From Lysobacter niastensis (GTDB taxonomy: Bacteria > Pseudomonadota > Gammaproteobacteria > Xanthomonadales > Xanthomonadaceae): DNA of 64,000 bases. Position 1 is the stretch's first letter. Each line of letters starts with the position of its first letter. A program made the position numbers and the translations under genes. Shown piece after piece: positions 1 through 64,000 of the stretch. The notes beneath the pieces are model-generated. The model saw nothing but the letters and a program-made list of their open reading frames with translations. It did no database searches and had not been told where the DNA came from. The stretch covers positions 1 to 64,000 of the forward strand of contig NZ_JADLZT010000007.1 in assembly GCF_015453285.1 (NCBI RefSeq). The letters run 5' to 3'.

Positions 1-160
1 TTTTTCACCCCCCCCCCCCCCCCGGTCGGGGCCCGCGCCCGCGCCCCCCCCCCCCCGGGGCGCCGGGGGGGGGGGGGGGGGTGGGTTTCTGTTCCCCCCC
101 CCCCCCCGGGGGGGGGGGGGGGGGGGGGGGGGGCCCCCCCCCCCCCCGCGGCGGGAAATT
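1..160. other. C/G homopolymer stretch, probable sequence-end artefact
   Basis: Nearly the whole stretch consists of long runs of C and of G (runs of ten to more than twenty) with a few short mixed islands. No gene, promoter or hairpin of normal composition can be read here, and base composition becomes normal abruptly at about position 150. This is what low-quality polishing or homopolymer noise at a contig end looks like. A biological G-quadruplex or telomere-like element is much less likely, because the run lengths are irregular and both strands' homopolymers are mixed. Confidence 0.8.
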
Positions 161-163
161 TTG

Positions 164-382
164 TCAGTGCGGCCGCGAATCGTAGATCTGGACCAGGCGG
201 TCCTTGGCGGCGAGCTTCTCTCGCTTCATCTGTCCGAGGGTGATGTCATCGATCGGCAACACGCCGAGTTCGGCATCCATCACCTTCTTGTCGAGATCCT
301 TGTGGCGCTGGTAGAGCTGTTTGAACTCCGGGTTGGACTTCATCAGCGCGTCGATCTCGGGCTGCGGACGTTCTTCGAACAT
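164..382 (-). CDS. YdcH-like (DUF465) small cytoplasmic protein
   Basis: A 72-residue charged helical protein beginning MFEERPQPEIDAL and containing the family's typical central segment, in which a run such as LYQRHKDLDKKV is followed by a Lys-rich helix near KREKLAAKDRL. This matches the DUF465/YdcH family of short antiparallel helical proteins, whose molecular role is unknown. The start at 382 is chosen over a longer frame because a strong AAGGAGG ribosome-binding site lies 5 bases upstream of this ATG and the conserved family N-terminus begins there. It ends right beside the artefactual C/G stretch, but the stop codon is intact. The function is not predicted. Confidence 0.8.
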   Translation of the reverse strand: MFEERPQPEIDALMKSNPEFKQLYQRHKDLDKKVMDAELGVLPIDDITLGQMKREKLAAKDRLVQIYDSRPH

Positions 383-393
383 GAAAGCCTCCT

Positions 394-540
394 TCAGGAC
401 AAATGCAAACGCCCCGGCCAAGGCCGAGGCGTCGCGTGGGAAGTCATCAGGGGCGCCGAGGTCTGCAGGCCTGCTTCACGCAGGCCCGCGGCGATCCAGC
501 GATCGGCATCGGGGTCCTGCGGAATCTGGTTCTGCGTCAT
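394..540 (-). CDS. possible small protein upstream of the YdcH-like gene
   Basis: A 48-codon frame begins MTQNQIPQDPDADRWIAAG and ends 11 bases before the YdcH-like start, overlapping that gene's upstream region. The first half has the composition of a real soluble protein N-terminus; the second half (Arg/Pro/His rich) does not, and part of it coincides with a GC-rich inverted repeat around 412-430. The ribosome-binding site is weak. It could be a short leader or coupled small protein, or chance. Apart from this frame, I see nothing convincing between 383 and 709, only an AT-richer patch just before 720. Confidence 0.3.
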   Translation of the reverse strand: MTQNQIPQDPDADRWIAAGLREAGLQTSAPLMTSHATPRPWPGRLHLS

Positions 541-709
541 CGACCTGGCTCATCGCCAAGCGGAAAACAGGCCGCTTGGGTATCCGACCCTACTCTTCCT
601 GTTTGGGGCCGGCAAGGCCGCCACCTGACGCGGCGACGAGCGGCAGCGGCGCAGGCGCAAGCGCGGCGGCGCCTGCAGCGGACCGCCGCCAAATGTCAGA
701 TTTTATTGA

Positions 710-1585
710 CTATTTTGAAGTGACGATCGCTTCGACGCGATCGCTCTTGCCACTGCGCCCTGCCACCTGAATGCGCGAACGAGCGACGCCGGCAGCAACC
801 ATCGCGTCGCGTACGGCTTCGGCCCGGCGCTGGGCGAGCTTGGCGTCGCCGGCTTGAGCTTCGACTTTGACCGTTCCGGTCTGCGACGCCTGCACATAGG
901 CGGCGAGCGTGTTCACCGTAGTGGTGGCGCCGCTGCTGAGACCGGCCTTGCCTGCGGCAAAGCTGTCCTTGGCGAGCGTGAACACTTCACCGCGGCTGTC
1001 GCGCTTGGACGCAGGCAACTTGCCGCCCGTCATCAGCTCGGCTTCCTGCCGCGCCAAGGCGGCTTCGCGCTCACGGGCGGCGTTCAGACGCGCACTCTGC
1101 GCACCGGCCACACCCTTCAGTGCTGTTTCGACGTCGGCCATGGCCGCGGCATCGGCTTCGGCCTGCACGCGCAGGCGCTCGGCTTCCTCGGCCTGCATCT
1201 GCGCCTGCAGGCGCAGGCGTTCGTTCTCGGCCCGTGCCAGCTCCGCGTCGCGACGGCTGGCCTCGATCAGCAGTTCGCTGCGCTCGCGATCGAGCCGGTC
1301 CACTTCGCGTTGCGCGGCCTGGCTGCGCGTACTGATCTCGGCGATCTGCACGCGACGCTCGGCCAGGTACAGCGCCGGGCCGCGGTTACGGTTGCTGGCT
1401 TCCGCCAGCGCCGTGATCGCCTGGTGCGCCTGCAGGCGTTCGTAGGCGGCGAAGGTGTTGAACTGCGGGTCCGTCTCGACGGCCGCCAGCCGCTGCGTCA
1501 GCCGGGTCACGTCGACATCGTCGGCGGCGGGAGCCGAGAACGCGGTGGCCAGCAGCAGCGCCGGCAGGATCTTGCGGAAGCTCAT
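710..1585 (-). CDS. OmpA-family protein with coiled coil, periplasmic or outer-membrane associated
   Basis: A 291-residue protein. Residues 1-21 form a signal peptide (MSFRKILPALLLATAFSAPA). A long heptad-rich Arg/Glu/Ala segment follows at about 80-190, predicted to be a coiled coil. The C-terminal ~100 residues resemble an OmpA-like peptidoglycan-binding domain: the segment after GEVFTLAKDSFAAGKAGL corresponds to the start of the fold, and QRRAEAVRDAMVAAGV is the typical helix, although the canonical NxxLSxxRA motif is degenerate (LAQRRAEAV). The start codon overlaps the stop of the upstream DUF4398 lipoprotein gene by 4 bases (ATGA), so the two are almost certainly co-transcribed and translationally coupled. 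Likely role: an envelope-spanning or cell-wall anchoring partner of that lipoprotein. Confidence 0.8.
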   Translation of the reverse strand: MSFRKILPALLLATAFSAPAADDVDVTRLTQRLAAVETDPQFNTFAAYERLQAHQAITALAEASNRNRGPALYLAERRVQIAEISTRSQAAQREVDRLDRERSELLIEASRRDAELARAENERLRLQAQMQAEEAERLRVQAEADAAAMADVETALKGVAGAQSARLNAAREREAALARQEAELMTGGKLPASKRDSRGEVFTLAKDSFAAGKAGLSSGATTTVNTLAAYVQASQTGTVKVEAQAGDAKLAQRRAEAVRDAMVAAGVARSRIQVAGRSGKSDRVEAIVTSK

Positions 1586-1962
1586 CGGCCGTCTCCGGTC
1601 TGCAGGCGCTGGCGCAGCTCGGCAACCTCACTGCGGCGCTGGTTGAGTTCGGCACTGACCAGCGCGTCCCGGCTCTTGGCATAGGCCAGGTCGGCATCCG
1701 CGGCCGCAGCCAGCGCCAGGCGGCGGGCATCGTCCTCGCGGCCGTCCGACATGGCCGCCTGCGCCTGCTCAAGTTCGCTGCGGGCGGCGCCGATGTCCTG
1801 GGCAGCATACTGGTCCGCATCGGCGCCCTCGGCGCGAATGACGGCCTGTCTTGCCCCCGAAAGTTCGTTGGTAGGGGGAGGCAGGGAGGAACAACCTGTC
1901 GAGGCCAAAGCGAGAACCAGGGCCAGCAGCGGCAAACGGAATTGTGCGAAGCTTGTACGCAT
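1582..1962 (-). CDS. DUF4398-type lipoprotein
   Basis: A 126-residue protein starting MRTSFAQFRLPLLALVLAL, with a lipobox ending STGC about 25 residues in, so it is predicted to be an acylated lipoprotein. The mature part is Ala/Glu/Arg-rich and helical, with repeated AxxELxxA patterns (ARSELEQAQAAM, ARRLALAAAADADLA), typical of DUF4398. A longer frame reaches 2064, but only this start gives a proper lipoprotein signal, and the extra region runs into the divergent pilU start. It overlaps the following OmpA-like gene by 4 bases. DUF4398 plus OmpA-like pairs are common in gammaproteobacteria; their exact function is not established. Confidence 0.8.
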   Translation of the reverse strand: MRTSFAQFRLPLLALVLALASTGCSSLPPPTNELSGARQAVIRAEGADADQYAAQDIGAARSELEQAQAAMSDGREDDARRLALAAAADADLAYAKSRDALVSAELNQRRSEVAELRQRLQTGDGR

Positions 1963-2056
1963 AGGGGTGCCGTGACGTTCGGGTAGCGCGCGGCCATTGT
2001 CGGAAGCCGGCGGCAAGCTTGCAATGGCAAGCCGCCGCCAAAGAGGGGACGGAAGC

Positions 2057-3175
2057 ATGGACATCGGCTATTTCTTGAAGCTGATGACGGAAAAGAACGC
2101 CTCGGACATGTTCCTGACCACCGGCGCGCCGGTCTACATCAAGGTCGAAGGCAAGCTTTACCCGCTCGGCAATACCGGCCTGCCACCCGGCATGGTCAAG
2201 AAGATCGCCTACTCGCTGATGGATGAGGGCCAGGTCCCGATCTTCGAGCGCGAGCTGGAATTGAACATGGCACTCGCGCTGCAGGACGCCGGCCGGTTCC
2301 GCATCAACGTCTTCAAGCAGCGCGGCGAGGTCGGCATGGTGATCCGTGCGATCCGCAGCGTCATTCCTTCGATCGAGGAACTGCAGCTGCCGCAGGTGCT
2401 GAAGGACATCATCATGGCCCCGCGCGGCCTGGTGCTGATCGTCGGCTCGACCGGTTCGGGCAAGTCGACGACCCTGGCGTCGATGATCGACCACCGCAAC
2501 AGCAACACGTCGGGTCACATCCTCACCATCGAGGACCCGATCGAATACCTGCACAAGCACAAGAAGTCGATCGTCAACCAGCGCGAGGTCGGCCTCGACA
2601 CGCATGCCTTCCATAACGCGTTGAAGAACGCGATGCGAGAAGCGCCGGACGTCATCCTGATCGGCGAGATCCTCGACGCGACGACGATGGAAGCGGCGAT
2701 CGCCTTCGCCGAAACCGGCCACCTGTGCCTGGCGACGCTGCACTCCAACAATGCCGACCAGACGCTGGAGCGCATCCTCAACTTCTTCAACGAGTCCGCG
2801 CACAAGAACGTGCTGATGAACCTCGCGCTGAACCTGCGCGCCGTGGTGTCGCAGCGCCTCGTCGTGGGCACGGATGGCCGTCGCTTGCCGGCGACGGAAG
2901 TGCTGATCAATACGCCGATGATGCGCGACCTGATGCGCCGCGGTCAGGTGCACGAGATGAAGCAGGCGATGGAGGAGTCGCTCGAAGAAGGCATGGAGAG
3001 CTTCGACCAGTGCCTGTTCCGCCTGCACAAGACCGGCAAGATCGAGATGGAGGAGGCGCTGCGCGCCGCCGACTCGCGCGATGGCCTGGCCTTGAAGTTC
3101 CGCCTGTCGGAAGGCAGCAGCGGCGCGCACGATCCCTACGCCGACGTCTTCACCGAAGACGCGCACGCGCACTGA
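2057..3175 (+). CDS. pilU: type IV pilus retraction ATPase PilU
   Basis: A 372-residue member of the PilT/PilU hexameric ATPase family, which powers type IV pilus retraction at the inner-membrane base; PilU usually acts together with PilT. Visible features: N-terminal PAS-like domain starting MDIGYFLKLMTEKNASDMFLT, Walker A GSTGSGKST at residues 130-138, the Asp box around TIEDPIEYLH, the Walker B region ending in LIGEILD, and the His box segment GHLCLATLHSNNADQTLERI. The acidic/His C-terminus is more PilU-like than PilT-like. The ATG at 2057 is preferred over an upstream in-frame one because family alignment starts here. Odd point: the usual GE(M/I)RD motif reads GEILD, with Leu206 in place of Arg. 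pilT is not adjacent in this window. Confidence 0.92.
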   Translation: MDIGYFLKLMTEKNASDMFLTTGAPVYIKVEGKLYPLGNTGLPPGMVKKIAYSLMDEGQVPIFERELELNMALALQDAGRFRINVFKQRGEVGMVIRAIRSVIPSIEELQLPQVLKDIIMAPRGLVLIVGSTGSGKSTTLASMIDHRNSNTSGHILTIEDPIEYLHKHKKSIVNQREVGLDTHAFHNALKNAMREAPDVILIGEILDATTMEAAIAFAETGHLCLATLHSNNADQTLERILNFFNESAHKNVLMNLALNLRAVVSQRLVVGTDGRRLPATEVLINTPMMRDLMRRGQVHEMKQAMEESLEEGMESFDQCLFRLHKTGKIEMEEALRAADSRDGLALKFRLSEGSSGAHDPYADVFTEDAHAH

Positions 3176-3199
3176 CCGCGCACCACTGGCGCTACCGGC

Positions 3200-3862
3200 T
3201 TATGCCGGTGGCGCGTCGGGCTGGCGCTCCGGGCGCGCCGCTTCGAAGGCCGGAAGCGCCTGGCAGGCCTCGTCGATGCGAAGCAGCGTCGGGTACGGCG
3301 CCATGTCCACATGGAAGCGGCGCGCGTTGTAGACCTGCGGCACCAGGCAGCAATCGGCCAGGCCCGGCGTGTCGCCGATGCAGAAGCGCCCCGTCATCGG
3401 GTCATCCGCCAGCATGGACTCCAGTGCGGCAAACCCCTGTTCGATCCAGTGGCGCACCCAGGCCTCGCGCCGCGGCTGCGGCACCTCCCAGGTGTGCTCG
3501 AAGTACTGCAGGACGCGCAGGTTGTTCAACGGATGGATGTCGCAGGCGATCGCCAGGGCGATGGAACGTGCGCGGCCGCGCTCATCGGCTGACTTCGGCA
3601 GCAGCGGCTGCTCCGGCCAGACTTCGTCGACGTATTCGAGGATGGCCAGCGACTGGCTCAGCACACGGTCTCCGTGACGCAGCGCCGGCACCAGCCCCTG
3701 CGGATTGGCCTTGCGGAACGCTTCGCCGTGCTGCTCGCCGCCATCGCGCAGCAGATGGATCGGCAAGGTCTCGTAGGCCAGCCCCTTGAGGCCGAGGCCG
3801 ATGCGCACGCGATATGCCGCGCTTGAGCGCCAGTACGAATACAGCTGCAGTTGCTCGCCCAT
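3200..3862 (-). CDS. maiA: maleylacetoacetate isomerase (zeta-class GST)
   Basis: A 220-residue glutathione S-transferase fold enzyme that converts 4-maleylacetoacetate to 4-fumarylacetoacetate with glutathione as cofactor, in tyrosine/homogentisate catabolism. The N-terminal thioredoxin-like domain carries the zeta-class active-site motif, here YWRSSAAYRVRIGL (family form SSCSxRVRIAL), followed by NPQGLVPAL and QSLAILEYV. The C-terminal helical domain contains LADCCLVPQVYNARRFHVD, also zeta-class. It is followed 60 bases upstream on the same strand by the fumarylacetoacetate hydrolase gene, the next enzyme of the pathway. The upper-pathway genes hmgA and hppD are about 25 kb away. Odd point: the catalytic Cys of the motif (SSCS) is Ala here; the first Ser is retained. 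Confidence 0.9.
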   Translation of the reverse strand: MGEQLQLYSYWRSSAAYRVRIGLGLKGLAYETLPIHLLRDGGEQHGEAFRKANPQGLVPALRHGDRVLSQSLAILEYVDEVWPEQPLLPKSADERGRARSIALAIACDIHPLNNLRVLQYFEHTWEVPQPRREAWVRHWIEQGFAALESMLADDPMTGRFCIGDTPGLADCCLVPQVYNARRFHVDMAPYPTLLRIDEACQALPAFEAARPERQPDAPPA

Positions 3863-3922
3863 GCCCGCACTCCCTGTCCGCGATGGATCGCGGGCAGCAG
3901 GCGCTGCCCGCGCAGGCAGCCG

Positions 3923-4912
3923 TCAGGCCGCCGGATTGCGCTCGATGCGCTGCTCGATGGCACCGAAGACGCTGCGACCCTCGCGATCCAGCATCTCGAT
4001 GCGCACGGTGTCGCCGAACTTCATGAAGGGCGTCAGCGGCTTGCCGTGTTCCAGCGTCTCGACCGTGCGCTTCTCGGCGAAGCAGGACGCGCCGAGGGAC
4101 GTGTCCTCGTTGGCCACGGTGCCCGACCCCACGATCGTGCCGGCCGACAGCGGCCGCGTCTTGGCGGCATGCGCGACCAGTTGCGCGAAGCTGAAATGCA
4201 TGTCGACACCCGCTTCCGGCGCACCGAACCATTCACCGTTGATGTGCGTCAGCAGCGGCAGGTGCACCTTGCTGTCGCGCCACACGTCGCCGAGTTCGTC
4301 CGGCGTGACGAACACCGGGCTCAGCGCCGAATGCGGCTTGGACTGCAGGAAGCCAAAGCCCTTGGCCAGTTCGTTCGGAATCAGGTTGCGCAGCGAGACG
4401 TCGTTGACCAGGCCCACCAGCTGGATGTGCGAAGCCGCCTGTTCCGGCGTGGCGGCCATCGGCACGTCGTCGGTCACGATCACGACCTCAGCTTCCAGGT
4501 CGATGCCGTATTCCTCGCTCGGAACGCGCACTGCATCGCGCGGACCGTAGAAGCCGGCGCTGACCGCCTGGTACATCAGCGGGTCGACGTAGAAACTCTC
4601 CGGCACTTCCGCACCGCGTGCACGGCGCACGCGTTCCACATGCGGCAGGTAGGCCGAACCATCGACGAACTCGTAGGCGCGCGGAAGCGGTGCGGCCAGC
4701 GCTGTGACCTCCAGGTCGAACGCGCCCTCGGCCGTACCGGCATTGAGCGCATCGGACAGCGAGTTCAGGCGCGGCGCGATGTTCGACCAGTCTTCCAGCG
4801 CACGCTGCAGGGTGTCGGCGATGCCGGTGGCGCGCACGGCGCGGGAGAGGTCGCGCGAGACGACGATCAGCGTGCCGTCGCGGCCGCCTTCCTTCAACGA
4901 TCCAAGCTTCAT
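3923..4912 (-). CDS. fumarylacetoacetate hydrolase family protein
   Basis: A 329-residue cytoplasmic enzyme of the FAH family. The last step of tyrosine catabolism cleaves fumarylacetoacetate to fumarate and acetoacetate, and the location directly before maiA supports that reaction. Family landmarks: the metal-ligand region EYGIDLEAEVVIV (acidic E-x-E), NDVSLRNLIPNEL, and the GSGTVANEDTSLGASCF segment near the C-terminus. The protein is shorter than the ~420-residue eukaryotic-type FAH but matches the ~330-residue form widely found in proteobacteria. The start has only a weak ribosome-binding site. A related FAH-family activity on another acylpyruvate cannot be excluded from sequence alone. 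Confidence 0.87.
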   Translation of the reverse strand: MKLGSLKEGGRDGTLIVVSRDLSRAVRATGIADTLQRALEDWSNIAPRLNSLSDALNAGTAEGAFDLEVTALAAPLPRAYEFVDGSAYLPHVERVRRARGAEVPESFYVDPLMYQAVSAGFYGPRDAVRVPSEEYGIDLEAEVVIVTDDVPMAATPEQAASHIQLVGLVNDVSLRNLIPNELAKGFGFLQSKPHSALSPVFVTPDELGDVWRDSKVHLPLLTHINGEWFGAPEAGVDMHFSFAQLVAHAAKTRPLSAGTIVGSGTVANEDTSLGASCFAEKRTVETLEHGKPLTPFMKFGDTVRIEMLDREGRSVFGAIEQRIERNPAA

Positions 4913-5192
4913 CGGTGATCCGTGGCTCTAGCCGGGTTAGATGGTTGCAATTGTAACTGCTTGCGCGGCAGCCTTGCCCGCGCTCCGTGCGCGCCTAGCG
5001 GACACGCGCCGGTGTGCACGATATAGCGGCCGACGTGGTTGCGTGATGGTGACGGCTGCAACGAGCCATGCTGGGCTCAGCAACGCTCGCTGAGCGACCG
5101 GCGAGCATGCTGTCCCTGCAACTCGTTGCGTCCTTCCAGCCGCGGGCGCGGCATCGACCAGACCGGCTCTTCTGTGCTGCGGCGGGCCCAAC

Positions 5193-5224
5193 AAAAAACC
5201 CGCCTTGCGGCGGGTTTTTTGTTT
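5193..5224. terminator. bidirectional intrinsic terminator
   Basis: The stem CCCGCC-ttg(c)-GGCGGG is flanked by an A-run on one side and a T-run on the other, so it can work on both strands. Its main client is the tRNA-Gln gene and the ribosomal protein operon that reads toward it on the minus strand. Confidence 0.85.
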
Positions 5225-5229
5225 GGATC

Positions 5230-5304
5230 TGGCAGCCCCGGATGGATTCGAACCACCGAATGCCTGAGTCAGAGTCAGGTGCCTTACCGCTTGGCGACGG
5301 GGCT
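5230..5304 (-). tRNA. tRNA-Gln (anticodon CTG)
   Basis: On the minus strand a full cloverleaf can be drawn. The acceptor stem AGCCCCG pairs with CGGGGCT, the D arm has the AAGCGGTAA loop, and the anticodon stem CCTGA/TCAGG encloses the loop CTCTGAC with anticodon CTG. The T loop is TTCGAAT on a GGTGG/CCATC stem containing one G-U pair. CCA is encoded. It lies 36 bases downstream of the rpsI stop codon on the same strand and directly before the terminator, so it may be processed from the end of the rplM-rpsI transcript. Confidence 0.95.
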
Positions 5305-5340
5305 ATGAAGCTGATTGTAACCCGAAATCGAGAAAATCGA

Positions 5341-5733
5341 TTAGCGCTTCGAGAACTGCGTAGCGCGACGGGCCTTGTGCAGACCGACCTTCTTACGCTC
5401 GACTTCACGTGCGTCGCGGGTCATGAAGCCGGCCTTGCGCAGGTCGGACTTCAGCGACTCGTCGTACTCGACCAGCGCGCGGGCGATGCCGAGGCGGATC
5501 GCACCGGCCTGACCGGTGATGCCGCCACCGGCGACGGTGACGACGACGTCGAACTTGTCGGTCGACTGCGTCAGTTCGAGCGGCTGGCGCACGATCATGC
5601 GCGCAGTCTCGCGACCGAAGAAGTCTTCGATCGAACGCTGGTTGATGGTGATCTTGCCCTCGCCCTTGCGCAGGAACACGCGGGCGGTGGAGGACTTGCG
5701 GCGGCCGGTGCCGTAATTCTGCTGGATAGCCAT
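5341..5733 (-). CDS. rpsI: 30S ribosomal protein S9
   Basis: A 130-residue protein with the complete S9 signature: N-terminal [18 protein letters not shown], the central [19 protein letters not shown], and the C-terminal tail [17 protein letters not shown] that reaches into the ribosomal P site. It follows rplM by 9 bases, the universally conserved L13-S9 gene order, and is transcribed with it. A ribosome-binding AAGG precedes the ATG. Confidence 0.98.
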
Positions 5734-5742
5734 GTTCTTACC

Positions 5743-6171
5743 TTAGAGGTCCAGGGGCTGCGGCTGCTGGGCGGCGTGCGGATGCTCCGAGCCCTTGTAG
5801 ACCTTCAGCTTGCGGTACATGGCACGGCCGAGCGTGTTCTTCGGCAACATGCCCTTCACAGCGATCTCGATCACGCGCTCCGGGTGGCGCTCGAGTGCCT
5901 GGGCGAGGTTCTCGCTCTTCAGGTTGCCGACGTAACCGGTGAACCGGTGGTACATCTTGTCCTGGAGCTTGTTGCCCGTGACGACGATCTTCTCGGCGTT
6001 GATCACCACGAGGTAATCGCCGGTATCGACGTGGGGGGTGTAGACGGGCTTGTGCTTGCCGCGCAGGCGACGCGCGAGTTCGGAGCACAAACGGCCGAGC
6101 GTCTTGCCAGACGCATCGACGAGGTACCAGTCGCGCTGGACGGTCTCGTTCTTGGCGGTAAAGGTCTTCAT
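5743..6171 (-). CDS. rplM: 50S ribosomal protein L13
   Basis: A 142-residue protein beginning [19 protein letters not shown], with [18 protein letters not shown], the [13 protein letters not shown] segment and the conserved [20 protein letters not shown] longer frame extends upstream, but the family start and length fix the ATG at 6171. It is the first gene of the rplM-rpsI operon. The 157-base region between this start and the divergent Fe-S protein gene must hold the operon promoter; I could not assign -35/-10 boxes with confidence. Confidence 0.98.
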
Positions 6172-6328
6172 GACGGTTCTGCTATGGGGTGACTGGTCGG
6201 ACTGATTCCGCGTGGGCTTGAGCCCTCGTGGAACTTCGCCTCGCGTTGTTGGAACGAAAGAGGCGGAATGATAGCGGGCCAGCAGGGGCGCCGCAAGTCG
6301 CCTGGACACGCATGCTAGCATCCGGCCC

Positions 6329-7492
6329 ATGCCCGCCGCCCCTCCGCCCTCCGCCGACCCGTTGGTGGCGCTGGCCGATCGCTGCGTGCAATGCGGGCTC
6401 TGCCTGCCCGCGTGCCCGACCTATGGCCTCGACCGGCTCGAAGCTGAATCGCCTCGTGGCCGCATTGCCCTGGCCCGGGCCTGGGCGCTGGATACCGTCG
6501 AAGTGACGGAAGCCGGCGAAACCCACCTTGACCAATGCCTGGGTTGCCGGAGCTGCGAGGCGGTATGCCCGGCCGGCGTCCAGTACGGGCAGTTACTGGT
6601 TGCGGCCCGGGAGCGGCAGCAGGGCCGTCGGACTGACAGCTGGCGCGCTCGCGCGATCCGGCACCTGGTCACCCGCACGCGTCTGCTTTCTTTCGGGCTG
6701 GCCCTGTATCGCCAATGGTACGACTGGCTGCCTCCTGGCTGGCGCCCCCTTCCCCGCCCCGCTGACCGGCGCTTTCCAGCACCCGCAACCCAGTCCGGCA
6801 AGCGCACGCAGGTATCGGTCTTCGTTGGCTGTGTCGCTGAGGCCTATGAGACCGGACTGCGCGCCGCCCTCGCCCGCCTTTGCGATGCGATTGGCTTCCA
6901 GGTCATCGAGACGCCGGGGCAGTCCTGCTGTGGAAGTCTGCACGCGCATGCCGGCGATGTCGCCCGGGCGCAGCAACTGGCCAGCCGGAATCGCGCTGCG
7001 TTCGCCGGAGCCCGCACGGTGCTGACATTGGCCAGCGGTTGCCACGAATCCGTGGCCCAGGCGCTGGACACCCGAACCGTCGACGCGATCGCCTTCCTCG
7101 CGCAACACGCCGCGTCATTGCCGCTGCGTCGCTGCGACGAGCGCATCGCGCTGCACCTGCCCTGCACCCAGCGCAATGTGGTCAGGTCGGTGCCGGCACT
7201 GCGGCAGTTGCTCGCGCAGGTGCCCGGTCTGAGCGTGATCGAACTCGATGCGGGCTACGGCTGCTGCGGTGCGGCCGGAGTCCAGATGCTCGAGGATCCG
7301 GCGCGCGCGGCGCGATTCCGAGAACCGCTGCTGCAGCAATTGATCCAGAGCAAGGCGACGCGGCTGCTCAGTGCCAATATCGGCTGCCGCCTGCACCTGG
7401 CCCAGGGTACTTCGGTGCCTGTACAGCACCCACTCGAGTTCCTCGCCGGGCTGCTGGAACCTTCACCGGCCAACCGCGACCCCAACATTTAA
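6329..7492 (+). CDS. GlcF-like (Fe-S)-binding protein, two 4Fe-4S clusters and two CCG domains
   Basis: A 387-residue protein with two ferredoxin-type clusters at the N-terminus (C19xxC22xxC25xxxC29P and C70xxC73xxC76xxxC80P) and two C-terminal cysteine-rich CCG (DUF224) domains, seen as [10 protein letters not shown]...SCCGS and LPCTQRN...YGCCGAAG. This is the architecture of GlcF, the iron-sulfur subunit of glycolate oxidase, and of related heterodisulfide-reductase-like electron carriers. No glcD/glcE flavoprotein gene is adjacent; instead coq7 starts 10 bases downstream on the same strand. It could be the electron-transfer subunit of a dehydrogenase encoded elsewhere or, speculatively, supply electrons to Coq7. 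It is slightly shorter than E. coli GlcF (~407 residues). Confidence 0.85.
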
Positions 7493-7502
7493 ACTGCCGA
7501 CC

Positions 7503-8147
7503 ATGACGACAGCCCGCGAACTGACTCCGCTGGACCGATTCCTCGCCGACACACAGCGCGCGCTCGATACCGTGTTCGGCGCTCCGGCCGCGGAGCGGGG
7601 CAACCCTGCCGCTGGCATCGCCCAGATCGAGTTGGATGAGAACGAACGCCGCCACGCCGCCGGCCTGATGCGCATCAACCACGTCGGCGAGGTCTGCGCG
7701 CAGGCGCTTTACTGCGGCCAGGCAGCGGTCGCCCGCGACGAGGCGACTCGCGCGCACCTGCTCGAAGCGGCACAGGAGGAAACCGACCACCTCGCATGGT
7801 GCGCCGACCGCCTGCGCGAACTCGACAGCCGCCCCAGCCTGCTCAACCCGCTGTGGTATGCCGGCAGCTTCGCGATCGGCGCGCTGGCCGGGCTGCGCGG
7901 CGATGGCTGGAACCTCGGCTTCGTGGTCGAGACCGAGCGCCAGGTCGAGGCGCACATCGACGAACACCTGGACTCGCTGCCCAATGCCGATGCACGCAGC
8001 CGCGCGATCCTGGAAGTGATGAAAGCCGACGAATCCCGTCATGCCGACAACGCCGAAGCCGCGGGCGCACGCATCCTGCCGCCGCCGGTGCCGAGCCTGA
8101 TGGCGGCCGCGTCGAAACTGATGAAGACCGTGGCTTACAGGATCTAG
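7503..8147 (+). CDS. coq7: Coq7 di-iron hydroxylase of ubiquinone biosynthesis
   Basis: A 214-residue di-iron monooxygenase that performs the C6 hydroxylation of 2-polyprenyl-3-methyl-6-methoxy-benzoquinol, a late step of ubiquinone synthesis at the inner membrane. Iron-ligand motifs are visible: NHVGEV (E63), the [10 protein letters not shown] box with E93 and H96, an [13 protein letters not shown] helix and the final DESRHADNA. The hydrophobic segment [15 protein letters not shown] fits membrane association. The start is fixed by the family N-terminus; a longer upstream frame overlaps the Fe-S gene and is not credible. The 10-base spacing suggests co-transcription with the GlcF-like gene. 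A terminator follows at 8200. Confidence 0.95.
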
Positions 8148-8199
8148 GGCTCCCTTCCCCGGCCTGGGCTCACACGAGCGGGACGGGGAAGATGAGCAA

Positions 8200-8229
8200 C
8201 AAAAAAGGCCGGCGATTGCCGGCCTTTTT
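8200..8229. terminator. bidirectional intrinsic terminator between coq7 and speD
   Basis: The stem GGCCGGC-gatt-GCCGGCC is flanked by six A's on the left and five T's on the right. It sits between the convergent coq7 and speD genes and can stop transcription from both. Confidence 0.9.
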
Positions 8230-8246
8230 CATGACGCCAGGACTAC

Positions 8247-9041
8247 TCAGTCGGCCAGGTTGCGGCCGTGGTAGAGCTCCTCGATCTCGCGCTTCAGGCG
8301 CGCTTCGATCTTCATGCGCTCCTTGAACGACAGGTTCTTGGCCTTTTCCTCGAACAGGTAGGTGTCGAGCTCGAACTCCTTCAGGTGCATCTTCGTGTGG
8401 AAGATGTTTTCCTGATAGACGTTCACGTCGAGCATCTCGTAGCGCGACTTGATGTTCTTGGCCAGGTAATCCTGGATCGAGTTGATCTTGTGGTCGATGT
8501 AGTGCTTCTTGCCCTTGATGTCGCGGGTGAAGCCGCGCACGCGGTAGTCCATCACCACGATGTCGGACTCGAAGCTCTCGATCAGGTAGTTCAGGGCCTT
8601 CAGCGGCGAGATCACGCCGCAGGTCGCCACGTCGATGTCGGCACGGAACGTCGCGATGCCACTGTCCGGATGGGTTTCCGGATAGGTGTGGACGGTGATG
8701 TGCGACTTGTCCATGTGCGCGACCACGGCGTCGGAGATGATCTCCTTGCCGGCGGCCTTCTTGTCGATGACCGGTTCCTCGGAAATGAGGATGGTCACCG
8801 ACGCGCCCTGCGGATCGTAATCCTGGCGCGCGATGTTCAGGATGTTGGCGCCGATGATCTCCGCCACATCGGTCAGGATCTGGGTCAGGCGGTCGGCGTT
8901 GTAAGCCTCGTCGATGTATTCGATATAACGACGACGCTCGTCCTCCGACGCGGCGAAGCAGACGTCGTAGATATTGAACGAGAGGGCCTTGGTGAGGTTG
9001 TTGAAACCTTGCAACCTCAGGCGAGGCAACGGCTTGACCAC
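8247..9041 (-). CDS. speD: S-adenosylmethionine decarboxylase proenzyme (SpeD)
   Basis: A 264-residue class-1A AdoMet decarboxylase. It produces decarboxylated SAM, the aminopropyl donor for spermidine. The proenzyme self-cleaves in the motif [11 protein letters not shown], where Ser113 becomes the N-terminal pyruvoyl group of the alpha chain (E. coli uses Ser112). The length matches the E. coli enzyme. No spermidine synthase gene is adjacent. It is divergent from clp, an arrangement typical of xanthomonads. The 218 bases between them hold both promoters; I could not assign boxes reliably. Confidence 0.96.
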
Positions 9042-9259
9042 GGCAGTGAGATCCCGGTAGGGCGGCGAGGGACGCGATTATGAGGCAATTGTCCCCCCGG
9101 GGGAACGCAGCCCGTCGCGAGGCCGGCAGGCGCCTTCGGACTGAACAGGAACGGGCACTCCGTCACAGCCCGGCACCTGCCATGTGACGCTGAGGGTCGG
9201 GTATTTGCCCAATACGTTAGTTCGCCCTAAGCTCCACGAATCACACATTCTTCACGCCC

Positions 9260-9952
9260 ATGTCCGTCAATCCGGTTAATCCCCTGCCTGCAATGCGCCG
9301 TGCCGCCAGCCCGCTGATGCCGGATGGCGCCACCATTGAGCGCTTCCTCGCCCACTGCCATCGCCGTCGCTACCCGTCGCGCACCGACGTGTTCCGCCCG
9401 GGCGACCCGGCCAGCACGCTCTACTACGTGATCTCCGGCTCGGTCAGCATCATTGCCGAGGAGGAAGACGGACGGGAGCTGGTGCTGGGCTACTTCGGCC
9501 CCGGCGAGTTCGTCGGTGAACTCGGCCTGTTCATCAATAGCGACCACCGCGAGGTGATCCTGCGTACGCGCAGCGCATGCGAGCTGGCCGAGATCGGCCA
9601 TGAGCGCCTCTACGACCTGCTGCTGACCCGCCTGTCGCTGGACGCGCCGAAGCTCCTGTACGCCATCGGCGCACAGATCTCGCGCCGCCTGCTCGACACC
9701 AGCCGCAAGGCGGGCCGCCTGGCCTTCCTCGACGTTACCGACCGCATCGTCCGTGCCCTGCATGACCTGTCGAAGGAGCCCGAGGCGATGAGCCATCCCC
9801 AGGGCACCCAACTGCGCGTGTCGCGCCAGGAACTGTCGCGACTGGTCGGCTGCTCGCGCGAGATGGCCGGCCGCGTGCTCAAGAAGCTCCAGGCCGACGG
9901 CAAGCTGCACGCCCGCGGCAAGACCGTCGTCCTGTACGGCACCCGCGGCTGA
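9260..9952 (+). CDS. clp: Clp, Crp/CAP-like global transcription regulator
   Basis: A 230-residue Crp-family protein: an N-terminal cyclic-nucleotide-binding barrel (residues ~25-140, including GPGEFVGELGLF), a dimerisation helix and a C-terminal winged helix with recognition motif VSRQELSRLVGCSREMAGRVLK. It closely resembles xanthomonad Clp, which controls virulence, extracellular enzymes and type IV pili. In Xanthomonas, Clp DNA binding is inhibited by c-di-GMP, and cAMP is not the ligand. The GELGLF stretch corresponds to the cAMP-pocket region with family-specific changes. The GNAT acetyltransferase gene starts 7 bases downstream. This window also encodes c-di-GMP turnover enzymes, so Clp is a plausible downstream target. 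Confidence 0.93.
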   Translation: MSVNPVNPLPAMRRAASPLMPDGATIERFLAHCHRRRYPSRTDVFRPGDPASTLYYVISGSVSIIAEEEDGRELVLGYFGPGEFVGELGLFINSDHREVILRTRSACELAEIGHERLYDLLLTRLSLDAPKLLYAIGAQISRRLLDTSRKAGRLAFLDVTDRIVRALHDLSKEPEAMSHPQGTQLRVSRQELSRLVGCSREMAGRVLKKLQADGKLHARGKTVVLYGTRG

Positions 9953-9959
9953 TCGGCTG

Positions 9960-10421
9960 ATGGGAAGCGCCGCCGGCTCCGTCGACACCACGCTGCGCGT
10001 GCGGACGGCGGAGCTGGGGGACGCCAGCGACGTCGCCCGCCTGCTCTGCGACCTGGGCTATCCGAGCAACCGCGAGGAAGCCTCCGAACGCATCTCCATC
10101 GTCCGCCACGATCCGCGCCAGCAACTGCTGCTGGCCGAGATCGGCGGCGCGGTCTGCGGCCTGATCGCGACCTACACCCGCTACGCCTTCAGCCGTGGCG
10201 CGGAAGTGACTCAGATCACCGCGCTCGTGGTCTCGTCCGGAAACCAGCGCCAGGGCGTTGGCCGCCGCCTGCTGCGCGAGGTCGAAAGCCGCGCCCGGCG
10301 CTCGGGCGTGACCTGCCTGGACGTCACCAGCAACGCGCGTCGCACCGACGCCCACGAGTTCTATCGTCATTGCGGCTATGACGACAGCTCGCTGCGATTT
10401 GTCAAAATGCTCGGCGACTGA
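9960..10421 (+). CDS. GNAT family N-acetyltransferase
   Basis: A 153-residue single-domain GNAT enzyme that would transfer the acetyl group of acetyl-CoA to an amine. The acetyl-CoA binding motif A is seen as ITALVVSSGNQRQGVGRRLL, and motif B around AHEFYRHCGYDDSSLRFVKML. The substrate cannot be read from the sequence. It starts 7 bases after the clp stop codon and is followed by a zinc-ribbon protein gene 19 bases later, so the three are probably one transcript. A functional link to Clp (for example protein acetylation) is only positional inference. Confidence 0.88.
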   Translation: MGSAAGSVDTTLRVRTAELGDASDVARLLCDLGYPSNREEASERISIVRHDPRQQLLLAEIGGAVCGLIATYTRYAFSRGAEVTQITALVVSSGNQRQGVGRRLLREVESRARRSGVTCLDVTSNARRTDAHEFYRHCGYDDSSLRFVKMLGD

Positions 10422-10440
10422 ACACCGCCCGAGGATTCGC

Positions 10441-10812
10441 ATGGACTGCCCCAAGTGTCACGCCCCGATGGAACGCATCGACCACCTGGTCTCGCACGCG
10501 CACCGCTGCACGCAGTGCCGGGGTCTGTGGATGGGCATGGGCGAACACCGCCTGCTCGAGGATGCCGCCGAGCTGATCGATACCGGTGACGCCGCGATCG
10601 GCGAGCACTACAACCGCATCGACCGCATCAAGTGCCCGAGCTGCTTCGACAGCCAGCTGGTGCGCATGGTCGACCCTCAGCAGACCCACATCTGGTTCGA
10701 AAGCTGCAAGCTCTGCTACGGCCGCTTCTACGATGCCGGCGAGTTCCGCGACCTCGCCGACCACAGCCTGTCCGACTTCTTCCGCGACCTGGAAACGCCC
10801 GAGCGCGTCTGA
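10441..10812 (+). CDS. zinc-ribbon (TFIIB-type) protein
   Basis: A 123-residue protein with two Cys-rich knuckles. Residues 3-6 and 25-28 form CPKC...CTQC with the GLWM sequence typical of zf-TFIIB proteins. A second set, CPSC...CKLCYGRFYDAGEF, repeats the pattern at about 62-100, including the characteristic G-x-x-D-x-G-E-F ending. Members of this family are small cytoplasmic zinc proteins of unknown role. The ATG at 10441 is taken because the zinc knuckle begins immediately after it. Last gene of the clp-GNAT-zinc ribbon cluster. Confidence 0.85.
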   Translation: MDCPKCHAPMERIDHLVSHAHRCTQCRGLWMGMGEHRLLEDAAELIDTGDAAIGEHYNRIDRIKCPSCFDSQLVRMVDPQQTHIWFESCKLCYGRFYDAGEFRDLADHSLSDFFRDLETPERV

Positions 10813-10830
10813 CCGCGCCGGACGCCGGCA

Positions 10831-11574
10831 TCAGGTGTCGGCGAGCACCGGTTCGCCGCCACGCCCCTTCACGCCCCAGTTGAGGATCGGCGTGCCTTCG
10901 GGCAGCACTCTCTCGAACATCGCCACGCGGCTGCGCTTGGGATTGACCACCACCGGATGACGCGCCGCTTTCAATAGCGGCAGGTCGGCGCTGCTGTCGG
11001 AGTACGCCACCTCGATCTGGTCGTAGCCGGCGTCCCAGATCATCCGCATCTTGTTCTGGTGGTGGCAGTGCTCGGTCGTGATCATGCCCCCCAGGAACGG
11101 CCCGCCCAGGCTGCCGATGACCGGCAGGTCCTGGTGCGCGACGAAGTCGAGGATGGCGCGGGCCAGTTCGGGCGAAGCACCGGTGGCGATGATCACGCGG
11201 TCGCCGGCATCGCGGTGGCGCTGCAGCACCTTCAGGGCCACCGGCAACAGGCGCCTGCGGATCTGGTCGGCATGCAGCTGCACGTACCGGTCGATGAGCC
11301 GGTCCATGTCGCGGCGCCGGTGCGTGCCGACCGTGCCGATCCACAGATAGCCAGAAATCGCGTACCTGCGCGTCGGCAGCCACGCGATCATCGGCAGCAG
11401 CAGCGGCGACAGCAGCAACGCGGCCGCCTGGCGCGCCCAGTGGCGCTGGATCAGCCACAGCACCAGATGACTGCCCGAGTCGCCGTTGTAGAGCGTGTGG
11501 TCGAAGTCGAAGACCACCAGCGGCCTGTAGGGCCTGGAGCCGTCGAGAGGCGCCACCCAGGTCCTCTTGCTCAT
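10831..11574 (-). CDS. HAD-IB family phosphatase
   Basis: A 247-residue haloacid-dehalogenase superfamily hydrolase of the phosphoserine-phosphatase-like IB subgroup. Motif I is [12 protein letters not shown] (nucleophile is the first Asp), motif II lies at IIATGAS, and motifs III/IV are seen as Lys-containing NKMRMIW and [12 protein letters not shown] hydrophobic cap segment ([16 protein letters not shown]) could be membrane-associated. The start codon overlaps the trpC stop by 4 bases, so it belongs to the trpGDC transcript. Enzymes of this type often act on phosphoserine, homoserine phosphate or lysophospholipid-like substrates; the substrate here is unknown. Confidence 0.85.
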
Positions 11575-12362
11575 GCAGAAAACATCCGTCGCAGCGCCGC
11601 GCCGGGATCGGCCTCGCGCATGAAGGACTCGCCGATCAGGAAGGTCTCGACGCCGGCGGCACGCATCGTCGCGACGTCTGCGCGTGTGGCGATGCCGCTT
11701 TCGGTGACCAGGGTGCGATCGCGCGGCACCGCATCCTTCAGTGTCAACGTAGTGTCCAGCGACACCTCGAAACTGCGCAGGTTGCGGTTATTGACGCCGA
11801 TCAGCTCGCAGTCGGTCTGCAGCGCCCGTTCCAGTTCGTCGATGTCGTGCACCTCGACCAGCACGTCCATGCCCAACTCCATCGCCAGGTTGGCCATCTC
11901 CACCAGCGGGCCGTCCTCCAGCGCGGCGACGATCAGCAGGATGCAGTCGGCGCCGATCACGCGCGCCTCGTAGACCTGGTAAGGATCGATCGTGAAGTCC
12001 TTGCGCAGCACCGGCAACGAGCAGGCACCACGCGCCTCGCCCAGGTACAGGTTGCTGCCCTGGAAAAAGTCGACGTCGGTCAGTACCGACAGGCAGGCGG
12101 CGCCGCCGGCTTCGTAGCTGCGGGCGATCTCCGCGGGATTGAAGTCCTTGCGGATCAGGCCCTTCGACGGGCTCGCCTTCTTCACTTCCGCGATGACGGC
12201 AGGGCCTCCTTCGGCGTGCTTGCGGCGGATCGCTTCGACGAAGCCGCGCGCTGGCGGCTGCTGCGTCGCGCGGGAGCGCAGGTCGGCCAGCGTTCGTACG
12301 CGGCTGCGCTGTTCGATCTCCTCGGCCTTGCGGGCGAGGATGCGGTTGAGGATGTCGCTCAT
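11571..12362 (-). CDS. trpC: indole-3-glycerol phosphate synthase
   Basis: A 263-residue TIM-barrel enzyme converting 1-(2-carboxyphenylamino)-1-deoxyribulose 5-phosphate to indole-3-glycerol phosphate, the fourth step of tryptophan synthesis. Landmarks: N-terminal [16 protein letters not shown], the catalytic strand [56 protein letters not shown] and [11 protein letters not shown]. It is a monofunctional TrpC without TrpF fusion. It lies third after trpG and trpD, separated from trpD by the small ABM-domain gene, with only 2 bases between that gene's stop and this ATG. Confidence 0.97.
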
Positions 12363-12364
12363 GC

Positions 12365-12721
12365 TCAGGTGCTGGTTTGTTTGCTGTTCGCGGGCTTGCC
12401 ATAAGCCCGTTCGACCTTGGCTACGCGCAATTCGTAGTGCTGGTACCAATGGGCGCGCCCGTAGGCGCGGGTGGCGGCATGCTCGGCATGCTGGCGCCAG
12501 GCGGCGATCGCCTCCTCGCTTTCCCAGTACGACACGGTGATGCCGAAGCCATCCGCGCCGCGCGTGGATTCCACGCCGAGGAAGCCCGGCTGTTGCGACG
12601 CAAGTTCGACCATGTGATCGGCGGCCTGCGCGTAACCGGCATCGTCCTCGCCATTGCGCTGCGAAGCGAAGATCACCGCGTAGTAGGGAGGCTGCGGCGT
12701 GCGGGCGAAGGCATCGTTCAC
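12365..12721 (-). CDS. antibiotic-biosynthesis-monooxygenase (ABM) fold protein inside the trp operon
   Basis: A 118-residue ferredoxin-like alpha/beta barrel protein of the ABM superfamily. The family pattern is visible as [10 protein letters not shown]...[16 protein letters not shown] and the C-terminal [21 protein letters not shown] proteins include cofactor-free monooxygenases, heme-degrading enzymes and many with unknown function; no heme-ligand motif is evident. It sits between trpD and trpC with 1 and 2 base gaps, so it is certainly co-transcribed and probably translationally coupled. A role in handling indole or anthranilate intermediates is a guess from location only. Confidence 0.87.
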
Positions 12722-12722
12722 T

Positions 12723-13763
12723 TCATGCCTCCACCACGGCCAGCTGGCGCGTCATCGCGACGAACTCTTCCAGCTTCGCCAGGGCGGCACCGGACGCCAG
12801 CGCGGCACGCGCGCGGTCGATGCCCTCGGCAATGCTGTCAGCGACGCCTGCCACGTAGATCGCCGCGCCGGCGTTCATCGCCACGATCTCGCGCGGCAGG
12901 CCGGGCTCGTTGCGCAGCGCCTGCAACACCAGCGCCTTCGACTCGATCGCGTCGTTGACGCGCAGGTTGCGGCTGGCGGCCATGGCGATGCCGAAATCCT
13001 CCGGGTGCACTTCGTACTCGCGCACCGTGCCATCTCGCAATTCGCCCACCAGGCTGCCGGCACCGAGCGACAGCTCGTCCATGCCATCGCGGCCCCACAC
13101 GACCAGCGCGCGTTCGGCGCCGAGCTCCTGCAGCACGCGCACCTGGATGCCGACCAGGTCGGGATGGAACACGCCCATCAGGATGCTCGATGCGCCCGCG
13201 GGGTTGGTCAGCGGGCCGAGGATGTTGAAGATCGTGCGCACGGCCATCTCGCGGCGCACCGGTGCGACCACCTTCATCGCCGGGTGATGCACCGGCGCGA
13301 ACATGAAGCCGATGCCGCAGCCGTCGATGCAGCGTGCGACCTGCTCCGGCGCCAGGTCGATCTGCGCGCCGAGCGCCTCGAGCACGTCGGCGCTGCCGGA
13401 CTTCGACGACACGCTGCGGTTGCCATGCTTGGCGACTTTGGCGCCCGCAGCGGCCACCACGAACATGCTGGCGGTGGAGATGTTGAACGTATGCGCGCCG
13501 TCGCCACCGGTGCCGACGATATCGACCAGGTGCGTGCGGTCGGCAACCTCGACCGGGCGCGCGAACTCGCGCAGCACCGTCGCCGCGCCGGCGATCTCGC
13601 CGACGGTCTCCTTCTTCACACGCAGGCCGGTGAGGATCGCCGCGGTCATCGTCGGCGACACCTCGCCGCGCATCACCATGCGCATCAGGTCGACCATTTC
13701 GTCGTGGAATATCTCGCGATGCTCGATCGTGCGCTGCAACGCTTCTTGCGGAGTGATGGGCAT
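12723..13763 (-). CDS. trpD: anthranilate phosphoribosyltransferase
   Basis: A 346-residue enzyme attaching phosphoribose from PRPP to anthranilate, the second step of tryptophan synthesis. The signature segment [18 protein letters not shown] binds [25 protein letters not shown] and [10 protein letters not shown] are further family motifs. It is a monofunctional protein without a TrpG glutaminase fusion. It follows trpG by 7 bases and precedes the ABM gene by 1 base. Confidence 0.97.
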
Positions 13764-13770
13764 GGCCGTG

Positions 13771-14349
13771 TCAACGCTCCAGGAAGTTCTTCAACAGCGC
13801 GTGGCCGTGCTCGGTGAGGATCGATTCGGGATGGAACTGCACGCCCTCGACCGGGTGCTCGCGGTGGCGCAGGCCCATGATCTCATCGAACGAACCATCC
13901 TCGTGGTCGGTCCACGCGGTGATCTCCAGGCATTCCGGCAGTGTCTCGCGCGAGACCACCAGCGAGTGGTAGCGGGTGGCCTCGTAGCCGTCGGGCAATC
14001 CGGCGAACACGCCTTTGCCTTCATGGCGGATGCGCGAGGTCTTGCCGTGCATGATGGTCTTCGCGCGCACGACGTCGCCGCCGTAGGCCTGTCCCAGGCT
14101 CTGGTGGCCCAGGCACACGCCGAACATCGGAATGCGCTGGCCCAGTTGCCGGATCGCCTCGACCGAAACGCCGGCCTCGTTCGGCGTACACGGCCCCGGC
14201 GAGATGACGATGCGCTCCGGCGCCAGCGCTTCGATCTGCGCCAGCGTCAGTTCGTCGTTGCGCACGACCTTCACTTCCGCGCCCAGTGCCTGCAGGTACT
14301 GCACGAGGTTGTAGGTGAAGGAGTCGTAGTTGTCGATCATCAACAGCAT
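13771..14349 (-). CDS. trpG: anthranilate synthase component II (glutamine amidotransferase)
   Basis: A 192-residue class-I glutamine amidotransferase that supplies ammonia to TrpE; in many bacteria it also serves aminodeoxychorismate synthase. The oxyanion and nucleophile region is seen as [13 protein letters not shown] and [16 protein letters not shown] (catalytic Cys in GVCLGHQ), and the His-Glu pair lies in [14 protein letters not shown]. First structural gene of the trpGDC operon. About 300 bases of leader separate its ATG from the leader peptide start at 14652. The partner trpE is ~4 kb away with its own related leader. Confidence 0.97.
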
Positions 14350-14523
14350 GGGAGCGGACTCGCTGGATGGCGCCGGACGGCTGCGCGCGGCACGGGCGGC
14401 ATCGTGGAGGCGTGATTATCCCGCCTCGGACCGTGCCGGGGGGAGGATGGAGATCGTGTTTCGAGGATCAGGTGCCGCGGGATGCGGCCGTGGACGGCCG
14501 GAACGGGACCAGGACGAGCGGGA

Positions 14524-14652
14524 TCAGTGGGGCACGCAGGGTTCACGCAGGGATTCCTTGGAGGACGACGAGGCAGGACGGACGGCGGCCAGCGGCCACC
14601 ATCGCCAACCCAGGTCGGCTGCAAGGAATTGCGGGGTCGTACGCACGATCAT
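14524..14652 (-). CDS. trp leader peptide upstream of trpGDC (Trp-Arg-Trp-Trp)
   Basis: A 42-codon frame starts MIVRTTPQFLAADLGWRWWP and ends two bases before a TGATCC. Three Trp codons fall within four positions (residues 16, 18, 19), the hallmark of an attenuation leader peptide. The ATG lies 6 bases after TAAAGT, a plausible -10 box, so the message may be leaderless; no Shine-Dalgarno is visible. The frame, its start context and its C-terminal SSKESLR are shared with the frame upstream of trpE. About 190 non-coding bases follow before trpG; they contain a GC palindrome but no U-run terminator. Confidence 0.75.
   Translation of the reverse strand: MIVRTTPQFLAADLGWRWWPLAAVRPASSSSKESLREPCVPH
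14553..14629 (-). promoter_or_regulatory. trpGDC leader RNA fold: Trp-codon hairpin and long-range pairing
   Basis: Within the leader peptide gene, the left arm GATGGTGGCC (two Trp codons inside) pairs with GGCCGCCGTC over a 3-base loop, giving a 10-base-pair stem at 14581-14603 with two G-U pairs. Outside it, ATTCCTTG (14622-14629) is exactly complementary to CAAGGAAT (14553-14560), making an enclosing stem. The same two stems can be drawn upstream of trpE. A ribosome stalled on the Trp codons would cover the left arm of the inner hairpin. Confidence 0.6.
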
Positions 14653-14719
14653 GGCCCTACTTTAGCGGCTCGGCGGCGGCGGCGCGACCGTTGCGGACGC
14701 AACGGGGCGGAGCGATCGT

Positions 14720-16081
14720 TCACGCCAACGGAAGGATCACCCGCACGCGCAGGCCCGGCGCGCGGTCCAGCAGCAGCACGCGCCCGCCGTGGCGATGGAC
14801 GATGGCGCGCACCAGGCTCAGCCCGAGGCCGATGCCGGGCGAACCGCGGTGGCGCTCCAGTCGCTGGAAGCGATCGAACACGCGTTCCCGGTCCTCCTCC
14901 GGAATCCCGGGACCGCTGTCGTCGATCTGCAGGACCGCGCCGTCGGCCGTGGCATGCAGGGCGACGGCGACCTCGCCCCGCTCCGGCGAGTACTTGAGCG
15001 CGTTGTCGAGCAGATTGACCAGCATCTGGAACAGCTGGTCGCGATCACCGCGTACGTGCGCCGGGTTGAGGTCGCTTCGCAGGACGATGCCCCGCTCGGC
15101 ACCGATCGGGGTGTAGAGCTCGATCGCATCACCCGCCAAGGCCGCCAGGTCCATCGCCGGCTCGTCGTGCGCCGCCGGTTGCGCCTCGATCCGCGCCAGG
15201 CGCAGCAACGCGCCGAACGACTGCAGCAGCTGGTCGGTCTCGGCGACGGCGGCGTCGAGCGCATCGCCGCGCACCGCCATGGCGGGCTGCCGGCGCAGAT
15301 CCTCCAGGCGGTTGCGCAGGCGCGTGAGTGGCGTGCGCAGGTCGTGGGCGATGTGGTCGGTGGCATGGCGCACCCCGCCCAGCAGTTCTTCGATGCGGTC
15401 GAGCATGCCATTGAAACGCCGGGCGAGCCGGTCGAAGGCGTCGTCGCTGCCATCGAGCGGCACGCGCAGGCCCAGCTCGCCCCCGCCGACGCGCTCGGCC
15501 GTGGCGTCGAGGCTGCGCAGGCGCCGGGAAACCCAGCGCGAGGTCAGCCAGCCGACCAGGGCGCCCAGCGTCGCCGCCACCAGCAATGCGACCAGCGCGG
15601 TGCGCAGCATCAGACCCAGGAAGCGGTCCTGCGAACGCAGGCGCAGGCCGGTCAGCAGCGTGCCGCCATCGGGCAGCGCCTGCAGGTGCGCGACCACGTG
15701 GCGGTGGCCATCGTCTTCGCCGCGCGCGGGCGCCCGTTCGGTGAACTCGATCCAGCGTGCACCGGGGCGATGCTGCGGCAGCGCGGGATAGGTGCCGACC
15801 GTGACGGCGCCGTCCATTGCCGTCAGCGCATACACCGCGTCAGGATCCTCGGGCGCATCGATGCGTCGGTGCAGTTCATCGGCCAGCGCCGCGCGGCCAT
15901 CCTCGCGGTAGAGGTCGAGCAATCCGGCCGAGTCGGTGCGCACCAGTTCGCGCGCGTCCTGCATCAGCAACGCCGACACCGCGAGGTAGATGCCCGCACC
16001 GAGCAGCACGAACGCCAGCAGGAACGAGGCCATCACCGCCAGGGCCAGCCGCGTGCTGGTCGAGCGCGGCGCGATGCTCAT
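14720..16081 (-). CDS. two-component sensor histidine kinase, HAMP type
   Basis: A 453-residue inner-membrane kinase. Two membrane segments are visible (about residues 13-35 and ~165-190) flanking a periplasmic domain of ~130 residues, followed by HAMP, the H-box DHIAHDLRTPLTRLRNRL, the N-box MLVNLLDNALKYSPERGEV, and the G boxes DDSGPGIPEEDRERVFDRF and GIGLGLSLVRAIV. It matches the QseC/PmrB/TctE-like group. The start overlaps the stop of the upstream response regulator gene by 4 bases, so the two form a cognate pair. The stimulus is unknown; no target gene is obvious next door. Confidence 0.92.
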   Translation of the reverse strand: MSIAPRSTSTRLALAVMASFLLAFVLLGAGIYLAVSALLMQDARELVRTDSAGLLDLYREDGRAALADELHRRIDAPEDPDAVYALTAMDGAVTVGTYPALPQHRPGARWIEFTERAPARGEDDGHRHVVAHLQALPDGGTLLTGLRLRSQDRFLGLMLRTALVALLVAATLGALVGWLTSRWVSRRLRSLDATAERVGGGELGLRVPLDGSDDAFDRLARRFNGMLDRIEELLGGVRHATDHIAHDLRTPLTRLRNRLEDLRRQPAMAVRGDALDAAVAETDQLLQSFGALLRLARIEAQPAAHDEPAMDLAALAGDAIELYTPIGAERGIVLRSDLNPAHVRGDRDQLFQMLVNLLDNALKYSPERGEVAVALHATADGAVLQIDDSGPGIPEEDRERVFDRFQRLERHRGSPGIGLGLSLVRAIVHRHGGRVLLLDRAPGLRVRVILPLA

Positions 16082-16755
16082 TCGCCCAGCCGGTACCCGG
16101 CGCCGCGCACGGTATGCAGCAGCGGGCGGGCGAAGCCGTGGTCGATCTTCTGCCGCAGCCGGCTGACGTGCACGTCGATGACGTTGGTCTGCGGATCGAA
16201 GTGGTAGTCCCACACGGCCTCGAGCAGCATGGTCCGCGTCACCACGCGTTCGGCCTGGCGCATCAGGTACTCGAGCAGGCGGAACTCGCGCGGCTGCAGT
16301 TCGATGCGCTTGCCGGCGCGGCGAGCCTCGCGGCTGAGCAGGTCCAGTTCGAGGTCGGCCACGCGCAGCCGCGTGGGCTCGCGCTCGTCGCCGCCGCTCG
16401 CACGGCGCACGATGCTGTCCACTCGCGCGCTCAGTTCGGAATAGGCAAATGGCTTGACCAGATAGTCGTCGGCGCCGGCACGCAGGCCTTCGACGCGATG
16501 GTCGACCTCGCCCAGTGCCGTGAGCAGCAGCAACGGCGTGCGGTTGCCGGCACCGCGCAGGGTCTGCAGCACGGTCATGCCATCCAGGCCGGGCAGCATG
16601 CGATCGAGCACGATCGCGTCGTAGCCCTCGGTGGTCGCCAGGAACAGGCCCTGCTTGCCGTCGCCGGCATGATCCACGGCATGGCCGTCCTCACGCAGGC
16701 CCTTCACGATGAAGGCCGCGGTGTGGGGATCGTCTTCGACCAGCAGGACGCGCAT
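16078..16755 (-). CDS. OmpR/PhoB-family response regulator
   Basis: A 225-residue regulator: receiver domain with acidic pair EDD at residues 7-9, phospho-Asp in VLDRMLPGLDG and the conserved Lys in YLVKPFAYSEL, then a C-terminal winged helix with RELLEYLMRQAERVVTR-like and DVHVSRLRQKID motifs. Translationally coupled to the kinase gene by an ATGA overlap. The start at 16755 is set by MRVLLVEDD. A hairpin terminator lies only 27 bases upstream, so its promoter must be inside or beyond that structure, or expression depends on read-through. Confidence 0.93.
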   Translation of the reverse strand: MRVLLVEDDPHTAAFIVKGLREDGHAVDHAGDGKQGLFLATTEGYDAIVLDRMLPGLDGMTVLQTLRGAGNRTPLLLLTALGEVDHRVEGLRAGADDYLVKPFAYSELSARVDSIVRRASGGDEREPTRLRVADLELDLLSREARRAGKRIELQPREFRLLEYLMRQAERVVTRTMLLEAVWDYHFDPQTNVIDVHVSRLRQKIDHGFARPLLHTVRGAGYRLGE

Positions 16756-16781
16756 GTATGGGCCTGTCCACCCCAATGCTC

Positions 16782-16821
16782 AAAAAAGGATACCCCGCCG
16801 GGGGTCGTCGACGGGGTATCC
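16782..16821 (-). terminator. intrinsic terminator upstream of the response regulator
   Basis: GGATACCCC pairs with GGGGTATCC; on the minus strand the stem is followed by CCTTTTTTG. It ends the small Lys/Ala-rich protein gene at 16854-17054, whose transcription runs toward the two-component system. Confidence 0.85.
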
Positions 16822-16853
16822 ACCCGCTCCTCAAGCGGGCCCGGGGGAGCGGA

Positions 16854-17054
16854 TCACTTCTTGATTTCGTTGTTCATGGCCTTGCTGTCGGCCTTCTTGG
16901 CTTCCGCCTTCTTGGTCTTGGCTTCGTGCTTGTGCTTGGCGACCGTGGTCTTGGCGGGAGCCTGCTCAGCCGGCGCGGCAGCGGGCGGTGCGGCCAGCGC
17001 CGAACCGGCCAGGGCCGTCAGGGCAACGGCGAACAGGGACTTGCGGACGTTCAT
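16854..17054 (-). CDS. small secreted Ala/Lys-rich protein
   Basis: A 66-residue protein beginning with a clear signal peptide (MNVRKSLFAVALTALAGSALA, cleavage after ALA). The mature ~45 residues start with an Ala/Pro stretch and continue with Lys/Ala/His repeats (KHKHEAKTKKAEAKKADSK), making it strongly basic and probably disordered in the periplasm. A good GGAG ribosome-binding site precedes the ATG. Similar short proteins are common in xanthomonads without known function. The His-Lys cluster might bind metal or acidic surface polymers, but this is speculative. Confidence 0.75.
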   Translation of the reverse strand: MNVRKSLFAVALTALAGSALAAPPAAAPAEQAPAKTTVAKHKHEAKTKKAEAKKADSKAMNNEIKK

Positions 17055-17185
17055 GGTGGGCTCCTGGTGACGAGGGAACTTCGATTGCCGGTGGGGAGCA
17101 TCCCCATCGCCAGGACAGATTGGGCTCCCGCGCCTCACCAGGGTCTTTCCTGCGCATGAACGATCCGTAATGTTTCGCGGCCCAC

Positions 17186-17213
17186 GAAAAAGGGCTGCCC
17201 GCGGGCAGCCCTT
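17186..17213 (-). terminator. intrinsic terminator after the zinc-ribbon DUF4145-like gene
   Basis: AAGGGCTGCCC and GGGCAGCCCTT form a long perfect stem with a 2-base loop; the minus strand continues with TTTTTCG. It terminates transcription of 17240-17944. Confidence 0.88.
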
Positions 17214-17239
17214 CTGGTCGATGCGTCGTTCGCCGGGAC

Positions 17240-17944
17240 TCAGGCCACGCCCGAGCCTCCGCGGCGAAGCGGCACCGGCGCGGTGGCGATGCGGGCCTTG
17301 AGATCGGCCATCGTGCCGGGCAGCACCACCAGGTAGGTGATCAGCTGCTCCGCGAGCTCCAGCATCAGCTCGGCGGTGACCTTGTCGATCGCCGCCTCGT
17401 CCTCGAACTGCCGCCCGAACGTGCCGCCCGGCGACAACAGCTGCGCGAGGTCCTGCAACGGCTTGGCGAGGTCGACGTCCTGGCCCAATGCCTCGAGCCG
17501 GCGCGGCAGCGGCATGTCGCGCTTGTCGTCGCCGAGCATGCGGTTGGCCAGTCCCGCGATCACGTGGCGTACCGTCAGTGCGGCGGCGCCCCACTCGGCC
17601 CGGTTGTAGAGCTTCAGCGCCGAGTCGTAGCTGCGCGCCAGCGGCGCGGACAGCGGCGACAGGTATTCGATCCCGGGCATCGCCTCGCGACCGCCCGATT
17701 TCGGGTAGCAGTACAGCCCGCCTTCCTTGCGGGTGCCGTCGGCCTGCAGCAGTTGCATGAACAACACATCGCCTTCGCAGCGTGCGCAGGTCAGCTCGCT
17801 GGCGGCGACCTGGCGCCCGTGCTCCTGCCAGGTGCCGGTCTCGAACACCGCCTCCTTCAGGCAGTACGGACACACCATTTCCACCGTGCGCGGAAAGGTG
17901 TTCGAGAAGCGCGACTGGACGTAGTCGTCGTGGACGAGTTGCAT
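17240..17944 (-). CDS. DUF4145-like protein with N-terminal zinc ribbon
   Basis: A 234-residue cytoplasmic protein. Residues 25-28 (CPYC) and 53-56 (CARC) make a zinc ribbon. The rest is helical with the DUF4145 pattern: SYDSALKLYNRAEWGAAALTVRHVIAGLANRMLGD, then RLEALGQD and a C-terminal helix. DUF4145 domains occur alone and in restriction/defence loci, and are suggested to act in nucleic-acid or regulatory contexts; no nuclease motif is visible here. It stands alone, with a terminator after it and 260 bases of apparently non-coding sequence before it (17945-18204). Confidence 0.6.
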   Translation of the reverse strand: MQLVHDDYVQSRFSNTFPRTVEMVCPYCLKEAVFETGTWQEHGRQVAASELTCARCEGDVLFMQLLQADGTRKEGGLYCYPKSGGREAMPGIEYLSPLSAPLARSYDSALKLYNRAEWGAAALTVRHVIAGLANRMLGDDKRDMPLPRRLEALGQDVDLAKPLQDLAQLLSPGGTFGRQFEDEAAIDKVTAELMLELAEQLITYLVVLPGTMADLKARIATAPVPLRRGGSGVA

Positions 17945-18204
17945 CGCCGTTTCCTCCCCAAAGAGCTGGTTACTGCATTCCCACCTTGGATCCCACGTGA
18001 CCAGTGGAACCTCTGACTTGTGAATAAAACGTTGTGGCCCTCAAGCCCAGGACAACCAGCATCGCCGGTCGGCAAGGCGACCGTGCTGATGCACGCACGA
18101 AATCGTGACGCCCTTCACCGTTCGTCGATGATGGCGTTCGCTGGTCGGCCCTGATGGCACGCCGGTCGGCCATTCCGGCCCGGCGCGTCCGTTCGAACCA
18201 GGCC

Positions 18205-19695
18205 TCAGAGGCCCTTCGCCGCTTCCGCGACGGCGCGGAACAGCGCGCGGCCCTTGTTCATCGTTTCGTCCCATTCCTTGACCGGATCGGAGTCGTAGAC
18301 CACGCCGGCGCCGGCCTGGACGTACAGCCGGCCGTCCTGGATGACAGCAGTGCGGATGGCGATGGCGGTGTCCGCGTCCCCGTTCCAGCCCAGGTAGCCG
18401 ATGCTGCCGGCGTAGACGTTGCGGCGGATCGGTTCGAGTTCGCGGATCACTTCCAGCGCGCGGATCTTCGGTGCGCCACTGACGGTACCTGCGGGGAACG
18501 TGGCGCGCAGCACGTCGGCATAGCTCAGCCCGGGCTTCAGCGTGCCGGTGACCTCGCTGACGATGTGCATGACGTGGCTGTAGCGCTCGATGACGAACTG
18601 CTCGCCGACTTCGACCGTGCCAGGCTCGGACACGCGGCCGACGTCGTTGCGCCCGAGGTCGATCAGCATCAGGTGCTCGGCGCGCTCCTTGGGATCGGCC
18701 AGCAGTTCGGCTTCCAGCGCGGCGTCCTCTTCGGGCGTGGCGCCGCGTGGACGGGTGCCGGCGATCGGGCGCACGGTGACGTGGCCGTCCTCCAGTCGCA
18801 CCAGGATTTCCGGCGAACTGCCGACCACCTGCGTATCGCCGACGTCGAGGAAGTACATGTAGGGCGACGGATTCAACGCGCGCAATGCGCGGTAGACGTC
18901 GACCGGCCGCGCCTTGAACGGCACCGACAGGCGCTGGCTCAGCACCACCTGGAAGATGTCGCCGGCGCGGATGTAGTCCTTCGACTTCTCCACCGCAGCG
19001 ATGAAGCCCTCGCGGGTGAAGCCGGAAACGAAGTCGGTTTCGTCCAGCACGCGCCCTTCCAGCGTCTCCGGATAGCCCGGCCCGCCCTGGCGCAGGCGGT
19101 GCACCAGTTCGTCGAGGCGGCGGTTGGCGCGGGCCAGGGCGCGCGGCTCGCTCGGGTCGGCATGGACGATCAGGTACAGGCGGCCCTTGAGGTTGTCGAA
19201 CACCGCCAGCTCGTCGCTCTGCATCAGCAGGATGTCGGGCGTGCCCAGTTCGTCGGGCTTGTGCGTGCCGTCCGGCTGCGGACCGGCCAGGCGCGGCTCG
19301 ATGTACTGGATGCATTCGAAGCCGAACCAGCCGACCAGGCCACCGGTGAACCCCGGCAGGCCGGGGATCTTCGGCACGCTGTGCTCGGCGCGCAGGCGCT
19401 CGACCTCGGCGAACGGATCCTCGACCGTGCGGGTCTCGACCAGTTCGCCTTCCTCGGCAACGAACAGCGTGTGCCCGGCGAAGGCGTACACGCGCCGCGC
19501 CGGCAGGCCGATGATCGAGTAACGGCCGAAACGCTCGCCGCCTTCGACCGATTCGAACAGATAGGTGTGCGGGCCGTCGGCAAGCTTCAGGTAAACCGAC
19601 AGCGGCGTGTCGAGATCGGACAGCACCTCGCGTACGACGGGAATGCGGGTGTGGCCGTCAGCGGCCTGCTGCTGGAACTGTTCGGGAGAGGTCAC
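18205..19695 (-). CDS. trpE: anthranilate synthase component I
   Basis: A 496-residue chorismate-utilising enzyme making anthranilate with TrpG. Landmarks: the N-terminal feedback domain with [17 protein letters not shown] (Trp-binding LxExxx..S region), and the catalytic domain with [52 protein letters not shown] and [22 protein letters not shown] at 19695 is chosen as start: AAGGA lies 8 bases upstream, and the protein then begins [13 protein letters not shown] as in relatives. An upstream in-frame ATG at 19773 would run through the leader region and lacks family support. The ribosome-binding site is part of the conserved leader pairing described separately. Confidence 0.96.
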
Positions 19696-19801
19696 GCAAA
19701 GATTCCTTGGAAGACGGATGGGAACGGACGATGGCGGCCGAGGGTCGCCATCGCCGGTTCGTGCCAGCAGCAAGGAAGCGCGGATGTGCGGGGCGTGTCA
19801 T
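19658..19801 (-). CDS. putative trp leader peptide overlapping the trpE start
   Basis: A 47-codon frame starts [20 protein letters not shown], contains one Trp (residue 18), continues through the trpE ribosome-binding site with SSKESLR, and stops 35 bases inside trpE in another frame. It is clearly related to the three-Trp leader before trpGDC (shared RW-P-AA-VR and SSKESLR, identical start context CGCTAAAGTAGG). The ATG is 6 bases after TAAAGT, with TTCGCC 17 bases before that, a weak promoter match. With a single Trp codon its sensitivity to tryptophan may be lower. Confidence 0.6.
19703..19777 (-). promoter_or_regulatory. trpE leader RNA fold sequestering the Shine-Dalgarno
   Basis: TTCCTTG (19771-19777) is exactly complementary to CAAGGAA (19703-19709), which includes the trpE Shine-Dalgarno AAGGA. 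Nested inside is a perfect 8-base-pair hairpin CGATGGCG/CGCCATCG (19729-19753, 9-base loop) whose left arm carries the only Trp codon. Folding both stems would hide the trpE ribosome-binding site. The same arrangement is conserved upstream of trpG. Confidence 0.6.
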
Positions 19802-19990
19802 GGGCCTACTTTAGCGGCTGCCGCGCAGCGGGCGAAGCCAGGCGTCACACGGGCGTCATGATCGGTCCGGATCATGGAAGGCCATTGCAGGGACGATTGG
19901 CGGAGGCGGGATTGCCTCCAATATTCCGCGGCAAGCCAGCGATGGCTTGCCGCTTCGCTTTCCGGCCGCAGCCTCCAGCCGGTGGCGCCG

Positions 19991-20464
19991 TTAGCGCAGA
20001 TCGGTATCCGCCAACACCACGCCATCCTCGTCGGCGCACAGCCAGTCTCCGGGGCGGATGCGCACGCCCCCGAACTCGACATCGACGTCGCGCTCGCCCA
20101 GGCCGAGCTTGTCGGTCTTGCGCGGGCATGTGCCCAGCGCCTTGACGCCGAAGTCGAGCGCGCCGATCGCGCCGCAGTCGCGGATCGCGCCGAACACCAC
20201 CACGCCGCACCAGCCGTTCTCCACGGCCTGCGCGGCGAGCATGTCGCCGAGCATCGCGCGCCGCATCGAGCCGCCGCCGTCGATCACCAGCACGCGGCCC
20301 TGGCCGGGTTCGGCCACCGCTTCGCGCACCAGCGAGTTGTCCTCGAACGCGCGGATCGTGCTGACCATGCCGTTGAACGCCAGGCGCCCGCCGAAGTCGA
20401 CCAGCGGCAGGTCGAGCACACGGACCTGTGCATCATGCAGATCGCACAGGTCGCAGGTCCTCAT
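19991..20464 (-). CDS. rraA: RraA-family protein (RNase E regulator / 4-hydroxy-4-methyl-2-oxoglutarate aldolase fold)
   Basis: A 157-residue protein matching RraA, which in E. coli binds RNase E and inhibits mRNA decay; homologues with a metal site are HMG aldolases. Visible: [16 protein letters not shown], the [15 protein letters not shown] segment, the glycine-rich [18 protein letters not shown], and [15 protein letters not shown] followed by a short [12 protein letters not shown]. The start is ATG at 20464, overlapping the rpe stop by 4 bases. A longer frame runs back through rpe but is not coding there. Last gene of a J-domain protein-rpe-rraA operon. Confidence 0.92.
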
Positions 20465-21144
20465 CCCCGCACCGCGCTCACGGCCGCCTTCATGCTGCCG
20501 ATGACTTCGGCGTAGTCGGAGGCGTTGAAGATCGCCGAACCGGCGACGAAGGTGTCGGCGCCCGCGGCGGCGATCTCGGCGATGTTGTCGGCCTTGACGC
20601 CGCCGTCGATCTCCAGCCGGATCGGCTTGCCGCTGCGGTCGATCATCTGGCGCACGCGGCGCAGCTTCTCCAGCGTCGACGGGATGAAACTCTGCCCGCC
20701 GAAGCCGGGGTTGACCGACATCAGCAGCACCATGTCGAGGTCTTCCAGCACCCAGTCCAGCACCTCGATCGGCGTGGCGGGGTTGAGCACGAGACCGGCC
20801 TGGCAGCCATGCGACTTGATCAGCTGCACGGTGCGGTGCACATGGGCGCTGGCCTCGGGATGGAAGCTGATCAGGCTGGCGCCGGCCTTGGCGAAGTCGG
20901 GAACGATGCGGTCGACCGGCTCGACCATCAGGTGCACGTCGATCGGCGCGGTGACGCCGTGCTTGCGCAGCGCCTCGCAGACCATCGGACCGATGGTCAG
21001 GTTGGGCACGTAGTGGTTGTCCATGACGTCGAAGTGCACCCAGTCGGCACCGGCCTTGAGGACGTTGTCGACCTCCTCGCCGAGACGGGCGAAGTTGGCT
21101 GAGAGGATGGACGGGGCGATGACGGTCGATTGCATGGGGCTCAC
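20461..21144 (-). CDS. rpe: ribulose-phosphate 3-epimerase
   Basis: A 227-residue TIM-barrel enzyme interconverting D-ribulose 5-phosphate and D-xylulose 5-phosphate in the pentose phosphate pathway. Motifs: [16 protein letters not shown], the metal-binding [50 protein letters not shown] and [10 protein letters not shown]. Start and stop overlap neighbours by 4 bases each (J-domain gene upstream, rraA downstream), so three-gene coupling is clear. Proximity to trpE is common in this family of bacteria. Confidence 0.97.
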
Positions 21145-21473
21145 TTGTTGCGCAGGGCTTTGATGCGGTCGTAGGCCTGGTTGATCTCGCGCGCCTTGGC
21201 CTCGGCACGCTGGCGCAGCTCGGCGGCCGCGCCGGCCATCTTGTCGGGGTGGTACTGCGAGATCAGCCGGCGGTAGGCCTGGTCGACCTCGGCATCGGTG
21301 GCGTCGGAGGTCAGGCCCAGCGTCGCGTACGGGTTGTCGCGCCGCAGCTTGAACCAGTCGATGTCGAAAGCATGGCCGATCAGCAGCCCGACCAGGGCGC
21401 CGAACAGCGGGTTACCCCGCATCAGCGCCGCACCCGCGAAGAATCCGAGCAGCTTGCCGTACCAGCGTTTCAT
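21141..21473 (-). CDS. membrane-anchored J-domain protein (short DjlA-like)
   Basis: A 110-residue protein with an N-terminal hydrophobic, Gly-rich segment ([32 protein letters not shown]), resembling the membrane anchor of DjlA, followed by a J domain (residues ~48-108) with the diagnostic HPDK in [12 protein letters not shown]. The central TerB-like domain of DjlA is absent, so it is a minimal form. The expected role is to recruit and stimulate DnaK at the inner membrane. First gene of the J-rpe-rraA operon. Confidence 0.87.
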
Positions 21474-21660
21474 CGTCCTCCCACTTCCCAGCGGCCACGT
21501 TCACGGTTCAGGCGACAGTTTACCTGCACGTCGCGTCCGGCCGGCGTACACTGGCCGGCCCTGTCGCGGAGACGCGCCAGCCAGGCGCGCCACGGCGGCG
21601 AGCGCGCCAATGCAGGCGCGCCAGACGGGGAGTTTCCGTGCACACCTCGAGGGTTCTGCG

Positions 21661-22581
21661 TTGTCCACGACACTGCTTCAGTCCGACCTGCCCGGCCTGT
21701 CCCTGCGCCATCGCGGCAAGGTCCGCGACGTCTTCGACCTGCCCGCCGACCGCCTGCCCGCGGGTGCCGGCGACTGCCTGCTGATGGTGGCCACCGATCG
21801 CCTCTCCGCGTTCGACGTGGTCCTGCCCGACCCCATCCCGGGCAAGGGCGAGATGCTGTGCCAGATCAGCAATTTCTGGTTCGGCAAGACCGAACACATC
21901 GTACGCAACCACCTCACCGGCATCGATGTCGCCTCGGTATTGCCGGATGGCGTCGACACCGCCCTGTACGCCAAGCGCGCGGTCGTGACCAAGCGCCTGA
22001 AGCCGGTGCCGATCGAATGCATCGCCCGCGGCTACGTCATCGGCAGCGGCTGGAAGGATTACCAGCGCACCGGCCGGGTCAGCGGCATCGCCCTGCCCGA
22101 CGGCCTGCGCCAGGCCGAGCAGCTGCCGGAACCGATCTTCACGCCCTCGACCAAGGCCGCCGTCGGCGACCACGACGAGAACATCGACTTCGACACCGCC
22201 GTGCGCACTGTCGGCGCCGACCTCGCCGAGCAGGTGCGCGACGCCACGCTGCGCCTGTACAAGTTCGCCCGCGACTACGCGGCCGAGCGCGGCATCATCC
22301 TGGCCGACACCAAGTTCGAGTTCGGCCTGGACGCCGACGGCCGCCTGTACGTGATGGACGAGATGCTGACGCCGGACTCCTCGCGTTACTGGCCGGCCGA
22401 CCAGTACGAAGCCGGCACCAGCCCGCCGAGCTACGACAAGCAGTTCGTGCGCGACTACCTGGAGACGCTGGACTGGGACAAGACCCCACCCGGCCCGAAG
22501 CTGCCCGCCGACGTGATCGCGCGCACCCGCGCCAAGTACGCCGAGGCGCTGCAGAAGCTGGCGGGGATTTCGGTCGACTGA
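21661..22581 (+). CDS. purC: phosphoribosylaminoimidazole-succinocarboxamide synthase
   Basis: A 306-residue SAICAR synthetase of purine synthesis, joining CAIR and aspartate with ATP. Motifs: [11 protein letters not shown] at the N-terminus, [55 protein letters not shown], and [11 protein letters not shown] with [15 protein letters not shown]. The start is TTG at 21661: GAGGG lies 7 bases upstream, and [12 protein letters not shown] then matches the xanthomonad PurC N-terminus. No in-frame ATG exists nearby; a GTG 22 bases upstream is out of frame. Confidence 0.95.
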
Positions 22582-22699
22582 CCGTTCTTTCGCGCGGCGC
22601 GGCAAGGACCGCGTCGCGTGCATATTGCGCACAACTCCGCAGGTGCATGCCACCCACCCGCCTGCGCCATGATGTGCTCCCCTCACGGAAGGAGCCTTC

Positions 22700-23035
22700 A
22701 TGAAACCCGGCTACCTCTACCTCGCCATCGCGATCGCCGCTGAGGTGATCGCCACCAGCGCGCTGAAGGCCTCGGAAGGTTTCACCAGGACCGGGCCGTC
22801 GCTGGTCGTCGCGATCGGCTACGGCGTGGCGTTCTACTTCCTGTCGCTGGTGCTCAAGTCCGTCCCGGTCGGCGTGGCCTACGCGATCTGGTCGGGCGTG
22901 GGCATCGTGCTGATCGCGCTGATCGGCTGGTGGTTCCTGAAGCAGCCGCTGGATGCGGCGGCGATGGTCGGCATCGGCCTGATCGTCGCCGGCGTGCTGG
23001 TGATCCAGCTGTTCTCGAAGACCTCGGCGCATTGA
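22700..23035 (+). CDS. small multidrug resistance (SMR) family transporter, EmrE-like
   Basis: A 111-residue, four-transmembrane-helix protein of the SMR family that functions as an antiparallel dimer exchanging protons for cationic drugs or guanidinium. The essential membrane Glu is E15 in [15 protein letters not shown]; later signatures are [19 protein letters not shown] and the final [14 protein letters not shown]. The pattern fits EmrE/QacE rather than SugE-type guanidinium exporters. A good GGAGCC ribosome-binding site precedes it. I see no guanidine riboswitch in the 118 bases upstream. Confidence 0.93.
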
Positions 23036-23062
23036 GCGCATCACGCCGGGACGCCCCCGGCC

Positions 23063-23174
23063 CCCGTTCGTCCTGAGCGTAGGCGCGCAGCGCCGGAGTC
23101 GAAGGATGAGCGGGTGGAACTCCAGTCACGCCCTTCGACTCCGCGCCTGCGGCGCTACGCTCAGGACGAACGGG
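23063..23174. repeat. long imperfect inverted repeat between EmrE-like and Mpo1-like genes
   Basis: Arms beginning CCCGTTCGTCCTGAGCGTAG and ending CTACGCTCAGGACGAACGGG surround inner arms GGAGTCGAAGG/CCTTCGACTCC and GC-rich segments, with a ~26-base centre. The whole could fold into a ~40-base-pair imperfect hairpin. It has the look of a dispersed intergenic palindromic element (REP/BIME or MITE-like) reported in xanthomonads and relatives. Only one full copy is seen in this window. Confidence 0.8.
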
Positions 23175-23269
23175 ACCAGACGCGAAGGTTGGTTCGCAAC
23201 AGCGCTACCAGCCAGCTCGAACAGCGATAAAGTAGGCGCAAGCCAGCATTCCGCTTACCGGAGCCCGCC

Positions 23270-23764
23270 ATGAATACCGTCGCCGATTCGCCGCAGCGTC
23301 CGATCGACCGCTGGTTCGCCCACTACTCCGGCGACCACCGCAATGCCACCAACCAGCTGATCCATGTGATCTGCGTGCCAGCGATCCTGTGGAGCGTGAT
23401 CGCGCTGCTGTGGTGCATCCCGGCGCCGGGCACGATGTTCCGGCCGGGCTTCTGGGCCGGCCTGGCGATGCTGGCATCGGCGCTGTTCTACTACCGCGCC
23501 TCGCGCGCGCTCGGACTGGGCATGGTCGTCCTGTTCGTGCTGATGGGATTCTCGGTGCGCTGGCTGCACGACCACTACGGCACCAGCGTGACACTGTGGT
23601 CCGGCATCGCCGTGTTCGTCGTGGCGTGGATCGGCCAGTTCGTCGGCCACAGCAAGATGTTCGAAGGCAAGCGGCCGAGCTTCTTCACCGACCTCACCTA
23701 CCTGCTGATCGGCCCCGTCTGGGTGCTGGCCAAGCTGTACCGCAAGTTCGGCTGGTCGTACTGA
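23270..23764 (+). CDS. Mpo1-like (DUF962) membrane protein
   Basis: A 164-residue polytopic membrane protein of the DUF962 family, to which yeast Mpo1 belongs (an iron-dependent dioxygenase removing one carbon from 2-hydroxy fatty acids). Family signatures are clear: SGDHRNATNQLIHVICVPAIL near residue 20, then WIGQFVGHSKMFEGKRPSF and TDLTYLLIGPVWV. Conserved His residues (H23, H32, and the FVGH His) would ligate iron. The bacterial function is unproven. Four to five membrane segments are predicted. Confidence 0.88.
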   Translation: MNTVADSPQRPIDRWFAHYSGDHRNATNQLIHVICVPAILWSVIALLWCIPAPGTMFRPGFWAGLAMLASALFYYRASRALGLGMVVLFVLMGFSVRWLHDHYGTSVTLWSGIAVFVVAWIGQFVGHSKMFEGKRPSFFTDLTYLLIGPVWVLAKLYRKFGWSY

Positions 23765-23807
23765 TCCCAACGCGGGCGGGCGAGGCCTGCCTGAAAAACC
23801 CAGCACC

Positions 23808-24695
23808 ATGCCCACCCGCGACCTGTTGCTCGTCCTGCTCATCGTCGTCGCGTGGGCAGGCAACTTCCTGACCTCCGCGCTCGCGATGCGCGAGATCCCG
23901 CCGTTCCTGTTCACCGCCTTGCGTTTCATCCTGCTGGCATTGCCGCTGGCGTTCGTCGTGAAGCGCCCGGCGCCCGGGCAATGGCCGCGCCTGGTGACGG
24001 TTTGCCTGTGCATCGGCGTGCTGCATTTCGGATTGAGCTTCACGGCGTTGAAGCTGGCCGGCGACCTGTCCTCGCCGGCGATCGTGATGCAGAGCTACGT
24101 GCCGATGACCGCGCTGCTCGCCTGGTGGGTATTGGGCGAACGTTTCGGCTGGCGCACCGGCGTGGCCATCGGCCTGAGCTTCGCAGGCGTGCTGGTGCTC
24201 GGCTTCGACCCGCTGGTGCTCGACCGGCCGCTGGCGCTGGTGCTGATGCTGATCTCGGCCGCGTTTCTCGCCATCGCCACGGTGCTGATGAAAGGCCTGC
24301 GCGGCCTCGACGCCTTCAGCCAGCAGGGCTGGACGGCGTTGTTCAGCATCCTGCCGCTGCTCGCGATCAGTACGGTCATGGAGCCCGGCGCGATCGCGCA
24401 GCTGCCTTTGGTCAGCGCGATCGCCTGGGGTGGCGCGATCTATGCCGCGTTCGTGTCGTCGCTGCTCGGCCACGGGCTCTACTACGTGCTGATGCAACGC
24501 CACCCGGTGGCGCAGGTGACGCCGTGGCTGCTGCTTGTACCGGTGCTCGCGATCGCCCTGGGCGTCGCCTTCTGGGGTGACCGCCCCGGTCCGCGCCTGC
24601 TGCTGGGCGGTGCGATGGTGCTGGGCGGCGTGCTGGTGATCGCGCTGCGCGCACTGAGCAAGTCGCGCGCGACGCCGCCTGCAGAGGAAATCTAG
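23808..24695 (+). CDS. EamA/DMT-family transporter
   Basis: A 295-residue drug/metabolite transporter with ten predicted membrane helices in two EamA repeats. Characteristic pieces: VVAWAGNFLTSALAMREIPPFLFTALRF in helix 1-2, SYVPMTALLAWWVLGERFGW at the end of repeat one, and LLLVPVLAIALGVAFWGDRPGPRLL in repeat two. Relatives such as E. coli EamA export cysteine and O-acetylserine; the substrate here is not readable. Its stop codon overlaps that of the convergent NAD(P)-binding protein gene (24692-24695). Confidence 0.9.
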   Translation: MPTRDLLLVLLIVVAWAGNFLTSALAMREIPPFLFTALRFILLALPLAFVVKRPAPGQWPRLVTVCLCIGVLHFGLSFTALKLAGDLSSPAIVMQSYVPMTALLAWWVLGERFGWRTGVAIGLSFAGVLVLGFDPLVLDRPLALVLMLISAAFLAIATVLMKGLRGLDAFSQQGWTALFSILPLLAISTVMEPGAIAQLPLVSAIAWGGAIYAAFVSSLLGHGLYYVLMQRHPVAQVTPWLLLVPVLAIALGVAFWGDRPGPRLLLGGAMVLGGVLVIALRALSKSRATPPAEEI

Positions 24696-25573
24696 GCCGA
24701 CGCGTCCAGCGTTTCGCGCGGCTCGAACATGTCGGCGGTCGGCCGGAACATGCGTGGCGCATAGCCGAAGTCGCGCTGCGCCGGCGTGGTGTCGAACACC
24801 AGGTCGCTGCGCATGCGCCGCACCGCGGCTTCGCCCAGGCCGGTGCCGCGACCGGCAAGCTGCGCACTGAACAGAGCCAGGTTGAACAGCGGCGACGGCA
24901 GTTCGACCAGTTGCGGCGGAGGCGTCAGCGTCGACAACACGCGCGCGACCATGTCGCGATACGGGAGCCTCTCGCCACCCGGCAACGCGTACACCTGGCC
25001 GTGAGCGGCAGCGCGGTCGACACAGGCGAACGCGGCCCCGGCGAGATCGTCCACGTGTACCGGCTGGCGCAGCCCGGCCGCATTGCGCGGCAAGGGAAAG
25101 CGCCCCCATTGCCGTGCGAGCTGCGCGATGCGCGTCAGCGTCGCATCGCGTCCGGCGCCGTAGACCAGCGTGGGGCGCAGGATCGTCGCGGCAGCACCGC
25201 GCGCAGCGCCTGTACCGAACACTCCTTCCTCGCCCTCGCGCAGGCGCCTGGCGACGTCACGCTCGCCGGCATCGGCCGAGCCGCGTTTGGTATCGACGCT
25301 GGTGGAACCGAAGGCGATGACGCGACGCGCTTCGATGTCCGATTGCTCGTACCACTGCGCGAACGCATCCAGCGGCCCGCAGCTGAAGATCGCGTCGACG
25401 CGCGCGGGCAAGCCTTGCGCATGGCCCAGGTCGCCATGCAACCAGTGCAGGCCCGGCAGGTCGGACTGCGCACGACGCGACACGGCGGTGACACGCCAGC
25501 CATGGCCGCGCAACAACCCGAGCAGCGGATAACCGATCTGCCCGCTGCCGCCGAAAACCAGTGCATGCTTCAT
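24692..25573 (-). CDS. NAD-dependent epimerase/dehydratase family protein
   Basis: A 293-residue extended short-chain dehydrogenase-like protein. The N-terminal Rossmann motif GGSGQIGYPLLGLL (GxxGxxG) binds NAD(P); a substrate domain follows, with HVDDLAGA typical of the epimerase family. The catalytic YxxxK is not evident at the usual place, so it may be atypical or act as a reductase-like or binding protein. The start codon region overlaps the nhaA stop by 4 bases, so it is translated from the nhaA transcript. The substrate is unknown. Confidence 0.82.
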   Translation of the reverse strand: MKHALVFGGSGQIGYPLLGLLRGHGWRVTAVSRRAQSDLPGLHWLHGDLGHAQGLPARVDAIFSCGPLDAFAQWYEQSDIEARRVIAFGSTSVDTKRGSADAGERDVARRLREGEEGVFGTGAARGAAATILRPTLVYGAGRDATLTRIAQLARQWGRFPLPRNAAGLRQPVHVDDLAGAAFACVDRAAAHGQVYALPGGERLPYRDMVARVLSTLTPPPQLVELPSPLFNLALFSAQLAGRGTGLGEAAVRRMRSDLVFDTTPAQRDFGYAPRMFRPTADMFEPRETLDASA

Positions 25574-26808
25574 GCAGTCGCCCTGGCCGGCAGCGTCGCG
25601 CGCAGCCACAGGTAACCGGCGACGGCCGACAGCAACGACGCGGCCAGCACACCCAGCACCGCCTCCTCGTAATGCGCGGGCACCTGGTAGGCCAGCGAGG
25701 CGATGAACAGGCTCATCGTAAAGCCGATGCCGCACATCAGGCCCAGGCCGAGCATGGCGCGCACGTCCATGCCCTGCGGGAAGCGCACCCAGCCCAGCGC
25801 ACGCATCAGGAAGGCCGCGCCGAGGATGCCGATCGGCTTGCCGAGCACCAGGCCGAGCACCACGCCCATCGGCAGAGGCTCGAGCATGTCTCCCAGGCTC
25901 AACCCCGCGAGCGCGAGCCCGGCGTTGGCGAACGCGAACAGCGGCAGGATCGCGTAGGCGACCCACGGATGCAGCGCGTGCTCGAGCGACTCCAGCGGCG
26001 AATGCTCGTGCTCGTCGGGAATCGCGTTGCCGCGGTCGACGTGCGGAATCATCAATCCCGTGACCACGCCGGCCAGCGTCGCATGCACCCCCGACTTCAG
26101 CACGCACACCCATAGCACCACGCCGAGCACGAGGTAAGGCCCCAGCTTTTTCACGCCGCTGCGATTGAGCAGCAGCATGCCGGCGATCGCCGCGCCGGCC
26201 CAGGCCAGTGCCGTCACCGACAGGCCGTGCGAATAGAAGATGGCGATGATCAGGATCGCGATCAGATCGTCGACGACCGCGATCGTCGACAGCAGCAGCT
26301 TCATGCCGGCCGGCACGCGGGACCCCAACAGCGCCAGCACACCCAGTGCGAACGCGATGTCGGTGGCAGTCGGCACCGCCCAGCCGCGCATGGCGTCGGC
26401 GTCACCGCGGTTGAGCGCGGCGAACAACAGCGCCGGCACGACGACGCCGGCGCAGGCACAGACCATCGGCAGCATCAGCTGGTCGCGGCTGGCAAGCTGG
26501 CCACTCAGGGTCTCGCGTTTGATCTCCAGCGCGACCAGCAGGAAGAACACCGCCATCAGGCCGTCGTTGATCCACAGCAGCAACGGCTTGGCGATATCGA
26601 GATCGCCGAAGCGCACCTGCACCGGCAGTTCGCGGAACGCCTCGTAGGCCGGCGCTAGCGGTGAGTTGGCCGCGATCATCGCCAGCGCAGCGGCGACGAT
26701 CAGCACGATGCCGCCCGCGGCTTCGAGCCGGAAGAACTCGCTCAGCGCATGCAGCGCGCGCCGCGATGGCACGGGCGACGTCGTGGATGTCCGGTTCGCT
26801 TCGTTCAT
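25570..26808 (-). CDS. nhaA: Na+/H+ antiporter NhaA
   Basis: A 412-residue inner-membrane antiporter exporting Na+ in exchange for two protons, important for alkaline pH and salt tolerance. Family signatures: FRLEAAGGIVLIVAAALAMIAANSPL, WINDGLMAVFFLLVALEIKRE, PTATDIAFALGVLALLG (unwound helix IV), STIAVVDDLIAILIIAIFY containing the essential Asp-Asp pair (D163/D164 of E. coli), and GIGFTMSLFIASLAY. The length is slightly above E. coli's 388 residues, because of a longer N-terminus. The small NAD(P)-binding gene is coupled downstream. Confidence 0.96.
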   Translation of the reverse strand: MNEANRTSTTSPVPSRRALHALSEFFRLEAAGGIVLIVAAALAMIAANSPLAPAYEAFRELPVQVRFGDLDIAKPLLLWINDGLMAVFFLLVALEIKRETLSGQLASRDQLMLPMVCACAGVVVPALLFAALNRGDADAMRGWAVPTATDIAFALGVLALLGSRVPAGMKLLLSTIAVVDDLIAILIIAIFYSHGLSVTALAWAGAAIAGMLLLNRSGVKKLGPYLVLGVVLWVCVLKSGVHATLAGVVTGLMIPHVDRGNAIPDEHEHSPLESLEHALHPWVAYAILPLFAFANAGLALAGLSLGDMLEPLPMGVVLGLVLGKPIGILGAAFLMRALGWVRFPQGMDVRAMLGLGLMCGIGFTMSLFIASLAYQVPAHYEEAVLGVLAASLLSAVAGYLWLRATLPARATA

Positions 26809-26845
26809 CGAGCCAGTATATCGGGGGCCACCGGCGGCCCCGGCA

Positions 26846-27802
26846 TTACCTGCGCAGCATCAGCAGCTCGAAGACGATCCACAGCAGCAGCGCGACCAGC
26901 ATCACCGTGCCCTCCTTCCTGGTGACGCGCAGGTCGCCGCGCAGCATCGGAATGGTCATCAGTGCGAACACGCCCGCCGCCGGCAACTCGTAGTGCACGA
27001 ACGAGGCCGGCACCGGCAGTGCGCCGTCGATCACGGCCATGCCACCGACGATGACCAGCAGGTTGAACAGGCTCGACCCGATCACGTGGCCGACCACCAG
27101 ATCGCCCTGGCCACGCCGCGCCGCCGCCACTGCCGCCGCGACCTCGGGCAACGCCGTGCCGATCGCGACCGGAAGCAGGCCGGTGACCAGCGGCGTCATG
27201 CCGAGCGCCTCGCCGATGGGCAGCGCGCCGCGCACCACGAGCTTGGACCCGTAGTACAGCAGCACCGCGGCGATCACGAAGCGCAGCACGTTGAGCGTGA
27301 GGTCGGTGCGGGTCTGCGAGAACGCGGCGATCGCTTCCTGCAGTTCCGGTGCTTCGTGGCGGCTGCGTGCCATCGCGTAGGCGACGACGGCGACGAACGC
27401 CACCAGCAGGGCCATGCCCTCCAGGCGCGACAGCGTCCCGTCCAGCCCCAGCAGGACCAGCGCCAGCGTGCCGGCCAGCAGCACCAGCAGAAGTGGCGAC
27501 AGCGCGCGCCACCGCACCAGCAGCGGAGCCGCCACCGCGGCCGCGCCCAGCGTCAGGCCGAAATTGACGACGTTGCTGCCGACCGCGTTGCCCAGCGCCA
27601 ATGCACCTTGGCCTCGGAAGATCGCCTGCAGGTTGACCGCCAGCTCCGGCAGCGAGGTGCCGAAAGCGACCAGCAGCAGGCCGGCGACGAACGGCGAGGC
27701 ACCCATCCGCAGCGCAAGGCCGGACGCGCCCTTGACGATGGAGTCGCCGCCCAGCGCAAGCAGCACCAGTCCGAAGACAAACAAGCCGACGGCTTCGAGC
27801 AT
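26846..27802 (-). CDS. calcium/sodium antiporter (CaCA family, YrbG-like)
   Basis: A 318-residue protein with about ten membrane helices in two inverted repeats, each with an alpha-repeat motif: AFGTSLPELAVNLQAI with GNAVGSNVVNFGLT in the first, and AIGTALPEVAAAVAAA with GHVIGSSLFNLLVI in the second. This is the ion-binding architecture of Ca2+/cation antiporters. The short loop between the repeats and the length match YrbG. It lies 37 bases upstream of the nhaA start on the same strand, so cation-exchange genes are clustered. Confidence 0.94.
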   Translation of the reverse strand: MLEAVGLFVFGLVLLALGGDSIVKGASGLALRMGASPFVAGLLLVAFGTSLPELAVNLQAIFRGQGALALGNAVGSNVVNFGLTLGAAAVAAPLLVRWRALSPLLLVLLAGTLALVLLGLDGTLSRLEGMALLVAFVAVVAYAMARSRHEAPELQEAIAAFSQTRTDLTLNVLRFVIAAVLLYYGSKLVVRGALPIGEALGMTPLVTGLLPVAIGTALPEVAAAVAAARRGQGDLVVGHVIGSSLFNLLVIVGGMAVIDGALPVPASFVHYELPAAGVFALMTIPMLRGDLRVTRKEGTVMLVALLLWIVFELLMLRR

Positions 27803-27950
27803 CGCGATCCCTCCCTGACAGTGCGCCGATTCTATGGGCCGATTCTAAGCGGCAGCCGCCGCAGCCTGACCATCCGGGCGTTACGTGCATGTCATCACGC
27901 TTTCATCCCGCTGCGGCATCGTGCCCTCCTCCCAGGGGAAACATCGGCCC

Positions 27951-28604
27951 ATGCACCTCGCCAAAACCGACAAGGCACGGGATGCCCTGCAGCGACGGGA
28001 TCCGGATCTGAGTGCCCAGGACCGTCGCATCCTGATCGTCAGCGACGGCCGGCGCAGCATCGACGATCTGGCCTCCCTGCTGGGCGACGGGGTCGCCGCG
28101 CCGGTCGAGCGCCTGTTGCACGCGGGCTACCTGACGGCCGCCGCGAACTCGGCGGAACGTCCGGGTGCCCTGCCGGCGGCGGGGCATGCGGTATCGACGC
28201 TGCTGCGCCGCTCGATGGCCTCGATGGAGAAGGTGCAGGAGCTGGCCCAGTCGGTGCGCTCCGCGGCCCAAGCGCCGACTGACGTACCGGCGCCCGCCGC
28301 CACGCCGGCCCATGTCGCGTCGTCACCCGCTGCGGCTTCGCCGCCCTCGCCCCGCCGCTCGCTGGTGGCCGCGCGGATGTACATGCTCGACATGCTGCAA
28401 CTGCTCCGCCACGACGAAGCCGGCACACACGCGGCAGCGATCCGCAGCGCCCAGGGCGGCGACGCGCTGGTCGACGCGTTGTGGGCGTCCCTGCAGCACA
28501 TCCAGGCCACGACGTCCGCCAGCTACTCGCAACGCGTCAGCGAGCGACTGGGCGAAGTGCTGCCGGACGAATACCTGCCACGACTCGCCGGCTCCGCCCA
28601 CTGA
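27951..28604 (+). CDS. hypothetical protein with winged-helix-like N-terminus
   Basis: A 217-residue soluble protein I do not recognise as a named family. Residues 1-65 (DALQRRDPDLSAQDRRILIV, then DGRRSIDDLASLLG and PVERLLHAGYL) have the spacing of a small winged-helix or DUF4388-associated domain seen in xanthomonad proteins. Residues ~100-140 are an Ala/Pro-rich linker. The C-terminal ~75 residues are helical (VAARMYMLDMLQLLRHDEAG). Start at 27951 follows AGGGGAA. Just upstream is a 10-base direct repeat, GCCGATTCTA, twice within 13 bases. Confidence 0.65.
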   Translation: MHLAKTDKARDALQRRDPDLSAQDRRILIVSDGRRSIDDLASLLGDGVAAPVERLLHAGYLTAAANSAERPGALPAAGHAVSTLLRRSMASMEKVQELAQSVRSAAQAPTDVPAPAATPAHVASSPAAASPPSPRRSLVAARMYMLDMLQLLRHDEAGTHAAAIRSAQGGDALVDALWASLQHIQATTSASYSQRVSERLGEVLPDEYLPRLAGSAH

Positions 28605-28646
28605 CGCCGGTGCGTCGCGTCACGAGCACGGTGAACGCACGGATAC

Positions 28647-28677
28647 AAAAGACGAACGGGCCGCGAGGGCCCGTTCG
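28647..28677 (-). terminator. intrinsic terminator after hmgA
   Basis: CGAACGGGCC and GGCCCGTTCG form a strong stem; read on the minus strand it is followed by TCTTTTGT. It lies 25 bases past the hmgA stop. Confidence 0.8.
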
Positions 28678-28701
28678 GTACTGCGGAATGAAGCGTGGCG
28701 A

Positions 28702-30039
28702 TCAGCCCTGCGGCACGGCGTAGTGCTTCTTAAGGCCGGCCCAGCAGGCCTGGTAATCGCGCTGGCGATGCGCAGCGTCGATGGCCTGTTGCGTCGGCCG
28801 TATGACGGCACGCGCTTCGAACATGAAGGCCATCGTGTCCTTGATCACGTCGGCCTGGCTCAGATCGGCTGCACTGGCTTTCTCGAACGTGGCCGCATCC
28901 GGACCGTGGCCGGTCATTGAATTGTGCAGCGACGCACCGCCCGGCGCGAAGCCTTCGGCCTTGGCGTCGTACACGCCCTCGATCAGGCCCATGAACTCGC
29001 TGGCGATGTTGCGATGGAACCACGGCGGCCGGAACGTGTCCTGCGCCACCAGCCAGCGCGGCGGGAAGATCACGAAGTCCAAGTTGCTGGTGCCCGGCGT
29101 GTCGCTGGGCGAATGCAGCACCAGGAAGATGCTCGGATCGGGATGGTCGTAGCTGATCGAACCGATCGTGTTGAAGCGGCGCAGGTCGTACTGGTACGGC
29201 GCATAGTTGCCGTGCCAGCCGACGACGTCGAGCGGCGAATGGCCGATGTCGGCGCGCCACAGGTGGCCCTGGAACTTGGCGACCAGCTCGAAGTCGCCTT
29301 CGACATCCTCGTAGGCCGCGTTCGGCGTCAGGAAGTCGCGCGGATTGGCCAGGCCGTTGCTGCCGATCGGACCGAGGTCGGGCAACTGCAGCATCGCGCC
29401 GAAGTTCTCGCAGACGTAGCCGCGCGCCTCGCCGTCGGGCAACGACACGGAGAAGCGGACGCCACGCGGGATCACCGCGATCTGCTGCGGCTCGACCTCG
29501 AGCACGCCCATCTCGGTGGCGATGTGCAGGCGTCCCTGCTGCGGCACGATCAGCAGTTCGCCGTCGGCGTCGTAGAAGTAGCGGCCCTGCATGTCGCGGT
29601 TGGCGGCATAGAGGTGGATGCCGATGCCATGCTGGCCGGCCGGTGATCCGTTGCCAGCCATCGTGAAGAGGCCATCGATGAAATCGACCGGCGCCGACGG
29701 CATCGGCAGCGGGCTCCAGCGCAGCTGGTCCGGCGTGACCGGGCCATCGCCGAAGTCGTTGTGGAAATACTGTTTTGAAGCGGGTGGCTGTTTTGAAGCC
29801 GGTGCCTGTGCGTAGGGCGCGAACGTCCCGTGCATCGCCGCCGGGCGGATGCGGTACAGCCAGCTGCGGCGGTTGGCGTGGCGCGGCGCGGTGAACGCCG
29901 TGCCCGACAACTGCTCGGCGTACAGGCCGTGGGCGACCCGCTGCGGCGAGTTGCGCCCGACCGGCAACGTGCCGGGCACGGCCTCGCTGGCGAACTCGTT
30001 GCCGAAGCCGGATTGGTAGCCGTTGCTGCGGATGCTCAT
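28702..30039 (-). CDS. hmgA: homogentisate 1,2-dioxygenase
   Basis: A 445-residue iron(II) ring-cleaving enzyme opening homogentisate to maleylacetoacetate. Family landmarks: [20 protein letters not shown] at the N-terminus, RGVRFSV in the beta-sandwich, and the C-terminal iron-ligand area around [20 protein letters not shown] and [19 protein letters not shown]. The length fits the family. It lies 57 bases downstream of hppD on the same strand; together they convert 4-hydroxyphenylpyruvate to maleylacetoacetate, and the products feed maiA and the FAH gene near the window start. Confidence 0.97.
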
Positions 30040-30096
30040 GGAATCGTTGCTCTCCCTCGCCCGCCCCTCCCGCAGGGAGAGGGGCCCAATGGATTC

Positions 30097-31188
30097 TTAC
30101 AGCACGCCGCGGCGCATCTGGTCGCGCTCGATGCTCTCGAACAGGGCCTGGAAATTGCCCTCGCCGAACCCTTCATTGCCCTTGCGCTGGATGATCTCGA
30201 AGAAGATCGGACCGATCGCGTTCTGGGTGAAGATCTGCAGCAGCTTGCGCTTGTGCGTTTCCGGATCGGCGTCGATCAGGATCCTGTTCTTCGCCAGGCG
30301 CGGCACGTCCTCGCCGTGATCCGGCACGCGCTGGTCGATCACATCGAAGTAGGTGTCCGGGGTATCCAGGAACTGCACACCCTGCGCGCGCATCGCCTCG
30401 ACGGTCTCGTAGATGTTGTCGGTGAAGCAGGCGATGTGCTGGATGCCCTCGCCCTTGTAGGCGTCGAGGTATTCGTTGATCTGCGACTTCGGATCGCTCG
30501 ACTCGTTCAGCGGAATGCGGACGATGCCGTCCGGCGCGGTCATCGCCTTGGACACCAGGCCGGTCTTGGCGCCCTTGATGTCGAAGTAGCGGATCTCGCG
30601 GAAGTTGAAGAGACGCTCGTAATAGTCCGACCACTTCTGCATGTTGCCGAAGTAGAGGTTGTGCGTGAGGTGGTCGATGAAGGTCAGACCGAAACCCACC
30701 GCAGCCTGGTCGGCGCCCTGGACCGGCAGGTAGTCGTCGTACATCGAACCCACATCGCCATAGCGGTCGACCAGGTACAGCATGCAGTCGCCGATGCCCT
30801 TGACCACCGGCGCATCGACCGCGCGCGTATCTGCCTTGTCGGTGATCGCCTCGCCGCCGTTGTTGACGACGGCGTCGAACACGACGTTGGCCGGCTTCTT
30901 GAAGCGGATCGCGAAGCCACACGCGCTCGGGCCGTGCTTGGCGGCAAAATCGGCAGCGAAGCTGTCCGGGTCCTCGTTGACCAGGAAGTTCACGCCGCCC
31001 TGGCGATACACCGTGATCGGACGGGTCTTGTGGCGCAGGACGGCGGTGAAGCCCATCTTGCGGAAGTAGTCGTGCAGGAGCTCGCCCTGGCCCGCCGGTG
31101 CGGCGAACTCGACGAACTCGAAGCCGTCGATCCCGAGCGGGTTCTCGAACGTGGTGACCTGCATGCCGAGGTTGGGCTGCGCATTCAT
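30097..31188 (-). CDS. hppD: 4-hydroxyphenylpyruvate dioxygenase
   Basis: A 363-residue iron(II) dioxygenase forming homogentisate from 4-hydroxyphenylpyruvate in tyrosine catabolism. It shows both vicinal-oxygen-chelate halves; the C-terminal half contains the iron-ligand regions LTFIDHLTHNLYFGNM, GEGIQHIACFTDNIYE and the terminal IGPIFFEIIQRKGNEGFGEGNF. It is the first gene of the hppD-hmgA operon. The promoter upstream contains a perfect palindrome in its spacer, so the divergent MarR-type regulator probably controls it. Confidence 0.97.
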   Translation of the reverse strand: MNAQPNLGMQVTTFENPLGIDGFEFVEFAAPAGQGELLHDYFRKMGFTAVLRHKTRPITVYRQGGVNFLVNEDPDSFAADFAAKHGPSACGFAIRFKKPANVVFDAVVNNGGEAITDKADTRAVDAPVVKGIGDCMLYLVDRYGDVGSMYDDYLPVQGADQAAVGFGLTFIDHLTHNLYFGNMQKWSDYYERLFNFREIRYFDIKGAKTGLVSKAMTAPDGIVRIPLNESSDPKSQINEYLDAYKGEGIQHIACFTDNIYETVEAMRAQGVQFLDTPDTYFDVIDQRVPDHGEDVPRLAKNRILIDADPETHKRKLLQIFTQNAIGPIFFEIIQRKGNEGFGEGNFQALFESIERDQMRRGVL

Positions 31189-31248
31189 GGCATTGTTTCT
31201 CAGGTGGCGGCAGCGTCCGCTGGGGACGGCCTTGGATCGGAAGAGGTC

Positions 31249-31277
31249 GTTATAGTTTCAATTGAAACCATAATCAA
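31249..31277 (-). promoter_or_regulatory. hppD promoter with MarR operator palindrome in the spacer
   Basis: On the minus strand, TTGATT (-35) is followed after exactly 17 bases by TATAAC (-10). The spacer contains the perfect 14-base palindrome GTTTCAATTGAAAC (31255-31268). A repressor bound there would block RNA polymerase at hppD and could also affect the divergent marR gene that starts 21 bases away. The match to consensus is 4/6 and 5/6. Confidence 0.78.
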
Positions 31278-31288
31278 GGGTCTTAGTG

Positions 31289-31780
31289 ATGAATCAGCTC
31301 CGCCCAGGCCATGCCGAACTCGACCTGGAGCATTTCCTGCCCTACCGGCTCTCGGTGCTGAGCAACCGGGTCAGCGGCATGATCGCGCGCATCTACACCG
31401 AGCGGTTCGCCCTGAGCATCACCGAATGGCGGGTCATGGCGGTGTTGGGCCGGTATCCGGACCTGTCGGCGAACGAAGTCTCGCTGCGCACGGCCATGGA
31501 CAAGGTGGCCGTCAGCCGCGCGGTGGCGCGCCTGCTCGACGCCGGCCGCCTGCAGCGCGAGATCCACGGCGACGACCGTCGCCGCTCGGTGCTGCGCCTG
31601 TCCGAAGGCGGCTATCGCATCTACGACGAAGTGGCGCCGCTGGCGCTTGCGCTGGAGCGGCGCCTGCTGGATGGCATCGACGAGAACGAACGCGCCCTGC
31701 TGTTCCGCCTGCTCGACCGCCTGGACGAGCTGGAACTGAAGGTCGAAGCCGAGACGGGCGAACCGATCCGTCCTGACTGA
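31289..31780 (+). CDS. MarR-family regulator, likely of tyrosine catabolism
   Basis: A 163-residue winged-helix dimer of the MarR family. The DNA-binding domain shows SITEWRVMAVLGRYPDLSANEVSLRTAMDKVAVSRAVARLLDAGRLQRE and the wing HGDDRRRSVLRLSEGG. It is divergent from hppD with the palindromic operator between, so it probably represses the hppD-hmgA operon and itself, and releases DNA on binding a pathway intermediate (as HmgR/HpdR-type regulators do). The start could be a GTG three bases earlier; ATG is used. Confidence 0.88.
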   Translation: MNQLRPGHAELDLEHFLPYRLSVLSNRVSGMIARIYTERFALSITEWRVMAVLGRYPDLSANEVSLRTAMDKVAVSRAVARLLDAGRLQREIHGDDRRRSVLRLSEGGYRIYDEVAPLALALERRLLDGIDENERALLFRLLDRLDELELKVEAETGEPIRPD

Positions 31781-31798
31781 TCCGGACCGGTGATCCAA

Positions 31799-31834
31799 AG
31801 AAAAACGGCGGCCCGGAGGCCGCCGTTCTTTTTT
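31799..31834. terminator. bidirectional intrinsic terminator
   Basis: The stem AACGGCGGCC/GGCCGCCGTT with A-run on the left and CTTTTTT on the right sits between the convergent marR and POT transporter genes. Confidence 0.92.
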
Positions 31835-31869
31835 GCATGCGGCCGCGCGAACGCGGACCGCGGATGGCA

Positions 31870-33381
31870 TCACTTCACGCCGTGCATCAGGCGCTGGATC
31901 AGCGGCGCGATCAGGAACAGCAGCACGCCCGGGATCACCAAAGCCCAGAAGCCGAAGGTGTAGCCCGACAGCGCGGACTGCACGTTCATGCCCGACTCGC
32001 CACTGACGTGGCTGGCGAAGATGCCCGACAGGTTGTTGCCGATGCCGGTGGACAGGAACCAGCCGCCCATGCCGAAGCCGACCAGGCGCAGCGGCGCCAG
32101 CTTGGTCACCATCGACAGGCCGATCGGCGACAGGCACAGCTCGCCGATGGACTGGATCCAATACACCGCGAACAGGGTCCAGAACGGGATCTTCAGCGTC
32201 TGCGGATCGACCAGGCTCGACAGCGCCAACATCAGCAGTGCGAACGCCAGGCCGTTGAAGATCAGGCCCAGGCCGAACTTGCGCGGGATCGACGGATTGG
32301 CCTTGCCCATCTTCACCCACAGCCACGCGATGATCGGCGCGAGGGTAATGATCGCGACCGAGTTCACCGACTGGAACCAGGCCACCGGGAACGTCCAGCC
32401 GCCGAAGTCGCGGTTGACGATCTTGTCAGCGAGGAACGTGAAGGAGCTGCCGGCCTGCTCGAAGAAGCACCAGAACAGCACGTTGAAGGCGAAGATGATC
32501 AGCATCGCGATCACCTTGTCGCGCTGCATCGGACCTTCGCGGACGCCTTCCACCAGCAGCAGGATGCCCAGGGCGATGAACATCGCCGTCAGGACCCACT
32601 GCAGCACGCTCGCGCCCAGCGCGAGCAGGAAGTAGATCAGCGGGATCGCGACCAGCGCGCCGATCGCGGTGTAGAGCACCTTGTGCTTGCCGCCATCGCC
32701 TTCCGGCGGCCGGCCGATGCCCTGCAGCTGGCGGCGACCGAACCAGAACCACACCAGGCTGACCAGCATGCCGATGCCGGAGGTGATGAACACCACCTTG
32801 TAGGCCGGCATGCCGGAGCTTCCGCCGAACATGCGCTCGGCCAGCCAGCCGGTCAGCAACGGCGCGATCATCGCGCCGAGGTTGATGCCCATGTAGAACA
32901 GCGTGAAGCCCGAGTCGCGACGCCCGTCGCCGACCGAGTAGAGCTTGCCGACCATCGTCGAGATATTCGGCTTGAACAGGCCGTTGCCCGCGATGATCGT
33001 CGCCAGACCGAGCTTGAAGATCTGCTCGCTCGGCATCGCGATCATGAACAAGCCGGCCGCCATGATGACGGCGCCCAGCAGGATCGAGCGCTGATAGCCG
33101 ATGATCCGGTCGGCGACGTAACCGCCGAAGATCGCAGCCGCGTAGACCAGGGCCAGGTAGGCGCCGTAGGTCTGGTTGGCGGACGCTTCACCGGTCGCGC
33201 TGCCGGCATGGAACTGCGCCACGATGTAGAGCACCAGCGCCCAGCGGATTCCGTAGAACGCGAAGCGCTCCCAGAACTCCGTCATGAAGAGCATCCACAG
33301 CGGCTGCGGATGCCCCATGAGCTGTTTGAATTCCGGAATCGCCGCGGGCTGGCCGGGCGTAGGTGTCGCGGTTCCGCTCAT
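31870..33381 (-). CDS. POT-family proton-dependent oligopeptide transporter
   Basis: A 503-residue inner-membrane symporter importing di/tripeptides with protons. The hallmark ExxERFxFYG motif is present as EFWERFAFYGIRW in helix 1; other PTR2 signatures are YGAYLALVYAAAIFGGYVADR, GNGLFKPNISTMVGKLY and FTLFYMGINLGAMIAPLLTG. Twelve to fourteen helices are predicted. Start at 33381 (MSGTATPTPGQP) is selected because the upstream part of the frame is Arg/Ser rich and unlike the family. It resembles Dtp/YjdL-type carriers widespread in xanthomonads. Confidence 0.94.
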   Translation of the reverse strand: MSGTATPTPGQPAAIPEFKQLMGHPQPLWMLFMTEFWERFAFYGIRWALVLYIVAQFHAGSATGEASANQTYGAYLALVYAAAIFGGYVADRIIGYQRSILLGAVIMAAGLFMIAMPSEQIFKLGLATIIAGNGLFKPNISTMVGKLYSVGDGRRDSGFTLFYMGINLGAMIAPLLTGWLAERMFGGSSGMPAYKVVFITSGIGMLVSLVWFWFGRRQLQGIGRPPEGDGGKHKVLYTAIGALVAIPLIYFLLALGASVLQWVLTAMFIALGILLLVEGVREGPMQRDKVIAMLIIFAFNVLFWCFFEQAGSSFTFLADKIVNRDFGGWTFPVAWFQSVNSVAIITLAPIIAWLWVKMGKANPSIPRKFGLGLIFNGLAFALLMLALSSLVDPQTLKIPFWTLFAVYWIQSIGELCLSPIGLSMVTKLAPLRLVGFGMGGWFLSTGIGNNLSGIFASHVSGESGMNVQSALSGYTFGFWALVIPGVLLFLIAPLIQRLMHGVK

Positions 33382-33545
33382 GCGGTGTTCCCCGTGTGGT
33401 TCGAATACTGAATGGATGAAGCCCACGCCGGTGGCACGGGACCGGGGAGATTTACCGGCGAATGACGACCACGTCAAACTTATGTGAAGACGGCGGGCGC
33501 CTGCTGCACCGCAGCAAATGAGGCCGAATCGGCGCGCTCTCCTGT

Positions 33546-33962
33546 TCAGGAACCGCGGGCCGCACGCTCGAAGGCCGTCTTCAGCAAAGGGGCGAATCGC
33601 GCATGCGCCCCCGCGAGGCGCTGCTGCGCCTCATCGAGCGTGCACCAGCGCAGTTCGGCGTGTTCCTGGCGATTGCGCGGCTCGCCCCGCCACTGCGTCA
33701 CCAGATAGAGACGCAGCTTCCACGGCTCGGGGGCGTCGCCTTCGATGCAGTCCAGGTACTCGATGCGCACCGCCTCGATGCCGAGCTCCTCGTCGAGTTC
33801 CCGCGCCAACGCCTGCGGCCCGCTCTCGCCGGCCTCGACATGACCGCCGAACACATCCCAGGCACCGGCCAGCCAGTCGCAGTCGTCGCGGCGCCGGCCC
33901 AGCAACACGGCGCCGGCCTGTACCAGGAATGCGCCGACGCAATCGTGCTGGCGCGCGGCCAT
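33546..33962 (-). CDS. Nudix hydrolase
   Basis: A 138-residue Nudix-fold pyrophosphohydrolase. The Nudix box is complete: GGHVEAGESGPQALARELDE-ELGI, providing the metal-binding glutamates. It would hydrolyse a nucleoside diphosphate linked to a moiety X; 8-oxo-dGTP-like or NDP-sugar substrates are possible. Its start is 4 bases after the stop codon of the tryptophan dioxygenase gene, so the two are probably co-transcribed. Confidence 0.93.
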   Translation of the reverse strand: MAARQHDCVGAFLVQAGAVLLGRRRDDCDWLAGAWDVFGGHVEAGESGPQALARELDEELGIEAVRIEYLDCIEGDAPEPWKLRLYLVTQWRGEPRNRQEHAELRWCTLDEAQQRLAGAHARFAPLLKTAFERAARGS

Positions 33963-33966
33963 GGCC

Positions 33967-34848
33967 TTATGCGGGCGATCCGCCGTAGCTGCCGCCGGCG
34001 CCGATGCTGGTGCGCACTTCGAACAGTTCCGGGAAGAAGGTCAGCTCCAGCGCCTGCTTGAGGAAGCCCACGCCGCTGGAACCGCCGGTGCCGCGCTTGA
34101 AGCCGATGATGCGCATCACCGTGCGCATGTGGCGGAACCGCCAAAGCTGGAACTGGCTCTCCAGGTCGACCAGGTCCTCCAGCAGGTGGTAGGCCTCCCA
34201 GTTCGACTTGGTGTCTTCGTAGATTCGCTCGAACACCGGCAGCAGCGCCGGATCGGACACATGCGCGTGCGACCAGTCGCGGTCCAGGTGCTGCGCCGGC
34301 ACCGCATGGCCGTGGCGCGCGAGGTAGCGCAGCACTTCGTCGTACAGGCTTGGCGCCTCCAGCACTTCGCGCAGGTTCGCCTCGGCCTTCGCATCGTGCG
34401 AGAACACCTTCAGCATCGCCGCGTTCTTGTTGCCGAGCAGGAACTCGATCGTGCGGTACTGCAGCGACTGGAAACCCGACGAAGGTCCGAGGATGGCGCG
34501 GAACTCCATGTACTCCGACGGCGTCAGCGTCTCCAGCACCGACCACATCTCGGTGAGCTGGCGCAGGATGTTCTTGCAGCGCGCGAAGATCTTCTGGCTC
34601 TCGTCGAGGCGGTCCTCGCGCAGGTGCGCGACCGCCGCCTTGAGCTCGTGGATCATCAGCTTCATCCACAGTTCCGCGACCTGGTGCTGGACGATGAAGA
34701 GCAGCTCGTCGTGGTGCGGAGGGTTCGACAGGCGCTGCTGTGCGGACAGCAGCGTGTCCAGCTGCAGGTAACCGGAGTAGCTCATCCGGCCGGACAGGTC
34801 GGTATGGATACCGGTTTCGAGCTCGCGCTCGTTCTTCTCGACGGTCAT
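33967..34848 (-). CDS. kynA: tryptophan 2,3-dioxygenase
   Basis: A 293-residue heme dioxygenase opening the indole ring to N-formylkynurenine, the first step of the kynurenine route. The family sequence is visible: [61 protein letters not shown], the C-terminal [30 protein letters not shown] containing the proximal heme His in FRHMRT. Start at 34848 matches the usual N-terminus; a longer frame adds unmatched residues. No other kynurenine genes are adjacent. Confidence 0.96.
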
Positions 34849-35033
34849 CGGGGTTTCTTGCGCGACGGGCGCGGGCGGGTACTGCGGGAGCAAGAGATTA
34901 CCGCATCGCCCCCCGATACCGGGACCGGCGTCACCCGGCTGTCACGCACGGGAGACAGGATTCCGGCACCATCCTGCCCGCGCCCGGCCCGGCCGGCGCT
35001 GTCAGGAACGACCATCCAGGGGAAAGGGAAATC

Positions 35034-38000
35034 ATGAAGCCAGTCCTACGTCACGCGGCGTTGGCCGCGTTTTTGTTGTCCGGCACGGAGGCCGCGCACG
35101 CGCAGGCCTGCATAAGTCTCAACGCCGTGGATACCGGCGCCGTCGAGAACTTCGACACGCTCGCGATCAGCGGCACGGCCAACGCGCTGGCGCTGCCCGG
35201 CTGGCAGCTCATCGAAAGCGGCGGCGGCACGCGCGACAACGAGCTCTACGCCGCCGATACCGGCAGCGGCAACACCGGCGACACCATCAGCTACGGCAGC
35301 AGCGGCAGCAGCGAGCGCGCACTCGGCGCACTGCGCAGCGGCACGCTGGTTCCGATCTTCGGCGCCTGCTACGTCAACAACACCGGCGCGCCGATCAGCG
35401 CGCTCGACATCGCCTTTGCCGGCGAGCAGTGGCGCACCGGCACGATCTCACGCAGCGACCGCCTCGACTTCCAGTACAGCGTCGATGCGATCAGCCTGGT
35501 GTCCGGCACGTGGATCGACGCCGACGCGCTCGACTTCGCCTCCACGCCGCGCGCCGTGACCGGCGCGCTCAATGGCAACGCCGCGGAGAACCGCACCGCG
35601 CTGGCGGCGAGCATCGGCCAGCTCTCGATTCCGGCCGGCGGTACGGTCTGGATCCGCTGGACCGATCTCGATGCCAGCGGCGCAGACGATGGCCTGGCCA
35701 TCGACGACGTCCAGCTGACCGCGCGCGGCGCCGGCGGCGGCCTGCCGGTGCTCACCATCGACGACGCCAGCGTCGCGGAAGGCGACGACGGCGTCACGTC
35801 GCTGCACTACACGCTCAGCCTGTCGCGGCCCGCGGGCACCGGCGGTGTCAGCGTCCGCGTGATCACCGCCGACGGCACCGCGTCGTCGGGCAGCGATTTC
35901 GACGCGCTCGACACCACCGTGTTCATCGCCGAAGGCCAGAGTCAGGCAGACCTGTTCGTCGTCGTTCGCGGCGACACCACGCCGGAGAGCGACGAGACGC
36001 TGACCGTGCAGCTCGGCGAAGCCAGCGGCGCGACCGTGGCCGACGCGCTCGGTGCCGGTACGATCCTCAACGACGACTTCGTCCTCACCGCGATCCACGA
36101 GATCCAGGGTGCCGGCGCCACTTCGCCGCTTTCGGGCGAACTCGTCACCACCACCGGCATCGTCACCGGGCGCAAGAGCAACGGCTTCTTTCTGCAGACG
36201 GGCGACGGCGAGGCTGACGCTGATCCGGCGACCTCGGAAGGCGTCTTCGTCTTCACCGGTTCCACGCCGTCCGCCGCAGCCGCTGTCGGCAATCGCGTGC
36301 GCGTGCGCGGCCTGGTGGTCGAGTTCGTGCCGACGCAGGATCCTGGCCAGGCGCCGCTCACCGAAATCGGCGGGGCACCCTCGGTGGCAGCGCTATCGAC
36401 CGGGCATGCCCTGCCCGCTGCGGTCCCGCTGGATGCGACGTTCCCGTCCCCGACGGGTTCGCTCGAGCAGCTCGAACGGCTGGAAGGCATGCGCGTCACC
36501 GTGCCGAGCTTCACGGTCACCGCCGCGACCGGCGGCACCAAGAGCGGCAACCTCGAAGTGAATGCGAGCGCGACCAGCAATGGCGTCTTCCATGGCGTGG
36601 TCACCGGGATCGCCCGGCCGTTCCGCGAGCCGGGCATTCAGGCGCCCGACGCGCCTCCGGGTGGCATCGGAACGCCGCCGATCCCGCGCTGGGACTTCAA
36701 TCCGGAACTGATCAGCGTGGACAGCGACGCCCTCGGTGGCTCGGCTTACACGCTCAACGTGTCGGCCGGCACCGTGATCACTGGCCTGACCGGCCCGCTC
36801 GACTTCGGCTTCCGCCGCTACACGCTGCTGCGTGATCCAGCGGCGGCAATCGAGGTGTCGGCGCTGCCCCTGCCGCGCGCGGCACGGCTGCCGGCGAACG
36901 ATGAGTTCACCGTCGCCGGTTACAACCTCGAGCGCTTCTTCGACACCGTCAACGATCCGTCCGTCAGCGAAACCGTGCTGGCACCGGCTGCGTTCGAGCG
37001 CCGCCTGACCAAGGCCTCGCTCGGGATCCGCGAGTACCTGCACACGCCGGACATCGTCGCCGTGGTCGAGATGGAGAACCTCTCGACCCTGCAGACGCTC
37101 GCCGCGCGCGTCGGCAGCGATGCCGTCGCCGCCGGCCAGCCGGATCCGCAGTACGCGGCCTACCTGCAGGAAGGCAACGACATCGGCGGCATCGATGTCG
37201 GCTTCCTCGTCAAGAACGCGCAGGTCGCCGCCGGTGTGGCGCGCGTGGAGGTCGTTTCGGTCACGCAGATCGGCAAGGACCTGCAGTGGCAGCAGCCTGA
37301 TGGCTCGCCGGCGCTGCTCAACGATCGTCCGCCGCTGCTGCTGGAAGCGGTGGTGCACTACGCCGACGGACGCCGCTATCCGATCAGCGTGATGGCCGTG
37401 CACCAGCGCTCGCTCAACGATGCCGAACTCGACGATGCCACCGGGCAGCGCGTGCGCCTCAAGCGCCAGCGCCAGGCCGAATACCTGGCCACGGTCATCG
37501 ACGGAATGCAGAAGAGCTCACCGCAGACGCGCCTGGTCGTGCTCGGCGACTTCAACGCCTTCGCGTTCAACGACGGCCTGGTCGACGCGATGAACGTCGT
37601 CACCGGCACGCCGACGCCGGACGAGCAGACCGTGGTGCCGGGCGACGGCGCCGACCTGCTCGAAACCGACCTGGTCAACCTCGGCGAGCTCGCATCGCCG
37701 CAGGAGCGCTACTCGTTCGTCTTCGACGGCAACGCGCAGACGCTCGACCACGTGCTGGTCAACGAGGAGCTGGTGCTCAACACCACCGTCGCGGAGATCG
37801 ACCACGCCCGCATCAATGCCGACTTCCCGGAGTCCGATCGCAACGGTGCACTGGCGCGCCTGGCCGACCACGATCCGGTGGTGGCCTATTTCGCCCCGCG
37901 CGCCCGTGCCGACCTGGCGGTTACTGCCAGCGCGGCCTCGGAGACGGTGCGGATCGGGCAGCCACTGCGCTTCGCCGGGGCCGTGGCCAATCGCGGGCCC

Positions 38001-38702
38001 GATGCCGCCACCCATCCGGGCATCGGCTTCGCGCTCGACGCGGCACTCCCGTCGATGACGGTGACCGCACCGGCCGGGTGGAGTTGCGATGCGCCCCAGA
38101 TCGCCGATGGCACCACCTCGGTCGCCTGTAATGCCGATTCGCTGGCCAACGATGCAACGTCCGGCTTCACGATCGAGGCGATCGCACCCGCCGCGCTCGT
38201 CAACCGCACGGTGAACTTCGCCGTGGCGGCGCAGGCGCAGTCGCTGGATCCGGAGGCCGGCAACAACCAGGCCAGCACCTCGCTCGGCATCACCGGCCAG
38301 GCCGACCTCGCGCTGTCGATCGCGGGACCGTCCAAGAAGCTGCACTACGGGAGCATCGAGCAGTTCCCGGTGTCGCTGCGCAACGACGGCCCCGATGCCG
38401 CCTGGCAGCCGGTGCTGACGCTGCGCGGCGATGCGCCGGCGGCCAACACGGTCATCGATGCCCCGAACGGATGGACCTGCACGGTGAACGGGGACAGCGC
38501 GCGATTCGAGGCGGCCTGCCGGCTCGACGGCACGCTGGCCAGCGGAGTGACCGCAGGCTTTTCCGCCAGCATCCGCATACCCGCCCGCCCCAACAGCACC
38601 CAGTACCTGACCCTGCAGGCGACGGCCACGTCGGCGACGCCGGATAGCGATGCCGGCGACAATTCCGCCGGATACGCGAACCGGATCGTCGGCGTGCCCT
38701 GA
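35034..38702 (+). CDS. large secreted ExeM/NucH-type nuclease with Calx-beta and DUF11-like repeats
   Basis: A 1222-residue extracellular protein. Order: signal peptide (residues 1-~27), an N-terminal domain, a Calx-beta domain (~240-350, DDASVAEGDDGVTSLHY...GTILNDD), an OB-fold segment (ELVTTTGIVTGRKSNGFFLQ) typical of ExeM nucleases, an endonuclease/exonuclease/phosphatase domain (~620-955) with VVLGDFNAFA at ~836 and LADHDPVVAYF at ~943, and two C-terminal beta-sandwich repeats of DUF11/CARDB type (DLAV...; DLAL...). ExeM-like enzymes degrade extracellular DNA in biofilms. Unlike Shewanella ExeM it has no GlyGly-CTERM or PEP-CTERM sorting tail; it ends RIVGVP. Ribosome site GGGGAAAGGGAAAT. 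Confidence 0.87.
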   Translation: MKPVLRHAALAAFLLSGTEAAHAQACISLNAVDTGAVENFDTLAISGTANALALPGWQLIESGGGTRDNELYAADTGSGNTGDTISYGSSGSSERALGALRSGTLVPIFGACYVNNTGAPISALDIAFAGEQWRTGTISRSDRLDFQYSVDAISLVSGTWIDADALDFASTPRAVTGALNGNAAENRTALAASIGQLSIPAGGTVWIRWTDLDASGADDGLAIDDVQLTARGAGGGLPVLTIDDASVAEGDDGVTSLHYTLSLSRPAGTGGVSVRVITADGTASSGSDFDALDTTVFIAEGQSQADLFVVVRGDTTPESDETLTVQLGEASGATVADALGAGTILNDDFVLTAIHEIQGAGATSPLSGELVTTTGIVTGRKSNGFFLQTGDGEADADPATSEGVFVFTGSTPSAAAAVGNRVRVRGLVVEFVPTQDPGQAPLTEIGGAPSVAALSTGHALPAAVPLDATFPSPTGSLEQLERLEGMRVTVPSFTVTAATGGTKSGNLEVNASATSNGVFHGVVTGIARPFREPGIQAPDAPPGGIGTPPIPRWDFNPELISVDSDALGGSAYTLNVSAGTVITGLTGPLDFGFRRYTLLRDPAAAIEVSALPLPRAARLPANDEFTVAGYNLERFFDTVNDPSVSETVLAPAAFERRLTKASLGIREYLHTPDIVAVVEMENLSTLQTLAARVGSDAVAAGQPDPQYAAYLQEGNDIGGIDVGFLVKNAQVAAGVARVEVVSVTQIGKDLQWQQPDGSPALLNDRPPLLLEAVVHYADGRRYPISVMAVHQRSLNDAELDDATGQRVRLKRQRQAEYLATVIDGMQKSSPQTRLVVLGDFNAFAFNDGLVDAMNVVTGTPTPDEQTVVPGDGADLLETDLVNLGELASPQERYSFVFDGNAQTLDHVLVNEELVLNTTVAEIDHARINADFPESDRNGALARLADHDPVVAYFAPRARADLAVTASAASETVRIGQPLRFAGAVANRGPDAATHPGIGFALDAALPSMTVTAPAGWSCDAPQIADGTTSVACNADSLANDATSGFTIEAIAPAALVNRTVNFAVAAQAQSLDPEAGNNQASTSLGITGQADLALSIAGPSKKLHYGSIEQFPVSLRNDGPDAAWQPVLTLRGDAPAANTVIDAPNGWTCTVNGDSARFEAACRLDGTLASGVTAGFSASIRIPARPNSTQYLTLQATATSATPDSDAGDNSAGYANRIVGVP

Positions 38703-38726
38703 CCGGCTCGAGGCAACAGGTCCATC

Positions 38727-38759
38727 GAAAGCGCGGCTTCGGCCGCGCTTTCTTTTTTC
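38727..38759 (+). terminator. intrinsic terminator after the secreted nuclease
   Basis: AAAGCGCGGC-ttc-GGCCGCGCTTT stem followed by CTTTTTT, 25 bases past the stop codon. Confidence 0.92.
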
Positions 38760-38854
38760 GACCGTACGCCGCCGCTTTGCCGCAGCGCGCAACGGGACAT
38801 TGACGGCCCGCGGGTATCATCTTTGGCTCGACTGATGGCCAGGATTTCCACGCG

Positions 38855-39925
38855 ATGACCGTCGCTGCAACGTTCGAAATCGAATACCTGCAATACCTCG
38901 GCCCCGACGGCAAGCCGGTCGTCGAACTGCCGCCGGCCTTCCGCGATCCGAAGGCGCTGCTGCCGCTGTTCAAGCAGATGCTGTTCGTGCGCACCTTCGA
39001 CACCAAGGCCATCGCCCTGCAGCGCACCGGCAAGCTCGGCACCTACGCCAGCTGCCTGGGCCACGAGGCGACCCACGTCGGCATCGGTGCTTCGATGCAG
39101 CCCGATGACGTGTTCGCACCGAGTTACCGCGAGTACGGCGCACAGTTCATGCGCGGCGTGAAGGCGCGCGAAGTGCTGCTCTACTGGGGCGGCGACGAAC
39201 GCGGCAACGACTTCTCGGGTCCGAAGCACGACTATTCCTGGTGCGTGCCGATTTCGACGCAGTGCCTGCACGCCGCCGGTGCGGCGCTGAAGTTCAAGCT
39301 CAACAAGCAGAAGCAGCTGGCGGTGGCGTGCTGCGGCGACGGCGGTTCGTCCAAGACCGATTTCTACGCCGCCCTCAACTCCGCAGGCGCCTACCAGTTG
39401 CCGCTGGTGCTGTGCGTGGTCAACAACGGCTGGGCGATCTCGGTGCCGCGCTCGGCGCAGACCGGCGCGAAGACGCTGGCGCAGAAGGGTTTGGCCGGTG
39501 GCCTGCATTGCCTGCAGGTCGACGGCAACGACCTGATCGCCGTGCTGGAAGGCATGCGCCGCGCCTCGGAGCGCGCGCGCAATGGCGAAGGCGGGACCGT
39601 CATCGAGTTCATGACCTACCGCCTGCATGACCACACCACCGCCGACGACGCACGCCGCTACCGCAACGAGGACGAAGTGAAGGCGGCTTGGACGCGCGAG
39701 CCGATCATGCGCCTGCGCAACTACCTGACCGCGCAGGGCGTGTGGAGCGAGGCGGAAGAAAAGGCGTGGGCCGAAGAGTGCGGCAAGGTCGTCGACGTTG
39801 AGATCAACGCCTACCTCGAGACGCCGGTGCAGCCGGTGGAAGCGATGTTCGACTACCTGTACGCCGATCCGCCGCCGGACCTGCTGGCGCAACGGGCCTT
39901 TGCTCTCGCACAGGAGGGCCGCTGA
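38855..39925 (+). CDS. 2-oxoacid dehydrogenase E1 component alpha subunit
   Basis: A 356-residue thiamine-diphosphate enzyme subunit of the branched-chain 2-oxoacid (or acetoin/pyruvate) dehydrogenase type. It decarboxylates the oxoacid and reductively acylates the lipoyl group of E2. The ThDP motif is GDGGSSKTDFYAALNSAG...VVNN (GDG to NN), and the phosphorylation-loop region has TYRLHDHTTADDARRYRN. The N-terminus YLQYLGPDGKPV and the heteromeric alpha/beta split favour a BKD-like complex. Its stop overlaps the E1 beta start (TGATG). Confidence 0.92.
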   Translation: MTVAATFEIEYLQYLGPDGKPVVELPPAFRDPKALLPLFKQMLFVRTFDTKAIALQRTGKLGTYASCLGHEATHVGIGASMQPDDVFAPSYREYGAQFMRGVKAREVLLYWGGDERGNDFSGPKHDYSWCVPISTQCLHAAGAALKFKLNKQKQLAVACCGDGGSSKTDFYAALNSAGAYQLPLVLCVVNNGWAISVPRSAQTGAKTLAQKGLAGGLHCLQVDGNDLIAVLEGMRRASERARNGEGGTVIEFMTYRLHDHTTADDARRYRNEDEVKAAWTREPIMRLRNYLTAQGVWSEAEEKAWAEECGKVVDVEINAYLETPVQPVEAMFDYLYADPPPDLLAQRAFALAQEGR

Positions 39926-40956
39926 TGAACGCCGAGAATGCCGCCAAGGGCGAAGCTGGCAAGAACACCGCCGCACCGGCCGCGATCACGCTGATCGAGG
40001 CCATCACCCAGGCCCTCGCCTACGAAATGCGAGCGGACGACAAGGTGCTGGTGCTCGGTGAGGACGTCGGTGTCAACGGCGGCGTGTTCCGCGCCACCGC
40101 CGGCCTGCAGCAGCAGTTCGGCCCGGAACGCGTGCTCGACACGCCGCTGGACGAAACCACCATCGCCGGCCTCACCGTCGGCCTGGCCTCTCAGGGCATG
40201 AAGCCGGTCGCCGAGTCGCAGTTCGACGGCTTCGTCTACCCGATGGTCGACCACATCATCTGCCACGCCGCGCGCTTCCGTTACCGCACGCGCGGCCGCC
40301 TGACCTGCCCGATGGTGCTGCGCGTGCCGTGGGGCGGCGGCATCCGCGCGCCGGAACACCATAGCGAAGCCAACGAAGCAATCTTCACCAACGTGCCCGG
40401 CCTGCGCGTGGTCATGCCGTCCTCGCCGGCGCGCGCCTATGGCCTGCTGCTCGCCGCGATCCGCGACCCGGACCCGGTGATCTTCATGGAGCCCAAGCGC
40501 ATCTATCGCCAGTACAAGGAAGTCGTGCCCGACGACGGCGAAGCGCTGCCGCTGGACGTGTGCTACGTGCTGCGCGACGGCACCGACGTGACGCTGGTGA
40601 CCTGGGGCGCGCAGGTGAAGGAGACGCTGGAAGCCGCCGAGAAGCTGGCCGCGGAAGGCATCAGCGCCGAGGTCATCGACGTCGCCACGCTGCGCCCGCT
40701 CGACTTCGCCACGATCGCCGAATCGGTCAGCCGGACCGGCCGCTGCGTGATCGTGCACGAGGCACCGAAAACCGCTGGTTTCGGCGCCGAGATCGCCGCA
40801 CGCCTGGCCGAGGAGTCGATGTTCGACCTGCTCGCTCCGGTCGAACGAGTCACCGGCTACGACACGCACATCCCGCTGTTCCGCCTCGAGATGAAGTACC
40901 TGCCCAGCGTCGACCGCATCGTCGCAGCGGCCAGGCGCGCGCTGGCGGCCGGCTGA
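39925..40956 (+). CDS. 2-oxoacid dehydrogenase E1 component beta subunit
   Basis: A 343-residue partner of the alpha subunit. Characteristic segments: LIEAITQALAYEMRADDKVLVLGEDVGVNGGVFRAT, DTPLDETTIAGLTVGLASQG, the RYRTRGRLTCPMVLRVPWGGGIRAPEHHS loop, and a C-terminal transketolase-like domain with VIDVATLRPLDFATI and HEAPKTAGFGAEIAARL. The ATG overlaps the E1 alpha stop and has AGGAGG 8 bases upstream. Together they form the alpha2beta2 E1 of the complex whose E2 is encoded 450 bases further on. Confidence 0.94.
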   Translation: MNAENAAKGEAGKNTAAPAAITLIEAITQALAYEMRADDKVLVLGEDVGVNGGVFRATAGLQQQFGPERVLDTPLDETTIAGLTVGLASQGMKPVAESQFDGFVYPMVDHIICHAARFRYRTRGRLTCPMVLRVPWGGGIRAPEHHSEANEAIFTNVPGLRVVMPSSPARAYGLLLAAIRDPDPVIFMEPKRIYRQYKEVVPDDGEALPLDVCYVLRDGTDVTLVTWGAQVKETLEAAEKLAAEGISAEVIDVATLRPLDFATIAESVSRTGRCVIVHEAPKTAGFGAEIAARLAEESMFDLLAPVERVTGYDTHIPLFRLEMKYLPSVDRIVAAARRALAAG

Positions 40957-40968
40957 GGAAGCCAGCGC

Positions 40969-41322
40969 ATGCGTCGCGCCCGCGTCGTCGTCTCGCACCA
41001 CGCCCCGGATCGCCCGGCGATCCAGGTGGCGCGTGGCGACCAGGTAACGCTGGGCGATCGCGACCGGGACTGGCCGCAGTTCGTGTGGGCCACGCTGGCC
41101 GAAGGACATGGCGGCTGGATTCCGGCCGCGCTGTTCGATGGCGAGCACGGCCCTGCGACGGCGTTGTCGGATTACGACACGCGTGAACTCGATGCCGAGG
41201 CGGACGAGATCCTGACACTGCACTACGAACTGGCGCAGTGGTGGTGGGCCGAGAACGCGCGGGGGCTGAAGGGCTGGATTCCCGACCGGGCATTGCAGAT
41301 GCTCGACGAAGACGGCAAGTGA
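40969..41322 (+). CDS. SH3-domain protein inserted in the E1-E2 operon
   Basis: A 117-residue cytoplasmic protein with two variant SH3-like (SH3_2) halves: VARGDQVTLGDRDRDWPQFVWATLAEGHGGWIPAALF, and DEILTLHYELAQWWWAENARGLKGWIPDRAL. Both end in the GW(I)P signature of this fold. There is no signal peptide, so it is not a classical wall-binding SH3b. It starts 13 bases after E1 beta and precedes E2, so it is co-expressed with the dehydrogenase complex. It may act as an assembly factor or be unrelated; the role is unknown. Confidence 0.82.
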   Translation: MRRARVVVSHHAPDRPAIQVARGDQVTLGDRDRDWPQFVWATLAEGHGGWIPAALFDGEHGPATALSDYDTRELDAEADEILTLHYELAQWWWAENARGLKGWIPDRALQMLDEDGK

Positions 41323-41410
41323 TACCGACGATCGCAGGCCGTTGTTCTTCCGGCCTGCTTCCATGGCAAGACATTCCAGGCAACACGCACTCCAACGAGA
41401 CCACTTCGCT

Positions 41411-42799
41411 ATGACCGCAAAGAAGACCTTCCTGCTTCCCGACCTCGGCGAGGGCCTGCCCGACGCGACCATCGTCGAGTGGTTCGTGAAGGAGGGCGAC
41501 ACGATCCGCCTGGACGACAACCTGGTGTCGATGGAAACGGCCAAGGCCGTGGTGGAAGTGCCGTCGCCCGTGTCGGGCAAGGTTATCCGGCTCGCCGGCG
41601 GTCCGGGCGACGTGATCGTCACCGGCAAGATGCTGGCCGAGTTCGAGATCGATCCCTCACTGCCGCAGCGCGCGGAGGGCCAGGACACCGGTCATCACCA
41701 CGGCGCTGGCAGCCATGCACCCGAAAACGGCGACCAGGTCGTCGCCTCCGATGACGGCGGCACGATCAGCGCCGCCGGCACCCCGGCACCGCAGGCCGAG
41801 AAGCGCGACGACGCCGGCACCGTGGTCGGCGCGATGCAGACGTCCGATGCGGTGCGGAGCGAACAGGCCGTGGCGGTCGGCGGCGTCAAGGCGATGCCGG
41901 CCGTGCGCGCGCTCGCGCGCAAGCTCGGCGTCGACCTGTCCCGCGTGCGCGCCACCGGCGGCGACGGCGTGGTGACGATGGACGACGTCAAGCGTGCCGC
42001 GGCCGACGGCTCGGCCAAGGCCGGTGCGGCGCCGGTGGCACGCGCGGCCGACCGCGCCGTGGCCGTGGCCGCACCCGCTCCTGCCTCCACGCCGTCCGCG
42101 CGCAGCACGCTGTCGCAGGCCGGCAAGCCGATGCGCACGCAGCCGCCTGGCGCTACCGCCAGTGGCCAGCCGGAACAGCTCAAGGGCGTGCGCCGCAACA
42201 TGGCGCGCGTGATGGCCGATGCGCACAGCAAGGTCGTGCCGACCACGCTGGTCGACGACGCCGACCTGCATGCCTGGATCGGCAAGCAGGACATCACCGC
42301 GCGCCTGGTGCGCGCGATCGTGACGGCGTGCAAAACCGTGCCTGCGCTCAACGCGTGGTTCGACGGCGACAACCTCAGCCGCACGCTGCATCCGCAGGTC
42401 GACATCGGCATTGCCGTCGACACCGAGGACGGCCTGTTCGTGCCGGCGCTGCGCAACGCCGACATGCTCGACGGCACCGGCATCCGCACCGCGATCCAGC
42501 GCCTTCGCACGCAGGTCGAAGACCGTTCGATCCCGGCCAGCGAACTGTCCGGCTACACGATCTCGCTGTCGAACTTCGGCATGTTCGCCGGCCGCTACGC
42601 GACGCCGGTCGTCGTGCCGCCGTGCGTCGCCATCGTCGGCGCCGGCAAGCTCAGCCACGATGTCGTTGCGGTGATCGGCGGCATCGAAGTGCATCGCCGC
42701 ATGCCGATCTCGCTCACGTTCGACCATCGCGCCTGCACCGGCGGCGAGGCCGCACGCTTCCTGAAGGCGCTGCTGGACGACATGTCGCTTCCGTCGTGA
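41411..42799 (+). CDS. dihydrolipoamide acyltransferase E2 component
   Basis: A 462-residue core subunit of the 2-oxoacid dehydrogenase complex. Domains: N-terminal lipoyl domain with the lipoylated Lys45 in SMETAKAVVEVPSP, an Ala/Pro linker, an E3-binding domain (VRALARKLGVDLSRVRATGGDGVVTMDDV), a second linker, and the C-terminal catalytic domain with LSNFGMFAGRYATPVVVPP. The usual HRxxDG active-site signature reads DHRACTGGEAARF, i.e. His present but the Asp-Gly replaced by Thr-Gly, as also seen in some proteobacterial branched-chain-like E2 proteins (from memory). No E3 (lpd) gene follows in this window. Start at 41411 follows the family N-terminus. Confidence 0.92.
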   Translation: MTAKKTFLLPDLGEGLPDATIVEWFVKEGDTIRLDDNLVSMETAKAVVEVPSPVSGKVIRLAGGPGDVIVTGKMLAEFEIDPSLPQRAEGQDTGHHHGAGSHAPENGDQVVASDDGGTISAAGTPAPQAEKRDDAGTVVGAMQTSDAVRSEQAVAVGGVKAMPAVRALARKLGVDLSRVRATGGDGVVTMDDVKRAAADGSAKAGAAPVARAADRAVAVAAPAPASTPSARSTLSQAGKPMRTQPPGATASGQPEQLKGVRRNMARVMADAHSKVVPTTLVDDADLHAWIGKQDITARLVRAIVTACKTVPALNAWFDGDNLSRTLHPQVDIGIAVDTEDGLFVPALRNADMLDGTGIRTAIQRLRTQVEDRSIPASELSGYTISLSNFGMFAGRYATPVVVPPCVAIVGAGKLSHDVVAVIGGIEVHRRMPISLTFDHRACTGGEAARFLKALLDDMSLPS

Positions 42800-42819
42800 C
42801 CATGCTGCGCATGCTCACC

Positions 42820-42908
42820 CCAAGGTTTGCTCGCAAACCTTGGGCCCCGCTATGTGCTTCCAGACCCCCGATTCGCGCTGAAGCGCGAATCGCCCCCTGA
42901 CTCAGGGG
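42820..42908. repeat. three consecutive perfect hairpins after the E2 gene
   Basis: In 90 bases there are three separate perfect inverted repeats: CCAAGGTTTGC-tc-GCAAACCTTGG (42820-42843), GATTCGCGCT-ga-AGCGCGAATC (42870-42891) and CCCCTGA-c-TCAGGGG (42894-42908). None is followed by a clear T-run. They may act as transcript-stabilising or weak termination structures at the end of the E1-E2 operon, or be a mobile intergenic element. Confidence 0.75.
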
Positions 42909-42960
42909 CCAGGCCGGCAGTTCGGTAACGCCACTCCAAGTCTTATTGCAGGAGTCCGCC

Positions 42961-43347
42961 ATGTCCCACCGCAGCCGCTTTGCCGGTTTCATCATCGACT
43001 GCAATACCGACGATCTCGACGCCGCGGCCGACTTCTGGAGCCAGGCGCTGGGCATGACGATCGCTGACCGCGATGCCGGCGACGACACCGCGCAGTACCA
43101 GCTGTTCGGCAATACGCCTGCCGATCTGCAGATCGAAGTGCAGAAGGTGGACCATCCTTCGCGCGTACACCTGGACATCGAAGCCGACGACATCGATGCG
43201 GAAGCCGCGCGCCTCGAGAAGCTGGGCGCGAAGAAGATCGCCTTCGTGAAGCGCTGGTGGGTGATGGAAGCGCCGACCGGCCAGCGCTTCTGCGTGGTGC
43301 TCATGAGGCACCCAGAGCGCGGCGTACCGCCCCATCGCTGGGACTGA
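42961..43347 (+). CDS. VOC-family (glyoxalase-like) protein
   Basis: A 128-residue single-domain vicinal-oxygen-chelate protein: FIIDCNTDDLDAAADFWSQALGM starts the first half, and LDIEADDIDAEAARLEKLGAK the second, ending in a metal-binding style segment (MEAPTGQRFCVV). Family members are glyoxalases, fosfomycin-resistance proteins and dioxygenases; the substrate is not predictable. Start ATG at 42961 is backed by AGGAG 8 bases upstream. It stands alone between the hairpin cluster and a convergent DUF4242 gene. Confidence 0.88.
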   Translation: MSHRSRFAGFIIDCNTDDLDAAADFWSQALGMTIADRDAGDDTAQYQLFGNTPADLQIEVQKVDHPSRVHLDIEADDIDAEAARLEKLGAKKIAFVKRWWVMEAPTGQRFCVVLMRHPERGVPPHRWD

Positions 43348-43385
43348 CGGGCGGCACAGGCCGGGCGCGTGGTGCGCCCGCGCAC

Positions 43386-43670
43386 TCAGTGCATCACGGG
43401 TTCGGCGGTCGACGGGTCGATGATGCCGCGCACCTGCGAAATGCGGTTGGCGGGAAACCCGCCCATCTCGGCGTGCTTGCGTATCGTCTCCTCGTCCGGT
43501 GCCAGGTAGACGCAATAGACCTTGTCGTCGGTGACGTACGACTCGCGCCACTGGATCTGCGGCCCCAGCGCACTCAGCACGCTGCAGGACTTCAGCGAGA
43601 TCGCCTGCAGTTCTTCCTGGCTGAGCGATCCTGCGCCCGGGATCTCGCGTTCGATGATGAACTTGGGCAT
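43386..43670 (-). CDS. DUF4242 (nickel-binding type) small protein
   Basis: A 94-residue ferredoxin-like-fold protein: PKFIIEREIPGAGSLSQEELQAIS, WRESYVTDDKVYCVYLAPDEETIRKHAEMGGFPANRISQVRGIIDP. The sequence matches DUF4242/SCO4226-type nickel-binding proteins, which typically carry a conserved His near the end of the second half (here RKHAEMGG). Its function is unproven. Start at 43670 is set by the family N-terminus. No operon partner is evident. Confidence 0.85.
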   Translation of the reverse strand: MPKFIIEREIPGAGSLSQEELQAISLKSCSVLSALGPQIQWRESYVTDDKVYCVYLAPDEETIRKHAEMGGFPANRISQVRGIIDPSTAEPVMH

Positions 43671-43813
43671 GGCGATGTCCTCGCTTGAATGCGGCGCCCG
43701 CGGCGCGGACGCCCGGTCTGCCCGGCAGCCGCGCATGCGGCACAGACAGTCTGCGCCGGGGATTCCCGGTTGCCTATTACACGCGATGGGTGCCGCGAAT
43801 CGGACGCAGCAGG

Positions 43814-44905
43814 TCAGCCGCGCCAGGTATCGTCGGCGACGATGCGGTCGCGCCCGGTCGCCTTGGCGCGGTACAGCGCCTGGTCGGCCCGGTCGAACAC
43901 GCGCTCGGACCAGTCGCGCGTGGGCTCACCCGCAGCCAGGCCGATCGATACGGTCAGCCGGAACGGAAGCGCGGCGCGTGCGATGTGCTGGCGGATGCGC
44001 TCGGCCACCTGGGTCGCGGTGGCCAGGCGGGTGTCGGGCAGCACGATGAGGAACTCCTCGCCACCGTACCGCACCGCCACGTCGTCGCGCCGGATCGACG
44101 TGGCGACGGCATCGGCCACGGCGCGCAGCGCGCGATCACCGAGCAGATGTCCGTGACGATCGTTGACATCCTTGAAATGGTCGACGTCGAGCAGCATCAG
44201 CGTGTACGGCGCATGCTGCAGCTTGGCCATCGCAGCCGGGTTCTCGCGCAGTTGCGACAGCGCGGCGCGGTTGAGCAGGCCGGTCAGGGCGTCGTGCGTG
44301 GCGTTGTGTTCGAGCAGGTCGTTGCGGCGCTGCAGGTCGGCGCGTGCATCCTCCAGCCGCTGCGCGAATGCCTCGCGCTCGGACAGCAGGCGGCGCTGCT
44401 CCAGCGCGTAGCGGCGAAGTTCGAGCAGGTGCTGGGTCTGGCGCGCCAGCACTTCCAGGCCTTCGCGCTGGGCCGGGCGCAACTGGCGCGGGCGCACGTC
44501 CATGACGCACACCGAGCCGAGCGCATGTCCGTCCGGGCTGAGCAGCGGCATGCCGGCATAGAAACGCAGCGGCTTGCCGTCGATGCGCATCTTGGTCTTC
44601 GGGTACTGCGTCTGTGCCGTCAGGTCGCCGATGACGAGCATCTTCCCGGGCTGTCGGATGGCGCGATCGCAGATGGCCTCGCTGCGCGGGGTCTGGCGCA
44701 CGTCCAGACCGAACTGTGCCTTGAACCACTGCCGGTCGTGGTCGACCAGCGAAATGGCCGCGGCTGGCGCTTCGCACAGGCTCATCGCCAGCCGGACGAT
44801 ATCGTCGTAGGCCTGCTCCGGCACCGTGTCGACCACGGCGTACGCGTCGAGCGCGGCCTGGCGGCGCGCTTCTTCGGGCAGGGGCAAGCTCAGCACAGCG
44901 GACAT
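43814..44905 (-). CDS. GAF-GGDEF diguanylate cyclase
   Basis: A 363-residue cytoplasmic signalling protein. GAF sensor domain at ~25-165 (LDAYAVVDTVPEQAYDDIV...SVCVMDVRP), a coiled-coil linker (~165-205), then a GGDEF domain (~205-355). The catalytic motif is YGGEEF, so activity is expected. The RxxD inhibitory site is intact as RRDD, placed 5 residues before the motif, so product inhibition by c-di-GMP is likely. It synthesises c-di-GMP from two GTP. The GAF ligand is unknown. A REC-EAL phosphodiesterase is encoded 14 kb away. Confidence 0.93.
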   Translation of the reverse strand: MSAVLSLPLPEEARRQAALDAYAVVDTVPEQAYDDIVRLAMSLCEAPAAAISLVDHDRQWFKAQFGLDVRQTPRSEAICDRAIRQPGKMLVIGDLTAQTQYPKTKMRIDGKPLRFYAGMPLLSPDGHALGSVCVMDVRPRQLRPAQREGLEVLARQTQHLLELRRYALEQRRLLSEREAFAQRLEDARADLQRRNDLLEHNATHDALTGLLNRAALSQLRENPAAMAKLQHAPYTLMLLDVDHFKDVNDRHGHLLGDRALRAVADAVATSIRRDDVAVRYGGEEFLIVLPDTRLATATQVAERIRQHIARAALPFRLTVSIGLAAGEPTRDWSERVFDRADQALYRAKATGRDRIVADDTWRG

Positions 44906-45078
44906 CGGACGGGGGGCTTCGAGGGGGCGTCAGGCTACCGCTCCCGGCAACCTGAACCTGTGACCCCACGCACAGGGGGACCATACGCCCGAAGGCGGCA
45001 ACGCATTTCCGGGCGACGGTTCAGCCTCCGGCGAACGAAGGCCCCCAATTCAGGCTGTTTTCGGGGCTGGCCCGTGCC

Positions 45079-46416
45079 TCAGGCGTCTTCGGCGAACAGC
45101 TCCAGCGCCTGCACCACTTCGGCCAGTTCGACGCCCTCGTGCAGGTGTCCGACCAGGTCGTGTCCCATATGCACGGCGGCGGCTTCGGCACGGTGCAGGG
45201 CGCCGCCGCCTTCCTGCTTGAGGCGGCCGATCAGCTGGCCGGCCGTGCGCGCGGACTCGTGCCCGGTGCTCTGCAGCAGCACGCGGTCGCCGTCGACCAG
45301 CTTGAAATAGAAGCGCCCGTCGGCCTCGCGGTACTGCTTGAACACCGGCTGCGCCGCCTTCGATGCTTTCTTCGCGACGCCCGTCGACACCTGCGACAAA
45401 TCGCGCAGACCCACCGCGGCACGCAGCGCCTGCAGCGTCGGAATGGCATAGCGCTCGCGCAGGCGCGCCGCACCGTCGCGCAGCACTGCTTCGATGTCGG
45501 CGGGGCGCGCGATCAGCGTTTCGTACTTCTCGCGTTGCGGCGCGACCTCGGCATCGATGCGTTCGAACAGCGCCTGCTTGGCCTCGCCCCAGGCGATGCC
45601 GTCGGCGAAGGCGCGGCGCATCGCATCGGTTTCTTCCTTCGATGCAAAGGCCTGGTAGAGCTGGAACACGTTGGAGTTCCCGGCGTCCTTCGGTTCGCCC
45701 GGCGCGCGCGAGTCGGTGACGATCGAGTAGATCAGCTTCTTCAACGTATCTCGCGGCGCGAACAGCGGGATCGTGTTGTCGTAGCTCTTGCTCATCTTGC
45801 GGCCGTCGAGACCGGGGAGCGTCGCCACGCTCTCTTCGATCACGGCTTCGGGCAACGAGAAGAACTCCTTGCCGGCGGGCTCGCCATAGAGATGGTTGAA
45901 GCGCTGGCCGAAGTCGCGCGCCATCTCGATGTGCTGGATCTGGTCGCGGCCGACCGGTACCTGATTGGCGTTGAACAGCAGGATGTCGGCGGCCATCAGC
46001 ACCGGGTACATGAAGAGACCCGCGGTGATGCCGGCGTCGTCGTCCTCGCCTTCGGTGCGGTTCTTGTCGACCGCGGCCTTGTAGGCATGGGCGCGGTTGA
46101 GGATGCCCTTGCCGGCGACGCAGGTCAGCAGCCAGGTCAGTTCGTTGGTTTCGGGAATGTCGCTCTGGCGGTAGAACCACACCTTGTCCGGCTCCAGCCC
46201 GCAGGCCAGCCAGGTCGCGGCGATCTCCAGCGTCGAACGCTGCACGCGCGCCGGGTCCTGGACCTTGATCAGCGCGTGGTAGTCGGCGAGGAAATAGAAG
46301 CTCTCCACGCCGGGCGCGCGGCTGGCTGCCACCGCCGGGCGGATCGCGCCGACGTAGTTGCCCAGATGCGGGGTACCCGAAGTGGTGATGCCGGTGAGGA
46401 CGCGGGTGAGGCTCAT
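45079..46416 (-). CDS. trpS: tryptophanyl-tRNA synthetase with extra C-terminal domain
   Basis: A 445-residue class-Ic synthetase charging tRNA-Trp. The HIGH-like motif is TTSGTPHLGNYVG and the KMSKS motif is GRKMSKSYDN; MYPVLMAADILLFNANQVPVGRDQIQHIEMARDF is also canonical. The first ~345 residues cover the usual TrpRS. The remaining ~100 include FKQYREADGRFYFKLVDGDRVLLQS, which resembles a YegP/DUF1508-like module, making this the long form seen in some proteobacteria. Start at 46416 matches the family; upstream sequence in the same frame is not coding. Confidence 0.95.
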   Translation of the reverse strand: MSLTRVLTGITTSGTPHLGNYVGAIRPAVAASRAPGVESFYFLADYHALIKVQDPARVQRSTLEIAATWLACGLEPDKVWFYRQSDIPETNELTWLLTCVAGKGILNRAHAYKAAVDKNRTEGEDDDAGITAGLFMYPVLMAADILLFNANQVPVGRDQIQHIEMARDFGQRFNHLYGEPAGKEFFSLPEAVIEESVATLPGLDGRKMSKSYDNTIPLFAPRDTLKKLIYSIVTDSRAPGEPKDAGNSNVFQLYQAFASKEETDAMRRAFADGIAWGEAKQALFERIDAEVAPQREKYETLIARPADIEAVLRDGAARLRERYAIPTLQALRAAVGLRDLSQVSTGVAKKASKAAQPVFKQYREADGRFYFKLVDGDRVLLQSTGHESARTAGQLIGRLKQEGGGALHRAEAAAVHMGHDLVGHLHEGVELAEVVQALELFAEDA

Positions 46417-46513
46417 CGAACGCTGACGCCAGGGAAAACGGCCCCACAGTGTACCCAACCCCGCGGCGGGCCCCGGCACGTTGAGATCGGCGACCCACCC
46501 GGAGACACCCCTC

Positions 46514-47308
46514 ATGTTGCGCACCCTGCCGACTCTGTTGACCCTGTTCGCCGCGCTGGCTGCCGCGGCGTGCGTTCCACTCCAGGCCCGCCCACTGGTC
46601 GACGTCGCGGTGATCGACCGCGACAACGGACAGTGGCTGCAGCCGGTGCGGCATCGTGGCCAGGCCTGGATCGCCGGCACGCCCGGACATCGCTATTCGC
46701 TGCGCCTGACCAACACGACCGGCCGCCGCGTGCTGGTCGTGCTGTCGGTGGACGGCGTCAACGCGGTCACCGGCGAGACCGCACACCCGTCGCAGACCGG
46801 TTACGTACTCGGCCCGTGGCAAAGCAGCGAGATCCAGGGCTGGCGCAAGTCGCTGGACGAAGTGGCACAGTTCGTCTTCACCGACCTGCCCGACAGCTAT
46901 GCGGCGCGCACCGGGCGGCCGGACAACGTCGGCGTGATCGGCGTGGCGGTGTTCGAGGAGTCGCGTCGCTGGTATGGCGACGTACCGGTGCCCATCGCGC
47001 GCGGCGAACGCGAGCGCGGCGACGCCGCCAAGGCCACGGCACCTGCGGCCGAATCGCGTGACTCGGCTGCACAATCGATCGGCACCGGGCATGGTGCGCG
47101 CGAATGGTCGCAGGCAACACGCACCGGATTCGAACGCGCCACACGCCATCCCGCGCAGATCAGCGAGCTGCGTTACGACGACCCCGCCTCGCTCGTCGCT
47201 CGCGGCGTACCGCTGCCCTACCCCTGGCGCGAGCCTCCTTATCGCGGGTACGACGCACCACGCGCGTTTCCGGAAGGTTTCGTCGCAGATCCGCCGGGCC
47301 ACTACTAA
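46514..47308 (+). CDS. hypothetical secreted protein
   Basis: A 264-residue exported protein I cannot name. The signal peptide (MLRTLPTLLTLFAALAAAACVPLQA) includes a Cys that could be a lipobox (AAAC) or lie inside a normal signal ending at QA. The mature region has a beta-rich domain at ~30-150 (GTPGHRYSLRLTNTTGRRVLVVLSVDGVNAVTGETA), and a Pro/Arg/Tyr-rich C-terminus. It resembles proteins with a generic Ig-like core found in xanthomonads. A strong terminator follows. Its start codon lies 97 bases from trpS, divergently transcribed. Confidence 0.75.
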   Translation: MLRTLPTLLTLFAALAAAACVPLQARPLVDVAVIDRDNGQWLQPVRHRGQAWIAGTPGHRYSLRLTNTTGRRVLVVLSVDGVNAVTGETAHPSQTGYVLGPWQSSEIQGWRKSLDEVAQFVFTDLPDSYAARTGRPDNVGVIGVAVFEESRRWYGDVPVPIARGERERGDAAKATAPAAESRDSAAQSIGTGHGAREWSQATRTGFERATRHPAQISELRYDDPASLVARGVPLPYPWREPPYRGYDAPRAFPEGFVADPPGHY

Positions 47309-47320
47309 GGCCCATAAACG

Positions 47321-47360
47321 GCGACGGACCAGTCTTTCGGCTGGTCCGTCGCTGTCGTTT
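47321..47360 (+). terminator. intrinsic terminator after the secreted protein
   Basis: GCGACGGACCAG and CTGGTCCGTCGC form a 12-base-pair perfect stem with 8-base loop, followed by TGTCGTTTC, a weak T-tract. Confidence 0.8.
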
Positions 47361-47432
47361 CAATGCCGGGGAAGCGCGTCCTGGCCGGCCCCTGCCGGCC
47401 TCATGCCGGCGCGCTTCGCCGGCCAATCGATC

Positions 47433-47633
47433 TCAGTGCAGGCTCTTCTCGAACTCGCGCACTTCGCGCTCGGCGCGATCGCGTTCCCATCCATAGCGTT
47501 CCTGCAGACGACCAGCGAGGTACTCGGCATTGCCCTCGGCCACGTCGATGTCGTCGTTGGTCAGGTCGCCCCATTTCGCATGGATCTGACCCTTCAGCTG
47601 CATCCACCTGCCCGCGATCATGTCTTTGTTCAT
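47433..47633 (-). CDS. CsbD-family stress protein
   Basis: A 66-residue soluble protein, [24 protein letters not shown]..., with the CsbD pattern of a W-x-Q-x-K-G-x-x-K-x-x-W core. CsbD-like proteins are small, highly expressed general-stress proteins of unknown mechanism (sigma-B controlled in Bacillus). It is part of a cluster of short envelope/stress genes here, with the two entericidin-like lipoproteins following. Its intact family core and length support the call. Confidence 0.9.
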
Positions 47634-47858
47634 GCTGCATCCTCACTGGGTGTCGCGACTGTCGACGTCGCAGGGGAATGATCCCGTGCAGCGCATTCGA
47701 AAAAGGTCAGCGACACGTTATTCGGACTTTGACCAGCATGAATCGACGATGCAGACCATGAACAATTCATCGATCGGGCGAACACGTCGCATGCACCACG
47801 CTGTCTTCGTGCTGAACATACAATCGAACGCCATAGACAACGCAACACGCAAAAAAGA

Positions 47859-47885
47859 AAAAGCCGGAGTGGCCTCCGGCTTTTT
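47859..47885 (-). terminator. intrinsic terminator after the first entericidin-like gene
   Basis: The GCCGGAG/CTCCGGC stem is flanked by A-runs on the left and five T's on the right; on the minus strand it is followed by a long T-rich stretch, ending transcription of 47909-48049. Confidence 0.9.
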
Positions 47886-47908
47886 CCGATCACATGCTGG
47901 CGACAGGA

Positions 47909-48049
47909 TCACTTGTCCTTGTCCGCCGCATCCTCGACTTTCTCGCCAGCCTTCTGCACGTCTTTGCCGGCGCCAGCGACGGTATTGCAGGCAGTCAGGA
48001 TGCCCAGCGAGAACAGCACCAACAGCATCAGAGCAATCGAACGCTTCAT
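47909..48049 (-). CDS. entericidin-like small lipoprotein (copy 1)
   Basis: A 46-residue lipoprotein: signal peptide with a lipobox LTAC (cleavage before Cys21), then NTVAGAGKDVQKAGEKVEDAADKDK. This matches the EcnA/EcnB (entericidin) family of tiny cell-envelope lipoproteins linked to toxin-antidote behaviour and bacteriolysis in stationary phase. No usual ecnA/ecnB pair is formed in the E. coli sense; instead a close paralogue lies 104 bases upstream on the same strand. A good ribosome-binding site (GGAGAC) is visible. Confidence 0.9.
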   Translation of the reverse strand: MKRSIALMLLVLFSLGILTACNTVAGAGKDVQKAGEKVEDAADKDK

Positions 48050-48152
48050 GGATCGTCTCCTTGGACGGTAAGCGGGGACTCGGACCATACCGGTCCGTTC
48101 CGCCCTGCCATCAGACCGCCAGCGACGTGAAATCGGCGTGCATCGCCTGGCG

Positions 48153-48287
48153 TCAGTTCTTGGCGCCGCGCTCCATCTTCTCGCCGACCTTCTGCACATC
48201 CTTGCCGAAGCCCTCGACGGTGTTGCAGGCGGACAGGACGCCGGCCGAGAGTACGGCCAGCAGCATCAGGGCAATGGTTCGCTTCAT
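48153..48287 (-). CDS. entericidin-like small lipoprotein (copy 2)
   Basis: A 44-residue lipoprotein nearly identical in plan to copy 1: LLAVLSAGVLSAC is the lipobox end, then NTVEGFGKDVQKVGEKMERGAKN. About half the mature residues are shared with copy 1. Tandem duplication is likely. Entericidins are outer-membrane-associated peptides; whether these two act as toxin and antidote cannot be read from sequence. Confidence 0.9.
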   Translation of the reverse strand: MKRTIALMLLAVLSAGVLSACNTVEGFGKDVQKVGEKMERGAKN

Positions 48288-48485
48288 GTGTTCTTGTCTC
48301 CGGAGTGGTATCGGGCGGCCGGTGGAGCGCGTCGGCTCCGGGTCCCCTGCCGCCGCCCGGGCAAAAGGGTGGCCGATCGCGGGCAGCCGCGCCAGTCTCG
48401 GCCCGGCTGCCGCGGGGCCCGGCGTCAGCATCGATTCAGTGGCCGGTTGGGGCTTGTGCCGGCCCGCACGGATGCGCAGGCAAAT

Positions 48486-49409
48486 CTAGTCGCGCATCAG
48501 CGTGGACTTGCCGAACAGGCTCTCGACCAGGTCCACGGCCAGCTTGGCGGTGTGGTTGCGCTTGTCCAGCAGCGGGTTGAGTTCGACGATGTCCAGCGAG
48601 CCCATGCGGCCGGAGTCGGCGATCATCTCCATCACCAGCTGGGCCTCGCGGTAATTCGGCCCCCCCGGCACGGTGGTGCCGACGCCCGGGGCGATGCTCG
48701 GGTCGAGGAAGTCGACGTCGAAGCTGACATGCAGATGCGTGTTCTCGTCGACGCCTTCCAGCGCCTCCTCCATCGCGCGCTTCATGCCGACCTCGTCGAT
48801 GTAGCGCATGTCGTATACATCGAGTCCGTATTCCTTGACCAGCCGCTTCTCGCCTTCATCGACCGAACGGATGCCGATCTGACGGATGACGTCGGGACGA
48901 ATGGCAGGCGCCTCGCCAGCAAGATGGGTCAGTGCCTGCGGCCCCAGGCCACAGAGACACGCGACCGGCATGCCATGCACATTGCCGGACGGGGTCACCT
49001 GGCTGGTGTTGAAGTCTGCATGGGCGTCCAGCCACAACACGCGCAGCTGCTTGCCGGTCTCGCGGCAATGGCGTGCCACTGCGGTGATCGAGCCCAGGCC
49101 CAGGCAGTGGTCGCCACCCAACAGGATCGGCATGCGGCCATCGCGCAGCTCGGTGGCGACGGCGTCCATGACCAGACGATTCCATTCGACCACTTCCGGC
49201 AGGTGGCGATAGCCCTCAACAGGCTTCTGCCACGGATTGCGCGGGCCATCGAGGTTGCCGCGATCGGCCACGTCGACGCCGCGCTTTACCAGGGCTTCGC
49301 CCAGGCCGGCAATGCGCAGCGCCTCCGGACCGAGCCGGGCGCCGCGGTGGCCGGCGCCGATGTCGGTCGGCGCCCCGATCAGCGAAACCGGGGGATAAGT
49401 GCGTGCCAT
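48486..49409 (-). CDS. rocF: arginase
   Basis: A 307-residue ureohydrolase converting arginine to ornithine and urea. The two-manganese motifs are complete: LGGDHCLGLGS, LWLDAHADFNT and SFDVDFLDPSIAPG, followed by GGPNYREAQLVME and LDIVELNPLLDK. The hexameric arginase fold and length fit the RocF type. The gene stands alone, just upstream of tRNA-Thr. Urea downstream use (urease) is not visible in this window. Confidence 0.96.
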   Translation of the reverse strand: MARTYPPVSLIGAPTDIGAGHRGARLGPEALRIAGLGEALVKRGVDVADRGNLDGPRNPWQKPVEGYRHLPEVVEWNRLVMDAVATELRDGRMPILLGGDHCLGLGSITAVARHCRETGKQLRVLWLDAHADFNTSQVTPSGNVHGMPVACLCGLGPQALTHLAGEAPAIRPDVIRQIGIRSVDEGEKRLVKEYGLDVYDMRYIDEVGMKRAMEEALEGVDENTHLHVSFDVDFLDPSIAPGVGTTVPGGPNYREAQLVMEMIADSGRMGSLDIVELNPLLDKRNHTAKLAVDLVESLFGKSTLMRD

Positions 49410-49425
49410 TGATGACGTCCTCGAC

Positions 49426-49501
49426 TGGTGCCGGCAGTCAGAATCGAACTGACGACCTACCGCTTACAAGGCGGTTGCTCTACCAACTGAGCTATGCCGG
49501 C
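49426..49501 (-). tRNA. tRNA-Thr (anticodon TGT)
   Basis: Minus-strand cloverleaf: acceptor GCCGGCA pairs with TGCCGGC, D loop AGTTGGTAGA, anticodon stem ACCGC/GCGGT with loop CTTGTAA (anticodon TGT), T arm containing TTCGATT. CCA is encoded. It lies between arginase and the SPOR protein on the same strand. Confidence 0.95.
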
Positions 49502-49538
49502 GAGAAGGACATTCTAACTTGCGCGCGTGCCCTGGCGG

Positions 49539-50228
49539 CTACGGCACCGTGGCGCACGCGACGTCGTGGCGTTGCGCGGCCGCGGCAGCCTTCTGCGCAA
49601 CGGCCGCATCGAAGCCGGGACCGGCGGCGACATCGAGCCAATGCACCGTGCGCGCCTCACCCAGGGGTTCGGCTTGCGCGGCGAAACCCGCGGCGATCAG
49701 CGCCTCGGCGCGGCGCCGGGCGGTGTCTTCGGATCGGTAACGGCCCAACGCGATCGAATTGGCTTCAGCGCCATCGCGCACCACGAACAGGTCGCTGAAT
49801 CCCGCCGCGGTGATGCGCTGTGCCAGCGCCTGTGCATCGGAAGGCGACGGCTGCGCCGGCAGGTACACGCGCCAGCCGCGGCCGCTGTCCGCTGTCTTCT
49901 GTTCGCGCACGGCACTGCGGGAAACCTGGGCTTGCAGTTTGGCGCGCGCGGCAGTTGCGGCCGCGCCGTCGGCGAAAGGCCCCAGGCTGAAGCATTGCAT
50001 CGGTGCGCTGGAAGCCGCCTCCGTCGACGCCGGCATCTCCGGTGCGGCGGGAGCGCTCGCCACGACCGCCCGTGGACGAGGCCCGGCCTCGCTCAACAGT
50101 TGCAACTTCGCCACCCCCAGCGGCAACGCTTCAGGCGCCGGTGCCGGCCTGGGCGAATGCAGTGCCCACCAGGCGGCGACGCCGAGATTCAGGACCAGCA
50201 GCAGGATGACGAGGGCACGGACGAACAT
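49539..50228 (-). CDS. SPOR-domain membrane protein
   Basis: A 229-residue protein with an N-terminal membrane anchor (FVRALVILLLVLNLGVAAWWA), a Pro/Ala-rich linker to ~70, a domain at ~75-160 with CFSLGPFADGAAATAARAKLQAQVS and RGWRVYLPAQPSPSDAQALAQRITAAGFSDLFVV, and a C-terminal segment containing IALGRYRSEDTARRRAEALIAAGF. The latter two are SPOR-type repeats, which bind denuded glycan strands at the division septum. It follows coaX by 9 bases, so birA-coaX-SPOR form one operon. The role may be in cell division. Confidence 0.85.
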   Translation of the reverse strand: MFVRALVILLLVLNLGVAAWWALHSPRPAPAPEALPLGVAKLQLLSEAGPRPRAVVASAPAAPEMPASTEAASSAPMQCFSLGPFADGAAATAARAKLQAQVSRSAVREQKTADSGRGWRVYLPAQPSPSDAQALAQRITAAGFSDLFVVRDGAEANSIALGRYRSEDTARRRAEALIAAGFAAQAEPLGEARTVHWLDVAAGPGFDAAVAQKAAAAAQRHDVACATVP

Positions 50229-50237
50229 TCGCGGATT

Positions 50238-50978
50238 CTATGTCGCCGATTCGGTGCCGGCCCAGATCGCCAGGCCATCCAGCACCAGCGTTGCGACCTG
50301 GGTCGCATCCGGCAGTCGCGTCGCCAGCGTTTCCGAGCCTCCGCCGTGCAGCACCAGCCGCGGCGTCCGCCCCAGCCTGGCCTTCGCGGCATCGAGACTG
50401 CGCTCGATCAGGGCGATCGCGGCGCCATCGCAGCCCGACGCCAGCGCATCTTCGGTGTCGGCGGCGAAGTCGACATAGTCCCCTCCCGTTACCGGCAACT
50501 GCGGCGCGCGCGCATGCAGCACCTCGCGCATCAGCGTGGGCGATGGCGCGATGCGGCCGCCGAGGTGTTGTCCATCGCGGTCGATCAGATCGATGGTCAA
50601 TGCCGTACCGACGCCACAGACCAGCGCGTCGTCCCCGGCCTGCGCATGCACGGCCAGCAGCGCGAGGAAACGATCGACACCCAGCTTGTTCGGTTGCGCA
50701 TATGCGATGCGCACCGGACCGAAGCGGGACTGGGTGCGGGCAATGGAAATGCGGCTGCAGCGCGCGGTGAGCGCGTCGAGCACCGCCACGCGAAGTCCCG
50801 GACTGGCGACACTGGCGAGGTAGCCCACGTCCACCCGTTCCGGCAGCGCCTGCGCCAACGCCTGCGCCACGTCTTCCTCGCGGTGCGGCAGGGCGATGGC
50901 CAGACCCGCGCGACCATCGTGGCCGAGCGGTGCGCATTTCAGGCGCGTATTGCCGAGATCGAACAGCCAGGCGCTCAT
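50238..50978 (-). CDS. coaX: type III pantothenate kinase
   Basis: A 246-residue ASKHA-fold kinase phosphorylating pantothenate, first step of coenzyme A synthesis; type III enzymes are not feedback-inhibited by CoA. Signatures: FDLGNTRLKCAPL (phosphate-1), the GVDRFLALLAVH segment, VCGVGTALTIDLIDRDGQHLGGRIAPSPTLMREVL (phosphate-2 and pantothenate site) and TGGDYVDFAADTEDALASGC. The start codon overlaps the birA stop by 4 bases. birA-coaX order is conserved in many gammaproteobacteria. Confidence 0.94.
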   Translation of the reverse strand: MSAWLFDLGNTRLKCAPLGHDGRAGLAIALPHREEDVAQALAQALPERVDVGYLASVASPGLRVAVLDALTARCSRISIARTQSRFGPVRIAYAQPNKLGVDRFLALLAVHAQAGDDALVCGVGTALTIDLIDRDGQHLGGRIAPSPTLMREVLHARAPQLPVTGGDYVDFAADTEDALASGCDGAAIALIERSLDAAKARLGRTPRLVLHGGGSETLATRLPDATQVATLVLDGLAIWAGTESAT

Positions 50979-52024
50979 TCGCGCTCCCCGGATGAAGTGG
51001 TCCCCAGACGAACACTGACTTCGCCGGAATGGAAGTTGCGCTCGCCGCCTCCGGCCAGGCGCACGCGCAAGGCGCCGTCATCGGCCAGTCCCAAGGCGAC
51101 GCCTTCGTCGCGGCTCAGGGCGCCTTCGATGCGGACCGCCTGGCCGGCGAGCGCATCGAGTGCTGCGTAGCGGGGCAGGAACGGCGCCAGCCCTTCGCCA
51201 TCGAACTCGTCCAGCGCCATCAGCAGGTGCTCAAGCACTGCCGCCGCGACGACGTTTCGCGATGGCGCCGTGCCGGACAGCGAAGCCAGATCGCACCAGG
51301 GCTGGCCGATGTCCGGCGCGGCGCTGGCGGGCATGCATACATTGAGGCCGAGCCCGATCACGGCGCGCACCGGGCCGGCATGTTCGCCGCCACCCTCCAC
51401 GAGCAGGCCGCCCAGCTTGCGCAGGCCCTCCGGTCCGGACACGACCACGTCGTTCGGCCACTTCAGGGAGGCACCGGCAACGCCCAGGCCACGGAGCGCC
51501 TCGACGGTGGCGATGCCCGCGACCAGGCTGAGCCCCCCCAGTCGCGCCAGCCCGCCACCAAACTGGCGCGACAGCGACACATAAAGGTGTGCGGCCAGCG
51601 GCGAGGTCCAGACCCGTCCCCGGCGCCCGCGTCCGCCGGTCTGGCGCTCGGCCATCAGCACATCGGCGCCTCTCGCGGGCGGATCCCGGCGAAGCAGTTC
51701 GCTGTTGGTCGAATCGATGGTCCAGGCCACTTCGAGCGTCGACAGCCTCGAGCGCGCCCCGACGGTCAGCGCACCCTGGATGGTCGCGGCGTCGAGCAGT
51801 TCCAGTGGTTGGGCCAGCGCGTAGCCGCGGCCGGGCTTGGCTTCGATCGCGACACCCGCCTCGCGCAGGTGCTCGATCCGCTTCCAGATCGCCGCCCGGG
51901 TCTGGCCGTAATCCCGGGCCAGGGCGTCGCCGGTAGCCGGACCGGCCATGAGCCGTTCCAGCAAGGCCCGCTCCAGGGCCGCCCGCTCCGGTGAAACATG
52001 TTCCACGACGGCGCGGTCAGTCAT
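50975..52024 (-). CDS. birA: bifunctional biotin-protein ligase / biotin operon repressor BirA
   Basis: A 349-residue protein with an N-terminal winged helix (ATGDALARDYGQTRAAIWKRIEHLREAG, residues ~30-75), a central catalytic domain with the biotin loop GGRGRRGRVW and KWPNDVVVSG, and a C-terminal SH3-like domain ending near LRVRLAGGGERNFHSGE. It ligates biotin to carboxylase carrier proteins and can act as transcription repressor. It is somewhat longer at the N-terminus than E. coli BirA. First gene of a birA-coaX-SPOR operon. Confidence 0.95.
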   Translation of the reverse strand: MTDRAVVEHVSPERAALERALLERLMAGPATGDALARDYGQTRAAIWKRIEHLREAGVAIEAKPGRGYALAQPLELLDAATIQGALTVGARSRLSTLEVAWTIDSTNSELLRRDPPARGADVLMAERQTGGRGRRGRVWTSPLAAHLYVSLSRQFGGGLARLGGLSLVAGIATVEALRGLGVAGASLKWPNDVVVSGPEGLRKLGGLLVEGGGEHAGPVRAVIGLGLNVCMPASAAPDIGQPWCDLASLSGTAPSRNVVAAAVLEHLLMALDEFDGEGLAPFLPRYAALDALAGQAVRIEGALSRDEGVALGLADDGALRVRLAGGGERNFHSGEVSVRLGTTSSGERE

Positions 52025-52285
52025 GCCACGAGCCTGTTAAGTGCCGGGGACGAAACGATCCCTGCCGCCCGTCTCCGAAGAGCCGTGGCGGCGCGGGCGC
52101 ATTGCAACGTTCTGGGCTCGGCACGCATCCATGGAATTATGCGTGAGCCACGTTCCCAGGCGGATCTCCAGATTGCGGCAGAACGTGCCCGCGGCGCGGC
52201 GAGCAGTGGCGCCGGCCGGGCAGCCGCCATCGATTCGCGTTATAGTCAAGACCTGCCCGAGGCCGATCGGCCCGAGGATGCCCCC

Positions 52286-52543
52286 ATGCTCAGGACCTGC
52301 ATTTGCCTACTGATCGCATTTGCCAGTGCGACGGTTGCTGCGCGTGAAATCAAGCTGAGCGATGCCAACAGCGGCAGCTGCCCCGAGAACATGGCCGTCG
52401 CGGCCAGCAAGAGCGAAGCGCGGCCTGCCCGCTCGGTGGCTCCGGTGCGCGCCAACAAGCCCAAGCCGGGCCTTCCCGCCGATGTGAATGGTCGCCAGCA
52501 ATCACCCCGCTGGCACAGCTATCTGCCGGGCATGTTCCGCTGA
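52286..52543 (+). CDS. short secreted hypothetical protein
   Basis: An 85-residue protein with a clear signal peptide (MLRTCICLLIAFASATVAA, cleavage before RE). The mature part contains IKLSDANSGSCPENMAVAAS and a Pro/Lys-rich tail ending SYLPGMFR. I do not know the family; similar short proteins occur in xanthomonads. It lies 17 bases before the mtfA start on the same strand, possibly co-transcribed. The 261 bases upstream to the birA start hold no other gene that I can support. Confidence 0.7.
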   Translation: MLRTCICLLIAFASATVAAREIKLSDANSGSCPENMAVAASKSEARPARSVAPVRANKPKPGLPADVNGRQQSPRWHSYLPGMFR

Positions 52544-52560
52544 CCTAGGCCGTTTCGCGA

Positions 52561-53310
52561 TTGTTCGGCCTGTTCAGGCGCCTGGGGCGAAAACCCGAAC
52601 CGATTACTGCCGACCTGTGGTGCACGGTGCGCACGCGTGTGCCGTGGGTGACCGCGCTCGACGAGGTCCGTGACGCCCGCCTGCGCGAGCTCGCGTCGCG
52701 GTTCCTGCACGAAAAGACCATCAGCCCGGTCGGCGGCCTCGTGCTCGACGACGGCCAGCGCTGCATGCTCGCGGCACTGTGCTGCCTGCCGCTGCTGGAG
52801 TTCGGCGCGGAAGGCCTGCACGGCTGGTCGCAACTGATCGTCTATCCCGATGCCTTCCGCGTGAACCGCAACCATGTCGATGCGGCCGGCGTGCTGCACG
52901 AATGGGAAGACGAGTTGATCGGCGAATCGTGGGAGCTCGGGCCCCTGATCCTTTCCTGGGCCGACGTGCTGGCCGACTGCGAGGATCCGCGCGCAGGCTT
53001 CTGCGTAGCGACCCACGAGATCGCGCACAAACTGGACGTGCTCGATGGCGCGTTGGACGGCACGCCGCCGCTGCCGCGTCCGTGGCAACGTGAATGGGCC
53101 AGCGACTTCCAGCGGGCCTACGATGCACTGGCCAAGCGTGTCGACGCCGGGCGCGATAGCGCCATCGACGGCTATGCCGCCGAGGCACCGGAAGAGTTCT
53201 TCGCGGTCGTCACCGAGTATCACTTCAGCGACCCGGCACTGCTGCGTCGCGAGATGCCGAAGGTGGCCGCGCACCTGGAGCGTTTCTACGGCCGCTCGCC
53301 GTTCGCCTGA
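52561..53310 (+). CDS. mtfA: MtfA-type zinc peptidase
   Basis: A 249-residue cytoplasmic protein of the M90 peptidase family. The zinc motif is H152EIAH156KLD, with the third ligand expected in EEFFAVVTEYHF. In E. coli MtfA binds Mlc and is a zinc aminopeptidase involved in sugar-PTS regulation. The first residues are encoded by TTG at 52561, followed by FGLFRRLGRKPEPIT; there is no in-frame ATG close by and the Shine-Dalgarno is weak. Confidence 0.9.
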   Translation: MFGLFRRLGRKPEPITADLWCTVRTRVPWVTALDEVRDARLRELASRFLHEKTISPVGGLVLDDGQRCMLAALCCLPLLEFGAEGLHGWSQLIVYPDAFRVNRNHVDAAGVLHEWEDELIGESWELGPLILSWADVLADCEDPRAGFCVATHEIAHKLDVLDGALDGTPPLPRPWQREWASDFQRAYDALAKRVDAGRDSAIDGYAAEAPEEFFAVVTEYHFSDPALLRREMPKVAAHLERFYGRSPFA

Positions 53311-53319
53311 GGCTGCCGC

Positions 53320-54717
53320 TCAAAGACCCGGCGGCAACTGCACTTCGAAACGCGCGCCGCCCAGCTCTTCCGATTTCTGCACGTCGAGCGTGCCGCGGTA
53401 GCCACGCACCAGATCCTGCACGATCGACAGGCCGATGCCGTGGCCGTGCACGCGCTCGTCGCCGCGCACGCCGCGCTGCAGCACCATGGCCACCTTCTCG
53501 GGCGGGATGCCGGGACCGTCGTCGTCGACCGCGATCATCACGCCGGGGCGGCGGTTCGGCGCCATCTCGCCGAGCTTCACCGTCAACAGCACGCGCGAGC
53601 GCGCCCACTTGAAGGCGTTTTCAAGCAGGTTGCCGAGCAGTTCCTGCAGGTCCCCCGGCTCACCGTAGAACTGCACGCCGTCGGCGATGTCGAACTCGCA
53701 CAGCACGCCCTTGTAGGCATACACCTTCTCCAGGCCGCGCACGATCTGTTCCGCATGCGGCTCGATCGCGATGGGCGCGGCAAACAGCGCATGGCCGCCG
53801 GAGGCGGCACGTGCGAGCTGGTAGGACACCATTTCGTTCATGCGCCGGATCTGCACGTCCACTTCCTCACGGAGCTCAACGTCCGAGGAGCGGTCGTCCA
53901 GGCGCGCACGCAATACCGCCAGCGGTGTCTTCAGACTATGGGCAAGATCGGCCAGCGTGTTGCGCTGCCGGTCGAGGTTCTCACGCTCGCTTTCGATGAA
54001 AGCGTTGATGCTTTCCGTCAGCGGTTCGAGTTCACGCGGATGGCGGCCGCTCATGCGCGAGGCGAGGCCGCGCTGCACGCGCTTGAGCTCATCGATCACG
54101 CGACGCAATGGACGCAGGCTCCAGCGCATGATCAGCGCCTGCATCAGCAGCAGGATCACGCAGGCGCCGCCGAGGTATCTCCAAAGCGCCTCGCGGAACA
54201 CCGCCACCTGGCGGCTGAGCTGTGTGGTGTTCTCAAGGATGTAGATCGTGTACGGGAACTCGGCGCGGGCATCACCGTCCGCGCCCCAGATGACGCCATA
54301 GCCGTAGCGGTAGGCCTCACCTGCCGAGCCGTCGAGCTCGATGATCGGCAGCGGCCCCTCGAAGCGTTCGACGCCGGCAGGGAGCATCCCGCTGTCGGGC
54401 AGTTCGGGTCCGACCGCCGAAGGCGAATCCCAATGCCCGCGCGGGAAAGCGACCTCGGCGTAGAGGCCGCTGCCTGGCATCTCGAAGCGGGGCTCGACCG
54501 ACTCGTAGGGAGGAATGAACTCGCCATTGCGGGCGAACTCGCCCTTGGCTGCGTACGCCAGCGCGTAGCTTTTCAGACGCTGGCGCAGGTTGCTCTCGGC
54601 CGTCTCGAGGAAGGCGCGGTCCAGCGCGTAGCCGGCCAGTGCCAGGAACGCGAGCAGCACCAGACTGGCCGCCAGCAACTGGCGAACCTGGAGCGAACGC
54701 GGTTGGCGCCAGCTCAT
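53320..54717 (-). CDS. phoQ: PhoQ-like sensor histidine kinase
   Basis: A 465-residue inner-membrane kinase with a periplasmic sensor domain of ~145 residues between two membrane segments (~12-33, ~180-200). The H-box LADLAHSLKTPLAVLRA is the characteristic PhoQ form (HSLKTP rather than HELRTP). N-box LGNLLENAFKWARSRV and G boxes DDDGPGIPPEKVAMVLQRG, HGIGLSIVQDLV follow. PhoQ senses Mg2+, low pH and cationic peptides and regulates envelope remodelling. Downstream of phoP by 108 bases on the same strand. Confidence 0.92.
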   Translation of the reverse strand: MSWRQPRSLQVRQLLAASLVLLAFLALAGYALDRAFLETAESNLRQRLKSYALAYAAKGEFARNGEFIPPYESVEPRFEMPGSGLYAEVAFPRGHWDSPSAVGPELPDSGMLPAGVERFEGPLPIIELDGSAGEAYRYGYGVIWGADGDARAEFPYTIYILENTTQLSRQVAVFREALWRYLGGACVILLLMQALIMRWSLRPLRRVIDELKRVQRGLASRMSGRHPRELEPLTESINAFIESERENLDRQRNTLADLAHSLKTPLAVLRARLDDRSSDVELREEVDVQIRRMNEMVSYQLARAASGGHALFAAPIAIEPHAEQIVRGLEKVYAYKGVLCEFDIADGVQFYGEPGDLQELLGNLLENAFKWARSRVLLTVKLGEMAPNRRPGVMIAVDDDGPGIPPEKVAMVLQRGVRGDERVHGHGIGLSIVQDLVRGYRGTLDVQKSEELGGARFEVQLPPGL

Positions 54718-54825
54718 GCGGTCTGACCTGCGGGGACGGCGTATGAATGAGGCATGCGCCGCCAGATTACCGGGGTTGGCACCGGTTGGCCCGACCAGGG
54801 CCAGTTCCGATGCCGGAACCGTGCG

Positions 54826-55509
54826 TCATTCCCCGCTGCGTGGGATGGCGAAGCGGTAGCCGCGTCCGCGCACGGTCTCGATCGGCTTCATCGACCCGTC
54901 CGGGTCGAGCTTCTTGCGCAGGCGGCCGATGAAGACCTCGAGCACGTTGGAGTCGCGGTCGAAATCCTGCTGGTAGATGTGCTCGGTCAGGTCGGCCTTC
55001 GAGACCAGCTCGCCCGCATGCATCATCAGGTACTCGAGCACCTTGTACTCGTAGCTGGTCAGGTCGACGTTGCTGCCGCTGACGCTAACCGTCTGCGCGG
55101 CCAGATCGAGCATCACCGGCCCGCACTCCAGCGTCGGCTTGCTCCAGCCGGCGGCGCGGCGCACCAGCGCGTTGAGGCGGGCGAGCAGCTCCTCGACATG
55201 GAACGGCTTGACCAGGTAGTCATCGGCGCCCTGCTTCAGGCCCTCGACCTTGTCCTGCCAGCTCGAGCGTGCGGTGAGGATCAGCACCGGAAATTTCTTG
55301 CCTTCGTCGCGCAGGGCCTTGATCAGCTCCATGCCCGACATCTTGGGAAGGCCCAGGTCGATGATGCCGAGGTCGAAAGGCACCTCGCGACCCATGTAAA
55401 GCCCTTCCTCGCCGTCCTGGGCAGCATCGACGGCGAATCCCTCGCGCTTCAGTCGCGCAGCGAGGGTCTCACGGAGCGGGGCTTCGTCTTCAACCAGCAG
55501 AATGCGCAT
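54826..55509 (-). CDS. phoP: PhoP-like response regulator
   Basis: A 227-residue OmpR-family regulator: receiver with LVEDEAPLRETLAARLKREGF, phospho-Asp in IIDLGLPKMSGMEL, YLVKPFHVEEL, and a winged helix with DLTSYEYKVLEYLMMHAGELVSK, GRLRKKLDPDGS and ETVRGRGYRF. It pairs with the PhoQ-like kinase. A PepSY-domain gene lies 50 bases upstream and completes a PepSY-phoP-phoQ cluster, a layout seen in xanthomonads. Confidence 0.93.
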   Translation of the reverse strand: MRILLVEDEAPLRETLAARLKREGFAVDAAQDGEEGLYMGREVPFDLGIIDLGLPKMSGMELIKALRDEGKKFPVLILTARSSWQDKVEGLKQGADDYLVKPFHVEELLARLNALVRRAAGWSKPTLECGPVMLDLAAQTVSVSGSNVDLTSYEYKVLEYLMMHAGELVSKADLTEHIYQQDFDRDSNVLEVFIGRLRKKLDPDGSMKPIETVRGRGYRFAIPRSGE

Positions 55510-55559
55510 GTGGACTCCGTCCTTAGGCGTTTTTTCGGTCTTGGACCGTGGCGTGCAGG

Positions 55560-55922
55560 TTAGTCGTTGTCGTTGTCGTCGCCGCGTGTACGCGGGGCCT
55601 CGCCCCGGGACTGCGGATCATCCATGTATATGCGCACCCGCCCGCTCGAATCGACGACCTTGACGCGATTGACATCGCGACCGTCGAACGGCACACGCTC
55701 GGCACTGAGCACCTGGCCACCGGTCTGGCGTTCGACGCGGCGCACGGCATCGGACAGCGCCTGATGATCGCCGCGGCGGTCATGGCCGCGACCTTCCACT
55801 CGAGGCGCTTCCGGCGGACCACCGCGCCCGCCCTGGCCGCGGCCCTGCTGCGCCCACGCGTCGAGCGGGCCGGAAGCGGCCAGCACGAGCAGGGGCAGGA
55901 GGAACAGGGTGGGTTTCTTCAT
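55560..55922 (-). CDS. PepSY-like periplasmic protein upstream of phoPQ
   Basis: A 120-residue exported protein: signal peptide (MKKPTLFLLPLLVLAASGPLDAWA), a Gln/Gly/Arg-rich linker, then a PepSY-like segment (LSDAVRRVERQTGGQVLSAERVPFDGRDVNRVKVVDSSGRVRIYMDD). PepSY domains are thought to inhibit peptidases or modulate sensors. An acidic tail (DDNDND) ends it. It lies immediately upstream of phoP on the same strand. A possible role as a modulator of PhoQ is inferred only from position. Confidence 0.78.
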   Translation of the reverse strand: MKKPTLFLLPLLVLAASGPLDAWAQQGRGQGGRGGPPEAPRVEGRGHDRRGDHQALSDAVRRVERQTGGQVLSAERVPFDGRDVNRVKVVDSSGRVRIYMDDPQSRGEAPRTRGDDNDND

Positions 55923-56065
55923 TGGCGCCAGGCCGGGGATTCCAGGGTGCGTACGGTGCAGACGATATCGCACCCGCTATTCAGTGAGGGTCATTGTCAG
56001 AATCAGGCGGTGAATCTGGTCTGAACTTTTCCTTCACGAACATGGCCGAGATTCAGTCCGCTGGC

Positions 56066-56977
56066 TCAGAACACCTCGCCGACACAGCAACGCAGCGACC
56101 CGCCCCCCGCCTCGATTGCGTCCAGGGGCACGGTCCGCAGGTCGAATCCTGCCCCCGCCAACGCCTGTCGGCTGGCCGGGCTCAGCGCAGTCGCGGCCCG
56201 CTCGCTCATCCAGACCGCATCCCCCGACAAGGCGATGGCATTGCCTGCGAAGGCGGCATGCTCGGCAGCCGACAGCAGCACCGCATGGGGCGCGTAGAAG
56301 CCGGCGATGGCCTCCACCACCTCCGCCTGGGCAAAACCCCCGGGGCAGATCAACGCCGCACGCCCCGCGAGCACCGCCAGCACGACGTTCGTGTGGTACT
56401 CGCCCGGCGCCAGGTCGAGCATCAGCGTCGCCCGCAGGCCCAGCGCCTGGTGCATCAGTCGGGCGCCTTCCTCGTCACAGCGCTCCGACAGCCCGCAGAA
56501 GCCAATGCCACGGGCGCGGTCGATGACGAGCGCGCCGGTCAGTTCGCACGGGTGCGGCTGCATCGACAGGTCGATCTCCGCGTAGTCGAGGACGCCGGCA
56601 AAGAAGGCGCGGATGTCGGCGCGCCCGGCCTCCTGCTGCCGCACCGGATGGCGCATGCGCCCGACCACGTAACGCCCCGCCGCGGTGGCAAAAACGTTGT
56701 TGGGGAACAGCGCATCCGGTGTCTGCGGGTTGCCCGCAAAGCAGACCGTCGGCAGCACCTGTGCAAGGGCGCGGTGCAGCTCGCGATGCTGGGCGGACGC
56801 CCGCGCCTCATCGAACCCGGCCGCCTGCGCCATGTAGCGGTTGTCGGCTGCGGATTGCTCGGCAAGGCGGAAACCGTCGGGCGCGACCAGGAACGCGGCG
56901 CGCGCGGTGGCAGGTCCGAAATCGGGCTTCAGTCCACGCGCGAGGGCGAGGAACTCCGCGATGTCGCGGGTGATCAT
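56066..56977 (-). CDS. amidinotransferase/arginine deiminase-like hydrolase (CtlX-like)
   Basis: A 303-residue protein of the guanidino-group-modifying enzyme superfamily. Landmarks: TPDALFPNNVFAT (substrate binding), LTGALVIDRARGIGFCGLSER, the His segment LAPGEYHTNVVLAVL, and the catalytic Cys close to the C-terminus in GGGSLRCCVGEVF. Relatives include DDAH, succinylarginine dihydrolase and the citrulline utilization hydrolase CtlX. Sequence form and length are closest to the CtlX type, but I could not confirm the substrate. Its start codon overlaps the dusA stop by 4 bases. Arginase is encoded 7 kb away. Confidence 0.8.
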   Translation of the reverse strand: MITRDIAEFLALARGLKPDFGPATARAAFLVAPDGFRLAEQSAADNRYMAQAAGFDEARASAQHRELHRALAQVLPTVCFAGNPQTPDALFPNNVFATAAGRYVVGRMRHPVRQQEAGRADIRAFFAGVLDYAEIDLSMQPHPCELTGALVIDRARGIGFCGLSERCDEEGARLMHQALGLRATLMLDLAPGEYHTNVVLAVLAGRAALICPGGFAQAEVVEAIAGFYAPHAVLLSAAEHAAFAGNAIALSGDAVWMSERAATALSPASRQALAGAGFDLRTVPLDAIEAGGGSLRCCVGEVF

Positions 56978-58032
56978 GCCGCGTCGACCCGCGCGTCCTG
57001 GAAGGACTCGGTCAGCGACAGTGCGTGTTCGATCAGAGACCAGTCCGCACCCGGCTTGTGAGCGCCTTCGCTCAACACTTGCCGGAACGCGCGGCCTCCG
57101 CGCTCCCCGGCGAACAGGCCCAGCAGGTGCTTCGCGATGTGCTTCAGGTATACGCCGCGCGCCAGTTGCGACTCGACATAGGGGCGTAGCGCGCGCAGCA
57201 GTTCGCCACGGGTCTTCAATTCGCCCCCGAACCACGCTACGTCGAGGCGGTGCAGCAGGTAGGGATCGTGGTAGGCAGCACGTCCGAGCATGGCGCCGTC
57301 CGTGTGTACCAGATGCTGCGTCGCCTCGTCCTGCGTAGCGATGCCGCCATTGACGACGATCTGCAACTGGTTGCGCTCCTGCTTGAGCCGGTACGCCCAG
57401 TCGTAACGCAGTGGCGGAACTTCCCGGTTCTCCTTCGGGCTCAATCCCTTCAACCATGCGTTGCGCGCGTGGATCACGAACATGCGACATCCCGCCGCGG
57501 CAACCGTATCGATGAAGGCGAGGAAACGGTCCCAGTCGTGGTCGTCGTCGACGCCGAGCCGGCACTTCACCGTCACGGAAACGTCGAGGCCGTGCTGCTC
57601 CAACGCCGCCGCCATCGCCGCCACGCTGTCCGCGACTAGTTGCGGCTCGCGCATCAGACAGGCGCCGAAACGACCGGCCTGCACCCGATCCGACGGACAC
57701 CCGCAGTTGAGGTTGATCTCATCAAAGCCATATTCGGCGCCGATCCTCGCTGCTTGGGCCAGCAGCTCAGGCTCGCTCCCGCCGAGCTGCAGCGCCACCG
57801 GATGCTCGACGGGGTCCATCGCCAGCAGGCGTGCCCGGTCGCCATGGATCACGGCGTTGGCGTGCACCATTTCGGTGTAGAGCCGGGCGTGCGGTGCGAG
57901 CAGGCGGTGAAACACGCGGCAGTGCGTGTCGGTCCAGTCCATCATCGGGGCCACGGAGAGCCGAAGGTCGCCTGGCACGCAGGGGTGGCGCGGCTTCTTG
58001 GCCGTCTGGGCGGTAACGGAGGGCTGGCTCAT
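56974..58032 (-). CDS. dusA: tRNA-dihydrouridine synthase A
   Basis: A 352-residue FMN-dependent enzyme reducing uridines in the D loop of tRNA. Motifs: SVAPMMDWTDTHCRVFHRLL, PVALQLGGSEP, the catalytic Cys in DEINLNCGCPSDRVQAGRFGACLM, VTVKCRLGVDD, FVIHARNAWLKGLSPKENREVPP (a DusA-type loop) and VVNGGIAT. The length matches DusA. It is coupled upstream of the CtlX-like gene by an ATGA overlap. Confidence 0.95.
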   Translation of the reverse strand: MSQPSVTAQTAKKPRHPCVPGDLRLSVAPMMDWTDTHCRVFHRLLAPHARLYTEMVHANAVIHGDRARLLAMDPVEHPVALQLGGSEPELLAQAARIGAEYGFDEINLNCGCPSDRVQAGRFGACLMREPQLVADSVAAMAAALEQHGLDVSVTVKCRLGVDDDHDWDRFLAFIDTVAAAGCRMFVIHARNAWLKGLSPKENREVPPLRYDWAYRLKQERNQLQIVVNGGIATQDEATQHLVHTDGAMLGRAAYHDPYLLHRLDVAWFGGELKTRGELLRALRPYVESQLARGVYLKHIAKHLLGLFAGERGGRAFRQVLSEGAHKPGADWSLIEHALSLTESFQDARVDAA

Positions 58033-58350
58033 CCTGGCACGATATCTGGGGGTTCCGGGCGCTTCTGTCCCGAGGACGAGGCGTGGCGATTGACGCGGCC
58101 ATTGTAGGCCAAGCGCCCTGATTCACTGGCGAAGCGGCCTTCTGGGGCTGCCATAGCGTGCAGCTCAAGCAGCGCGGACAACCCCGCTAACCGTCTCATG
58201 GCGCCCGCCTGCAGCCAGCGCGCCATCCATTCATCTCCCGCAGCGCCGCCCACTTTCCAGGACTAGCGCAAAACGTGTCGATTCCGTCTGTCCTGTTCCA
58301 GCGGGACCTCTCGACTACTGGAACATGATTGGGACGAGATACACATTTAC
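58033..58350. other. 318-base intergenic region between dusA and the REC-EAL gene
   Basis: Two divergent genes are separated by this region, which must hold both promoters. No recognisable -35/-10 pair for either gene, no tRNA and no small gene can be supported. A moderately AT-rich segment (about 58320-58345) just before the REC-EAL ATG could contain that promoter. Confidence 0.6.
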
Positions 58351-59571
58351 ATGTTTCATCATCTTGGCGCCACACGCGTGCTGGTGGTTGACGACGACCC
58401 CCTGCACGTCGAACTGATCCGACTGATCCTGAACGAATGCGGCATTACGAACACTTACGGTGCCAAGAACGGAGCGGCAGCCCTGGCGATCCTGGCCAAC
58501 GGCATCGATCTGCTGATCTGCGACTTGAACATGCCGGAGATGAATGGAATCGAGCTGTTGGCGCGCATCGCCAACCTCCAATGCCCGCCCAAGATCGTAC
58601 TGGCCAGCGGGGCTGACACCCGGATCCTCGAGTCCGCCAGGCACTTCGCCCAAGCGAGCAGGCTGACGGTCCTGGGAACGCTCGTAAAGCCGCTCAATCT
58701 CAATCATCTCGACGATGCGCTGCTGAGGTTTGAAGCAGCGCGTCTGCGCCATGACATTGCAAGCCCTGCCATTTCCCCGACGCGCCTCGCCCACGGCATC
58801 CGGGATAACGCCGTCAATCTCGAATACCAGCCCAAGCTGGACCTGGTGTCCGGAAAGGTAGCCGGCGTCGAAGCGCTATTGCGCTGGCGGGACGAACTTG
58901 GCCCGGCATCACCGAAGCAGGTACTGGACGCCGCGGAAAGCAGCGATATCGGCGAGAGACTGACGGTTTCCATACTGCAGAAAGCAGTCTCTGACAGAAC
59001 GCTTCTCGCGGAACAAGGCTTCGACGTCAACATCGCAGTGAACATGTCGCTTCCGGAACTGAGTCGCTGCGGCGCCGTCGAAACCTTGCGCGAGATCGTC
59101 GAAGCGCAAGGCTGTTCGCCATCCAACTTCACCGTCGAGGTTACCGAGACCTACCTGGTGGACGACATGTCGAAGGCGCTTGAGGCAATCCTCCGGCTGC
59201 GCATGCATGGGTTCCGGATATCGCTGGACGACTATGGCACCGGAACGTCCACGATGCAGATGCTTCATATGATTCCGAGCAGCGAACTCAAGATCGATCG
59301 CAGCTTCCTGGAGCTCACTTCACAATCCAAGGCCTGCGTGTTCCTGGCTTCCGCGGCCGCGCTGGGCCTGCGCCTTGGCCAGACCGTAGTCGCCGAGGGC
59401 ATCGAAACGGAAGCCGAATTGCAGGTGGCCAGGGCCTGTGGCTGTCATCTCGGCCAAGGCTATCTACTGGCCAGACCGATGACGCGCGAGCACCTAGCTA
59501 CCTGGCTCAGTCACAGGGAGAAAGATCCAGCACTTTGCACGCCGGAACGTGCACGCGATCGATTCCAATGA
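58351..59571 (+). CDS. REC-EAL response regulator, c-di-GMP phosphodiesterase (RocR/PvrR type)
   Basis: A 406-residue regulator without a DNA-binding domain. Receiver (~8-125) with VDDDP, phospho-Asp in LICDLNMPEMNG and the LVKPLN Lys, then an EAL domain (~150-390). EAL residues look catalytic: VEALLRW, the Asn of NIAVNMS, Glu of VTETYLVDD, LDDYGTG (DDFGTG variant), LKIDRSF, VVAEGIE and QGYLLARP. So it should hydrolyse c-di-GMP under control of phosphorylation. It resembles Pseudomonas RocR/PvrR. The hybrid kinase gene overlaps its stop codon by 4 bases and is the probable partner. Confidence 0.93.
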   Translation: MFHHLGATRVLVVDDDPLHVELIRLILNECGITNTYGAKNGAAALAILANGIDLLICDLNMPEMNGIELLARIANLQCPPKIVLASGADTRILESARHFAQASRLTVLGTLVKPLNLNHLDDALLRFEAARLRHDIASPAISPTRLAHGIRDNAVNLEYQPKLDLVSGKVAGVEALLRWRDELGPASPKQVLDAAESSDIGERLTVSILQKAVSDRTLLAEQGFDVNIAVNMSLPELSRCGAVETLREIVEAQGCSPSNFTVEVTETYLVDDMSKALEAILRLRMHGFRISLDDYGTGTSTMQMLHMIPSSELKIDRSFLELTSQSKACVFLASAAALGLRLGQTVVAEGIETEAELQVARACGCHLGQGYLLARPMTREHLATWLSHREKDPALCTPERARDRFQ

Positions 59572-61142
59572 CGTACTACTCAAACTCCGGTGACGCCCTG
59601 CTGCATCCGGCAGAGGCTCTCCTCCACGAGATTACCGAACGGATGCCGATCGCGGTGTTCCAGTACGTACGGTCCGAAGACGGCACCAATCGGGTGACCT
59701 ACGCCAGTCCGAGTGCTTTCAAACTCTTTGGCGTCGACCCGGAGGCCGCCGTCGCGGACATGGGCTCGGTATTCAAGCAGGTCTTGCCGGAATACCTGCC
59801 TGGCATGCTGCACTGGCTGGAGGAGCGGTACCGGAACCTGGACAACACTCCCTACGAGTTCCGTTTCAGGAATCCACGGGATGGCCGCATCATGTGGGTC
59901 ATGTCGCAGTCCAATCCGACGCGACTTCCGGACGGCTCCGTAAAGTGCAACGGCTACTGGGCTGACATCACCCAGCGCAAGGCCCTCGAGGACGAGCTTC
60001 TTGCCGCCCAGGAATCGGCGATATCCGCAGCATCCGCAAAGGCGACCTTCCTGGCTCGCATGAGCCACGAGATCCGCACTCCGACCAACGCCATCCTGGG
60101 CTTCGCCCACCTCCTTCGGAACGAGGCGCTGAACGAGCGTCAGCAAAGCCTGCTGGACAAGGTGGATAAAGCCGCCGGGTCATTGATCGGTGTCATCAAC
60201 AACGTCCTCGACTTCTCGAAGATCGACGCCGGCAAGATGGAAGTCGATTGCACCGCCTTCCGGCTGGAAGATCTCATCGAGGGCATCGTCACGGTGAATG
60301 AGCAGGGCGCGGCCGACAAAGGGCTGCGCCTGGCACGACACATTGCACCCGATGTTCCCCGTCAGGTATGTGGCGACCCCTTCCGGCTGGGCCAGGTGCT
60401 CACCAATCTCGTCAACAACGCGGTCAAGTACTCCGATCGGGGCGAAGTTTCTGTCCTGGTAACGCGAAGCAGACGGAAGGGGCACTACGACATCCAGGTT
60501 CGCGACGAAGGGGATGGCATGACCCCTGAGCAGTGCGCGCAACTCTTCCAGCCGTACTCACAGGTGGCCCCCTCGATCTCCCGGCGCCACGGCGGCACAG
60601 GACTTGGACTTTCGATATCGAAAGAACTCACCGCGCTGATGGGAGGCACGCTCAGCGTGCGGAGCACACCAGGCGAAGGCAGTACGTTCTCGATTCACTT
60701 GCCTCTGGGGACGCACGATGCGCCCAAAGCACCGGAGGCGCCCTCGAATTCGGGGCCGCGCCCGGACTTCTCCGGCAAGACCGTGCTGGTTGCCGACGAC
60801 AGCGAGTTCAACCGCATCCTGGCCGTGGAACTCCTGGCAGCAGTACACGCGGACGTGCTGCTCGCCACCAATGGCCAGGAGGTCATCGAAACACTGTCGA
60901 CCCACCCCACGCCTATTCACGCGATCCTGATGGATGTGCAGATGCCCGTGCTCGATGGGTTCGATACAACTCGTCTGTTGCGCTCCGATCCGCGCTTCGC
61001 GCATCTACCTGTCATCGCGTTGACCGCCGCGGCTTCGGCCGAGGACCGCGATCAGTGCTTGGCGGCCGGAATCGATGCTCACATCGCCAAGCCAATCGAA
61101 CCCGAGTGGCTGTACCAGCTGTTGGAACAATGGTTGCGTTAG
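59568..61142 (+). CDS. PAS hybrid histidine kinase with C-terminal receiver
   Basis: A 524-residue soluble hybrid kinase: PAS domain (~20-140; VTYASPSAFKLFGVDPE...YWADITQRKALEDEL), HisKA with H167 in RMSHEIRTPTNAILGFAHLL, HATPase with LTNLVNNAVKYSDRG, DEGDGMTPEQCAQLFQPYSQ and GTGLGLSISKELTALMGG, then a receiver (~410-524) with VADDSEFNR, phospho-Asp in LMDVQMPVLDGFD and AKPIEPEW. No membrane segment and no Hpt domain. The ATG overlaps the REC-EAL stop (ATGA), so the pair is translationally coupled and likely forms a phosphorelay that tunes c-di-GMP. Confidence 0.92.
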   Translation: MTYYSNSGDALLHPAEALLHEITERMPIAVFQYVRSEDGTNRVTYASPSAFKLFGVDPEAAVADMGSVFKQVLPEYLPGMLHWLEERYRNLDNTPYEFRFRNPRDGRIMWVMSQSNPTRLPDGSVKCNGYWADITQRKALEDELLAAQESAISAASAKATFLARMSHEIRTPTNAILGFAHLLRNEALNERQQSLLDKVDKAAGSLIGVINNVLDFSKIDAGKMEVDCTAFRLEDLIEGIVTVNEQGAADKGLRLARHIAPDVPRQVCGDPFRLGQVLTNLVNNAVKYSDRGEVSVLVTRSRRKGHYDIQVRDEGDGMTPEQCAQLFQPYSQVAPSISRRHGGTGLGLSISKELTALMGGTLSVRSTPGEGSTFSIHLPLGTHDAPKAPEAPSNSGPRPDFSGKTVLVADDSEFNRILAVELLAAVHADVLLATNGQEVIETLSTHPTPIHAILMDVQMPVLDGFDTTRLLRSDPRFAHLPVIALTAAASAEDRDQCLAAGIDAHIAKPIEPEWLYQLLEQWLR

Positions 61143-61427
61143 CCGGCCATGACGACTTCGGAGTGTCCTGTGTGAGGCCAGCACTTCGAATAACTCTTTG
61201 GCTCCCCTCAAAGCATCCACCGATGCATGCCTCCAGTTCTTGAAAGCGACCTCCTACGAGATTCCCTGCACCTCGCACGCGCATACCCGCATTCCCGTAC
61301 ACGGGGCGGAGGTTAGAGAGCCGGTTGAGATACACCGCCCAGACCACGCGGATGAATTGCTCACCAACCGCGAAACATGAAGTGCTCGGATCCACCCATA
61401 CAAACTGAGTTCTGAACAGGAAACACA

Positions 61428-61895
61428 ATGAAGCCTATCTTGTTGGTCATCGCCCTTTCCCTCGCTGGAATCGGGAACACATCCGCGCAGACCCAACCCC
61501 AGACGCGCGCCCTGGCTCGGCAACACCAAGGGGCACCAGACGTTTCGCCGAATCAATGGCTGGACGCTGCAGCAAGCGTGCTATCTGCCATGGACAGCAA
61601 CAAGGCCGGCGACCTCTGGGACGGCGCATCACCGGCGGTCAAGAAAGCCGTCCAGCGCAATGCTTTCGTGACACAGTCCGCCGCCACGCGAAAGTCCCTT
61701 GGCGCTGCGGCAAATCGCACCTGGATTGCCGTGCGCCGCATGCAGGTAGCCAGTGGCGGGAATGCTCCCGCGGGTCTGTACACATCCGTGGAGCTCCAGA
61801 CGACTTTCGCTTCCAACAAGGTAGGCAACGAGTTGATCAGCTTTCGCCTTGACGAGGACGGCACCTGGCGCTTCGCTGGTTATACCGTCCACTAA
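61428..61895 (+). CDS. DUF4019 exported protein
   Basis: A 155-residue protein with signal peptide (MKPILLVIALSLAGIGNTSA) and a DUF4019 domain: WLDAAASVLSAMDSNKAGDLWDGASPAVKKAV..., TYTSVELQTTFASNKVGNELISFRLDEDGTWRFAGYTV. The final FRLDEDGxWRxAGY is the DUF4019 signature. The function is unknown. A 285-base gap precedes it (61143-61427), of lower GC than the neighbourhood, holding no gene I can support. A palindrome follows the stop. Confidence 0.82.
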   Translation: MKPILLVIALSLAGIGNTSAQTQPQTRALARQHQGAPDVSPNQWLDAAASVLSAMDSNKAGDLWDGASPAVKKAVQRNAFVTQSAATRKSLGAAANRTWIAVRRMQVASGGNAPAGLYTSVELQTTFASNKVGNELISFRLDEDGTWRFAGYTVH

Positions 61896-61910
61896 GTCTG
61901 TCAGATGAGC

Positions 61911-61950
61911 CCCCTGGGCATACCTCGAATCATCACGGCATGCCCAGGGG
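61911..61950. terminator. possible terminator palindrome after the DUF4019 gene
   Basis: CCCCTGGGCAT and ATGCCCAGGGG form an 11-base perfect stem with an 18-base loop. There is no T-run after it on either strand, so factor-independent termination is uncertain; it separates the convergent DUF4019 and sigma factor genes. Confidence 0.5.
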
Positions 61951-61979
61951 CAAGGCGTGCCATTCGGGCCAACCCTAGA

Positions 61980-62657
61980 TCAGGTGTCGAGCGAACCGCT
62001 GCCCTGGTTGTCTCCGCCACTGAGGTGGCTGAAGAGAAATGCCCGCGCCTTCCTCCAGTCGCGCCGAACAGTACGCTCGGTTACCCCGAGCACCTCAGCG
62101 ATCTCTACTTCACTGAGTCCGCCAAAGTAGCGAAGCTCTACTACCTGGGCCAAGCGCGCATCCAGCTTGGCCAGGTCATTCAACGCCTGATCCAAAATGA
62201 GCAACTGCTCAAGTTGAGAGTATTGAGACGGTTCCCTGACCTCATCCAGCGGCAACACATCGACGCCGCCGCCTTGCTTCTCTGACAACGCGCGCCTCGC
62301 CTCATCCAGAAGAACGAAGCGCATGGTTCTGGCGATTAGCGCCACGAGATGAGACCGCCCCTCGACGGTGAACTTTGCCCCGGCCAATCGCAACCAGGTT
62401 TCGTTCACCAGCGAAGTTGGCGATCCCTGCCCCCAGCGCTGCTGATGGCGGATCTGCGATCGCGCAATCTGGTGAAGGTCGTTATATAGCAGGGCGTAGA
62501 TGCGATCCCATGCATCCGCCTGACCACCCTGAGCCTCGAGAATGAGTTCCGTGATGGATTCCAGCGTGCTGTCGCTAACGCCCGACAGCGAGGCAGCAAA
62601 CGGGGAAGCCGTCGGCGGCATCACTCCCTCCCCGTCTTCGCTTGCGTTGCGAGCCAT
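61980..62657 (-). CDS. ECF-subfamily sigma factor (Sig-70_X6 type)
   Basis: A 225-residue sigma-70 family factor. Region 2 begins LLYNDLHQIARSQIRHQQRW with SPTSLVNETWLRLAG, diagnostic of the TIGR02999/Sig-70_X6 group; region 4 contains LAQVVELRYFGGLSEVEIAEVLGVTERTVRRDWRKARAFL. The start is ambiguous: MARNASEDG at 62657 or MPPTASPFAA at 62621; the upstream part of the frame lacks sigma features. No anti-sigma gene is obvious next to it. The group is frequent in Xanthomonadaceae with mostly unknown regulons. Confidence 0.85.
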   Translation of the reverse strand: MARNASEDGEGVMPPTASPFAASLSGVSDSTLESITELILEAQGGQADAWDRIYALLYNDLHQIARSQIRHQQRWGQGSPTSLVNETWLRLAGAKFTVEGRSHLVALIARTMRFVLLDEARRALSEKQGGGVDVLPLDEVREPSQYSQLEQLLILDQALNDLAKLDARLAQVVELRYFGGLSEVEIAEVLGVTERTVRRDWRKARAFLFSHLSGGDNQGSGSLDT

Positions 62658-62805
62658 GTCGCAGGCACACCTAGCATTCGGATTTGCAGTATAGAACTGC
62701 AACGCAGGCCGTGCGAGCCCACCTTCCGGGGTGACGGACAAACCAGGCAGATCGGTTCTCGACTGGTGGCCATGGCCGGCCAACCAGTCCATGGCACGTG
62801 CGGGG

Positions 62806-63195
62806 TTACGGGCTGGCTTCCAGCATCCAAACCTGCGCGACCCTTTGCCGCCTGCGATGTACGACAGCCGCATGCTGGTCCGCCCTCTGCATCAAGGCGC
62901 GCGCCAACGCCGTGTCCCTCCCGATGACGTCGGCGACATCACTCCAGACGCCAACGGCGTTCCAACGCAGGAATCGGACATAGAGCGCGCGCCAAGAGCC
63001 AAATTCCCTGGGGAGTTCACCCCAGAACGCATCCTCTCCGATCACCCAGAGAACACCCTCGACAAACTTCCTGTAGGTCAATTCCCGGTTCTTCGCGCGG
63101 ACACTCAACTTGTCCGGCAACACACCAACGATGGATTCCCATTGGCGGTCATCGATCCGCCGGAGCTGAGCTGACCCCAACCAGTTCGAAATCAC
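62806..63195 (-). CDS. DUF4096-only protein derived from an IS5-type transposase N-terminus
   Basis: A 129-residue protein starting at GTG (63195; AGGGGG 6 bases upstream). It matches only the N-terminal DUF4096 helix domain of IS5-family transposases: LRRIDDRQWESIVGVLPDK, FVEGVLWVIGEDAFWGELPREFGSWRALYVRFLRW. The DDE catalytic domain is absent and no terminal inverted repeats flank it. Instead of the usual RTGAPWRDLP it reads GEDAFWGELP. It could be a remnant or a domesticated DNA-binding protein. It is followed on the same strand by the ECF sigma gene. Confidence 0.72.
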   Translation of the reverse strand: MISNWLGSAQLRRIDDRQWESIVGVLPDKLSVRAKNRELTYRKFVEGVLWVIGEDAFWGELPREFGSWRALYVRFLRWNAVGVWSDVADVIGRDTALARALMQRADQHAAVVHRRRQRVAQVWMLEASP

Positions 63196-63237
63196 TATCT
63201 ACCCCCTGCGCGGTTGATCTCTTTGTTGACTCTCGAC

Positions 63238-63432
63238 TTACCGGGAAACCCCTGCTATCGAAGAACGCTGATCGGTCCCAAGATTTCGCGTCATAACTTG
63301 TACGTACACAGAAAGCAGGAAGCCGACGCCCCAGACCACGGCTGCGAGTAGCGTGCATCGGCCCAGCACTAGGGCTATCGCGCCTACCGCGCACAGGTAG
63401 ACCGTCGCTCGGCCAGCAAGACGTCTCGGCAT
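63238..63432 (-). CDS. small two-helix membrane protein
   Basis: A 64-residue protein: MPRRLAGRATVYLCAVGAIA, then LLAAVVWGVGFLLSVYVQV, giving two adjacent predicted membrane helices, followed by a short hydrophilic tail. A strong GGAGGTG ribosome-binding site lies 5 bases before the ATG, which supports translation. No family recognised. It is upstream of the DUF4096 gene on the same strand. Confidence 0.6.
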   Translation of the reverse strand: MPRRLAGRATVYLCAVGAIALVLGRCTLLAAVVWGVGFLLSVYVQVMTRNLGTDQRSSIAGVSR

Positions 63433-63777
63433 GACACCTCCACCTTTCGACTCGCACCGAACCTGGCACGGGTCGTTGCCTCCAGCCGCGCTGACGTAAT
63501 GCAACAACTCAGCTGGATCCTCCGATCAGAGCCCCGATCAACAGCAACCTCCCGGAATAAGAAGCGACCGGAGGAAGACCTCCTCCGATCAGTCACTCGG
63601 TCGTCATGCAAGCCGCTCATCGGGGGACGGCTGCCTGCACCCCATGGCTGCGACAGGCAACAGCCAATGAACCCGAGGACAGAAACCAAAACCTCATATT
63701 CGAACGATGTCGGCGCACGTCTCGCTTCTTCCAAACAGCGCCAATCGCGTGGGTGAATCATGTCTCCAGCCAAGAAC
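63433..63777. other. 345-base region without a supportable gene
   Basis: GC content is visibly lower than in the rest of the window. Frames cross it on both strands, but none has a ribosome-binding site together with a protein-like composition. It contains AAACCAAAACC-like A-rich patches. I see no tRNA, terminator stem or repeat here. Confidence 0.6.
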
Positions 63778-64000
63778 CTAGCTGCGCTCAAAAACACGAA
63801 CACCGTGTTCGTAATTCACGAACCATCTCGCCATCGCAGTGCCCAACCCGATTCGGTTGATCAACGCCGGCGCTGCAAACGATATCCACGGCAGCGCGAC
63901 TCGGTGCTGTCCAACGGCCGTGCGCGACGCCGCCACATCGGCAACGAACTCCTCGCGCGTCACCGCGCTCTTGGCAATCACGGATGCCCCGTACCACATC
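63778..64000 (-). CDS. partial unknown protein running off the window end
   Basis: An open frame of at least 73 codons ends at 63778 and may continue beyond the window on its 5' side. The visible part contains WYGASVIAKSAVTREEFVADVAASRTAVG, whose VTREEF-like spacing recalls a DUF4019-type domain, then ALINRIGLGTAMARWFVNYEHG. The match to DUF4019 fails after the first 35 residues, so the family is uncertain. The protein cannot be judged complete. Confidence 0.45.
   Translation of the reverse strand, partial: MWYGASVIAKSAVTREEFVADVAASRTAVGQHRVALPWISFAAPALINRIGLGTAMARWFVNYEHGVRVFERS

Follow-up and report, generated by a model that had tools for sequence, protein, structure and literature searches.

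The trpE gene in the 64,000-nt stretch of DNA analysed here (the window) is preceded by a short leader reading frame whose RNA can pair with the trpE Shine-Dalgarno (SD) sequence. Comparison with related loci demonstrates that the Trp codons of this leader are conserved, that the SD and the opposing anti-SD arm have co-evolved as a pairing, and that the frame in which the leader meets trpE is constant. The leader is probably a tryptophan-responsive translational attenuator, in which starvation would stall the leader ribosome, free the SD and turn trpE translation on; the transcription start, the translation of the leader, the stalling and the direction of the response are what we infer.

The trpE leader and its parts

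The trpE leader, its parts and the neighbouring trp genes of the window are as follows.

19658..19801, minus strand: trpE leader ORF, 47 aa, probably leaderless (ATG at 19801, stop codon 19660-19658)
18205..19695, minus strand: trpE, anthranilate synthase component I, GTG start at 19695 (Pfam PF00425 and PF04715)
19808..19813, minus strand: -10-like box TAAAGT of the putative trpE promoter, ending 6 nt before the leader ATG (from the sequence)
19771..19777, minus strand: anti-SD arm TTCCTTG, the 5' arm of helix P1
19703..19709, minus strand: CAAGGAA, holding the trpE SD, the 3' arm of P1
19746..19753, minus strand: CGATGGCG, 5' arm of the nested hairpin P2
19729..19736, minus strand: CGCCATCG, 3' arm of P2
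19748..19750, minus strand: single Trp codon (TGG) of the leader
19666..19675, minus strand: CCAGCAGCAG in trpE, competitor of P1 once transcribed, with its partner TTGCTGCTGG at 19773-19764 (predicted structures)
12723..13763, minus strand: trpD (TIGR01245 over cut-off, Pfam)
11571..12449, minus strand: trpC (Pfam PF00218)

As the initial annotation had pointed out, TTCCTTG (19777-19771) is perfectly complementary to CAAGGAA (19709-19703) over 7 bp that include the SD, AAGGA, which stands 8 nt before the trpE GTG. Its further observations hold as well, in that P2 is a perfect helix of 8 bp containing the only Trp codon of the leader and that the leader frame spans the trpE start, sharing 38 nt with trpE in a different frame. 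The leader is probably leaderless because leaders of this kind start 6-10 nt (mostly 6-7) after a TAnnnT box. Transcription generally starts about 7 nt past a -10 box, which together with the observed spacing would put the mRNA end at the leader start codon, and the predicted transcription start lies at or adjoining the leader ATG.

Conservation of the leader across the Xanthomonadaceae

With respect to the distribution of the leader, a trpE match at E 1e-150 or better is present in 184 of 197 sampled family genomes, and 154 trpE loci from whole genomes (12 of the genus, plus 22 and 120 further family regions) were compared, a sample that favours the nearer relatives among the 184. A leader was called where a W-R-W-type motif was combined with a start 4-10 nt after a TAnnnT box, and by this definition it is found at 124 of the 154 Xanthomonadaceae loci. 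In 111 of these 124 the box precedes the leader start by 6-7 nt, compared with a rate of 0.0009 at flanking positions, a spacing figure that is conditioned because the calls themselves required TAnnnT 4-10 nt upstream. No leader was called at the remaining 30 loci, including that of a same-genus genome (G001, locus L004) in which the SD is present and the leader absent; two others (L190, L208) have the motif without a called start, three (L185, L143, L163) carry near-miss leaders, and many are without any Trp-rich frame.

Two forms of the leader can be distinguished by where they end. In a set of 136 rows, which includes the named loci and may repeat species (frequencies are taken from the 124 of 154 loci), 121 leaders extend beyond the trpE start and 15 are of the early-stop form. 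The run-through form occurs in Stenotrophomonas tumulicola, S. pennii, S. koreensis, Xanthomonas sp. GPE 39, Pseudoxanthomonas and Luteimonas weifangensis, and the named Lysobacter loci have the early-stop form. Among the 124 called leaders, 12 end 41-58 nt short of trpE, a little way past the Trp codons, and in none does the stop fall on the trpE start. Of the 121 run-through leaders, 116 contain two to four Trp codons and five a single one, namely the window's leader and L009, L011, L012 and L025. Excluded were pabB-like paralogues (L002, L014-L024), dropped before the counts, and L086 and L092, which belong to other lineages and were dropped from the 136 rows. Removal of near-duplicates (similarity 0.93 or more) left a non-redundant set of 93 leaders (81 run-through and 12 early-stop), and 80 of the 81 were used in a codon alignment from which L025, which is in another frame, was left out.

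Co-evolution of the SD and anti-SD arms

In the window by itself, chance would produce a match this long about once in 100 times: of 5000 mononucleotide shuffles, 48 contain a Watson-Crick match of at least 7 that links the first 45 nt to the 20 nt preceding trpE. The 141-nt leader also folds only modestly better than shuffled sequence (z -1.6; 16 of 200 shuffles equally good). It is the comparison of relatives, and not the window sequence by itself, from which conviction comes.

In 70 of the 81 non-redundant run-through leaders the 5' segment and the SD are connected by a helix of six or more pairs, G-U pairs included, and the same search detected none in four others. Over all 81 the mean helix score is 17.0, as opposed to 10.1 for codon-shuffled and 13.6 for swapped sequences, and the mean probability that the SD is paired with the 5' segment is 0.73 compared with 0.34 after shuffling of the leader codons. 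The 12 early-stop leaders pair less well (0.39 against 0.18 when shuffled; swap rank 0.37). The flanks of the pairing differ by clade and change together, as in TTCCTTG/CAAGGAA, TCCCTG/CAGGGA, GCATTTCC/GGAAATGC and CAGTTCC/GGAACTG, and also in GTTTCC/GGAAAC, TTCCTTCCG/CGGAAGGAA and others.

When arms were swapped between leaders, cognate arms scored 17.1 and non-cognate ones 12.8-13.3. Permutation gave z values of 7.2, 8.2 and 8.7 with 34, 47 and 61 representatives, respectively (clustered at 80-90% identity on the sequence outside the arms), none of 20,000 permutations reaching the observed sum; these z values overstate independence because the representatives are still related and not phylogenetically independent. 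With the 3' control window shifted by -40, -35 or -30 the cognate score falls below the non-cognate one, and at +10 it lies somewhat above (14.5 versus 13.2, 34 representatives).

A single-register alignment of 20 leaders, ten from trpE and ten from trpG, was built from 18 leaders of the genus and two (L025, L280) of genus g52; not included were L004 (no leader), L008 and L013 (early stop) and L264. Here 12 cells have changed on both sides of the helix, compared with 4.2 in shuffles (none of 500 reaching 12) and 0-6 in slid registers, and 77% of cells are paired, as opposed to 71% in shuffles and 21-43% in slid registers. The column pair 18-98, e.g., is GC in eight of these near-genus leaders, UA in six, AU in two and GU in one. 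Two of the five measures are unremarkable, namely the number of pairs with double changes, 4, which 26 of 500 shuffles reach, and the number of pair types, 7, which 187 of 500 reach. Three core pairs of P1 never vary in this alignment, and the three inner pairs of the window are unpaired or gapped in most of the other aligned leaders.

RNAalifold, unaided, recovers five of the eleven pairs from the 20-leader alignment and only a five-pair hairpin from the peptide-guided alignment of 80 leaders. Arm swapping and the single-register alignment were used because P1 did not stand out in column-pair mutual information with APC, the APC statistics seemingly being dominated by phylogeny and by the shifting register of the arms. 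Covariation across the Xanthomonadaceae trpE leaders, which the initial annotation had proposed to look for with R-scape, is thus supported by arm swapping and pair counts, not by R-scape. As for P2, it is conserved, stronger than with shuffled 3' arms (20.5 versus 14.2) and without covariation, cognate and non-cognate arms scoring 20.53 and 20.55 (43 representatives).

Frame and peptide constraint

The second Trp codon lies at ten different distances, from 49 to 85 nt, from the trpE start in 112 run-through leaders, and the distance equals 1 mod 3 in 111 of them, or nine of the ten distinct lengths. The leader stop falls at +35 of trpE in 79 of the 112, the kept frame carrying the ribosome past the start; the one exception to the frame, L025, has GTGT at the start and so also reads on. 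That the leader is an ORF with sensor codons is indicated by the W-R-W motif together with this conservation of the frame, its translation being predicted.

As to the two frames that are avoided, a leader in frame 0 would be fused to TrpE, and one in frame 2 would stop on the TGA of a GTGA, TTGA or ATGA trpE start, which is the usual arrangement for coupling. Starts of this type are found in 94 of the 112 run-through leaders.

Codons of the W-R-W motif differ at only 2 of 351 sites in 39 disjoint pairs. Changed codons elsewhere comprise 46 synonymous and 128 nonsynonymous ones before the Trp cluster and 43 and 124 after it, and the changes are spread over all three codon positions (69/93/89 before, 65/83/79 after). 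Since other reading frames yield similar ratios of synonymous to nonsynonymous changes, any selection on the peptide has left a weak trace at most. Judged by these alignments, it is the path of the ribosome that is conserved and not the peptide sequence, and codon sensing is favoured because the peptide varies freely outside W-R-W.

A second leader before trpG and a bridging ORF

A second leader of the same kind stands upstream of trpG in the window.

14524..14652, minus strand: second leader ORF, 42 aa, ...GWRWWP..., upstream of trpG
14659..14664, minus strand: -10-like box TAAAGT before the second leader
14622..14629, minus strand: anti-SD arm ATTCCTTG of the second leader
14553..14560, minus strand: SD arm CAAGGAAT of the second leader, 8-bp pairing with ATTCCTTG
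14340..14546, minus strand: bridging ORF2, 68 aa, GTG start at 14546, behind the second leader
13771..14349, minus strand: trpG, glutamine amidotransferase subunit (Pfam PF00117)

The SD of this leader serves the ORF2 GTG at 14546, and the TGA of ORF2 (14342-14340) lies within the trpG start region (TGATG), its A being also the A of the ATG at codon 4. Pairing of the second SD has a probability of 0.99 at all ten transcript lengths folded, from +3 to +197. By DNA similarity, the trpG copy is present in 10 of the 12 genus genomes including that of the window, G001 and G010 giving no match. In a wider set, tblastn was applied to 69 usable trpG loci, genus members included (30 best matches and 40 chosen by hand and therefore non-random, minus L273, which had no upstream DNA), and a W-rich leader lies upstream of trpG at 22 of them.

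In 17 of these 22 an SD-started ORF2 follows, ending at +7 of trpG in 14 of the 17. When three further genus genomes (L258, L263, L264) are included, the ORF2 stop overlaps the trpG start in 17 of 20 genomes, the exceptions being L285, L300 and L302; in these 17 the ORF2 start is separated from trpG by twelve different distances, between 125 and 329 nt, all of them 2 mod 3. On inspection of close relatives, sequence conservation in ORF2 was not seen past its start. In 17 trpG leaders, too, the arms fit their cognate partners better than swapped ones (16.4 versus 14.1, z 3.1, p 0.0016). On the simplest reading of these arrangements, the leader would open ORF2, and ORF2 would deliver ribosomes to trpG. 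Between ORF2 and trpG, a GGGATAAT-type box is found in nine of ten genus loci, which may be a separate trpG promoter, in which case the coupling of ORF2 and trpG would be weaker.

Genome-wide occurrence

The sequence TGGCGATGGTGG by itself is unspecific, occurring with at most one mismatch at 122 forward and 112 reverse places in its own genome. A covariance model was built from 30 leaders, among them both leaders of the window, whose model scores thus follow from its construction. It has exactly two matches, before trpE and trpG, in 9 of the 12 genus genomes; G004 has the same two and a weak third elsewhere (E 0.008), G010 has one, and G001 none, so that 21 of the 22 matches in the genus stand before trpE or trpG. 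In a sample of the order, searched with stricter filters by which weak matches are lost, 16 of 121 genomes have matches; 15 belong to the family itself, and the remaining match, a weak one, comes from a different family (G252, E 9e-4).

Folding of the window's trpE copy

In equilibrium folding of the window's trpE leader, the probability of the anti-SD:SD pairing is 0.94-0.95 at five transcript ends from trpE +3 to +25 and 0.00 at five further ends from +30 to +150. Pairing of the target SD with leader RNA is supported across the family by covariation and arm swapping, and in the trpE copy of the window folding gives it only up to +25. From +30 onwards TTGCTGCTGG, which overlaps the anti-SD arm, pairs with CCAGCAGCAG in trpE and leaves the SD 0.35 unpaired; folding finds the same TTGCTGCTGG-type alternative pairing with trpE in L003. 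P1 can form before its competitor during transcription because its arms are complete about 35 nt earlier, but it may later give way.

The first Trp codon has been lost from the window's leader, and the one that remains begins 21 nt past the last base of the anti-SD arm. At this distance the arm lies near or beyond the expected edge of a stalled ribosome's footprint, and a ribosome waiting there may therefore not cover it. When a stalled ribosome is masked on this codon, SD openness rises from 0.05 to 0.19 at +15, with P1 still at 0.67, and masking brings no gain at +30 (0.32) or +60 (0.34). Because of the alternative pairing, the distant Trp codon and these masking results, the trpE copy of the window may be a weaker or altered version of the switch.

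Proposed mechanism and alternative explanations

According to the proposed model, the message would start at or beside the leader ATG, and the leader would be translated as a leaderless ORF. With tryptophan plentiful, ribosomes would read through the Trp codons and go on across the start of trpE in a frame other than its own; in a minority of species they would instead terminate shortly behind these codons. Between ribosomes the 5' part of the leader would pair with the trpE SD and prevent initiation. If charged tRNA-Trp is short, a ribosome would wait at the Trp codons and cover or open the 5' side of the structure, and the SD some 40 nt downstream would be freed for translation of trpE. The second copy probably acts alike on the bridging ORF, which would hand ribosomes to trpG; both subunits of anthranilate synthase would therefore be controlled together. 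When all of the leader as far as 14 nt beyond the first Trp column is deleted, the modelled SD openness of the 81 leaders rises from 0.24 to 0.52. This is the direction that the model requires, starvation opening the SD, although the gain is in part built in, because the deletion removes the pairing arm; the modelling indicates no more than that the rest of the RNA does not close the SD equally well.

One alternative is that the main output is Rho-dependent termination inside trpE, a closed SD leaving an untranslated message for Rho to end. Such termination would be a natural consequence of SD sequestration, yet it adds an extra step to the same switch and is unlikely to be its main output. 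Just as unlikely is a leader whose translation merely opens the trpE start, by coupling or unwinding, without any sensing of tryptophan. The leader does overlap trpE and its translation would melt the pairing; however, what is conserved of the peptide is its Trp codons, the model matches in the genus stand with one exception (21 of 22) at trp genes, and an end on the trpE start codon, found in none of the 124 leaders, is what the kept frame avoids.

Somewhat less probable still is classical transcription attenuation, in which the hairpin would be a terminator and the leader ribosome would choose between terminator and antiterminator. A Trp-codon leader does adjoin a hairpin here, and seven Marinobacter/Microbulbifer loci have W-rich leaders that stop 107-135 nt before trpE. 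However, a simple consensus scan of 19300-20100 detected no terminator-like site on the trpE (minus) strand, an Rfam scan of the window at gathering scores returned only two tRNAs and neither an attenuator family nor a T-box, and a terminator model does not ask for a co-evolving SD pairing. Taken together with the covariation and with the conserved Trp codons and frame, these results agree with the initial prediction of translation-level rather than termination-level control, the tryptophan response itself being what we infer.

In TnaC, free tryptophan is sensed by the nascent peptide. A mechanism of this kind is very unlikely here: the W-R-W-W core could be an arrest motif, but the other residues are replaced freely (nonsynonymous against synonymous changes 124 to 43 after and 128 to 46 before the Trp cluster) and five of the 121 run-through leaders keep a single Trp. 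Least credible of all is a pairing that is a by-product of pyrimidine-rich leader codons matching any purine-rich SD, as the three core pairs invariant in 20 leaders and the chance of about 1 in 100 in a single sequence might suggest, since the flanks change together (e.g., GCATTTCC/GGAAATGC, CAGTTCC/GGAACTG, GTTTCC/GGAAAC, TTCCTTG/CAAGGAA) and swapped arms of like composition pair less well.

Relation to known systems

In kind, the proposed switch is a translational attenuator. The trpL leader peptide of E. coli reports the charging of tRNA-Trp through its Trp codons, and the leader described here shares with such classical attenuators the Trp-codon peptide; it differs in that no terminator was found, that the SD is the target and that the leader overlaps trpE. 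In translational attenuators of the ermC/cat type and in SecM, a stalled leader ribosome frees a sequestered SD, as is proposed here, in response to a drug or an export signal, whereas here the signal would be amino-acid starvation and the leader leaderless and overlapping. In Bacillus subtilis, TRAP sequesters the trpE SD when tryptophan is plentiful; the closed state would thus be the same, although TRAP is a protein and the position of a ribosome would take its part here.

The nearest parallels are actinobacterial. Mycobacterial cysteine-responsive leaderless short ORFs (Canestrari 2020, as cited in PMC9031893; earlier speculation in PMC4633059) are leaderless upstream ORFs, as is predicted for the leader here, that carry codons of the regulated amino acid and control downstream genes. 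The present case differs in the amino acid, tryptophan, and in the phylum, and further in the co-evolving anti-SD arm before the sensor codons, in a leader that crosses the target start in a fixed frame and in the second copy at trpG with its bridging ORF, although some of these differences may be smaller than they appear. In the LEU element of actinobacterial leuA, as described in PMC1262725, leader ORF RNA also pairs at its base with the SD of a biosynthetic gene; the paper cites evidence that codon mutation leaves regulation unaffected, proposes a protein and also covers actinobacterial trp attenuators, grouped here with the classical type. There the Leu codons themselves pair with the SD and a pseudoknot is added, whereas here the arm lies upstream of the Trp codons. 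Membership of the LEU element was considered and rejected, as the run of sensor codons does not pair with the SD, the pairing arm being upstream of the Trp codons.

No description of a Xanthomonadaceae trpE or trpG leader was found in the literature searched, most subscription papers lying outside its scope. In the parts available, PMC4833913 does not name Xanthomonas and defines leader genes as being without overlap with a structural gene, and PMC2965389 names Xanthomonas only for rpsL. What is new to us is the combination of a leaderless start, a co-evolving anti-SD arm, a frame that carries the leader across the target start and, before trpG, a second leader followed by a bridging ORF.

Implications for the Xanthomonadaceae

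Whether the Xanthomonadaceae have a translation-level tryptophan regulon operated by leaderless leaders is, in our estimate, an evenly balanced question. In such a regulon the trpE start would be overrun in a selected frame and, in some genera, a leader of the same kind would open a bridging ORF of 44-112 codons without conserved sequence, its kept property being a stop that overlaps the trpG start, so that translational coupling would let the switch act from a distance of 125-329 nt. Textbooks present Trp attenuation as the standard example of control by transcription termination. Much of the Xanthomonadaceae (Xanthomonas, Stenotrophomonas, Pseudoxanthomonas, Luteimonas and, in early-stop form, Lysobacter) appears to share its Trp-codon sensor, and the apparent differences from the textbook lie in the output, which would be access to the SD, and in the entry, which would be a leaderless start. 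An apparent rule on the frame prevents leaders from stopping at the trpE start codon. The arrangement before trpG would illustrate how a switch in translation can work from afar by means of a bridging ORF whose sequence is unimportant.

Tryptophan codons in paired trpE and trpG leaders

Leaders with one Trp codon precede trpE at five loci (L001, the trpE locus of the window, and L009, L011, L012 and L025), which come from four genomes of the genus of the window and from G062, and in all five genomes having such a leader there is a trpG leader copy with three Trp codons. The trpG copy of the window is arranged as follows:

14652-14340, (-) strand: second trp leader and bridging ORF2, the stop of ORF2 overlapping the trpG start

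A GGGATAAT-type box is common to the ORF2-trpG intervals of L255-L261, L263 and L264 and was not seen in that of L262 when the intervals of L255-L264 were compared; it could be a trpG promoter.

Loci without the leader

At L004 (G001, of the genus of the window) the SD of trpE is kept with no leader ahead of it, the leader having been either lost or replaced by a different control. The following element lies upstream of trpE in the window:

19902-19919: hairpin GGAGGCAATCCCGCCTCC

It recurs near trpE in the leader-less loci L004, L152, L153, L158, L160 and L162; in others than the window it reads GGAAGC/GCTTCC, and the loop is altered in L160. 3' of the hairpin, in the window as in these loci, a similar C/T-rich stretch and then ATGGCCT are found ahead of trpE. 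Near trpE in leader-less loci (L027, L028, L032, L041, L044, L127 and others) there is a GGCATACTG-like box, perhaps a simple promoter.

Leaders of other forms

Short leaders upstream of trpG in L288, L297, L316, L332 and L333 encode peptides ending in ...RWWR-stop, with their Trp codons 186-229 nt upstream of trpG; an SD-started ORF2 was not found behind them in a search of the trpG upstream regions. They perhaps represent a different control mode.

The trpE leaders of Marinobacter (L073, L075, L077) and Microbulbifer (L078-L080, L084) read ...RWWRWRTG-stop and ...SWRWRH-stop, and their stops lie 107-135 nt upstream of trpE (seven loci). This layout is the one to be expected of classical attenuators, which these leaders may be.
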